Positions 1 to 33,235 of a stretch of DNA of 33,235 bases are shown here, one piece after another. The DNA is from Treponema sp. (lineage in GTDB: Bacteria; Spirochaetota; Spirochaetia; Treponematales; Breznakiellaceae): NCBI GenBank assembly GCA_031257675.1, contig JAIROG010000045.1, forward strand, positions 1 through 33,235, read 5' to 3'. Under the pieces are notes generated by a model, which was not told where the DNA came from, did not search any database, and saw nothing but the letters and a program-made list of their open reading frames with translations. The first letter of the stretch is position 1. Each line of letters begins with the position of its first letter. Position numbers and translations under genes: made by a program.

Positions 1-210
1 GGGGTAATTCTTTATATTATAAGAAATCACAGAACACTCAGGAAAAAGGAAGGCAACGGCCAGAGAAGTTTCTGTTTCGTGCGGAACGATAATCATATCA
101 TGGTATTATATCATAAATGATTTAGAATGCAAGCAATTTTTTGGTATATTTTTCATACCTTGTACCGGGTCATCAGCGCTTAAATTCCCCGCAGCGGGTC
201 CGGTTTAGCC
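1..210. other. Intergenic, no gene seen
   Basis: AT-rich left edge with no convincing ORF on either strand. It lies downstream of the minus-strand HAD gene. It contains a short GC-rich inverted repeat near 189-199 (CCCGC/GCGGG) and an imperfect GGTAT/ATACC inverted repeat near 143-161. Either could help end transcription of the minus-strand operon, but neither is followed by a clear T run on that strand. Confidence 0.5.
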
Positions 211-948
211 TTACGGGGATTGTTGATATTTATCCATGATTATATCGCAGAACTGGCTCCATTGCAGCGCCCCGGCGGAATTTTGGGAAGCGATTCTGAG
301 GTACATCATTCCCACAGCGGCGGCGCCCGCTCCGTCGGTTTTGTCCCGGTCGCCTACGACAAGGACCTCCGCGGGATTCCGGCGGAAGACTTCGGCTATG
401 GTGAGGAAAGGCCGGGGCGCGGGCTTCTGGGCGCCAAAGGTTTCGGGGCCGCAGATCATCCCGCAGGAATCGGGGTCCAGGCCAATGGCTTCAAGGCGCT
501 TTCCCGGCAGCGGGTAATCCGAATAGACCGCCCGGGGAAACCCCATAGCTTCTATTGTCTTAAAAAGATCCGCCGTACCGGGACGGGCGGAATAAAATCG
601 TTTTATTACCTCGTTCATCCGGGGTATATAACGTCCAAAATACCACTGCCGCAGAAAGACGGCGTTTCGGAATGTCATGCGTTCCAGGAGAGAAAAAAAT
701 TCCCGGAAATAGGTTTCGTTGTTCTGGTAATCGCAGCCGGAGAGGACCTCGCGGGTACGGCGCTCTCCCCAGGTATACCAGATGTCGGCAGGGGAAAACC
801 ATTCCCCGGTACGGCTGAACAGAAGATGGCGGCGAAAATTGCGTCCGCTATAGAGGGTACCGTCAAGATCGAAAATAAACGCCCGCGCTTTTTCAACAAG
901 ACCGGCGGCCTCTTTCAATCTTGCGGCTGTGTTTGCGGAATTACTCAA
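211..948 (-). CDS. HAD-superfamily hydrolase (phosphatase)
   Basis: Predicted cytoplasmic phosphatase of the haloacid dehalogenase superfamily, 245 aa. Motif I is FDLDGTL with the nucleophile and acid/base aspartates at about residues 27 and 29. Motif III is the lysine in QKPAPRPF, and motif IV is the acidic GDRDKTDG. A helical cap domain lies between motifs I and III. The substrate cannot be told from sequence. It is the last gene of a three-gene minus-strand operon, 46 bp after the FAD oxidoreductase. The start is uncertain: the frame opens at TTG 948, but a better ribosome site (GAGGGGG) precedes an ATG at 980 in another frame. That ATG gives an 11-codon ORF whose TGA overlaps the TTG. Translational coupling or a small frameshift at the 5' end are both possible. 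Confidence 0.85.
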   Translation of the reverse strand: MSNSANTAARLKEAAGLVEKARAFIFDLDGTLYSGRNFRRHLLFSRTGEWFSPADIWYTWGERRTREVLSGCDYQNNETYFREFFSLLERMTFRNAVFLRQWYFGRYIPRMNEVIKRFYSARPGTADLFKTIEAMGFPRAVYSDYPLPGKRLEAIGLDPDSCGMICGPETFGAQKPAPRPFLTIAEVFRRNPAEVLVVGDRDKTDGAGAAAVGMMYLRIASQNSAGALQWSQFCDIIMDKYQQSP

Positions 949-980
949 TTCCCGGGCTTCCCGGACAGAATGTTATGCAT
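945..980 (-). other. Possible 11-codon coupling ORF before the HAD gene
   Basis: On the minus strand, ATG at 980 follows a GAGGGGGAAAACG ribosome site. It reads 11 codons to a TGA at 945-947 that overlaps the TTG start of the HAD gene. In the HAD frame the residues just upstream of TTG (REARE) look protein-like, so this may instead be the true N-terminus disrupted by a frameshift. Both readings are inference. Confidence 0.3.
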
Positions 981-994
981 CGTTTTCCCCCTCG

Positions 995-2494
995 TTAATA
1001 TATATCCGATCCGAATACCATGCCGAAATCCCGGCACAGGTACTGCGCCGCCCTGCGTCCGGTGGTAACCGCCACCGGCAGGCCGCCGGGGGGCTGAATT
1101 CGCTGTCCGGCGAAATACAGGTTTTTTACACCTCCGGGCTTGCAGGGATAGGGGAAACGCCGGTGGTTTCCGGGCGGGGTTTTCGTCATCCATGAACCCC
1201 GGTATGTGCCGCAGTATTTCTCATAAGTGAGGGGCGTGGCAATATCCCGGACAGCGGTCCTGTTCCGGATGGCGGGAAACTGGGCTTCAAGTCTTTCCAG
1301 CACCGTCCCGAATAGTTCCCGCTTACCCTGTTCATAATAGCCCCGCTCCCGCGCCAGTTTCCAATACCCGTAGGAATCGCTGCTTATGCTTACGGTAAGC
1401 GCCGAACAGCCTTCGGGCGCATATCCCGAATAACCCGCGTAATTACGGCAGGCCAGGTAATTCAGTTCCCGGCCATGGAACTTAAAAGGCTTTTCAAGGG
1501 GAAAGACTATATACGGCGGCAGGCCGGCAAGATCGGCTTCCACACCCAGGCAGAAAAAGGTGTTCATGATGAGCTGCGGGTTTTTGTACATTTTTTCCAG
1601 CCAGGGCATCCGGAGGGGAGGCGAAAAGAGCCCGCCGGAAACGGCGTTTGCCGCCAGAGTGTCCGCTGTTACTATCACCGCGTCCGCAGGAATTGTCCCT
1701 TCCGCCAGAACCACACCCCCGGCCCGGCCTCTATCGACAATAACCCGCTTCACCCGGGCATTGTACCGAATCACGCCGCCTGAATCGGTAAAACGCTTCA
1801 CCATGTTCCGTACCATGTTGACCGTACCGCCTTCGACATAACCCCCATCCTTTGACAGAAACCGGCTGATGGTGAAAAACAGTGAAACCGCGTCGTAACC
1901 AGGATTAACCATATTCAAGATCAGAAGGCGTATCGCCTGGGAACGGAACCGTCCGGCATACTCTCCCGCGGAGATTTTGCCCAGCGCCCCCATACGCAGC
2001 GCCACGGGCAGTATCCTTGTTCCTGTTTTAAGCAGGGACGGCGCCTTTTTCCGTACCTTGAGTCCGAAAATGTCTGTCAGCGGAATATCCACCGCGGCAA
2101 AACGCCGTATATCGGCACACATTCCCTTAACCAGCGGAATGTCTTCCGGCGATAAGCCGCAGAGGTGCTGTTCAAGTCTGTCTACATCCCGGTACAGATA
2201 CGCCTGCCTGCCGCCGCAATCACTGGTGAGGAAAGGATCATGGTTGATGATCCGGGAGGTATCGCTCAGGGCTCCGGTTTCCCGCCAAACCCGGTTTATC
2301 GGACTGTCCGGAGCCGAGCCGTTGAGCCAGTGCATGCTTCCCTCAAAGAAGTAGCCGCCCCGCCGCCAGCCGGTACAGTTACCGCCGGGGCTGCCGCAGG
2401 CTTCACAAATGGTAACTTCAAAACCGCTTTTCAAAGCGTATATGCCCGCAGAAAGACCCGCGATTCCGGCGCCGATAACAACGACCTTGTTCAC
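995..2494 (-). CDS. CrtI/COG1233-like FAD-dependent oxidoreductase
   Basis: FAD-dependent desaturase, isomerase or saturase of the phytoene-desaturase/retinol-saturase superfamily, 499 aa. The N-terminal Rossmann dinucleotide-binding motif is GAGIAGLSAGIYALKSGF, followed by the second-strand glutamate in TICE and the GGNCTG flavin loop. The C-terminal FAD-contact motif is LYFAGQRIQPPGGLP followed by GRRAAQYL, as in CrtI-type enzymes. It probably acts on a hydrophobic polyene, carotenoid-like or lipid substrate. That substrate class follows from the family; the actual substrate is unknown. It starts at GTG 2494, whose GTGA overlaps the stop of the GH3-like gene, so the two are translationally coupled. 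No carotenoid synthase genes are present in the window. Confidence 0.85.
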   Translation of the reverse strand: MNKVVVIGAGIAGLSAGIYALKSGFEVTICEACGSPGGNCTGWRRGGYFFEGSMHWLNGSAPDSPINRVWRETGALSDTSRIINHDPFLTSDCGGRQAYLYRDVDRLEQHLCGLSPEDIPLVKGMCADIRRFAAVDIPLTDIFGLKVRKKAPSLLKTGTRILPVALRMGALGKISAGEYAGRFRSQAIRLLILNMVNPGYDAVSLFFTISRFLSKDGGYVEGGTVNMVRNMVKRFTDSGGVIRYNARVKRVIVDRGRAGGVVLAEGTIPADAVIVTADTLAANAVSGGLFSPPLRMPWLEKMYKNPQLIMNTFFCLGVEADLAGLPPYIVFPLEKPFKFHGRELNYLACRNYAGYSGYAPEGCSALTVSISSDSYGYWKLARERGYYEQGKRELFGTVLERLEAQFPAIRNRTAVRDIATPLTYEKYCGTYRGSWMTKTPPGNHRRFPYPCKPGGVKNLYFAGQRIQPPGGLPVAVTTGRRAAQYLCRDFGMVFGSDIY

Positions 2495-4194
2495 TTTTTA
2501 ATCAATTCGTCGAACATTTCCTGGCGTTTCTTGTCCTGCATGAGCAGATTGAGCTTGAACTGGCCGTCCCTATAGCCCTTTTCAATACAGGCGGCCTTGA
2601 ATTGTTCAAAGGAGTCCTTGACCAAAAGGGCGGTTTCCGGCGCTTTAACCCGGTTGGAATCTCGCTTGGATTGGTATTCGCTGTTGTATTCTTTAAGACG
2701 CTCGTCCACAGCCCTGGTAAGCTCCTCGGCCCGGGCCTGGCTGATAGTTCGATCCGCAAATTCGTAGTAAAACCGGTAATTTGCCTGCTCCGGATTGGCA
2801 AACCCGACGAAAAAGCTCAGTTTGAGCCCAAGCTCATGACCGCAATTGGCTACCGCTTCGATAAACTGCCGTTCATGCAGCTTCTCCCCGGTTAAGCTGA
2901 TCGTGCCGTTAACCTTTTGGACGAATTTAATCAGCGGGTATTCGTTGTAGAAACCGGTAATTTCCACCAGATCCGTCATGTTATACCGGTACAGTCCCGC
3001 GGAAGTGGTTACCACCGGACAGTAGCGCTCACCCTTTTTAACTTCCCACATCTGATAAGTCTTCGGCGCCGGATTGTCCAGTTCCGATTCATGGATAAAC
3101 TCAAAGTAAATTTTATGCCCCAGCGGCACCGTATCCAGCGTATTGCTTTTCAGCACCAGACCGGCCTTACATTCGGTAGCGAAATACCCGAATTCATGGA
3201 AAACGGTATTCGACGGGAAAGAATCCCGCACCTTTTCAAGATATATCGACGTATTCCCGCACATCCAGACATTGACCACCTGCATGTGGGGCCAGTAATG
3301 CTTCGGCAGGACCGTCCCAAACCGCACTTTGAGCTGCCGCAGTTCCGCCGCCCGTTTGGGATTCGGCTTTAAATGCGCCGTGATGGCGGTACGTATTCTA
3401 TCGGGAATAAAAAACCGGCGGCTCAAAGTCCCGTTTTCAATGTCGTTCACATAGTCGTCGAAAAATTCATTGGCGTTTATCTGCATTTCCACCAGTGTAC
3501 TGGGATTTGCGGTGATGATCAGGGTAATATCCTGTTCGATCCCCATCCGCATGATGGCATAATAGCGGGCTTTATAATCGGCGATATGAAAAACATCCGC
3601 CGGCGCCGGATGGAGGACCTCCATAAAACCGGGAATATCCCGCTGGGAAATTCCGGAAATGGAGCCGTATACCGTACCGTCCGGGGCGGACCCCTCTATC
3701 GCTTTTCCCACGATGGAAAGGGTCATGCCGTAAAAAACCTTGGGCTTGTTCTGGATCAGCGTATAAAACCACTGCTGGTTCGATTTTTTGTATACTTCCT
3801 GATAATACCGCTCGGTAATGGGAATCCACTTGGGTTCTTTGGTAGTACCGCTGGTAGTGGCGTACATCTTCGGCTTGCCGGGGAACAGCACGTCCAATTC
3901 GCCGTTTTTGTGCCGTTCCACATAGGGGCGCAGATTTTCATAATCATTTACCGGAATATACGTTCGGAAACGTTCAAAGAGTTCATCAGAGGTCTGCGCT
4001 TCAAGAATCGTGGAAAAGTTGTGCTCTTTCCCGTAAACCGTATCTTTTGACTCGATCAGAAACGACCGCAAGACCTTATCCTGGGACTTCCTGGCATCCA
4101 GGGAAGTTTCTTTCAACTCCTTGAGGCCCTTTTTGCCTACTATCGTCAAGGCCAGCCTGATAAGCCACCAGCCTTTTACCCGCTTTTCTTTCAT
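2491..4194 (-). CDS. GH3-family acyl-adenylating amidosynthetase-like protein
   Basis: 567-aa member of the GH3 (auxin-responsive promoter) family, which belongs to the acyl-adenylate-forming enzymes. Plant members join carboxylic acids to amino acids; bacterial members are poorly characterised. Visible motifs are the phosphate-binding loop TTSGTTKEPKWIP near residue 115, FGYFATECKAG in the middle (the usual Y-x-x-S/T-E-x position), and YRYNMTDLVEITGF followed by GEKLHE in the C-terminal third. Length is normal for the family. ATG 4194 is preferred over ATG 4200 because GGAG lies 6 nt upstream of the former and only 1 nt from the latter. It is the first gene of the GH3 > CrtI-like > HAD operon, which suggests activation and redox tailoring of one acidic or lipid substrate. 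Confidence 0.88.
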   Translation of the reverse strand: MKEKRVKGWWLIRLALTIVGKKGLKELKETSLDARKSQDKVLRSFLIESKDTVYGKEHNFSTILEAQTSDELFERFRTYIPVNDYENLRPYVERHKNGELDVLFPGKPKMYATTSGTTKEPKWIPITERYYQEVYKKSNQQWFYTLIQNKPKVFYGMTLSIVGKAIEGSAPDGTVYGSISGISQRDIPGFMEVLHPAPADVFHIADYKARYYAIMRMGIEQDITLIITANPSTLVEMQINANEFFDDYVNDIENGTLSRRFFIPDRIRTAITAHLKPNPKRAAELRQLKVRFGTVLPKHYWPHMQVVNVWMCGNTSIYLEKVRDSFPSNTVFHEFGYFATECKAGLVLKSNTLDTVPLGHKIYFEFIHESELDNPAPKTYQMWEVKKGERYCPVVTTSAGLYRYNMTDLVEITGFYNEYPLIKFVQKVNGTISLTGEKLHERQFIEAVANCGHELGLKLSFFVGFANPEQANYRFYYEFADRTISQARAEELTRAVDERLKEYNSEYQSKRDSNRVKAPETALLVKDSFEQFKAACIEKGYRDGQFKLNLLMQDKKRQEMFDELIKK

Positions 4195-4286
4195 TAACAT
4201 CTCCTTCTTGGACTTTAGAAAATGGTATCAAAAAGACGAGGTAAAAACAAGTATCCGATAGCAGGGACGGGCGCTGAACGTCCGCC

Positions 4287-5504
4287 TTACGGGGAGGGCG
4301 GCAAAAAATCCGCCGCGGCTTCCCTGCTCAAGCCTGATACCTCTACCAGTATCGCCGAAAGCGCTTCATCCGTAAGCGCGCCGTCAAGGCCGTATTCTTC
4401 CCTGAACCGGACATCCGGAGGAAAAAGCGCGCCGTCTCCGCCGGGAGCGGTAAAAACCAGGGCGGCGCGGTACACTTCCGCGATGGTATTGAAGGGAAGC
4501 CTGTACTTCGCGCAGAGAAGCATAGCCCCGGCAAGGCGGTCGTCCCGGCTGAGCTTGCGTCTCAGGTCCCGGCCGACCCGGTGAACAGTATCCCCCAGGG
4601 CTGTGTTTTTGAACCGCGACAAAAGGTCCTCGATATAGGCCGCCAGGTCACCCCGGCTGAAAACTCCGGGGTATTCCTGTAAAAGCGCCGCAGCGGACTC
4701 ATTCATAGCCTCCCGCACTGCCGCCTCAATACCCGGCAAAGACAATACCTGCGGTATGGCGGCGTCACGGACAGCGCCGGTCCGGCTCAAGGCCCGGTAT
4801 CCCAGATAGGCTGCCGCCGCGTGACCCAGGTTATGGATAAAAAGTTTTCTGTCAACATAAGCCTCAATAGGCTCAACAGGGCAAAGGGCTTCAATGCCGG
4901 CGGGAACGGGCCCTCTGAAACCCCGCCTGTCCACGATAAGGGTCTCGTATTTTTCCGCAAAAAGCAGCAAAGGGTCCGAAGCGAGATCTTCACTCCGCAT
5001 GAGGGGGACCATCTTTCCGATACTGGTCCCGACAATGCCCACCAGCGCGTCCAGGGGATAGCCGGAGCCCAGTTCCCGTGAAAGGACAGTCCTGAACAGC
5101 TCCGGCGCCTCCCGGGCGTTTTCGGCAATGATGATGTCAAGAGGGAGTACGCCCCCCGCCGCAGTGAACCGCTTCCGGCGCTCCCTGAGCCCCCCGGCAA
5201 TAAGCGGCAGAATCCCGGGCAGCGCGTTTTTGCCCACGCTGGCAGCGGCCAGATCCGCGGAGGCCAGTTCGGAAACCACGGCGGCGGCGTTCCTGCCGCT
5301 CACGGCCCGGACAGGGCCAACCTTCCGCAGTTCGTCATCCCTGCCCTCCTGTTTTATCGCAACGGTATAAAACGCTTTTTCATTCAGCAGCGATACCAGC
5401 CGTTCATCCACGTCAATGAAGACAACTTCCCAGCCGGCCCCTGAAAAGACCTGCCCGATAAAAGAACGTCCGATATTACCCGCCCCGAACTGAACCAGTT
5501 TCAC
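4287..5504 (-). CDS. mtlD: Mannitol-1-phosphate 5-dehydrogenase
   Basis: Cytoplasmic NAD-dependent enzyme interconverting mannitol 1-phosphate and fructose 6-phosphate, 405 aa and so slightly longer than the Escherichia coli enzyme. The N-terminal NAD-binding motif is QFGAGNIGRSFIG at residues 5-17. The conserved HNLGHAAAAYLGY segment lies mid-protein, in the position of the catalytic region of the mannitol dehydrogenase family. It starts at GTG 5504, with AAGGA 6 nt upstream, and overlaps the PfkB-kinase stop by 4 nt (GTGA), so the two genes form one transcript. No mannitol PTS genes are adjacent. The neighbouring kinase suggests sugar or sugar-alcohol use through phosphorylation by the kinase rather than by a PTS. 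Confidence 0.9.
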   Translation of the reverse strand: MKLVQFGAGNIGRSFIGQVFSGAGWEVVFIDVDERLVSLLNEKAFYTVAIKQEGRDDELRKVGPVRAVSGRNAAAVVSELASADLAAASVGKNALPGILPLIAGGLRERRKRFTAAGGVLPLDIIIAENAREAPELFRTVLSRELGSGYPLDALVGIVGTSIGKMVPLMRSEDLASDPLLLFAEKYETLIVDRRGFRGPVPAGIEALCPVEPIEAYVDRKLFIHNLGHAAAAYLGYRALSRTGAVRDAAIPQVLSLPGIEAAVREAMNESAAALLQEYPGVFSRGDLAAYIEDLLSRFKNTALGDTVHRVGRDLRRKLSRDDRLAGAMLLCAKYRLPFNTIAEVYRAALVFTAPGGDGALFPPDVRFREEYGLDGALTDEALSAILVEVSGLSREAAADFLPPSP

Positions 5505-6706
5505 CTTAATTCCTTTTTGTATTCTTCAATGAATGGCGCGAGGAGTTCACGTTTTTCTCCGGGGTGTTTTTCGTAAAACACCCCGCCCAGGGTAAAGCAG
5601 GCGTAACCTCCGGCTACAACGCCGGGTATGCAGGCTTCCCGCAAATCAAGTTTCCCCGGGACCGTCCGGGCAAGCTGTTCCACAAGGCCCGCGATAAGGC
5701 CGCCGGCGAAGTTATCCCCGCAGCCGGTGGTGTCGCCCCGCCTTTCAGGATGGGCGGCCAGCTCCCGGTCTATCCCTTTTGAGACAGGGAGGATGCCGGG
5801 ACTCAGGGGGCTAAAAATTCCTTTACCTGCGGCAAAATGAAGCGGCCGGGTTCCGGAGGTAATCACCGCGGCGCCGCACCCTTTATCAAGGAACCAGCCG
5901 GCAGCCTCGCCCTCCGAGGGACAGCCTGAAGTTTTTAAGGCCTCGTCCCGGTCGGCGACAAGGAGATCGATAAAACCATACGCGTCGTCCCGGGCCCCCA
6001 GTTTCCACTTCTTTCCGGGAGCGGCCAGTTCGCTCCGGTAATCGTAAACCAGATTTACCATCGTCAGGGCGCCCCGCTTCTTCGCCCTGCGGAGCAGTTC
6101 CGTAATGCCGTCATGGATCAGCGGAGTAAGCGCCGTACCGCCAAAGGTAATAACGGAAGCGTCAAAAAAATCACCTGTTGAATCCAAATCGGCGCGGCTA
6201 AACCGCCCCGCCGCCCCGATAAGGTTGATAAACGTCCGTTCCCCGTGGCCGTCATGGTAATTCGGGTCCGAGAGGACATCGGTACGGGGCGTCAACCCCG
6301 GACAGCGTTTGAGGATATAGTCCGCCGGCCCCGCCTGGCCCCGGGGAACAAAACCGGCCCGGGAGAGCGCTTCCTCCACCAAATCCCCGGTTTTATCGGC
6401 TCCCCGGCTTCCGTAAAAAGAAACCGCCGCCCTGTCACCCAGGACCTGGGCCGCGTGGACCAGGGACACTACGGCGGGTCCTCCTAGGTTGTAGGAAGGG
6501 GCGCCCCCGGCAATTTCCCTGAGGGCGCTTTCGTAAGGCGCGTTTACGAAGCGTTCAAAATCCTCGGCAAAAACCAGCTTCCCGATACCCAGTCCGCCGT
6601 CTCCGGCCTGCCGGGAAAGTTTCGCGGTAAACGCCGGTACGCTGAAATCGGTTTTTGGATACAGGAAATCCATCAGACAGCAGCCTGTTCCGTGAATGGT
6701 TATCAT
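5501..6706 (-). CDS. PfkB-family carbohydrate kinase
   Basis: Ribokinase/PfkB-type sugar kinase, 401 aa. Visible signatures are the N-terminal glycine-rich strand (GTGCCLMDF), the substrate-side LGGPAVVSLVHAAQ segment, and the C-terminal PfkB signature with anion hole and catalytic aspartate, GDTTGCGDNFAGG. The open frame extends upstream to 6751, but ATG 6706 is preferred because GGAGA sits 5-6 nt upstream and the residues fit the first beta strand. It lies upstream of mtlD with a 4-nt overlap. The sugar is not predictable; fructose or a mannitol-derived sugar would fit the neighbour. A 21-bp tandem array begins about 85 bp upstream of the start. Confidence 0.87.
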   Translation of the reverse strand: MITIHGTGCCLMDFLYPKTDFSVPAFTAKLSRQAGDGGLGIGKLVFAEDFERFVNAPYESALREIAGGAPSYNLGGPAVVSLVHAAQVLGDRAAVSFYGSRGADKTGDLVEEALSRAGFVPRGQAGPADYILKRCPGLTPRTDVLSDPNYHDGHGERTFINLIGAAGRFSRADLDSTGDFFDASVITFGGTALTPLIHDGITELLRRAKKRGALTMVNLVYDYRSELAAPGKKWKLGARDDAYGFIDLLVADRDEALKTSGCPSEGEAAGWFLDKGCGAAVITSGTRPLHFAAGKGIFSPLSPGILPVSKGIDRELAAHPERRGDTTGCGDNFAGGLIAGLVEQLARTVPGKLDLREACIPGVVAGGYACFTLGGVFYEKHPGEKRELLAPFIEEYKKELR

Positions 6707-6790
6707 AACGTTCTCCGTATTTACGATATATCTCATATCCCGGCGCCGCAAGCCCTGCCGCTCCTATACCCCAAAAATGCTCCAGGGTCC

Positions 6791-6989
6791 CGGACGCTTC
6801 AGTCTGCCTCCCGGATGACTCAATCTGTCCTCCGGCTGACTTAATCTGTCGACCGGACGCTTCATTCTGTCTTCCGGCCGGCTCAATCTGTCGACAGGAC
6901 GCTTCAATCTGTCCCCCGGATGACCCGATCTGTCGACCGGATGCTTCATTCTGTCCTCCGGCCGGCTCAGTCTGTCCCCCGAATATCTT
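6791..6989. repeat. 21-bp degenerate tandem array A
   Basis: Nine full 21-bp units start at 6801, 6822, 6843, 6864, 6885, 6906, 6927, 6948 and 6969, after a partial unit. The plus-strand consensus is close to AATCTGTCNNCCGGNNGNNTC. Units 3-4 (GACCGGACG, TTCCGGCCG) recur almost exactly as units 7-8, an 84-bp higher-order period. The minus strand stays open across the array as seven-residue repeats of the type DRLSRPE/DRMKRPV, but there is no convincing ribosome site. The array lies upstream of the PfkB kinase. It shares its period and the AATCTG(T/C)C core with array B at 23599-23803. Confidence 0.9.
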
Positions 6990-7001
6990 GTCCGCCCGGT
7001 A

Positions 7002-7061
7002 AAACAGGTCACCCGGCCTGCGGCCCAGACCGTCGGGCTTACCAATACAGTCCTGTTATGC
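7002..7061 (-). other. Candidate degenerate or short attC-like site
   Basis: GTTATGC at 7055-7061 (GCATAAC on the minus strand) is followed on that strand by AGGACTGTAT, exactly as at the complete site 7695-7805. It sits 20 nt after the stop of the flavin-reductase-like gene, as expected for the R'' end of an integron attC. The far end is poor: GTAAAAC at 7002-7008 is the best match, giving a 60-bp element with AACAGG/CCTGTT pairing. This may be the eroded end of a cassette array. Confidence 0.4.
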
Positions 7062-7080
7062 GACGTAGGGGCGTACCCCA

Positions 7081-7602
7081 TTATTTATTCAATTCATTTA
7101 TTGTCCAAAATTTTCCACCAATACTAGCCAATAATGGATCTATTTTTACTATATTTGGCATATCATTTTCGAGACAATTATTGTCTATATATATTTCCTT
7201 TATTTCACTCAAGAACATATAACAATACTTTATTTCAATTATCTTTACAACTTCACATGCATAATTTATCTTACATTCTTCAATTAAGGGAACCTCCATT
7301 TTACCATAAAATGTTTTGAAAACTTTTGTTTTATCCTGATCAATTCCCGAAACATTTCCACAATGTAATAATTTTTCAAATACTGCTTTATCGGGAATAT
7401 TTATACTAAATGTTTTCGTTTTTAATATATTCTGTGCCGTTAAATGTTCTTTAATTACAGAAATATACACTATCGGTGGTTCAGCTAAAATTGATCCGTA
7501 TTGTCCATGAGGAGCAAAATTTATTTTCCCATTTTCTTCAGTTGCAACTAAAACAACAGGGGTTACAACATAAGGGAAATCCTTAATTTGAGCCTTTTCC
7601 AT
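7081..7602 (-). CDS. Flavin reductase-like FMN-binding split-barrel protein
   Basis: 173-aa protein of the flavin-reductase-like family (FMN-binding split barrel). The N-terminal half shows the typical order: VTPVVLVATEENGKINFAP (strand pair entering the FMN site), then PPIVYISVIKEHLTAQNI and FSINIPDK. It likely binds FMN; whether it reduces free flavin or acts as an FMN reductase partner is unknown. The ribosome site AAGGAG lies 8 nt before ATG 7602. The gene is much more AT-rich than the operons to its left. It sits between attC-like elements (7055 and 7695-7805) with its 3' end next to one of them, as a gene cassette would. Confidence 0.8.
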   Translation of the reverse strand: MEKAQIKDFPYVVTPVVLVATEENGKINFAPHGQYGSILAEPPIVYISVIKEHLTAQNILKTKTFSINIPDKAVFEKLLHCGNVSGIDQDKTKVFKTFYGKMEVPLIEECKINYACEVVKIIEIKYCYMFLSEIKEIYIDNNCLENDMPNIVKIDPLLASIGGKFWTINELNK

Positions 7603-7694
7603 ATAAAATCTCCTTTATTCATTATATTATTCCGTATATTTATTTATGTCAATAAATTTTCCATAAATTTTCCGATCATTTTAGCCCCTATGTC

Positions 7695-7805
7695 GCATAA
7701 CGTTCCGGCTTGCAATGTGGCGGAAAAAAACCACAAAGTGCCGACTGGGGTTTTTCGTAGACCGAGGGGGCTACTGCGCCCGAAGCGCATACAGTCCTGT
7801 TATGC
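7695..7805 (-). other. attC-like recombination site (111 bp)
   Basis: Ends are GCATAAC (7695-7701) and GTTATGC (7799-7805), perfectly complementary. They are followed inward by GTTCCGGC and by CAGTCC plus GCATA, with self-complementary segments in between (for example CCGACTGGGG and GAGGGGGC). Size and ends match the R''/R' organisation of integron attC sites. On the minus strand it starts 13 nt after the stop of the lipoprotein gene at 7819, the expected cassette geometry. Confidence 0.65.
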
Positions 7806-7818
7806 GAAGCGCCGATGT

Positions 7819-8376
7819 TTATTTAAATTTTATTGTTTTATCTTCAACAATAAAATGTTCAGCTTTATAATTTGCCCATACACTTCCACCTGTCCGGTAT
7901 TGTCGTATACCTTCCTGAAAAACCCCAATGAGTTCTTTTTCATATGCCTTATAAGCATCGTCAGCCAAAATCTGCTTTAATGCTTCAAAAGCTATATCCA
8001 ATGGTTCTTGTCCATTTTCAAGAGCGTATATTGCTACGACAAAAGGACTAAATACGAATTGCCGATAATCTTCATTTTGCAATAATATTTGGTTCCCCCA
8101 TATTGAAACAATTTTATTGTCATGCGTGACTGTTTTTAGCAAAAAATCACCGGAAGCATCATATTCAAAATCAAGTAAACCATTGGCAATATCAGGGTAT
8201 ACCCTGTTTGCATTTTCAACTTTTACCCATGTGTAAAAACGCATCGGAACCGCCAACGAAAGCTGTGTCTCTTGTGTAAATAACCTTGCAGATTCACTCA
8301 GGGGCTGAGTGGAAACACAAGCAATGAATAAACCCGATATCATTATCGGCAAAACCCACAACACATTTCTTCTCAT
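7819..8376 (-). CDS. Putative lipoprotein of unknown function
   Basis: 185-aa predicted lipoprotein. MRR is followed by a hydrophobic segment and lipobox LFIAC, giving a modified cysteine near residue 20. No catalytic motif is recognisable in the mature part. The frame is open up to 8499, but ATG 8376 is chosen because GGAGG lies 6 nt upstream and it places the signal peptide at the N-terminus. The gene is AT-rich and lies between two attC-like sites (7695-7805 and 8473-8638) on the minus strand, so it is probably a mobile cassette gene. Function is not assigned. Confidence 0.75.
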   Translation of the reverse strand: MRRNVLWVLPIMISGLFIACVSTQPLSESARLFTQETQLSLAVPMRFYTWVKVENANRVYPDIANGLLDFEYDASGDFLLKTVTHDNKIVSIWGNQILLQNEDYRQFVFSPFVVAIYALENGQEPLDIAFEALKQILADDAYKAYEKELIGVFQEGIRQYRTGGSVWANYKAEHFIVEDKTIKFK

Positions 8377-8472
8377 ACAGAACCTCCAAAAAAATAATAC
8401 GTTCATTTTATTATATTCAGATATTTTGTCAAGCCCCTTCAAAAATTTTTCAGAATATTTCATCGGCATTTC

Positions 8473-8638
8473 GCATAACGTTCCGGCGGTATATGACATT
8501 TTTGCAAGACCTGAAAACCGTGGGTTTCCAGGTCTTGCAAAAATGTGGGTGGGTCGAGCGTGGGAAGCGCAGCCGACCTAGCGAAACGCAACACTGAGGG
8601 CGCTACTGCGCCCGAAGCATATACGATATATGTTATAC
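8473..8638 (-). other. Long attC-like site with 51-bp palindrome
   Basis: Outer ends are GCATAAC (8473-8479, followed by GTTCCGGC as at the other sites) and GTTATAC (8632-8638). The shared inner segment GGGCGCTACTGCGCCCGAAGC is also present. The central part is replaced by a 51-bp hairpin at 8496-8546: 24-nt arms around ACATTTTTGCAAGACCTG with one mismatch and a 3-nt loop. It is longer than its relatives (166 bp), consistent with the variable terminal structure of attC sites. Confidence 0.55.
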
Positions 8639-8978
8639 AAATATATCTTATTATAATATAAAATGCTGTTGTCAAATAATGTCTACAAATAGTTCACAAC
8701 AACCCTATGCCTCCCATTTTTGTATGTTTATGGAAGACTATAGAAGCTGAAAGATAATTATGTCAATGGACTGCATGTCTACAGCATATCGCCCAAGTCA
8801 AGCATGTTGATTTCGCAGCGTATTCCAAAACGCAGGACGGCCGAAAGCTTTCTCGCCGTTTGTCAATAACAATATCGCATTCTAACCTTTATTGCCTTTT
8901 CTTTTACCAGCTATGCTTTTTCCATAACGCTCTCAGGCGCGCATCGCCGCCCGGCGCTATCCGGCGGTTCTCTCTTCC
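8639..8978. other. Intergenic, no gene recognised
   Basis: About 340 bp between the attC-like site and the broken secreted-protein gene. Short AT-rich ORFs are present but none has a ribosome site plus a recognisable product. The 3' part (from about 8930) becomes GC-rich, with CGCCGCCCGGCGC-type inverted repeats. Confidence 0.5.
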
Positions 8979-9299
8979 TCAAAGCCGGAGGGGTCTTCGC
9001 CATGTCGTATCGGCTCTAATGGAAAGACGGATGACTGCCTTTCCCCACCTGGCAATATTGGCATCGGCATAATAAAATGTGAAGATTTCCAGTCCAAAGC
9101 CGCTATTATCTTTCTTGATAAAATCAGAGGCCATGCTATATTGCGGCGTATTATCTGTTATCTTTACAAATCTACTGTCAACAGCGCCGCTTGCCACCGG
9201 GTTTATTTTGTTAGTAACGCTTTGATTTCTTCTTAGTTTTACAATAAAATCATCGGGGTTTATGACAAAATAATTTAAGCTCAGACATGAATAATTAAA

Positions 9300-9905
9300 A
9301 TAGGCAACCCCCTGCTTTGCCGGGGGACTCGCAGGGTTTGACAATTCCGGGATATAAATAAACCTCCTGTCAGTGAACCGCTCAAAGTTCTTAAGATTAG
9401 GAGGCGTCGGCGCAAGACATACATAGTATGGATCCCTAAATGTCGTCGGAAGAAGCTATATGGCGGCTTACGGGCATATTTGGGAGAAATATTCCACGAT
9501 CCAGCCCGACAACGGGAGGGCGAGACAGTGGAGGGTCATTTCGCTTGTACCGTATCCATGCGCTTATAGAGACGCCCTCAAAATACTCTGCGGCCCAAGC
9601 GGTGGGATTATCAAAGGAAAAAGCGCCACAGCGGCAGCCCGAAATTATATGGGGAGGAAACGTGATTTCACGGGACGGAATTTCTGGGCAAAGGGGCGTT
9701 ATGTATCAACGGCAGGGCGGGACGGAGCGACCGTCAAAAAATACATCCAAGGGCAAGAGACCGAGGGCAAACGGCCGGATCATCTGGAACTCTTTAAAGA
9801 CCGGCGACAACACATCCGCCTAAAGGCGGCTGCTAAACCAAGCGCTTTGAGCGGTTCACGAATTTCAAGCCGCCGGCTTTGCCGGTGGTCTCTGACACCC
9901 TGCAA
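9300..9905 (+). mobile_element. Decayed IS200/IS605-family element
   Basis: The transposase relic is flanked by small hairpins typical of this family. The left one is at 9308-9326 (CCCCC...GGGGG with loop CTTTG). The right one is at 9870-9888 (CCGCCGGC-TTT-GCCGGTGG). A third (CCGCC-TAAA-GGCGG) lies at 9816-9829. A perfect 15-bp inverted repeat, GTGAACCGCTCAAAG at 9373-9387 and its complement at 9845-9859, also brackets the transposase. Exact ends are not certain. The element interrupts a minus-strand secreted-protein gene. Confidence 0.65.
9398..9810 (+). pseudogene. tnpA: IS200/IS605 TnpA (Y1 HUH transposase) pseudogene
   Basis: Fragments of one transposase appear in three successive frames. 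First is YIVWIPKCRRKKLYGGLRAY then LGEIFHDPARQ (about 9416-9505). Next is IETPSKYSAAQAVGL (about 9567-9615). Last is GIIKGKSATAAARNYMGRK, RNFWAKGRYVSTAGRDG and KKYIQGQE (about 9602-9770). The last block contains the catalytic tyrosine of the Y-x-x-x-Q signature. The HUH histidine region is destroyed by the first frameshift. At least two frameshifts and no clear start codon make it non-functional. The relatedness is by remembered family motifs. Confidence 0.8.
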
Positions 9906-10209
9906 AGATAGACGGGTATTCATCCCCATGATCGGTTTCATAAATTCCAAACAAGGTATATTCATTATTTTCATAAGAAATATTGCTTAGTCTGATTTTT
10001 TCAAATTCTAACAGATCTGTAGGAATTCTATTTTCCGCTGACATCCATCGTCTCATATTATCCTGAGACCAGCCCGGAACACCCTTTAATTCTTTCCCTA
10101 TATCTGTTATTACTGGCAATTCAACATCTGCCTTGGATTGGGAAGAAAACAGTCCATAAACGCCTGAATAGAACAGGATTGCCATGATAAGGGACAGCTT
10201 CTTCATGCC

Positions 10210-10401
10210 TTATTCCCTCATTCCCAGCTTTTTCCTTGCCTTCTCCATCCGCTTGTCCCAATCACCAGTCCAGCCCTCTTCTTTGGCTTGTTCAGCAAGC
10301 CTGACAACTTCGCTGTAATCGCCTTCTTTTTCCCAAGAATCATCCGCAAATGTACAAAAAGCGCTAAGCGACATAAAGCAAATAGACATAATCTTTTTCA
10401 T
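10210..10401 (-). CDS. Small secreted protein, unknown
   Basis: 63 aa with a signal peptide (MKKIMSICFMSLSAFCTFA) and a short, charged, helical mature part rich in Glu/Lys/Trp (SWEKEGDYSEVVRLAEQAKE). Ribosome site AGAAGGA lies 5 nt before ATG 10401. It ends 3 bp before the start of the next, IS-interrupted secreted-protein gene, so the two were probably co-transcribed. No family recognised. Confidence 0.65.
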   Translation of the reverse strand: MKKIMSICFMSLSAFCTFADDSWEKEGDYSEVVRLAEQAKEEGWTGDWDKRMEKARKKLGMRE

Positions 10402-10502
10402 CTTTGTCCTTCTTTAAAAACAGCGTATACAACTGTTTTATAACTACCGACATAGCGTATTTCTCCTAAAACCGGCGCGCGGAACGCAGACGCCATCCGC
10501 GC

Positions 10503-12005
10503 CTATCTGCTTTCTATAATCCTCACATCATTCAGCAAAAGCTTGTTATTGGGAAATTGCCTGAGCGCCTCTTGCAAGAAAGCTCTGGACTCCTCTCTTT
10601 TGCCGCTGTTCCACAACATAACAAAATGGTTATGCAGTTCGCCCGCATAGTTGTTGCGGAACACTTCGAGGTTTTGCTCAAGCGTCGGAATTCGTCCATA
10701 AATTGCGAGCTTCGCTTCCGTGAATCGAATCGCCGCTTCAAGCCCTTCTTCCCGTGATACAAAAATAACTTCTTGATTGAGAACCGCGTTCCGTATTTCA
10801 ATGCTCTCTGCTTCGCCGATGATGGAAATTAACGCATGATCGTTTAGAAGCGAAAGTACATATTCGGCGTCCGCCTGAGTTTTCAGCGAATTGACAAGCG
10901 CCACAAGCTCATTGGCGCGTATTTGCGCGTTTAATGACGCAAATTGTTCCTGCCTGACAAGCTGTTTATGGGTGAGAAGATACTCCCGCGCTTCGGTTGC
11001 GCGGTTTTGCCGCAGCCGTGTTGCCACTGCGTTGTGTACAACTATACCGGTTAACTCATCAAGCTCCGGGTCTCCTGGATAATGGGTTTGAAGCGTAGCG
11101 ATATATTGAAGCGCGTCATCGTATTTGCCGGCCCTTTCGAGGTCTTTGCCAAAATTAATAAGGCATATTTTCAGATTTTCCTCATGATCCATGAAAAAAG
11201 GCGAGGAAGTTTTCTCTGTACGCATTGAGAGCAACGCCGCCGCGTCCGCCATGAGGGGAATTGCCGCAATGTAACGGTTTTGCTTTTCCAGAAACGCAAT
11301 GCGGTTTGCCAAAATGAGGGAAACCAGTTCCAGTTGGCTTATGGGCGCGCGTTGCCGGTAATTCTGTTGATCCGTGTAGGCGTATCCGGTGACTTTGCCG
11401 AATTCATCGCGGAATTCGATTTTTGTTCCCGGGTCAAAGCCGTATTTGTTCGTTGTTTCCACATCAATAAGCGCCGCGCTGCTCGCGCCGCCTTGGTCGC
11501 CGTCCGCCTTCACGGTTACGAAAGCGTGATCGCGTGTAATCACCGCTCTCACGTCAAGATCAACGGCGACCGCAAGGATCGTGTAGAACACCGCCGACGA
11601 CACGCAGTTAAAGGAGCCGGCGTCAAGCAGGGCGCTCACCAGGGTTTGATTTTCCATATAGCGTTTAAGGTAGTTGTCGTGCATAAAGGCGAGGACGTAT
11701 TCGCCGCGCGCCCGGGCGCCGGCGGGCAAGTCCGGCGCGTTTTGCAATGTTTTAACCGCGCCCGCGATGCGGGAAAGATATGCGTCCTGATTCTGTGCGC
11801 CGGAAGCCCACAACGCCATGCCGCTTAACGTCTGCCATGAATAGGGCGTTTTCAGGCTCGCATAGTACCGCGCCGCAGGATCGGGAACGAAGTTTGGAAC
11901 CGCTGTCTGCACGTCAGAGCGCCCTATTCCTCCCTGCAAAAAACATAACAAAATAGCGACAGCGAGGCAGTGGGGAAAGGCTTTGAATAGAGTAATTTTG
12001 TGCAT
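10503..12005 (-). CDS. Exported transglutaminase-like/TPR protein
   Basis: 500 aa with an N-terminal signal peptide (hydrophobic stretch about 14-27). The first half has a transglutaminase/SirB1-like fold with a plausible Cys-His-Asp triad: Cys134 (GSFNCVSSAVFY), His160 (TRDHAFVTV) and Asp181 (LIDVETTN). The second half is helical and TPR-like (for example YDDALQYIATLQTHYPGDPE and a final block on rank-ordered intervals), suggesting protein-protein contacts in the periplasm. No activity can be asserted. A near-consensus -10 hexamer TATAAT (complement of 12012-12017) ends only 6 nt before ATG 12005 and no ribosome site fits between, so the transcript may be leaderless. A second, broken TPR/transglutaminase-type gene lies at 21548-22835. 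Confidence 0.75.
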   Translation of the reverse strand: MHKITLFKAFPHCLAVAILLCFLQGGIGRSDVQTAVPNFVPDPAARYYASLKTPYSWQTLSGMALWASGAQNQDAYLSRIAGAVKTLQNAPDLPAGARARGEYVLAFMHDNYLKRYMENQTLVSALLDAGSFNCVSSAVFYTILAVAVDLDVRAVITRDHAFVTVKADGDQGGASSAALIDVETTNKYGFDPGTKIEFRDEFGKVTGYAYTDQQNYRQRAPISQLELVSLILANRIAFLEKQNRYIAAIPLMADAAALLSMRTEKTSSPFFMDHEENLKICLINFGKDLERAGKYDDALQYIATLQTHYPGDPELDELTGIVVHNAVATRLRQNRATEAREYLLTHKQLVRQEQFASLNAQIRANELVALVNSLKTQADAEYVLSLLNDHALISIIGEAESIEIRNAVLNQEVIFVSREEGLEAAIRFTEAKLAIYGRIPTLEQNLEVFRNNYAGELHNHFVMLWNSGKREESRAFLQEALRQFPNNKLLLNDVRIIESR

Positions 12006-12040
12006 ACCGGTATTATACCATATTTTTGTTTTATTTGCTA
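12006..12040 (-). promoter_or_regulatory. Promoter of the transglutaminase-like gene
   Basis: The -10 box TATAAT is on the minus strand at 12017-12012, immediately upstream of the start codon. No good -35 is present at 16-18 bp; the region is AT-rich (ATAGCA is the best). Its placement predicts a transcript start at or near the ATG. Confidence 0.5.
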
Positions 12041-12166
12041 TGTTCTTTGCGGTTATGCCGTAATGAACAGCGGGCGCCGCCGGAGGGCGGGGTTATTCGC
12101 CCTTGACAACGGGACGCCTGCATGTGGAGTTCGGCATTGCTGGCGGCAAAGCCGAAAACTCTGTGG

Positions 12167-12193
12167 CTCAAGAACCGCCGCGCGGTTCTTGAG
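12167..12193 (-). terminator. Strong hairpin after the BspA-like gene
   Basis: Perfect 12-bp stem (CTCAAGAACCGC and its complement) with a 3-nt loop, beginning 2 nt after the stop of the minus-strand BspA-like gene. A second stem (TTCGGC/GCCGAA, 12130-12155) follows. There is no immediate T run, so it may act as an attenuating or RNA-protecting structure rather than a canonical terminator. Confidence 0.55.
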
Positions 12194-12195
12194 TC

Positions 12196-13170
12196 TTACC
12201 GCGCCGTGAAGCTCCATTTGCCGTTGCTGGAGGTATACTTCCCTGCCTTTCTGTCGTTGCCGGCGTAGAAATCGACAAAACCGCTGTCGCCAAACGCGCT
12301 ACTCCCAACTTCGATGTCCGCGCCAAGCGTAACGCTCGTCAACTGGTTGCCGTCAAACGCCAGATACCCGATGGAGGTAACGCTGTCCGGTATGACTACG
12401 CTCGTCAACTGGTTGCTGTCAAACGCTCCAGCTCCGATGTAGATAACGCCGTCCGGTATAACGATGCTCGTCAACTGGTTGCCGCTAAACGCCGCAGTCC
12501 CGATGGAGGTAACGCTGTCCGGTATGACTACGCTCGTCAACTGGTTGTCGCTAAACGCTCCATCCCCGATGGAGGTAACGCCGTCCAGTATGAGCAGGCG
12601 GGTGATGCCTTTCTCTTGGAACGCTCCTCCTTCAAGCCACGGATTAAGCCACCTATTCTCGACAGAACCATAGATGGCTTTAACTGCCGCGCCGTTTATC
12701 TGCTCCGGTATTCTCAAGTCGGCTTTGGCGTTCTGGTTGTAACCGGTGATGACGAGTCCATACTGCGTTTCAATATACACGAAATCATCCGCGGTTTTCC
12801 TTTCAGCCTTCATATTCGAGGTATAGGCTCCCGCTTTCCGGTCATTGGCAATGTAATTATAGAAGATATTCGCGCCGAGCGTAACGCCGTCAACTGGTTG
12901 CATTGAAACGCGCCCCACCCGATGTGGGTAACGCCGCCCGGTATGACCACGCCCGTTATATCAGCGTCTGCAAACGGACTTTCCTCCTATCTCCGTTACC
13001 CTCTTGCCGTTAATTTGCGCGGGTATCAAGACATATGTGTTTTTGCCCACATATTTGGTAATGGCGAGGCTCCCGTTTCCATTCGTCTTTGTCTCAAAAT
13101 CCGCCGCGGTTTGCGCATACAACCCGACGCTCACGATAAACGCAAGCAATACTACGAAAATTCTCTTCAT
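12196..13170 (-). pseudogene. BspA-like leucine-rich-repeat surface protein, frameshifted
   Basis: The N-terminus (ATG 13170, GGGGGAG 6 nt upstream) encodes a signal peptide, MKRIFVVLLAFIVSVGLYA, and a short domain ending in RVTEIGGKS. The frame then breaks at about 12985, where one extra C appears in AAGTCCGTTTGC. The middle frame reads FADADITGVVIPGGVTHIG and breaks again near 12895, where the third frame continues. The remainder (12196-12918) has TpLRR/LRR_5 repeats of the type LTSVVIPDSVTSIGxxAF. It ends in NDRKAGKYTSSNGKWSF, a C-terminus typical of treponemal BspA-like proteins. Such proteins are surface or exported adhesin-like proteins. Two indels make it a pseudogene unless they are sequence errors. 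Confidence 0.75.
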
Positions 13171-13675
13171 GCTATACTCCCCCTGTCTTCATATGCATAA
13201 GCCGGAACGCCCTCTTGCCCGCCGGCATAGCGCTATCGCGGAATGGCGCAGGACAAGCTCGTTTTCATGTTTTTCATACTTAAAAACATTTTTGCGCATA
13301 TTTGAAGCGATGTCAACTGTCTTTAGAACGTTTCTCAGGAGCTATAGATACCGCGTTTTTCAAGCGCCGCGGCGCTTGCGCTCTTCGATCTGTAAGAAAG
13401 CGGAATCTCAGTCAGCTTGCTACGTCCATGCCGTTCATCAAATATGCGTACGCCTTGTAAAAATGCTGGTAAAAGACTATAGTAAACCCATGTAAGCCAT
13501 GAAACGTACCGTAACCTGCGGGAGACTCCGCGCGGATATGCGCTCTTTGACCGAAAGTCCCATGCGTCATGTTTTTATGAAAACGCTCGCTGTTACGCTT
13601 GGCGAACACTTCAAGCGCTATTTCCCATGTGGAAGATAGACTATTTTTTGTTTAGAAGGCGGATTGTCGCTCATT
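13171..13675. other. Intergenic, only weak ORFs
   Basis: About 500 bp between divergent genes. It holds a perfect 18-bp palindrome at 13361-13378 (CAAGCGCCG and complement) and a 47-codon plus-strand ORF (ATG 13499 to 13642, beginning MKRTVTCGRLR) with no clear ribosome site or family. I see no supported gene here. The sequence may be a relic of an unidentified gene. Confidence 0.45.
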
Positions 13676-14122
13676 ATGAAAGCTGTTGTCCAAGTAGTTA
13701 AAAACGCTTCTGTTTCCGTTGCAGGAACGATTGTGGGGCGCTGTGAAAAAGGGCTTCTTGTGTATCTGGGAGTCGCCAAAGGGGACTCCCGCGAAGCCGC
13801 CTCTTTTCTGGCGGAAAAAATCGCCGGGCTGCGAATTTTCGATGATGCCGAAGGCAAGATGAACCTTTCCGTCAAAGACATAGGCGGCGGGGCGCTTGTC
13901 GTGTCTCAGTTCACTCTGCTCGCCGACATCCGCAAAGGCAAACGCCCGTCCTACAGCGCCGCCGCTGATCCTCAAACCGCCCGGGATCTCTATGAACACT
14001 TTATGGCGGAACTCAGGAAGCGGGGAGCGCCGTGCGAATCGGGCGTTTTTCAGGCGCATATGGAGGTCGCCTACACCAACGACGGTCCTGTCACCATCAT
14101 ACTGGAGAAAGGGCTTCCCTAA
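13676..14122 (+). CDS. dtd: D-aminoacyl-tRNA deacylase
   Basis: Cytoplasmic proofreading enzyme that hydrolyses D-amino acids from mischarged tRNA, 148 aa, normal family length. Both signature motifs are present: SQFTLLAD (residues 77-84, catalytic Thr80 region) and NDGPVT (135-140, the usual N-x-G-P-V-T). The N-terminus MKAVVQVVKNASVSV matches the family start (MRAVVQRV...), so ATG 13676 is chosen. The frame also opens at TTG 13664, which lies closer to the purine-rich GAAGGCGG, so a slightly longer protein is possible. It stands alone. Confidence 0.93.
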   Translation: MKAVVQVVKNASVSVAGTIVGRCEKGLLVYLGVAKGDSREAASFLAEKIAGLRIFDDAEGKMNLSVKDIGGGALVVSQFTLLADIRKGKRPSYSAAADPQTARDLYEHFMAELRKRGAPCESGVFQAHMEVAYTNDGPVTIILEKGLP

Positions 14123-14203
14123 AGCGTCGGTTTTTTGGTATAGTACCATGCGGCGCCTGAGAGAGCCTACACAAAGCGTATGCAAATGTACGCATAGATC
14201 GCG

Positions 14204-14252
14204 CTATAGGCGCCTATAGAGTGTCTCCAATACGTAGGTTAGAGACACTCTA
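14204..14252 (+). promoter_or_regulatory. Adjacent palindrome and inverted repeat before the nitroreductase
   Basis: A perfect 16-bp palindrome CTATAGGCGCCTATAG (14204-14219) abuts and overlaps a perfect 11-bp inverted repeat TAGAGTGTCTC/GAGACACTCTA (14217-14227 and 14242-14252, 14-nt loop). These lie 20-70 nt upstream of the nitroreductase start, just before its AAGGAG ribosome site. They could be an operator for a dimeric repressor or a 5'-UTR hairpin; no T run follows. Confidence 0.45.
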
Positions 14253-14275
14253 GCCTCTACTATAAGGAGTGTTAT

Positions 14276-14797
14276 ATGGGAACATTGGATGATTTGAAAA
14301 ATCGCCGGAGCATTCGCTCATACAAAGATGCACAGATAAAAGACGCCGAATTGGATGCCATTCTTGAGGCGGGTACGTATGCCCCAAGCGGTATGGGACA
14401 GCAATCCGCCGTCATGGTGGCGGTGCAGGACAAGGATGCCATCGCCAAGATCGAGAAGCTCAACGCGGCGGTTCTCAACGACCCTAACGCCCGCCCGTTT
14501 TACGGAGCGCCCACAGTGGTAAATGTGTTCGTAGATAAAACCAAGGCCACGCCCATAGAAAACGGCAGTCTTGTCATCGGCAACTTGCTCAACGCGGCGT
14601 ACGCGCTCGGAGTAGGATCGATCTATATTTATCGCGCAAAAGAGGTTTTTGAAAGTCCTGAAGGCAAGGAACTGCTCAAGAAGTGGGGACTGAACGACAA
14701 TTACATCGGCGTGGGGCATGTGCTTCTTGGGTACGCGGCAGGCGATCCGCCCAAAGCCGCGCCCAGAAAAGAAGGGTATATCATTACAATAAAGTGA
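14276..14797 (+). CDS. Nitroreductase-family FMN oxidoreductase
   Basis: 173-aa NAD(P)H- and FMN-dependent oxidoreductase of the nitroreductase family. The N-terminal phosphate-contact motif is LKNRRSIRSYKD, followed by EAGTYAPSGMGQQSAVMV (FMN/dimer loop). The C-terminal glycine-rich GVGHVLLGYAAGDPPKAAPR is typical of short nitroreductases. Cytoplasmic dimers reduce quinones, nitro compounds or flavins; the substrate is not predictable. Start ATG 14276 follows AAGGAGTGTTAT. The upstream palindromes may regulate it. It lies 84 bp before hisF in the same direction but is probably a separate unit. Confidence 0.88.
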   Translation: MGTLDDLKNRRSIRSYKDAQIKDAELDAILEAGTYAPSGMGQQSAVMVAVQDKDAIAKIEKLNAAVLNDPNARPFYGAPTVVNVFVDKTKATPIENGSLVIGNLLNAAYALGVGSIYIYRAKEVFESPEGKELLKKWGLNDNYIGVGHVLLGYAAGDPPKAAPRKEGYIITIK

Positions 14798-14881
14798 AGG
14801 CGATGCAAGGGAATTTCTAAAAAACTTGACAGGAGTTTTAATGCTCTTAACCTTCCCTTCTCCATCACAAAAAGGAAAAAT

Positions 14882-15658
14882 ATGCAAGCGAAGCGGATCA
14901 TACCCTGTCTTGACGTAGATGACGGACGGGTGGTGAAGGGCGTTAAATTCAAGGGCATTCAGGACGCGGGCGATCCGGTTGATATGGCGCGGCGTTACAA
15001 TGCCGAAGGCGCCGATGAACTCACGTTTCTGGACATAGGCGCGTCGTACAAAAGTCGCGCCACCTTGCTTGACGTTGTTGCGCAAGTGGCGCGGGAGGTC
15101 TTTATTCCCCTGTGTGTGGGCGGGGGCATCCGCGCCGTTGACGACATGCGCGACGCCATGAACGCGGGCGCGGACAAGGTGTCCGTATGCACCTCGGCGT
15201 TGAACAACCCGCAACTTCTTGCGGATATGGCGGCGGCGTACGGCAGCCAATGTGTAGTCCTGTCCATTGACGCGAAGCGGGTGGGGGAAAAAAACGGCGC
15301 GCCGGTCTGGAGGGCGTTTTCCCACGGCGGCAGAACCGATACGGGCGTTGACGCAATCGAATGGGCGAAATTGGCGGTGTCCCTGGGCGCGGGCGAGATT
15401 CTTCTCAATTCAATAGACGCGGATGGAACTTCGGCGGGGTACGATCTTGCCCTGACAAAGGAGATCCTTGACGCCGTGCCGGTGCCGGTGATTGCGTCAG
15501 GCGGCGCGGGCAGCCTCGATCAGATCGCCGATGTATTATTGCCCTCCGCTACCAACGCGGACGCGGCGCTCGTGGCGTCAATGTTGCATTTTGGAAAAAC
15601 TACCATTGGCGAAATCAAGGCGTATGCGGAAAAAAAAGGAGTGACGGTTCGATGGTAA
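14882..15658 (+). CDS. hisF: Imidazole glycerol phosphate synthase subunit HisF
   Basis: Cyclase subunit of IGP synthase, (beta-alpha)8 barrel, 258 aa. With HisH it converts PRFAR and glutamine-derived ammonia to imidazole glycerol phosphate and AICAR. Catalytic residues Asp11 ([15 protein letters not shown]) and Asp130 (VLSIDAKR) are present, with phosphate-binding loops VGGGIR and ASGGAGS. The ribosome site AAAAAGGA precedes ATG 14882. It overlaps the following hisA-hisIE fusion by 7 nt (ATGGTAA), indicating coupled expression. hisH and the rest of the pathway are not in this window. Confidence 0.95.
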
Positions 15659-16935
15659 TCGCTTCAATAGATATTCAGGGTGGAAAAGTTGTACAGCTTA
15701 AACAAGGCGCGGAACTTGTGTTGCAGCGGGATAACGCCGCAGAACTCGCGGAAACGTTTGACACGTACGGCGAGGTGGCGGTCATTGATCTTGACGCGGC
15801 GATGGGCAGGGGATCGAATGCCGGCATGATAAAACCGTTGCTCCGCAAAGCCGTGTGCAGGGTAGGCGGCGGCGTCAGAACCGTTGCGCAGGCGCAAGAA
15901 CTGGTGAGCCTCGGAGCGCGGAAGATTATTGTGGGATCAAGCGCGTTCCGCGTCAACGGCGCATTCGCCGTCAACATCGCGTTTCTCGAAGCCCTGTCAA
16001 AAAAGATAGGGCGTGAGCGCGTCATTGTTGCCGTTGATGCGCGGGACAATGAAATAGTCGTTGACGGCTGGAAAACCCGCACCGGACTTCCGCTTGTCCA
16101 AAGCGCCAAAGCCGTTGAACCCTATGCGGGCGAACTCCTCTTCACCGGAGTTGAACGCGAAGGGTCCATGACCGGCATAGACCTTGAGCCAGTGAAACAG
16201 TTATGCGCCGCGGTCTCCTGCTTTGTCACCGCCGCCGGGGGCGTCTCCACCCTGGACGAAATTGAAGCGCTTGCGGCGCTTGGTTGCGATGTACAACTCG
16301 GCATGGCGCTTTACACCGGCGCGATCTCTCTTGCAGACGCCTTTGTCCGCAGCCTCAACTGGAAAAAGGGCGAAATTCTGGCGCCCCAGCCGTTCGCGCT
16401 CTTGCCGGTCATCGCCCAAAGCGTTGACGGACAGGTGATGATGTCCGGTTTCGCGGATCGTGAAGCCGTCGCCGAAACCTTTAAGCGCGGCAATCTCTGT
16501 TTCCACAGCCGCACCCGCAACACGCTCTGGATGAAGGGCGAACATTCGGGCAATACGCTGCGCCTCATCCGCATACGCGCCGACTGCGACCGTGACGCCC
16601 TGCTCGCAACTGTAGAGCCTGCCGGACCCGTATGCCACACCGGCGCGTGGTCGTGCTTCAATACAAACCGCGATTACACATGGCGTCTTCTTCAGTCCGT
16701 CATAGCCGGACGGTTTCGCAACCCCACGCCCGGATCCTACACCGCCACTCTGGATGACAACCTCGTACGCGAGAAAGTCCGCGAAGAAGCCGAGGAACTC
16801 TGCGCGGCTGCCGCCCATGACGACATCGTGTGGGAAGCCGCGGACCTGCTCTATTTCGCCACCGCGCTTATCACCCGCGCTGGCGTCGCCGTAGAAGAAG
16901 TTCTTGCGGAACTTGACAGAAGGCGCAAAAAGTAA
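15652..16935 (+). CDS. hisA-hisIE: HisA-HisI-HisE trifunctional fusion
   Basis: 427-aa protein joining three histidine-pathway domains. HisA-like isomerase (1-238) is a TIM barrel with catalytic Asp7 ([11 protein letters not shown]) and Asp129 (VAVDARD) plus phosphate loops GGGVRT and AAGGVS. HisI PRA-CH (about 243-345) has [16 protein letters not shown] and the zinc ligands in ADCDRD (Cys312) and [10 protein letters not shown] (Cys328, Cys335). HisE PRA-PH (about 368-427) has [15 protein letters not shown] and [13 protein letters not shown]. The reactions are consecutive: PRATP to PRAMP (HisE), PRAMP to ProFAR (HisI), ProFAR to PRFAR (HisA), and the product goes to HisF, encoded just upstream. 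Normally HisA is separate and HisIE is bifunctional. The HisE histidine after LLY is replaced by Phe (LLYFA). Confidence 0.92.
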
Positions 16936-16950
16936 CGCCGAAGGCGCGGC

Positions 16951-17086
16951 GGCGCGGGTATGCCAAAATAGAGGTTGCGCAGAAAATTCATCCGTGATAG
17001 AAGTGCGCTATAGCTCTTTTATGCGGGGAAAAATTGCCCTGCCGCATGGCAGCGTCGCATCTTACTCTTGTCATAATGGGAACGTT
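16951..17086 (+). repeat. 136-bp direct repeat, copy 1
   Basis: Matches 19334-19469 over 136 bp without gaps, with roughly 15 substitutions counted by eye. The unit runs from GGCGCGGGTATGCCAAAATAG to GGAACGTT. It contains a sigma-70-like promoter and the beginning of an exported-protein ORF (MAASHLTLVIMGTF here). Beyond 17086 the two copies diverge completely. The two copies bracket the beta-CASP gene. Confidence 0.92.
16975..17003 (+). promoter_or_regulatory. Promoter in repeat copy 1 (beta-CASP gene)
   Basis: TTGCGC (16975-16980), 17 nt, TAGAAG (16998-17003). It is conserved in position with the second repeat copy, where the -10 is the better TAGAAT. It would drive the leader ORF at 17046 and the beta-CASP gene. 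Confidence 0.55.
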
Positions 17087-17132
17087 TATAAATTCTTCAG
17101 TATTGAACATAAAGGAGGTTGTTTATGGATGA
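17046..17132 (+). CDS. 28-codon leader ORF overlapping the beta-CASP start
   Basis: ATG 17046 opens a 28-aa ORF starting MAASHLTLVIMGTF, homologous to the signal peptide of the ORF at 19429. It reads through a GGAGG ribosome site and stops at TGA 17130-17132, which overlaps the ATG of the metallo-beta-lactamase gene (ATGGATGA). It looks like the 5' end of a duplicated exported-protein gene now used as a translated leader. Coupling to the downstream gene is inferred from the overlap. Confidence 0.4.
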   Translation: MAASHLTLVIMGTFINSSVLNIKEVVYG

Positions 17133-18255
17133 CAAGGCGCAGAACAAGCTGCGAATTAAATTTTTAGGAGCGATAGGTACGGCAACTGGCTCATGTACTT
17201 TGCTTGAATACAGTACCCCTGATAAACTGAATTATTATTTGGTTGATATTGGTTCATATCAGAATGAAAAACAAGCTGATAATACACAGAAGATATTAAA
17301 AGATTATGCGCCAAAGCTATCGAAAATATTTATTACCCATGCGCATTTGGATCACATTGGGCTTTTGCCATATTTAGTCAATTATGGGTTTAAGGGTGAA
17401 GTATGGTGTACAAAGGCGACCATGGAGCTTATGAAAGTAATGCTTGAGGATGCGATAAAAATACAAATCCCTGATATTCAACCTAATTCAATAATTAAAG
17501 AAATTAATTTTACCTGTATTGATGATGAAGCGGAGCATCCTGAATTTGTATTTAAAAAATCTCATATACCTCTAGCGCCTTGTCTGTTTGTCAATATAAC
17601 CCGAAGCGCCCACATACTTGGTTCTGTATCGTTTAATTTTGAGTTGGTTGAACAAGTGGAAACAGACATCCCAATCAAAGACAAAGAATGGATACACATT
17701 CATTTTTCAGGCGATATTGGTCCGGTGTCAGAAGCGCATATACCAAACATCCTGTTTAAACACCACCATATACCTTTTCCCTCTTCAAAACGCAAATACA
17801 TTGTATTGGAATCAACTTATGGCGGCCACAATCGTGATAAGACAAGCTATACATTTGATAAAAGGATAGAAAAACTAGGAGAAATTATTGAAAAGGCGTT
17901 TAAGAAAGGACAGACAATCATTATTCCCGCCTTTGCCTTGGACAGAGCGCAGCAGCTTCTTGTAGACTTGTATTATTGGAGAAAACATGCAAGTCTTGAA
18001 TTCAAGAAATTCTGCGCTGAGACCATCAAATGGACACAGCTCCTCTCAGGTAACAACGAGGGAAAGAAATTAGAAAATAAAATTATAAGTGAAATTAGTG
18101 GGATGGAAGGTATTAAAAAAGAAGCCCTTAAAAAGAACCCCTTTGTTAAGGATTTGCCTTCAGAACTACAGGATGAGCTTTTATCCGGTTGGGATATGAA
18201 ATTGGATATTGAAATAGAATCGCCATTAATAAATGAAATTAACAATATATATTAA
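17125..18255 (+). CDS. Beta-CASP metallo-beta-lactamase RNase-like protein, N-terminal part
   Basis: First 376 aa of a metallo-beta-lactamase fold protein of the beta-CASP group (RNase J/CPSF73-like nucleases). Metal motifs: motif 1 Asp in VDIGSY, motif 2 THAHLDHIG (residues 71-79), motif 3 His in RSAHILGS, motif 4 Asp in HFSGDIGP. The beta-CASP start is ESTYGG, then TIIIPAFALDRAQQLL. It is interrupted by stop TAA 18253-18255 just after ESPLINEINNIY. The rest of the domain continues in another frame at 18233-19075. Ribosome site AAAGGAGG lies before ATG 17125. The likely role is processing or degradation of RNA; a DNA substrate is not excluded. Confidence 0.85.
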   Translation: MDDKAQNKLRIKFLGAIGTATGSCTLLEYSTPDKLNYYLVDIGSYQNEKQADNTQKILKDYAPKLSKIFITHAHLDHIGLLPYLVNYGFKGEVWCTKATMELMKVMLEDAIKIQIPDIQPNSIIKEINFTCIDDEAEHPEFVFKKSHIPLAPCLFVNITRSAHILGSVSFNFELVEQVETDIPIKDKEWIHIHFSGDIGPVSEAHIPNILFKHHHIPFPSSKRKYIVLESTYGGHNRDKTSYTFDKRIEKLGEIIEKAFKKGQTIIIPAFALDRAQQLLVDLYYWRKHASLEFKKFCAETIKWTQLLSGNNEGKKLENKIISEISGMEGIKKEALKKNPFVKDLPSELQDELLSGWDMKLDIEIESPLINEINNIY

Positions 18256-19075
18256 CAACTTGCCTGATGATAAATTCAATACCAATATCAAACAGTTCAA
18301 GTTTAAATATTTATCTGATGACTTTATAACTCGCTTCGATTTGAATGAAGGCGCGGAAGGAGAATACTCCGACGAGAATCACAAAAAAATACGAGAAAAG
18401 ATAATAAAAATATTAAAAGAAATGTTGCCTTGTTATAAAAAAAATAAAAAAGATAAAAATAACGCCAGGAAGAAAATTATTATCGCAGCTTCGGGTATGT
18501 GTGAAGAAGGAGCTGTGGTGGATGTGTTAAAAAAATATCTTCCTAACGAAAAAGCAGCCGTCGTTCTGACAGGATTTCAAGCGGAAGATACAAACGGCTG
18601 GAAATTACGTGAATTAAATTCATTCGATGAAGATTATAAAAGAAGAACACGTTTGCGTAATGTAGGCGTCAGATTGTCGGATATAAAATGTGAAATCATT
18701 AATGAATTGATTCCTTATTACTCTGGCCATGCGGATCAGTCGCAACTTGTTGATTATATCAAAGATGTTGTCAATGAAACTCCTCAAACGACGGTCTTTC
18801 TAAATCATGGCGTTGACGATTCTCGCAACACATTAAAAGAAGAAATCGAAAAGAAATATAATCATGAAAAAATAAAAGTATCGGTTGAACTCCCTCCATT
18901 AAACCGATGGATAAATCTGAATACCGGTGAAACAGAAATCGAAGAAGCGGCGCCAGTATTGACTAATAATAACCCGCTGAAGTATTTTAATGTTAATAAT
19001 ATACATCTCTATCTTCCAGCGATATATGATGACAATAAAATATCCGAAATAATAAATTTTCTCTTGAAACAGTAA
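18233..19075 (+). CDS. Beta-CASP metallo-beta-lactamase protein, C-terminal part (frameshifted)
   Basis: Continuation of the preceding gene in the next frame, up to 280 aa. It holds the remaining catalytic motifs: KIIIAASGMCEEGAV (beta-CASP motif A region), VVLTGFQAEDTNGWKL, the motif B/C histidine in IPYYSGHADQSQL, and TTVFLNHGVDDSRNT. There is no ribosome site at 18233. The junction contains an AT-dinucleotide run (AATATATATTAA, 18244-18255). One more AT would fuse ...INNIY directly to INNLPDDKF and give one protein of about 650 aa. Frameshift mutation, phase variation, programmed slippage or sequence error are the possibilities. Confidence 0.8.
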   Translation: MKLTIYINNLPDDKFNTNIKQFKFKYLSDDFITRFDLNEGAEGEYSDENHKKIREKIIKILKEMLPCYKKNKKDKNNARKKIIIAASGMCEEGAVVDVLKKYLPNEKAAVVLTGFQAEDTNGWKLRELNSFDEDYKRRTRLRNVGVRLSDIKCEIINELIPYYSGHADQSQLVDYIKDVVNETPQTTVFLNHGVDDSRNTLKEEIEKKYNHEKIKVSVELPPLNRWINLNTGETEIEEAAPVLTNNNPLKYFNVNNIHLYLPAIYDDNKISEIINFLLKQ

Positions 19076-19333
19076 TATGATTTAGGCGATTCGCTCAATA
19101 TGCCAGTGGATGCCTCCCTTTGGAAATCGAAAGGCTTCCCCTCTCATAAATCAAGTGTAAACATGAAGTATATTGCTTTAGCCCATGAAAATGACAATAG
19201 CCTATAGACAAAGATAATATCGTAAAGGATTATCCATAGCCAAGAGGGACGCAAACATGGATAAAATAAACGAGTTCATGACAATTGCTGAAGTAGAGCG
19301 CCATAGGCGGCGCCGCGCCGTCCCCTCTAGTGA
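19076..19333. other. Intergenic after the beta-CASP gene
   Basis: About 260 bp with no recognisable gene. An ORF from ATG 19257 (MDKINEFMTIAEVE...) with a purine-rich upstream stretch runs into the second direct repeat in a frame unlike that of the exported-protein ORF. It could be a relic of another gene's 5' end. Confidence 0.4.
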
Positions 19334-19469
19334 GGCGCGGGTATGCCAAAATAGAGGTTGCGCAAAAAATTTATCCGTGATAGAATTGCGTTATGGCTCT
19401 TTTATGTGGGGAAAGATTGCCCTGCCGCATGTTAGCGTCGTATCTTATTCTTGTTGTAATAGGAACGTT
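19334..19469 (+). repeat. 136-bp direct repeat, copy 2
   Basis: Second copy of the 16951-17086 repeat, with the same length and no gaps. Most differences are transitions making this copy more AT-rich. It carries the promoter and start of an exported-protein ORF that continues past the repeat, so this copy may be the ancestral location of that gene. Confidence 0.92.
19358..19386 (+). promoter_or_regulatory. Promoter in repeat copy 2
   Basis: TTGCGC (19358-19363), 17-nt spacer, TAGAAT (19381-19386): 4/6 and 5/6 matches to sigma-70 consensus with ideal spacing. It predicts a transcript start near 19393, about 36 nt before ATG 19429. Confidence 0.6.
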
Positions 19470-19767
19470 CGCTTTTTCGATGGCAGACAACTTTGATTTC
19501 TCTAAATTCGAGGAAGATCAAACGGTGTCAGGCGGTTTTTTTGCCTCAATAGAGCATACAGTCGACTGGTTGATTGAAAATACAACGAAGATCGGCAAAG
19601 CTGACAGGCATTCGTCTTCTCCTGCGCGCAATGGCGCCTTGCGTACGTCCGCGCCGCCCGGCATAGAGAACGCCGGAACTTTTCTTGTTCAATCACCGTT
19701 AAAAACAATTAGAAAAACGCAATGCCCCAATAGTAGAGACACTATCTTTCTAAAACTCCGAATTTGA
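19429..19767 (+). CDS. Exported protein, probably truncated, unknown
   Basis: 112 aa from ATG 19429. The N-terminus MLASYLILVVIGTFAFSMA is a convincing signal peptide. The first about 45 mature residues (DNFDFSKFEEDQ...DWLIENTTKIGK) look protein-like and acidic. After that the composition changes (Ser/Arg/Pro-rich), suggesting that the true 3' part is lost or replaced. Alternative upstream starts exist in frame (19393), but the signal peptide decides 19429. Its 5' end lies within the 136-bp direct repeat, so a partial duplicate of this gene precedes the beta-CASP gene. No family recognised. Confidence 0.45.
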   Translation: MLASYLILVVIGTFAFSMADNFDFSKFEEDQTVSGGFFASIEHTVDWLIENTTKIGKADRHSSSPARNGALRTSAPPGIENAGTFLVQSPLKTIRKTQCPNSRDTIFLKLRI

Positions 19768-19888
19768 TTCCTGTCCTTCCATTTTTTCATGTATTGTCGA
19801 GCTATTCAGTTGAAGGCGTTAAAGCCTTCAAAGCCTACAAGTTTTCTGGCAGGCGACCGAACAGTCATTATTTTCACATCAAAACGAG

Positions 19889-19918
19889 CGCGATCTTATC
19901 ACGCGCTGCAAGATCGCG
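19889..19918 (+). promoter_or_regulatory. Hairpin upstream of the small membrane protein
   Basis: Perfect 9-bp inverted repeat CGCGATCTT/AAGATCGCG with a 12-nt loop, ending 22 nt before ATG 19941. It could be the end of an upstream transcript or a 5'-UTR structure. Confidence 0.35.
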
Positions 19919-19940
19919 TATAAAAATTAGGAGTCTCATT

Positions 19941-20177
19941 ATGGAACGATTTTGGAATATTTTCTGGAAAATTTTCGGAGTTGCAATACTTATAGCGTTA
20001 AGTGTTGGCATTATCGGAGGAATTGTCATGCATTCCGCAAATTTTACCTATACACTGGCACAGCAAATATTTGCCGTGGCTCTGGGAATAAGCGGGATTA
20101 TCGGCTTTATGGTAGTCCCTGTTGAAATGTATCTTGAGGATAGAATTCAGAGGAAGAAGGATAATGTTATTAAATGA
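19941..20177 (+). CDS. Small two-helix membrane protein
   Basis: 78 aa with two predicted membrane helices (IFGVAILIALSVGIIGGIV and a second over IFAVALGISGIIGFMVVPV) and a short charged tail (EDRIQRKKDN). Start ATG 19941 has TTAGGAG 7 nt upstream; a longer open frame exists upstream but lacks support. It overlaps the following PTS IIA gene by 14 nt, so they are co-translated. Function unknown. Confidence 0.65.
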   Translation: MERFWNIFWKIFGVAILIALSVGIIGGIVMHSANFTYTLAQQIFAVALGISGIIGFMVVPVEMYLEDRIQRKKDNVIK

Positions 20178-20613
20178 TGTTTTTTCCCAACGCTCCATAA
20201 AACTCGATCTTGAGAGCAAGACGAAAGATGCGGCTCTTGCCGAACTGCTCGAAATCATAACGCTTGAGCATCCTGAATACGACTATAATGAAATGTATGC
20301 GGCGATAAACAGCCGTGAGAATAAAATGAGATCCGGCATCGGTTCAGGCATTGCGGTTCCGCATGGTTATTGCCGGAGTATTAACGCCATTACCGGTGCC
20401 ATTGGAATTTCAAAGACCGGCATTGATTATAATTCTCTTGACCATAAGCCGGTTCATCTGGTGTTTATGTTGGTGATGGGCGAAACATCGCAGGAAAGCC
20501 ATTTGCGTGTGTTGAACAAGGTTTTCACGCTGGTCAATTCTGAAACGGGCGCCTTGATGATGACGGCGAAGACCGCCCAGGAAGTGTATGCCATGTTGTC
20601 CCGAATTTATTAA
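20164..20613 (+). CDS. PTS EIIA domain protein (PtsN/fructose-type)
   Basis: 149-aa single-domain EIIA of the fructose/mannitol/nitrogen-PTS family, cytoplasmic. The phosphoryl-accepting histidine is His67 in GIGSGIAVPHGYC. The flanking order (MRSGIGSGIAVPH, then PVHLVFMLVMGETSQESHLRVL) is typical. No EIIB or EIIC is adjacent, so a regulatory PtsN-like role is more likely than sugar transport; this is inference. The ribosome site AGAAGG lies 4-5 nt before ATG 20164, inside the end of the membrane-protein gene. A strong hairpin follows at 20758-20789. Confidence 0.85.
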   Translation: MLLNDVFSQRSIKLDLESKTKDAALAELLEIITLEHPEYDYNEMYAAINSRENKMRSGIGSGIAVPHGYCRSINAITGAIGISKTGIDYNSLDHKPVHLVFMLVMGETSQESHLRVLNKVFTLVNSETGALMMTAKTAQEVYAMLSRIY

Positions 20614-20728
20614 GGCGATAAAGTTGCTGTCAGGTGAAGCGCAGGGCTTTGAAGAGAGCGATGCGCCGGACATTCTTACCGCCGGTGACTTTACTTCTGG
20701 CGAAACCTCATGGGCGGATGCGCTTTGA
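20588..20728 (+). other. Possible 46-aa ORF or shifted C-terminus of the EIIA gene
   Basis: In the frame different from the EIIA gene, ATG 20588 to TGA 20728 reads PEFIKAIKLLSGEAQG then FEESDAPDILTAGDFTSG, which looks protein-like. There is no ribosome site. It may be a C-terminal extension of EIIA shifted by an indel near the TAA at 20611-20613, but the EIIA is already of normal length. Confidence 0.25.
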
Positions 20729-20757
20729 GGCGAATCAATGCAGGAGTTTTCAGAACA

Positions 20758-20789
20758 GCATGCCTGCCGCAACTTGCCGGCGGGCATGC
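20758..20789 (+). terminator. Hairpin downstream of the PTS EIIA gene
   Basis: 12-bp arms (GCATGCCTGCCG and CGGCGGGCATGC, one G-T pair) with an 8-nt loop, 145 nt after the EIIA stop. A weak T-rich stretch (TTCTATTTT) occurs 20 nt further on. Probable transcription end for the membrane protein/EIIA operon. Confidence 0.5.
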
Positions 20790-20877
20790 GGGTCGCACGG
20801 CCGTTCTATTTTACTAACTCTCAATGCCACATGAAAACTTTTCTCCGCATACGCTGAGGATGCAAGAAAAAAGATTC

Positions 20878-21002
20878 GCCTTTCGTTCCGGCTGTTTACG
20901 ACGTTTGTGGCGGAGAGAAACCGCACAAAGCCCGTAGTCCGACTGCGGTTTTTCGTAGCCCGATCCGCCTACTGGCGGCGCAGCGTATACAGACTGTTAT
21001 GT
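20878..21002. other. attC-like site, left end degenerate
   Basis: The right end is GTTATGT (20996-21002). The left end GCCTTTC followed by GTTCCGGC has lost the AAC core. The interior (GTTTACGACGTTTGTGGCGG ... GATCCGCCTACTGGCGGCG ... GCGTATACAGACT) is nearly identical to 24402-24526, which keeps an intact left end. By homology this is an eroded copy of the same recombination site. Confidence 0.55.
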
Positions 21003-21323
21003 GCAGTTGGTTTTGTTTTTATATTTTAGTTGCTATTTATTTTATTATATTATTGATACAGTTTATAATATAATTTATTATTCCATTTTTTATTCATATT
21101 GTTACGAACTATATTTTTATTTATTTACAATACATTCAAAGTTTTTTTGCCCCCACTTACAACCACCGCCCCGCCACGGACGACGGGGCGGTGTGGGATC
21201 AATGCTCTTGCGGGAAATTGCGGGGGCTGTTGCGGAGCAACTGTCCCCGTTTTTCGCAGATGGTGTCTATCACCTTTGTATTTGAAAATATCCTGTGCCT
21301 TATAATACCGAGCCTACAATTCG
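21003..21323. other. AT-rich intergenic with GC-rich hairpin
   Basis: About 320 bp without a convincing gene. Very AT-rich to 21150, then a 10-bp stem CACCGCCCCG/CGGGGCGGTG at 21164-21193 and a second imperfect stem (GGGGCTGTTGC/GCAACTGTCCCC) near 21225-21255. These may terminate the minus-strand transcript coming from 21324. Confidence 0.45.
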
Positions 21324-21533
21324 TTACGTTTCCCTAATAGCCTTTTTTATGGATTCAAGTTTGTCTTCAGGACAGGGATATTGCCGTTCTTCCTCCCTAC
21401 GGTTCGGGGCAGGTTTGACATCATACCCCATTTGTTTTTTTGCGTCAGCAATCCAGCATGTTTTAGGCGTAAATCCAAACGCTTTCTTACAGTATTCGAT
21501 ATAGGTTGGCGGCGGGTTTCGTAACGCTGCCAT
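21324..21533 (-). CDS. Conserved-looking small protein, unknown
   Basis: 69 aa. The frame opens at 21560, but ATG 21533 has GGAGGG 5 nt upstream. Soluble and basic, with two Cys plus PCP near the C-terminus (YIEYCKKAFGFTPKTCWIAD; RQYPCPEDK). The motif arrangement is suggestive of a DNA- or nucleotide-binding helper, but I do not recognise the family. It is the last gene of a minus-strand run with the broken transglutaminase/TPR lipoprotein. Confidence 0.55.
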   Translation of the reverse strand: MAALRNPPPTYIEYCKKAFGFTPKTCWIADAKKQMGYDVKPAPNRREEERQYPCPEDKLESIKKAIRET

Positions 21534-21547
21534 TTTTCCCTCCTCTC

Positions 21548-22835
21548 CTAATACCCCCACGACTGCCGGGCAAGGTCGAGATTTCTCCTGGCGTTGGCAT
21601 CATTCGGATCGATCCTCAATGCCGCTTCATAGTCCACGATAGCCCGGTTATAGTCCCCTTTGTTGTAATACGCATTGCCCCGGTTGATATACGCGCTGGC
21701 ATTATTGGGGTCCAGCCGGATCACCTGAGTGTAGTCCGCGATAGCCCGGTTATAGTCTTTTTTGTTGTAATACGTATTGCCCCGATTGTAATACATGATG
21801 GCAAAATTGGGATCCAGCCGTATGGCCTGGGTGTAGTCCGCGATGGCCGTGTCCAGGTCCCCTTTATTGTAAAACGCATTGCCCCGGTTGTAATACGCAG
21901 CAACATTGTTGGGGTCCTCCCGGATCGCGGCGGTGTATTCCGCAATCGCCTGGTCCCACTCTCCCCGGTTCTTCCGGGCATCGCCCCGGTTGGCCGCTTC
22001 ATAGGAGGCATCGTTGGAACTGACCGGCGCGATGCACAGGTCCTGCCGGGGCCGCATCTGCACTTCCTCCCCGTTCCGCACCACCCCCCACACCACCTGC
22101 CCGCTGTTGTCGGTCCAGGTGGGGTCGATCCAGTAGATCGCGCCGTCGTTCCCATAGACCCAGAGCCACGCGTGGTAGGTCGCGCCGCCGTGGGTCCGGA
22201 CGTTCTGCCGGGAGTTCTCCCGTACCGCAACCCCGTTCACCACCATAGTAGACTTGTCCCGGGATACCGGGTCGAAGAGGATGATCTCCCGGGAATTGTC
22301 AAAGGCCGCGGCGATATACCAGCCATTCGCCTGCATGCCCAGTCCCTCGTAATGGCCCCGGTACCGCAAAATATCGTCGTAGGCAAGCTGGGCCTAGTTA
22401 AAGCAGATTCCGTAGGTCATGGTGTTCTGGGTTTCCTCCCCGCTCAGGGAGGTCAGGTAGTCCCGGATGGCCCCGGGCTGGTAGTAATCGTAGGGGCAGG
22501 CTAAAGTCCCCGGTCTGGGCCATGTTATAGATGGACAGGCACGCGGTCTGTACGGCCAGCCATTGCAGTTCGTCCGCGAGCGAACTATTGGTGGTATAGG
22601 GAATCACCGTCCGGGCCGCGGCCAGGGCATCGGGATCAAAACTGGCGGTGCGGTAGGAACCGTTGTCCCCCTGTCCGGCCCCGCCGGAAGCGTTGTTTTC
22701 GGCAAGGTTCCCGGAAGCGGCGCCATACCCGGAATAGTCGCCATACCCGGAACCAGATGAAAGACAGCCGCCCAGGGTCAGGGCGCAGATCAGAAGTAAA
22801 ACCGTTCCCCATACCAAGTGTTTTGTGTGTGTCAT
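21548..22835 (-). pseudogene. Transglutaminase-like/TPR lipoprotein, disrupted
   Basis: ATG 22835 (ribosome site GGAG) encodes a lipoprotein signal peptide (LLLICALTLGGC) and a Gly/Ser/Asn-rich linker. After MAQTGDFSLP the frame breaks at a C run near 22501: one extra C. The next frame reads YDYYQPGAIRDYLTSLSG, then TMTYGICFN, then meets an in-frame TAG at 22394-22396 where Tyr would be expected, and resumes AQLAYDDILRYRGHYEG. A plausible triad is Cys (YGICFN), His (YHAWLWVYG) and Asp (WIDPTW). The C-terminal half has four TPRs of the AYYNRGNAFYNKGD type. One frameshift plus one nonsense codon indicate a pseudogene. If intact it would be an outer-membrane-anchored transglutaminase-fold protein. 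Confidence 0.75.
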
Positions 22836-22887
22836 TTCTTAGCTCCTTGTATCGTATAAATGTTGTTTAACGTTCCGGCGGATTTCC

Positions 22888-23552
22888 TTACGGAATGAGC
22901 GCAGAAGTAAGCGGCCCCCAGGGGCCTTTCTTTCCGTCGTTCTCTATCTGCACGGCAAAATATGCCGTCTTTCCGCTGTCCCCAAAGTCAAATTCAATCA
23001 CGTCCTTTTTCCGTTTGGTAAAGAAGGATTTGCGTAAATCATCGGGGCTGGCGGGGGGCGTTTCTCCCGGCGCAACCACGCTGTACCATATCCGATAGCC
23101 TTTATTGGCCGGGTCGGCGGGGCTACCGGTAACGTAGATGATATTTACGCCGAGTTCGTGCCGTCCGACAAGATATGTTTCTATGGTTACCTGCGCTGTG
23201 GGGGGGCCTGATGGGGTGGGAATGGGGTCATAGGGTTTGAGGCCCAGGGAGATATAGTCGGAATCAAGCAAGGGTGGGGATAAAAAATACCGCCGTTTGA
23301 AGTCCCGCATAAAGCTGATCAATGCGTCAAAGGCTTCTTTACACCGGGCGGTGGCTAGGGGGTGCGGGTAGTTTCGTTTTTTGCGGTTTCCAGGGCGGCC
23401 CTGGCGGTATCCCTGTGGGCGGTAAGGTCCGTTATGGCCTGATAGGGGATATTCCAGTCGGTTTGCCTTGTGGTACATACCGTAATCCAGTCATCGGCCA
23501 TTTCCAGTATGGCTTCCCTGCCGTTGGGAAGCCAATCAGTTGATTTAGACAT
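22888..23552 (-). pseudogene. Conserved treponeme-type hypothetical, single frameshift
   Basis: ATG 23552 (GGAGG upstream) reads MSKSTDWLPNGREAILEMAD through LETAKNETTRT, then meets a stop at a five-C run (about 23359). The next frame carries on PLATARCKEAFDALIS, MRDFKRRYFLSPPLLDSD, GLKPYDPIPTPSGPP, and a C-terminal beta-rich domain (YRIWYSVVAPGETPP ... AVQIENDGKKGPWGPL). One more C would restore a single protein of about 221 aa. The C-terminal half resembles a fibronectin-III-like beta sandwich; function unknown. Array B begins directly upstream of its start. It may be phase variable, a fresh pseudogene or a sequence error. Confidence 0.7.
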
Positions 23553-23584
23553 ATTTCCTCCTAAAATCTTTTATAGGCTTTTAA

Positions 23585-23803
23585 GCTGATTCATGTTGAA
23601 TCAGCCAATGGTGAACTTGAATCAGCCCCCGATCAGGGCGAATCTGCCTCCGATCAAAGTGAATCAGCCCCCGATCGGGATGAATCTGCCAACAGTCAAG
23701 GCAAATCTGCCAACGGTCAGGGTGAATCAGCCTCCGGTTAAGGTAAATCAGCCAACGGCCAAGTTGAATCAGTCTCCGGTTAGGGTAAATCTGCCAACGG
23801 GGA
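23585..23803. repeat. 21-bp degenerate tandem array B
   Basis: Ten units of 21 bp start at 23599 and every 21 bp to 23788. The plus-strand consensus is AATC(A/T)GCCNNCGGTNANGGTG. The plus strand reads seven-residue repeats (NQPPVKV, NLPTVRV) and the minus strand also stays open, yet neither has a good translation start. The end near the gene start is capped by an inverted copy of the core: GCTGATTC/GAATCAGC at 23585-23605. Same period and similar core as array A (6791-6989), and likewise located upstream of a minus-strand gene (start 23552). Confidence 0.9.
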
Positions 23804-24401
23804 GCGTGGATGCGGTTGTATGGGGTTTTGGGGCGTTTCGGCGCTGGTTTTAAGGGGTTGACACGCCGTCTTTTATATACAATATAATCGTGAGCCGGGG
23901 CAAAGTCTACGACTTTGCCTTGGCGTAGTCTGTTTTTATACCAGCCTTTGTCAAAAGCATAGAAATATTGTAGTAAATACGGAAAATTTGTCAATGGCTT
24001 CTAAAAGAGTGAAAAAATGACACATTTTGGGGGCGGTGGGTGGGCGAAGCCCACTCTCCGCCCCTTGTGATAATGCTTCTTGGGAGTTTGGGGTAAATTC
24101 CAGGCGGCATGGAGTCCGCCTGCGTAGGCTAATTTGGGGGCAAAAAAACTTTGCTTTTAGGGTGTTTTGGGGATGTTTTTTGATTTTATGTAACATGTAA
24201 TAAGGGTTATCGAAGCGAGCTGTACTATAGCTTGAGCCGCCCTTGATACTACGGCGGGTTATGCAATAATTTTTTATTCTATTATTTACAAATACCTTTT
24301 TAATTATATATTCTGAATTTTTTAGATATTTTTATTTTCTATACATTATTTTATCTTTTAATTTTTTATTTTATTTTCCCAACCAATTCAAAACCAATTG
24401 C
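23804..24401. other. Intergenic with two strong hairpins
   Basis: About 600 bp without a supported gene. It contains GGCAAAGTC-TAC-GACTTTGCC at 23899-23919 (T run 12 nt later) and a long GC-rich hairpin at 24029-24064 (GGGGCGG...CCGCCCC with GTGGGC-GAA-GCCCAC at the tip). A smaller one is AGGCGG/CCGCCT near 24102-24121. The last 150 bp are very AT-rich. It could hold a structured RNA, but I cannot assign one. Confidence 0.45.
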
Positions 24402-24526
24402 GCATAACGTTCCGGCTGTTTACGGCGTTTGTGGCGGAGAGAAACCGCACAAAGTCCGTAGGCCGCTGCGGTTTTTCGTAGCCCGATCCGCCTACTGGCG
24501 GCGAAGCGCATACAATCCTGTTATGT
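24402..24526 (-). other. attC-like recombination site (125 bp)
   Basis: Complementary ends GCATAAC (24402-24408) and GTTATGT (24520-24526) enclose self-complementary stretches (GTGGCGGAGAGAAACCGCAC; GATCCGCCTACTGGCGG). The stop codon of the minus-strand P13-like gene (TAA, 24521-24523) lies inside the right end, the usual layout of an integron cassette. About 90% identical by eye to 20878-21002. Confidence 0.65.
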
Positions 24527-25042
24527 GTCATTTGGCCGTACCTTATTATAATTCATTTGGAATTTAAGATTTACCGCGCGGGTTAAACCAACATTACCAT
24601 TCAAATCAAACGACGGCGCCATTGCAACATTCAATTCTTCCATTTTACTTGCAAAAGTAAATGGCCTGATAAATTCAAATATTCTTGTTCCAAGTAAAAC
24701 AGCAAAACCTCCCATCATCATAAGCAACATGCCTTTTGCTTCGCTTTCGGTAAGTTGGACATCTGATACAGCAAATCTTACATACGGAACACAAAAAAGG
24801 CAAATGCCACCAACTTCTCCAACTGTTCCAATTACACCACCCAGAATATCCCCTTGAGCATAAGAACCGATTCCAAATCCAAAAAGTACGTTTAAGGCGA
24901 ATGCCTCCCATTTCCTTACCTCTGCTTTGCGGTGATCTTTCCCACCCGCATTATTGTTTGCCAGCCCATGCAAATCTCTCGCTCCACTGGATAAGACTCT
25001 TGTCTGCGGCCGCCCGTGTTTTGGGACAAGACCTTCCGGCAA
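24521..25042 (-). CDS. P13-like spirochaetal porin, N-terminally truncated
   Basis: The core from about residue 43 on (KWEAFALNVLFGFGIGSYAQ, then GDILGGVIGTVGEVGGICLF) matches my memory of the P13 outer-membrane protein family first described in Borrelia, with several hydrophobic segments and a C-terminal VNLKFQMNYNK strand. The expected signal peptide is missing. The N-terminal 40 residues (MPEGLVPKHGRPQTR...) look out of place and probably derive from unrelated or shifted sequence. Likely a truncated gene, perhaps not expressed. It sits on the cassette side of the attC-like site at 24402-24526. Confidence 0.55.
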   Translation of the reverse strand: MPEGLVPKHGRPQTRVLSSGARDLHGLANNNAGGKDHRKAEVRKWEAFALNVLFGFGIGSYAQGDILGGVIGTVGEVGGICLFCVPYVRFAVSDVQLTESEAKGMLLMMMGGFAVLLGTRIFEFIRPFTFASKMEELNVAMAPSFDLNGNVGLTRAVNLKFQMNYNKVRPNDT

Positions 25043-25069
25043 AACAACGCCCTTAAATTCCCGCTTGTG

Positions 25070-26325
25070 AAAGATGATTGTATATGAAGTCCGCTACATC
25101 CGCTTTGCGCCCCGTTGTTTGTCTCCCGCCCCAACGATGCGGCGAGGTTGTCTACACCGCAACCGGGGCGATCCAGAATTTCACGAACGCGAATATCAAA
25201 GACAACTATATAACAGCTTTGGACTCAAGAGACACGGCCCAAAATCAGACTGTCATTCGCGGACAGCATATCGGCGATCTACGACAACGGAAATCCGAAA
25301 CTGGAAGTTAAAAGTCCTATGCAATTGGCCGGCAATGTCAATTGTAGCGAGTTTGCAAAAATACAAACTGCGGCCGGAAAAATATATGCCGATGAGACAT
25401 TGCGACTCAGTGAAAATAATAGAGAAATAACGCCAGCTAATTTCTTGGACGCTTATGTCAAGCGCGGCTTCGATTTGGACGGCAATAACAACTTCTTTCC
25501 GAAACCCGGAAATAGATCCGCAAATACCGGAAGCGAACTTTCCAAGCGAACTTTCCCTTGATATCACCGGCACGGACTCCTCTGGGACATCTACCGGCTC
25601 TACGAGCGCTATCGTGCCGCCGGGAAGCTTAACAACTTGACGCCATTCGCGCGCCGCGAATATTACCGCCGCCAGCGGACTCTACGGCGCCAACAACAAA
25701 CCCTCCGATTCTTTCCATACAAGGCGAATGGAGATGACCTTCACGGCCGGCTTCAAGGGTTTTGAGACCATTTGCGAAGACAACGGAAATTGGTCATGGC
25801 CGTATACTACGATGAATGTCAAAACCTTAGTTACGAAAAGGGAAGCGTAGCCTCGCCGCGCAACATCCAGACCACATGCCTCGACTTGCGCGATTTGACG
25901 CCGTACGAAACACGGCTAGTGATCAGATGCTACGGACCGCGAAGTCGCTTTCAGTTCGTTAATCGCCGCGCCGCAGACATCTGAGAATAGATATTTGGAT
26001 TACGACGCCGGCTGCTATGTCGACAATGGCGTAGCAAAGGTGATTCCTACGGGGAAGTCAATATTACGCCAGCAAACAAACCAGTTCCAGCTATGGGGGG
26101 TTTTGGGCTTACAAGGATGAGTCAAAGGAAATCCGCCGGGAGACAAGGTGGATATTCAGCCTCCTTCCATTGCAATTAAACCTTGCATGCGCCAAAACCC
26201 CGCTCTATTCACGCTGGACAGCCCGGTCTTCCCCGCCGTTGTCAACGACAGGCATCAGGCTTCCGGCGGGCGAGGGATGCGCCGCTTGCAACGGACGGCG
26301 CGAAGGCTTTAACCCCCACAGAGAA
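25070..26325 (+). pseudogene. Heavily decayed plus-strand gene of unknown family
   Basis: Protein-like blocks occur in all three plus frames in sequence. Examples are YTATGAIQNFTNANIKDNYI (about 25159-25219), QLAGNVNCSEFAKIQTAAG then RLSENNREITPANFLDAYV (25322-25510), SELSLDITGTDSSGTSTGS (about 25545-25610), FTAGFKGFETICEDNGNWSW (about 25740-25800), and SENRYLDYDAGCYVDNGVAK (about 25980-26040). Asn/Thr/Ser-rich composition suggests an exported or surface protein. Many frameshifts and stops exclude function. I do not recognise the family. Confidence 0.5.
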
Positions 26326-27960
26326 TCAATACCCATCTGACAGGGCGCGGTTCACATCCCGTTGGTAAAGCTCCTGATAGGCGAAGCTGCGGGTCTTGAG
26401 CTTTTCTTTAATGGGCTGAGCGAAAGGCATATAACGCCAGAAAAGGCCCCGCAATTCCTTGTCGAGTCTCTGGGTGCCTTCGCTTTCTTTGGTTATCCAT
26501 ATAATGTAGTCGTCTATAAAGGCTTCTTTTACATCGCCTTTCAGTTTTTTTTCGGTGAACCACTGGTAATAATAGCCGGTCAACCCCTCTTCCATCCAGC
26601 GATACGAAGCTTTCTCCTTAGCGACCTGCCAGCGCAGATCCGCTATAGCTGAAAGCACGGCGACCTGTAGATTTTTGGGATACATGGGAATAGCGATACG
26701 CGCCCTGCTGGATGCGCGGTTGTAGGGGTCAAAAGGTTCCCAGCAAACACCCATATCACCATAATTCGGCAACAGCAACACATAGGGGACGATGCGGTTC
26801 AACTTGTTGCGGTAGAGGCGGCAAAAGGCTTCCGGGTCTATGCCCTCTATCCACGCAAGCTGGGCGATCACGTTTTCACGGATGCCGATCTCATTGGCGC
26901 CGCTATGGAAGTACTCCTTTGTCAAAATTGGAAAATGATTTCCCTGCCTGCCCACAGACATTTTGGACATCTGCCGTACTGTCTCAAATTCCGCGTCAAT
27001 GGCTTTCATATCGGCTCCTGACGCTTCTTTCTCGGCGATGACCTTCGCCCGCAACCCGTCTCTTTCATATTGAATTTGTGCAAGCTCCTTATACAGGGAT
27101 GCCATATCATGATCAACTTTAGAAAGATACACCAGCGCCTCATGAAGTATAGTGAAGTACCCTTTTTGCTTCACACTATAACATTCGCTTGCATCCGGCG
27201 CTTTTCTGGAAGGTTGGTGCTGCATAATCACATCAACCATCTCGGGCAGGCTTTGCTCCTTCCGCCTCCGTTCCAATGTCCTACTCTTGAGCAGGTTTTT
27301 TACCCCTTCAATTTTACCCTCAGCCTTTTCCAGCAACTGTTTCTGATGCGCATTACTAGCGGATTTGGCAATCTTAACCTCATCGGAAGCCGAATTTCGA
27401 ATCTCGCCGCCACCCACAGCTTTGAACCATTCGTCCAAGTAATAAACCGGCAAATCGTACTCATTCTCTATAATGATCTTGGAAAAAAGCGTCCTCTGCT
27501 CCGCGTTAAGCAGTTGGGGATGCAGTATCCCATACCGTAGCAAAAACCGTTTGGGTTCCGGAAGGGCGCCGGCGGTTCGCCGCGCTACAGAGTGGATAAT
27601 CTCCCAGAATAAGGGAATGAGTTGCTGACGGAAGACACTCCTGTCTTTAGGGTCTTTCGCCGCAGTATATTTTTGCATGGTATTGTGCAAACGTGTACCC
27701 TCTTCACCCGCGCTGGAAACAGCTTCCTTGTAATATGCCAGCGGTTCATCAAACGCCGTGATTGGACTATCGGCGAAACGTTTTGTAATTTGGGGAAAAC
27801 TCTCCGCATTTAAATTACCTTCCGCCGTTTCGCTCCTGTCATCGGCTTCCTGACCAACTCTTGAGACCGCATCCTCGGCAACGAAAGCTTCATCTTGCAA
27901 CGTTGCGGAATTGTCTAACAAAGCGGCAAGTTCGAGCGCCAATTCATCATTAACAGTCAT
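26326..27960 (-). CDS. Large cytoplasmic protein of unknown function
   Basis: 544 aa from ATG 27960 (AGAAGG 5 nt upstream); the frame opens further up but only through an Ile/Lys-rich stretch. No signal peptide or membrane segment. The N-terminal 60 residues are acidic and low in structure. The middle (about 230-330) is charged and probably coiled coil (KQLLEKAEGKIEGVKNLLKS, and LYKELAQIQYERDGLRAKVI). The C-terminal 200 residues are aromatic-rich and well folded in appearance (YVLLLPNYGDMGVCWEPFD; YRWMEEGLTGYYYQWF). I do not recognise the family; it resembles large treponemal hypothetical proteins. Stands alone between decayed regions yet is intact, which argues that it is under selection. 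Confidence 0.7.
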   Translation of the reverse strand: MTVNDELALELAALLDNSATLQDEAFVAEDAVSRVGQEADDRSETAEGNLNAESFPQITKRFADSPITAFDEPLAYYKEAVSSAGEEGTRLHNTMQKYTAAKDPKDRSVFRQQLIPLFWEIIHSVARRTAGALPEPKRFLLRYGILHPQLLNAEQRTLFSKIIIENEYDLPVYYLDEWFKAVGGGEIRNSASDEVKIAKSASNAHQKQLLEKAEGKIEGVKNLLKSRTLERRRKEQSLPEMVDVIMQHQPSRKAPDASECYSVKQKGYFTILHEALVYLSKVDHDMASLYKELAQIQYERDGLRAKVIAEKEASGADMKAIDAEFETVRQMSKMSVGRQGNHFPILTKEYFHSGANEIGIRENVIAQLAWIEGIDPEAFCRLYRNKLNRIVPYVLLLPNYGDMGVCWEPFDPYNRASSRARIAIPMYPKNLQVAVLSAIADLRWQVAKEKASYRWMEEGLTGYYYQWFTEKKLKGDVKEAFIDDYIIWITKESEGTQRLDKELRGLFWRYMPFAQPIKEKLKTRSFAYQELYQRDVNRALSDGY

Positions 27961-28434
27961 ACCGACCTTCTTTCTACATAAAAGTTTCTTAATAATTATT
28001 ATAGATAAGATTCGACAGATGTCAAGTTGCAAGTACACCAAGTACGCTTGGATACTGAGAATTTTGCGCCTTGCATCTGCCCGTGATTGCGGACATCTTT
28101 TGAAGGACGGGAGCGTTTTTTAGCCCAAAGCGCATCCTACGCGCCGTGTGACGGTGAGACAGATCGCGCTCTAGACCAGATGGGTTGATTCTTTATACAA
28201 GCGGTTCGCGGATTGAGAAGGCGTGGCGGACGGAACTGTTCTTGTTGCCTGTCTTTCACCGGTTGTGAATGGATTTAGGGAAACCATTATGGGGAATCCT
28301 TGGAAAAACCCGGACGGGCTTCCAGAGGATCCTCGAAGAAAATTGCCAACTCTTTTCTATTCTATATAAAAATCATGCAGATGCAGTTTTCTCCAAGTGT
28401 AAGAAACCTCTAAAAACGAAAAGGAGGTAAAATA
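27961..28434. other. Intergenic, no gene recognised
   Basis: About 470 bp between the divergent 544-aa gene and the lrgB relic. It should contain the promoters for both directions but I see no near-consensus box. No remnant of lrgA, the usual partner of lrgB, could be recognised. Confidence 0.4.
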
Positions 28435-29080
28435 ATGAAAGATTTAATCTCCGCTTCGCTGTTTGGACTGTCGCTGTCTCCGCTTGTTTTTGCAATCTGT
28501 GGAAAGCTTTATGGTAAAACGCGGGCTTTGCGCGTTTTAACCCATCGCTTCTTGCTATTATTGTTATAATTTGCATTTTAAAGCTGGCCGGCGTTGATTA
28601 TGACACTTACAATGAGAGTGAAAAGCCCATTGTCCCTTTTATTACTCCCGCCACAATGACTCTTGCCGTTCCACTTTATAAAAACTTTGAAACGCTTAAA
28701 AACATGCCTTTCAAATTGTATTCTCTATTTTAATCAGCAGTTTTATAAGTGTTATTTTAACAGAAGCGCTTTGCCGCATTTTTAAAGTTAGCGATGAAAC
28801 AACTTTTTCAATATTGCCAAAATCTGTTGCCACCGCAATCTTTGAAGAGCTTTCAGAAAATTATGGGGCATAAGCTCAGCGACTGTCGCTATTGTTGCGC
28901 TTGCCGGCATTTTGACTCGATTATTGCTCCCGTTGTTTTTAAAATATTTAAAATAAAACTGGAGCGGCGCAAGAAGTCGCTCTTGACACGTCCGCTTGTG
29001 CTGTAGGTACAAAGCAAAGCTATTGAGCTTGGTGAGGCGCAAAGCGCCATCTCTAGACTTTCTGTTGGTGTAACTGTGGC
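28435..29080 (+). pseudogene. lrgB: lrgB-like (CidB/LrgB) membrane protein pseudogene
   Basis: A good start (AAAGGAGG before ATG 28435) begins MKDLISASLFGLSLSPLVFA, but the frame fails after about 35 codons. Shifted frames continue the family sequence: FNPSLLAIIVIICILKLAGV then DYDTYNESEKPIVPFITPAT and TLAVPLYKNFETL; ILISSFISVILTEALCRIFK then FSILPKSVATAIFEELSENYG; GISSATVAIVALAGILTRLL; and the hallmark tail SKAIELGEAQSAISRLSVGV. LrgB proteins are antiholin-like membrane proteins affecting murein hydrolase export or pyruvate transport. At least four frameshifts make this non-functional. Confidence 0.85.
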
Positions 29081-29189
29081 CAAACCAAAACTGAAGTGCA
29101 AAAAGGTAAGGCATAGAAAAGGCGTCGTCACATCCGATGGAATGAAGTTGCAAGCAATTCAACGGAGGAATCGGACCGACGGTCCGCCG

Positions 29190-29977
29190 ATGCCTTATAC
29201 GCGCTATACCATAGACGAAAGAAAGCGAACCTCCGGTTGCGAACCTCCGGTTCGGCGCTACAGGCCATGATAGGCATGAGCCTGCCCAAAAACGCTGTCT
29301 CAGTCATTCTGGGCGAAAACCTCAGCGCCGTATGCCGGAAGCTAAACCGGAACAGCGGCGAAGGGATATACACCGGAAGGGAAGCCCGCTATGAAGCGGA
29401 AAGTCGGCGGCGGGAGTCCAAAGACAGCCCGAAAATGAACGATCCTGTTCTCATGGGGATAGTGATGGACTTGTTCAAAAAAGACTGCCCGCCGGACCAA
29501 ACAGCCGGGCGTTTGAAGAGAGATTGCCCTGAAAGGCGGGTGTCCCATGAGACAATTTATCAGTATGTATATCGGGAAACGCCCGGAGAACCCGGATTGA
29601 AGGGTCATTTCAGGCGTCCGCGTCCGTACCGGCCTAAAAGGACTGGGAAAAAAGAGCGGCGCGGACAGATTCCCGAACGGAACAGAATAGAAAACCGTTC
29701 GGCTGTCGTGGATGAGGCGGACCTTCGGTCCGAGGGTTCGTATCGGAGATTGAGAAGGGGATGCGGTTGAGGGAGCAGGGATTAAACGAACGCACGAATG
29801 GGCTTATCAGGCGGTATCCGCCCAAAAGACATCGTTTGATAATCAGACCCAGAGGCGGCTTGATAGGATTACAGCCAAAATCAATAGTATCTTGACACTC
29901 ATCGTCCTCGTAAGGCTTTAGGCTATCGGACGCCTCACGAGGTCTTTTCAGAGCGAAAATTCGCGTTTCAGATTTGA
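29190..29977 (+). pseudogene. IS30-family transposase remnant with core deletion
   Basis: The N-terminal helix-turn-helix part appears in two frames: MPYTRYTIDERKR, then GMSLPKNAVSVILGENLSAV and CRKLNRNSGEGIY. It is followed by the typical SPEQ-type linker (CPPDQTAGRLKRDCPERRVS HETIYQYVY, with a display break) and RRPRPYRPKRTGKK. At about 29705 the sequence jumps to fragments of the far C-terminus, ERTNGLIRRYPPK, then HRPRKALGYRTPHEVFSERK ending at TGA 29977. The DDE catalytic centre is missing. A 14-bp direct duplication, CGAACCTCCGGTT, occurs at about 29226-29254. The IS ends are not certain. Confidence 0.8.
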
Positions 29978-30357
29978 GCTGGCGACGGTGTTATAACTGT
30001 CGCTATACTTCCGATTTGCATTAAAATATTAGACATGCCATTCTAACAAAAGCAAAATGAGCTTTACCGCTCGCTTTATACCCACGTATGGACTGGAACG
30101 GGGCTTGCGGCATACAATAGCGGTTTTTGTGTAGCTTCCGGCGTTTCATCTAAAGAGGGCGCGAAGGTGTACGGGGGGCTGACGCGGGGCGAATCGTCAT
30201 TTTTCTCGGTTGTTCAAGCGTGAAATCCCATTTTTCCTCTTGCATAAATAAATGAAAATGATTTATTATACTTTCTAATTCCCGTTGCGGGAAGGAGCGC
30301 GGACATCAGTTCGTGACATTTACATGCGCGGTGGAACGCCGCATTATAGGAGCGAGA
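29978..30357. other. Intergenic upstream of potD
   Basis: About 380 bp with no supported gene. An imperfect palindrome GCGACGGT-GTTATA-ACTGTCGC lies at 29982-30003, just after the IS30 relic, and may be one of its ends. The remainder shows no clear promoter; potD's ribosome site TAGGAG is at about 30347-30352. Confidence 0.4.
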
Positions 30358-31428
30358 ATGAAAAAGACTGGGTTCCTGTTTATTGCCATTATAGCGCTTC
30401 TGACAAGTTGCCAGAAAAAAAACGGCGATACGCGGACGGCTGACGGAGGAGAGCCGTCTAAAAGGCTCTACATTTACAACTGGACGTATTACACGCCGGA
30501 TTCGGTCATCCAGAAGTTTGAGGCGGAGTACGGAGTTACGGTGGTGTATGATGAGTTCGCCTCGAATGAAGACATGTACGCAAAGATCCAAGCCGGCGGC
30601 AGCGGGTACGACATTTTGTTTCCTTCGGGCGATTACGTGTCCATTATGGCAAAGCAGGGTATGCTCGAAAAGATCGACAGGTCGAAACTGGCAAATCTCG
30701 GCAATATTGATCCGCTGGTACTTGAAAAAGCGACCTATGATCCGGACATGGAGTACAGCGTTCCGTACTATTGGGGGGCGTCCGGCATAGCGGTCAACAC
30801 GTCGAAAGTTCCTGATTTTGAGCGATCATGGAATATATTCAGCCGCGCCGATCTCAAAGGGCGCATGACCATGCTGGACGATATGCGGGAAGTCATGGGA
30901 GACGCGCTTGTTTACCTCGGACATTCGGTCAATTCGAGCGATCCAGCCGAAATTGAAGCGGCGAAGAATCTGATAAACACGTCGTGGAAGCCAAACCTCG
31001 TCAAATTTGACGCCGAGTCGTTTGGCAAGGGGTTTGCCAACGGCGACTTCTGGGTGGTGCAAGGATACGCCGAAGTGGTTTTTGAAGAAATCGCCGACAA
31101 CGAAGAGCTTAAAAACAACACGGTCTTTTTTATTCCAGAGCAGGGAGGTCCCGCCTACATCGACAGCATGTGCATCCTGAAAGGAGCGCGGAACCTGTAT
31201 CTCGCGTATAAATTCATCGACTTTATCCACCGCCCCGAAATTTACGCGGAATTCGCCGATTATTTCGGGTTCCCCGCTACCGCGAATGTTCCGGCGCGTC
31301 AATACCAGAAGGTCGCGCCCTATTACCAAGCCCACGATTTGGTGAACACCGAATTGAAAGACGACCTCGGCGAGGCGCTTGAGCTTTACAATGACGCATG
31401 GTTCAATTCGATTAGGATCAGCGAATAA
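30358..31428 (+). CDS. potD: Spermidine/putrescine ABC transporter substrate-binding lipoprotein
   Basis: 356-aa periplasmic polyamine-binding protein. The signal peptide MKKTGFLFIAIIALLTSC ends in a lipobox (LTSC), so it is a lipoprotein. Family features are RLYIYNWTYYTPDSVIQKFE at the mature N-terminus, GYDILFPSGDYV, YYWGASGIAVNT and GGPAYIDSMCILKGARN (acidic Asp of the polyamine pocket). Ribosome site TAGGAG 5-6 nt before ATG 30358; the frame is open further upstream but without a signal peptide. The usual potABC permease/ATPase genes are not beside it, so it must work with a transporter encoded elsewhere. Its 3' end overlaps the convergent deoC gene by 11 bp. Confidence 0.92.
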   Translation: MKKTGFLFIAIIALLTSCQKKNGDTRTADGGEPSKRLYIYNWTYYTPDSVIQKFEAEYGVTVVYDEFASNEDMYAKIQAGGSGYDILFPSGDYVSIMAKQGMLEKIDRSKLANLGNIDPLVLEKATYDPDMEYSVPYYWGASGIAVNTSKVPDFERSWNIFSRADLKGRMTMLDDMREVMGDALVYLGHSVNSSDPAEIEAAKNLINTSWKPNLVKFDAESFGKGFANGDFWVVQGYAEVVFEEIADNEELKNNTVFFIPEQGGPAYIDSMCILKGARNLYLAYKFIDFIHRPEIYAEFADYFGFPATANVPARQYQKVAPYYQAHDLVNTELKDDLGEALELYNDAWFNSIRISE

Positions 31429-32062
31429 TCAGATCGACGGCGGAGCTTGATCCGATACGGCTGCAGCCGGCTTCAAGGAAGGCGATCATGGCTTCCTTGG
31501 TTTTTATGCCGCCTGCGGCTTTTATCTTCGCCTTCTTTCCGATATATGTTCTGAAAAGCGCGATGTCTTCCAACGTTGCGCCTGCGGCACCGAACCCTGT
31601 TGAGGTTTTAATGTAGTCCGCGCCCACATTGGCGATGATTTCGCACATGCGGATTTTTTCCTGTTCGGTCAGACAGCATGTTTCTATGATCACTTTGAGA
31701 ATCGCATCCTTCACAACATTCTTTATGCGTCCAATTTCATCTTCTACGCTGTCGAAGCGCCCGCTTTTGAGCCAAGCGATATTGACAACCATATCGATTT
31801 CCGAAGCGCCGTCCGCCATGGCGGTTTCGGCCTCCGCTATTTTCGACTGCGTGACGCTGTAGCCTAACGGAAAGCCGATAACTGTGCAGACGACAAGGAC
31901 TGGAAACGCCTCGCGCGCGCGTTTGACATAACACGGCGGGATGCATACGGACGCCGTTTTGTACCTGATAGCTTCATCGCAGAGTTTTGCGATTTCATCC
32001 CATGTCGCTGTCGCCTTGAGAAGCGTGTGATCCACGCAAGCTAAAATTTCCTGATCAGTCAT
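31418..32062 (-). CDS. deoC: Deoxyribose-phosphate aldolase
   Basis: Cytoplasmic class I aldolase cleaving 2-deoxyribose 5-phosphate to glyceraldehyde 3-phosphate and acetaldehyde, 214 aa. The Schiff-base lysine is Lys152 in ADYIKTSTGFG; the proton-relay Asp90 (SEIDMVVN) and Lys181 (KIKAAGGIK) are also visible. It starts at ATG 32062 inside the end of chrA (8-nt overlap, ATGACTGA), with AAGGA upstream in that gene, so the two are co-translated. It permits salvage of deoxynucleosides; no nucleoside phosphorylase is in the window. Confidence 0.94.
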   Translation of the reverse strand: MTDQEILACVDHTLLKATATWDEIAKLCDEAIRYKTASVCIPPCYVKRAREAFPVLVVCTVIGFPLGYSVTQSKIAEAETAMADGASEIDMVVNIAWLKSGRFDSVEDEIGRIKNVVKDAILKVIIETCCLTEQEKIRMCEIIANVGADYIKTSTGFGAAGATLEDIALFRTYIGKKAKIKAAGGIKTKEAMIAFLEAGCSRIGSSSAVDLIIR

Positions 32063-32705
32063 GGTTTTTTCCTTTCTTTAAACTTGCATCTTGTTTGAAG
32101 AATTGTGAAAAGAATCCGCCGTATAAAAAGAAGCCCGCAAGCCCCGCCGCCATGACCAGCGGTACAGGACCGACGCCCCCAAAAGCCGAAAGGGAGAACG
32201 CGATTAGAAATATGAGAAGGGCAAGACTCGGCCGCCGTCCCGCGTTGTTTTTGGCGCGGTTTTCCACCGGCTCTCGCGCGGCGACGCCGGATTTTTTGGA
32301 GAAAAATCCGGCGCAGAGTTTTGCCACCGTGGACAGAATCAAGGCGCCTGCCGCGACCCTGACTCCGGCAAAGGCGGACTGTACAGTCGGGTAGCCGGCG
32401 AAACGGGCTGCGCATAGCGCAAGCACGGCGACGAGCGCGACGCCCGGCAATACAAAGCCAATGGTGGCGACCACGCCACCCGCCGCGCCTTTCCGCTTGC
32501 AACCGATAAAGGTCGACATGTTTACCGCGATGACGCCGGGCGTTACATGGGCGACGGCGTAGCAATCCAGCGCCTCGTCCATGGTGATCCAGCCTCTCTT
32601 TCCAATGATTTCACGTTCCAGTACCGGCATCATCGCGTAGCCGCCTCCAAACGTAACGCATCCCATTTTGAGGAAGATGATAAAAAGATCGATCAATTCT
32701 TTCAT
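32055..32705 (-). CDS. ChrA-type chromate transporter, single-domain
   Basis: 216-aa inner-membrane protein with one CHR domain, the short form of the chromate ion transporter family. The signature FGGGYAMMPVLEREI lies near residue 19, followed by AVAHVTPGVIAVNMSTFIG and several hydrophobic segments. Short ChrA proteins usually occur as two adjacent genes acting together; only one is seen here, and the physiological substrate in a gut spirochaete is unknown. It is first in an operon with deoC. Ribosome site before ATG 32705 is weak. A TATGAT -10-like box lies about 50 bp upstream on the minus strand (near 32740-32745). Confidence 0.85.
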   Translation of the reverse strand: MKELIDLFIIFLKMGCVTFGGGYAMMPVLEREIIGKRGWITMDEALDCYAVAHVTPGVIAVNMSTFIGCKRKGAAGGVVATIGFVLPGVALVAVLALCAARFAGYPTVQSAFAGVRVAAGALILSTVAKLCAGFFSKKSGVAAREPVENRAKNNAGRRPSLALLIFLIAFSLSAFGGVGPVPLVMAAGLAGFFLYGGFFSQFFKQDASLKKGKNHD

Positions 32706-32764
32706 ATTTTTTCAGACGCCTGTTTCTTGTCTGCATACTATCATATAATGGTCTGTCTGTATAT

Positions 32765-32881
32765 GGCGTTTGCCGGGTCGGACAAGGGCTTTGTTGCGGC
32801 GTATACGCCGCAACGCGAAATCAGAGCCGCTACGGAGTCCGATCCGCCTGCCGGCGGCGAAGCGCAACATGGCCGTTAGGC
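32765..32881. other. attC-like site, diverged
   Basis: The right end is GTTAGGC (32875-32881), a canonical integron R' core. The interior shares GATCCGCCTGCCGGCGGCGAAGCGCA with the other sites (GATCCGCCTACTGGCGGCGAAGCGCA at 24486-24511 allowing substitutions). A separate stem GTTGCGGCGTATACGCCGCAAC is at 32791-32812. The left end is not conserved (GGCGTTTGCCGG is the best counterpart). Confidence 0.45.
32791..32812. repeat. Perfect 22-bp palindrome inside the attC-like site
   Basis: GTTGCGGCGTATACGCCGCAAC reads the same on both strands. It is located within the diverged attC-like site and probably forms its tip stem. Confidence 0.6.
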
Positions 32882-33038
32882 GGCGTCACCTTGCTTTTAT
32901 TGCAATAATAAGTCAATGGCTTTTTGATATATTCTTTTTACAATATTGGCTTCTGTTTCATTATAACGCAAGCATATATTATTATTTATCGTTATATACT
33001 AACGGATAATAAATTATACAAATTTTTAGCGGAAACCC

Positions 33039-33235
33039 GTGAAGAAAGTCAGAAAGGACATTATCCACTTTCTTATGCAATCCTGCCAATCATCCATTTC
33101 TAATGACGCATTAATTACTCATGTTACGCAAAAGCGCCATTATCCCCCATATTATAGGCAGAAAGTAATTCCATCGCGCGTTTCAGTGATGCCAGGTAAA
33201 TTTGTGATTTTACCGCAAAATGATTGTATCCGTGG
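33039..33235 (+). CDS. Partial ORF at the right edge, unknown
   Basis: GTG 33039 opens a frame that stays open for 65 codons to the window end, beginning with a basic helix (VKKVRKDIIHFLMQ) and continuing with HVTQKRHYPPYYRQKV. A weak GCGGAA ribosome site lies 5-8 nt upstream. Located about 160 bp after the attC-like GTTAGGC, it could be the first gene of another cassette. Too short to assign. Confidence 0.35.
   Translation, partial: MKKVRKDIIHFLMQSCQSSISNDALITHVTQKRHYPPYYRQKVIPSRVSVMPGKFVILPQNDCIR

Follow-up and report, generated by a model that had tools for sequence, protein, structure and literature searches.

Beta-CASP ribonucleases of the aCPSF1/FttA and Cas14-like families (TIGR03675, NF045584) are the closest described counterparts of the gene considered here, with which they share the order of the metallo-beta-lactamase (MBL), Beta-Casp and RMMBL domains as well as the catalytic motifs, and their profiles give the best matches over both halves of the gene. 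Similarly, when an intact homologue (from genome G007) was matched by sequence to the PDB, Cas14 came out best, followed by archaeal CPSF and TTHA0252. However, the NCBIfam equivalog cut-off for Cas14, the nuclease of type VII CRISPR, stands at 800 bits, as against the 109 and 58 bits reached by the two halves and the 148 and 167 bits reached by intact homologues; and the 580-bit cut-off of TIGR03675 compares with 106 bits here, for a match that lacks the N-terminal part of aCPSF1 and sets in only at profile position 172. Instead of the Cas7/Cas5 operon of Cas14, the neighborhood of our gene consists of hisIE and of genes for an exported, a membrane and a PtsN-like protein, and reading the ORFs that adjoin its homologues in G007, G093, G153 and G229 revealed no Cas7/Cas5 neighbors there. 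In contrast to both families, these are orphan bacterial genes, and the copy described below is, in addition, frameshifted.

With respect to its flanks, the locus recalls the insertion sequences IS1549 and IS1634, which make variable target duplications of 8 to 514 bp (PMC2266710), in that target DNA is repeated directly, over a long stretch, on both sides of an insertion. It differs from these elements in that neither ORFs nor profile searches disclosed a transposase or integrase in the inserted module, in that no convincing inverted repeats occur at the module ends (17087 and 19333), and in that flanking repeats are not seen around the homologues. A GC-rich inverted pair at 16940-16955 and 19307-19322 was considered and set aside as weak and lying off the module edges. 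Finally, the patchy occurrence of the gene, its high AT content and its different locus in each genome liken it to sporadic, horizontally acquired single-gene cargo, from which the present case departs in carrying, at a single site, a direct duplication of unusual length.

A native operon and its duplicated upstream region

The window, by which we mean the whole stretch of 33,235 nucleotides that was analyzed, is contig C63 of an 83% complete draft genome (2.37 Mb, 133 contigs). A repeat search of the window found two ungapped 136-bp direct repeats on the forward strand, at 16951-17086 and 19334-19469, which are exactly the coordinates given in a preliminary description of the locus. The copies are alike at 122 of 136 positions (89.7% identity) and have 31 bp as their longest common exact run; a BLAST comparison of the left and right flanks of the module matches them with E = 4e-50, far beyond chance, and the homology between them stops sharply at 17086. 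Further copies were searched for throughout the draft genome, and there is no third. Between the two lies an AT-rich module of 2247 bp (17087-19333, forward strand) with a G/C content of about 35% (34-39%), whereas the values are 57-60% over hisIE to its left and 50-60% over hisIE together with the flanks.

The left anchor of the locus, hisIE (15652-16935, forward strand), is a histidine biosynthesis gene, named by inspection, that encodes a 427-aa fusion with a HisI/HisE-like C-terminal part and whose synteny is conserved in G002, G003, G004, G005 and G006. On the right, likewise on the forward strand, follow a small exported protein of 124 aa (19393-19767; of the same length in G002 and G006, its export being suggested by the N-terminal sequence), a small membrane protein of 78 aa encoded by the second gene of the operon (19941-20177), and, as the product of the third gene, a PtsN-like EIIA protein (20164-20613) recognized by profile searches. 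Because this exported/membrane/PtsN triplet recurs at other loci in G005, G024 and G001, the 136-bp repeat is the native upstream region of the operon, comprising its promoter and the 5' end of its first gene, and not the end of a mobile element. Repeat search and alignment further indicate that the right copy, with the promoter region and the first part of the exported-protein gene, still looks functional, and that the left copy is a duplicate of the same segment that has become degenerate.

An empty site is found in G006, where hisIE is followed by one 136-bp unit and then by the 124-aa exported protein, the small membrane protein and the PtsN-like EIIA, so that the sequence duplicated in our genome is single, as it is in the empty site of a transposon or insertion sequence that makes a long target duplication. 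The order in G002 is similar, except that about 570 bp of other DNA separate hisIE from its single unit. The module itself occupies this site in one of the 12 genomes of the genus, namely the window's own, and is absent there from the 11 other congeners. The existence of an empty-site relative bears out the earlier proposal that the module entered at, or was duplicated together with, the start of the exported-protein gene.

The spacer of G002 (L025 2527-3096) reaches up to the left boundary of the repeat, and short pieces of it crop up in various other genomes; it is probably an independent insertion. When it was compared with the module, no clear relation emerged: forward scores fell within those of shuffled sequences, and the reverse-strand scores, which only just surpassed theirs (31 versus at most 30, and 40 versus at most 39), were judged not meaningful. 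Elsewhere in the window, dispersed repeats of 30-65 bp, up to 96% alike, occur at 7745-7793, 8468-8504, 8593-8624, 20873-20991, 24397-24514 and 32738-32870 and resemble a repeat of the REP type or a small mobile one, and arrays of 21-bp tandem units lie at 6769-7020 and 23597-23827, the second of them with open frames on both strands.

The frameshifted nuclease gene and its relatives

Direct reading of the module places a ribosome-binding site, AAAGGAGG (17111-17118, forward strand), ahead of the start ATG of the nuclease gene at 17125. As defined by ORFs, profiles and alignment, the 5' part of the gene (17119-18255, forward strand) encodes the MBL domain with the motifs HAHLDH and FSGDIG and ends at a frameshift, and the 3' part (18233-19075, forward strand) encodes the Beta-Casp and RMMBL domains with the motifs SGHAD and LNHG. 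Pfam matches above the gathering scores were obtained to PF00753/PF16661 in the first half and to PF10996 and PF07521 in the second, such that the combined halves display the arrangement of the beta-CASP MBL nuclease superfamily (an HxHxDH-type MBL domain, then Beta-Casp, then RMMBL), and alignment with homologues indicates that the catalytic motifs THAHLDH, FSGDIG, YYSGHAD and FLNHG are all kept. The repeats had been described as enclosing an AT-rich metallo-beta-lactamase gene; an AT-rich sequence for an MBL/beta-CASP/RMMBL protein is indeed what they enclose, but it is laid out in two overlapping frames and not in one. These halves, whose junction falls at an AT-repeat tract near 18240, align contiguously and end to end with intact homologues, with a single net change of frame. 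Given that the genome is a draft of the completeness stated above, an error of assembly may account for the frameshift; the gene is probably a pseudogene that is being lost. Substitutions between it and a remnant in G004 number 26, 16 and 44 at codon positions 1, 2 and 3, respectively (chi-square about 14, 2 df, calculated by hand), and this third-position excess argues that the nuclease gene was, for some of its past, subject to selection. The remnant (L079 1-608) carries several indels and an internal deletion, and its locus is unrelated to hisIE. PADLOC returned only a weak match to ZorB, which was judged spurious.

The rest of the module is a non-coding tail (19076-19333, not assigned to a strand) that matched nothing in the 39 relatives searched. 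A search of the window's own genome with the same tail returned a 36-bp match of 92%, between 19183-19218 and intergenic DNA close to the end of another contig (C82 5848-5883, equivalent to L086 1501-1536).

Matches to the nuclease at E <= 1e-50 are present in 5 of the 394 genomes of the order, the window's own included. Full-length homologues of about 690-750 aa are encoded in G007, G093, G153 and G229, in each case as a solo gene at an unrelated locus, and a fragment resides in G004; the homologues are more AT-rich than their flanks. This patchy distribution supports horizontal acquisition, and a horizontal origin is what we infer for the gene in the window. The further genome and viral contig collections that were scanned yielded no relatives; the relatives held by plasmids and phages align over no more than part of the protein, with about 25-32% identity, so that no vehicle emerged. 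Around the four other full-length homologues, to which this comparison was confined (the flanks of the G004 fragment being left aside), no flanking direct repeats were found beyond short chance matches, which implies that the module does not as a rule come with the 136-bp repeats.

Fate of the two copies and possible routes of insertion

Promoter-like sites are apparent by direct reading in both copies on the forward strand, as TTGCGC-17-TAGAAG in the left (16975-17003) and as TTGCGC-17-TAGAAT in the right (19358-19386). A four-way alignment of the left and right copies with the units of G002 and G006 shows that the -10 box TAGAAT is common to the latter three and that only the left copy reads TAGAAG; by the same token, the ATG that starts the exported-protein gene at 19393, and that is also found in G002 and G006, is replaced by ATA at 17010. 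Each copy had been credited in the preliminary description with a promoter and the first 14 or so codons of the exported protein. A promoter region is present in both, and some 26 codons corresponding to the beginning of the exported ORF persist in the left copy; on account of the ATA, however, its "first codons" do not constitute a normal start. With the start codon and the last T of the -10 box gone from the left copy, its promoter is probably weak now. A remnant leader frame running from 17046 would end at a stop codon that overlaps the nuclease start at 17125, and any coupling of this frame to translation of the nuclease is speculation. In the right copy, the -10-like box (window 19381-19395) ends 6 nt before the conserved ATG with no ribosome-binding site, an arrangement that is conserved in G002 and G006. 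Judged from this spacing between TTGCGC-17-TAGAAT and the ATG, the exported-protein gene of the right copy may possibly give rise to a leaderless transcript.

Relative to the distance that separates them from G002 and G006, the left and right copies have diverged from each other by a fraction of 0.64 (95% interval 0.37-0.94), as estimated from 120 shared sites. Since the copies differ by 10% and thus by about this fraction of the between-species divergence, either the insertion probably happened long ago or a diverged donor probably supplied the extra copy. In the four-way alignment neither copy is as close to G002 or G006 as it is to the other copy; the grouping of the two is weakly favored, and not significantly so, over that of the left copy with G006 (delta lnL 1.2, 120 sites), and for this reason the left copy could have arrived with the module from a diverged relative.

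We consider it fairly probable (about 0.72) that the locus reflects an orphan beta-CASP nuclease gene that was acquired horizontally and is now decaying, accompanied by an incidental duplication of the target. According to this scenario, an orphan long beta-CASP gene of the aCPSF1/Cas14-like sequence family would have entered between hisIE and the exported/membrane/PtsN operon and, in doing so, would have left the 136-bp target, with the operon promoter and the first codons, on both of its sides, be it by insertion at staggered ends or by integration of a circle or fragment that carried a homologous 136-bp piece. The right copy would have gone on serving the operon; the left copy, placed ahead of the nuclease gene, may have supplied it with a promoter at first and would then have degenerated, and the nuclease gene would have been frameshifted and is probably on its way to being lost. 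The suggestion made earlier that the module captured a promoter is thus plausible for the time of insertion, but the captured copy now lacks both the start codon and the last T of the -10 box.

The same 10% difference acquires another meaning, that of donor-recipient divergence as opposed to age, if a circle or fragment from a related species bearing the nuclease gene and a homologous 136-bp piece integrated by homologous recombination in the Campbell manner. Such a course of events is possible, if on the whole unlikely: the divergence of the copies is indeed similar to that from the nearest congeners (hisIE 90%), at three sites the left copy agrees with G006 and the right copy with G002, and the alternative tree is not rejected, but left and right are still closest to each other, and no donor with the nuclease beside the 136-bp unit was encountered among the 394 genomes of the order or in the genus. 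The 26 or so codons kept in the left copy could alternatively stem from a tandem duplication of the whole exported-protein gene, most of whose first copy was later replaced by the nuclease gene; the sharp end of homology at 17086 and the lack of any remnant of the rest of the exported-protein gene within the module render this improbable.

More remote from the data is the proposal of the preliminary description that recombination between the repeats loops out the module and thereby switches a promoter between the nuclease and the exported protein. Direct repeats of 136 bp that share 31 consecutive identical bases could recombine to some extent. However, with a whole promoter in each repeat, excision would do no more than remove the nuclease gene, and the exported-protein gene would keep its promoter in either state; furthermore, at 10% divergence the copies are not being kept alike by exchange, the -10 box and start codon of the left copy are degraded, the module contains no recombinase, and the other homologues lack flanking repeats. 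We therefore abandon the switch as very improbable. Least credible of all is that the repeat is a common regulatory unit standing before several genes of a family, in an arrangement that is fixed and functional for the nuclease. The repeat is, to be sure, the native upstream region of an operon, but it exists in only two copies in the draft genome and in a single copy in G002 and G006, none was seen in other congeners, and the left copy has decayed at its -10 box and start.

As an example of a foreign gene that was placed behind a duplicated native promoter and then decayed, the locus exemplifies a fairly ordinary genome history. A by-product of its analysis is a small and patchy family of aCPSF1/Cas14-like beta-CASP proteins of about 690-750 residues, encoded by solo genes at different loci in related genomes, to which the libraries searched assign no function. 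It is a long shot, yet conceivable, that these long orphan aCPSF1/Cas14-like genes form a mobile single-gene lineage, for example as defense or RNA-decay cargo, that travels by an unrecognized route able to leave long target duplications, in which case the copy in the window would be one instance whose scar can still be seen.
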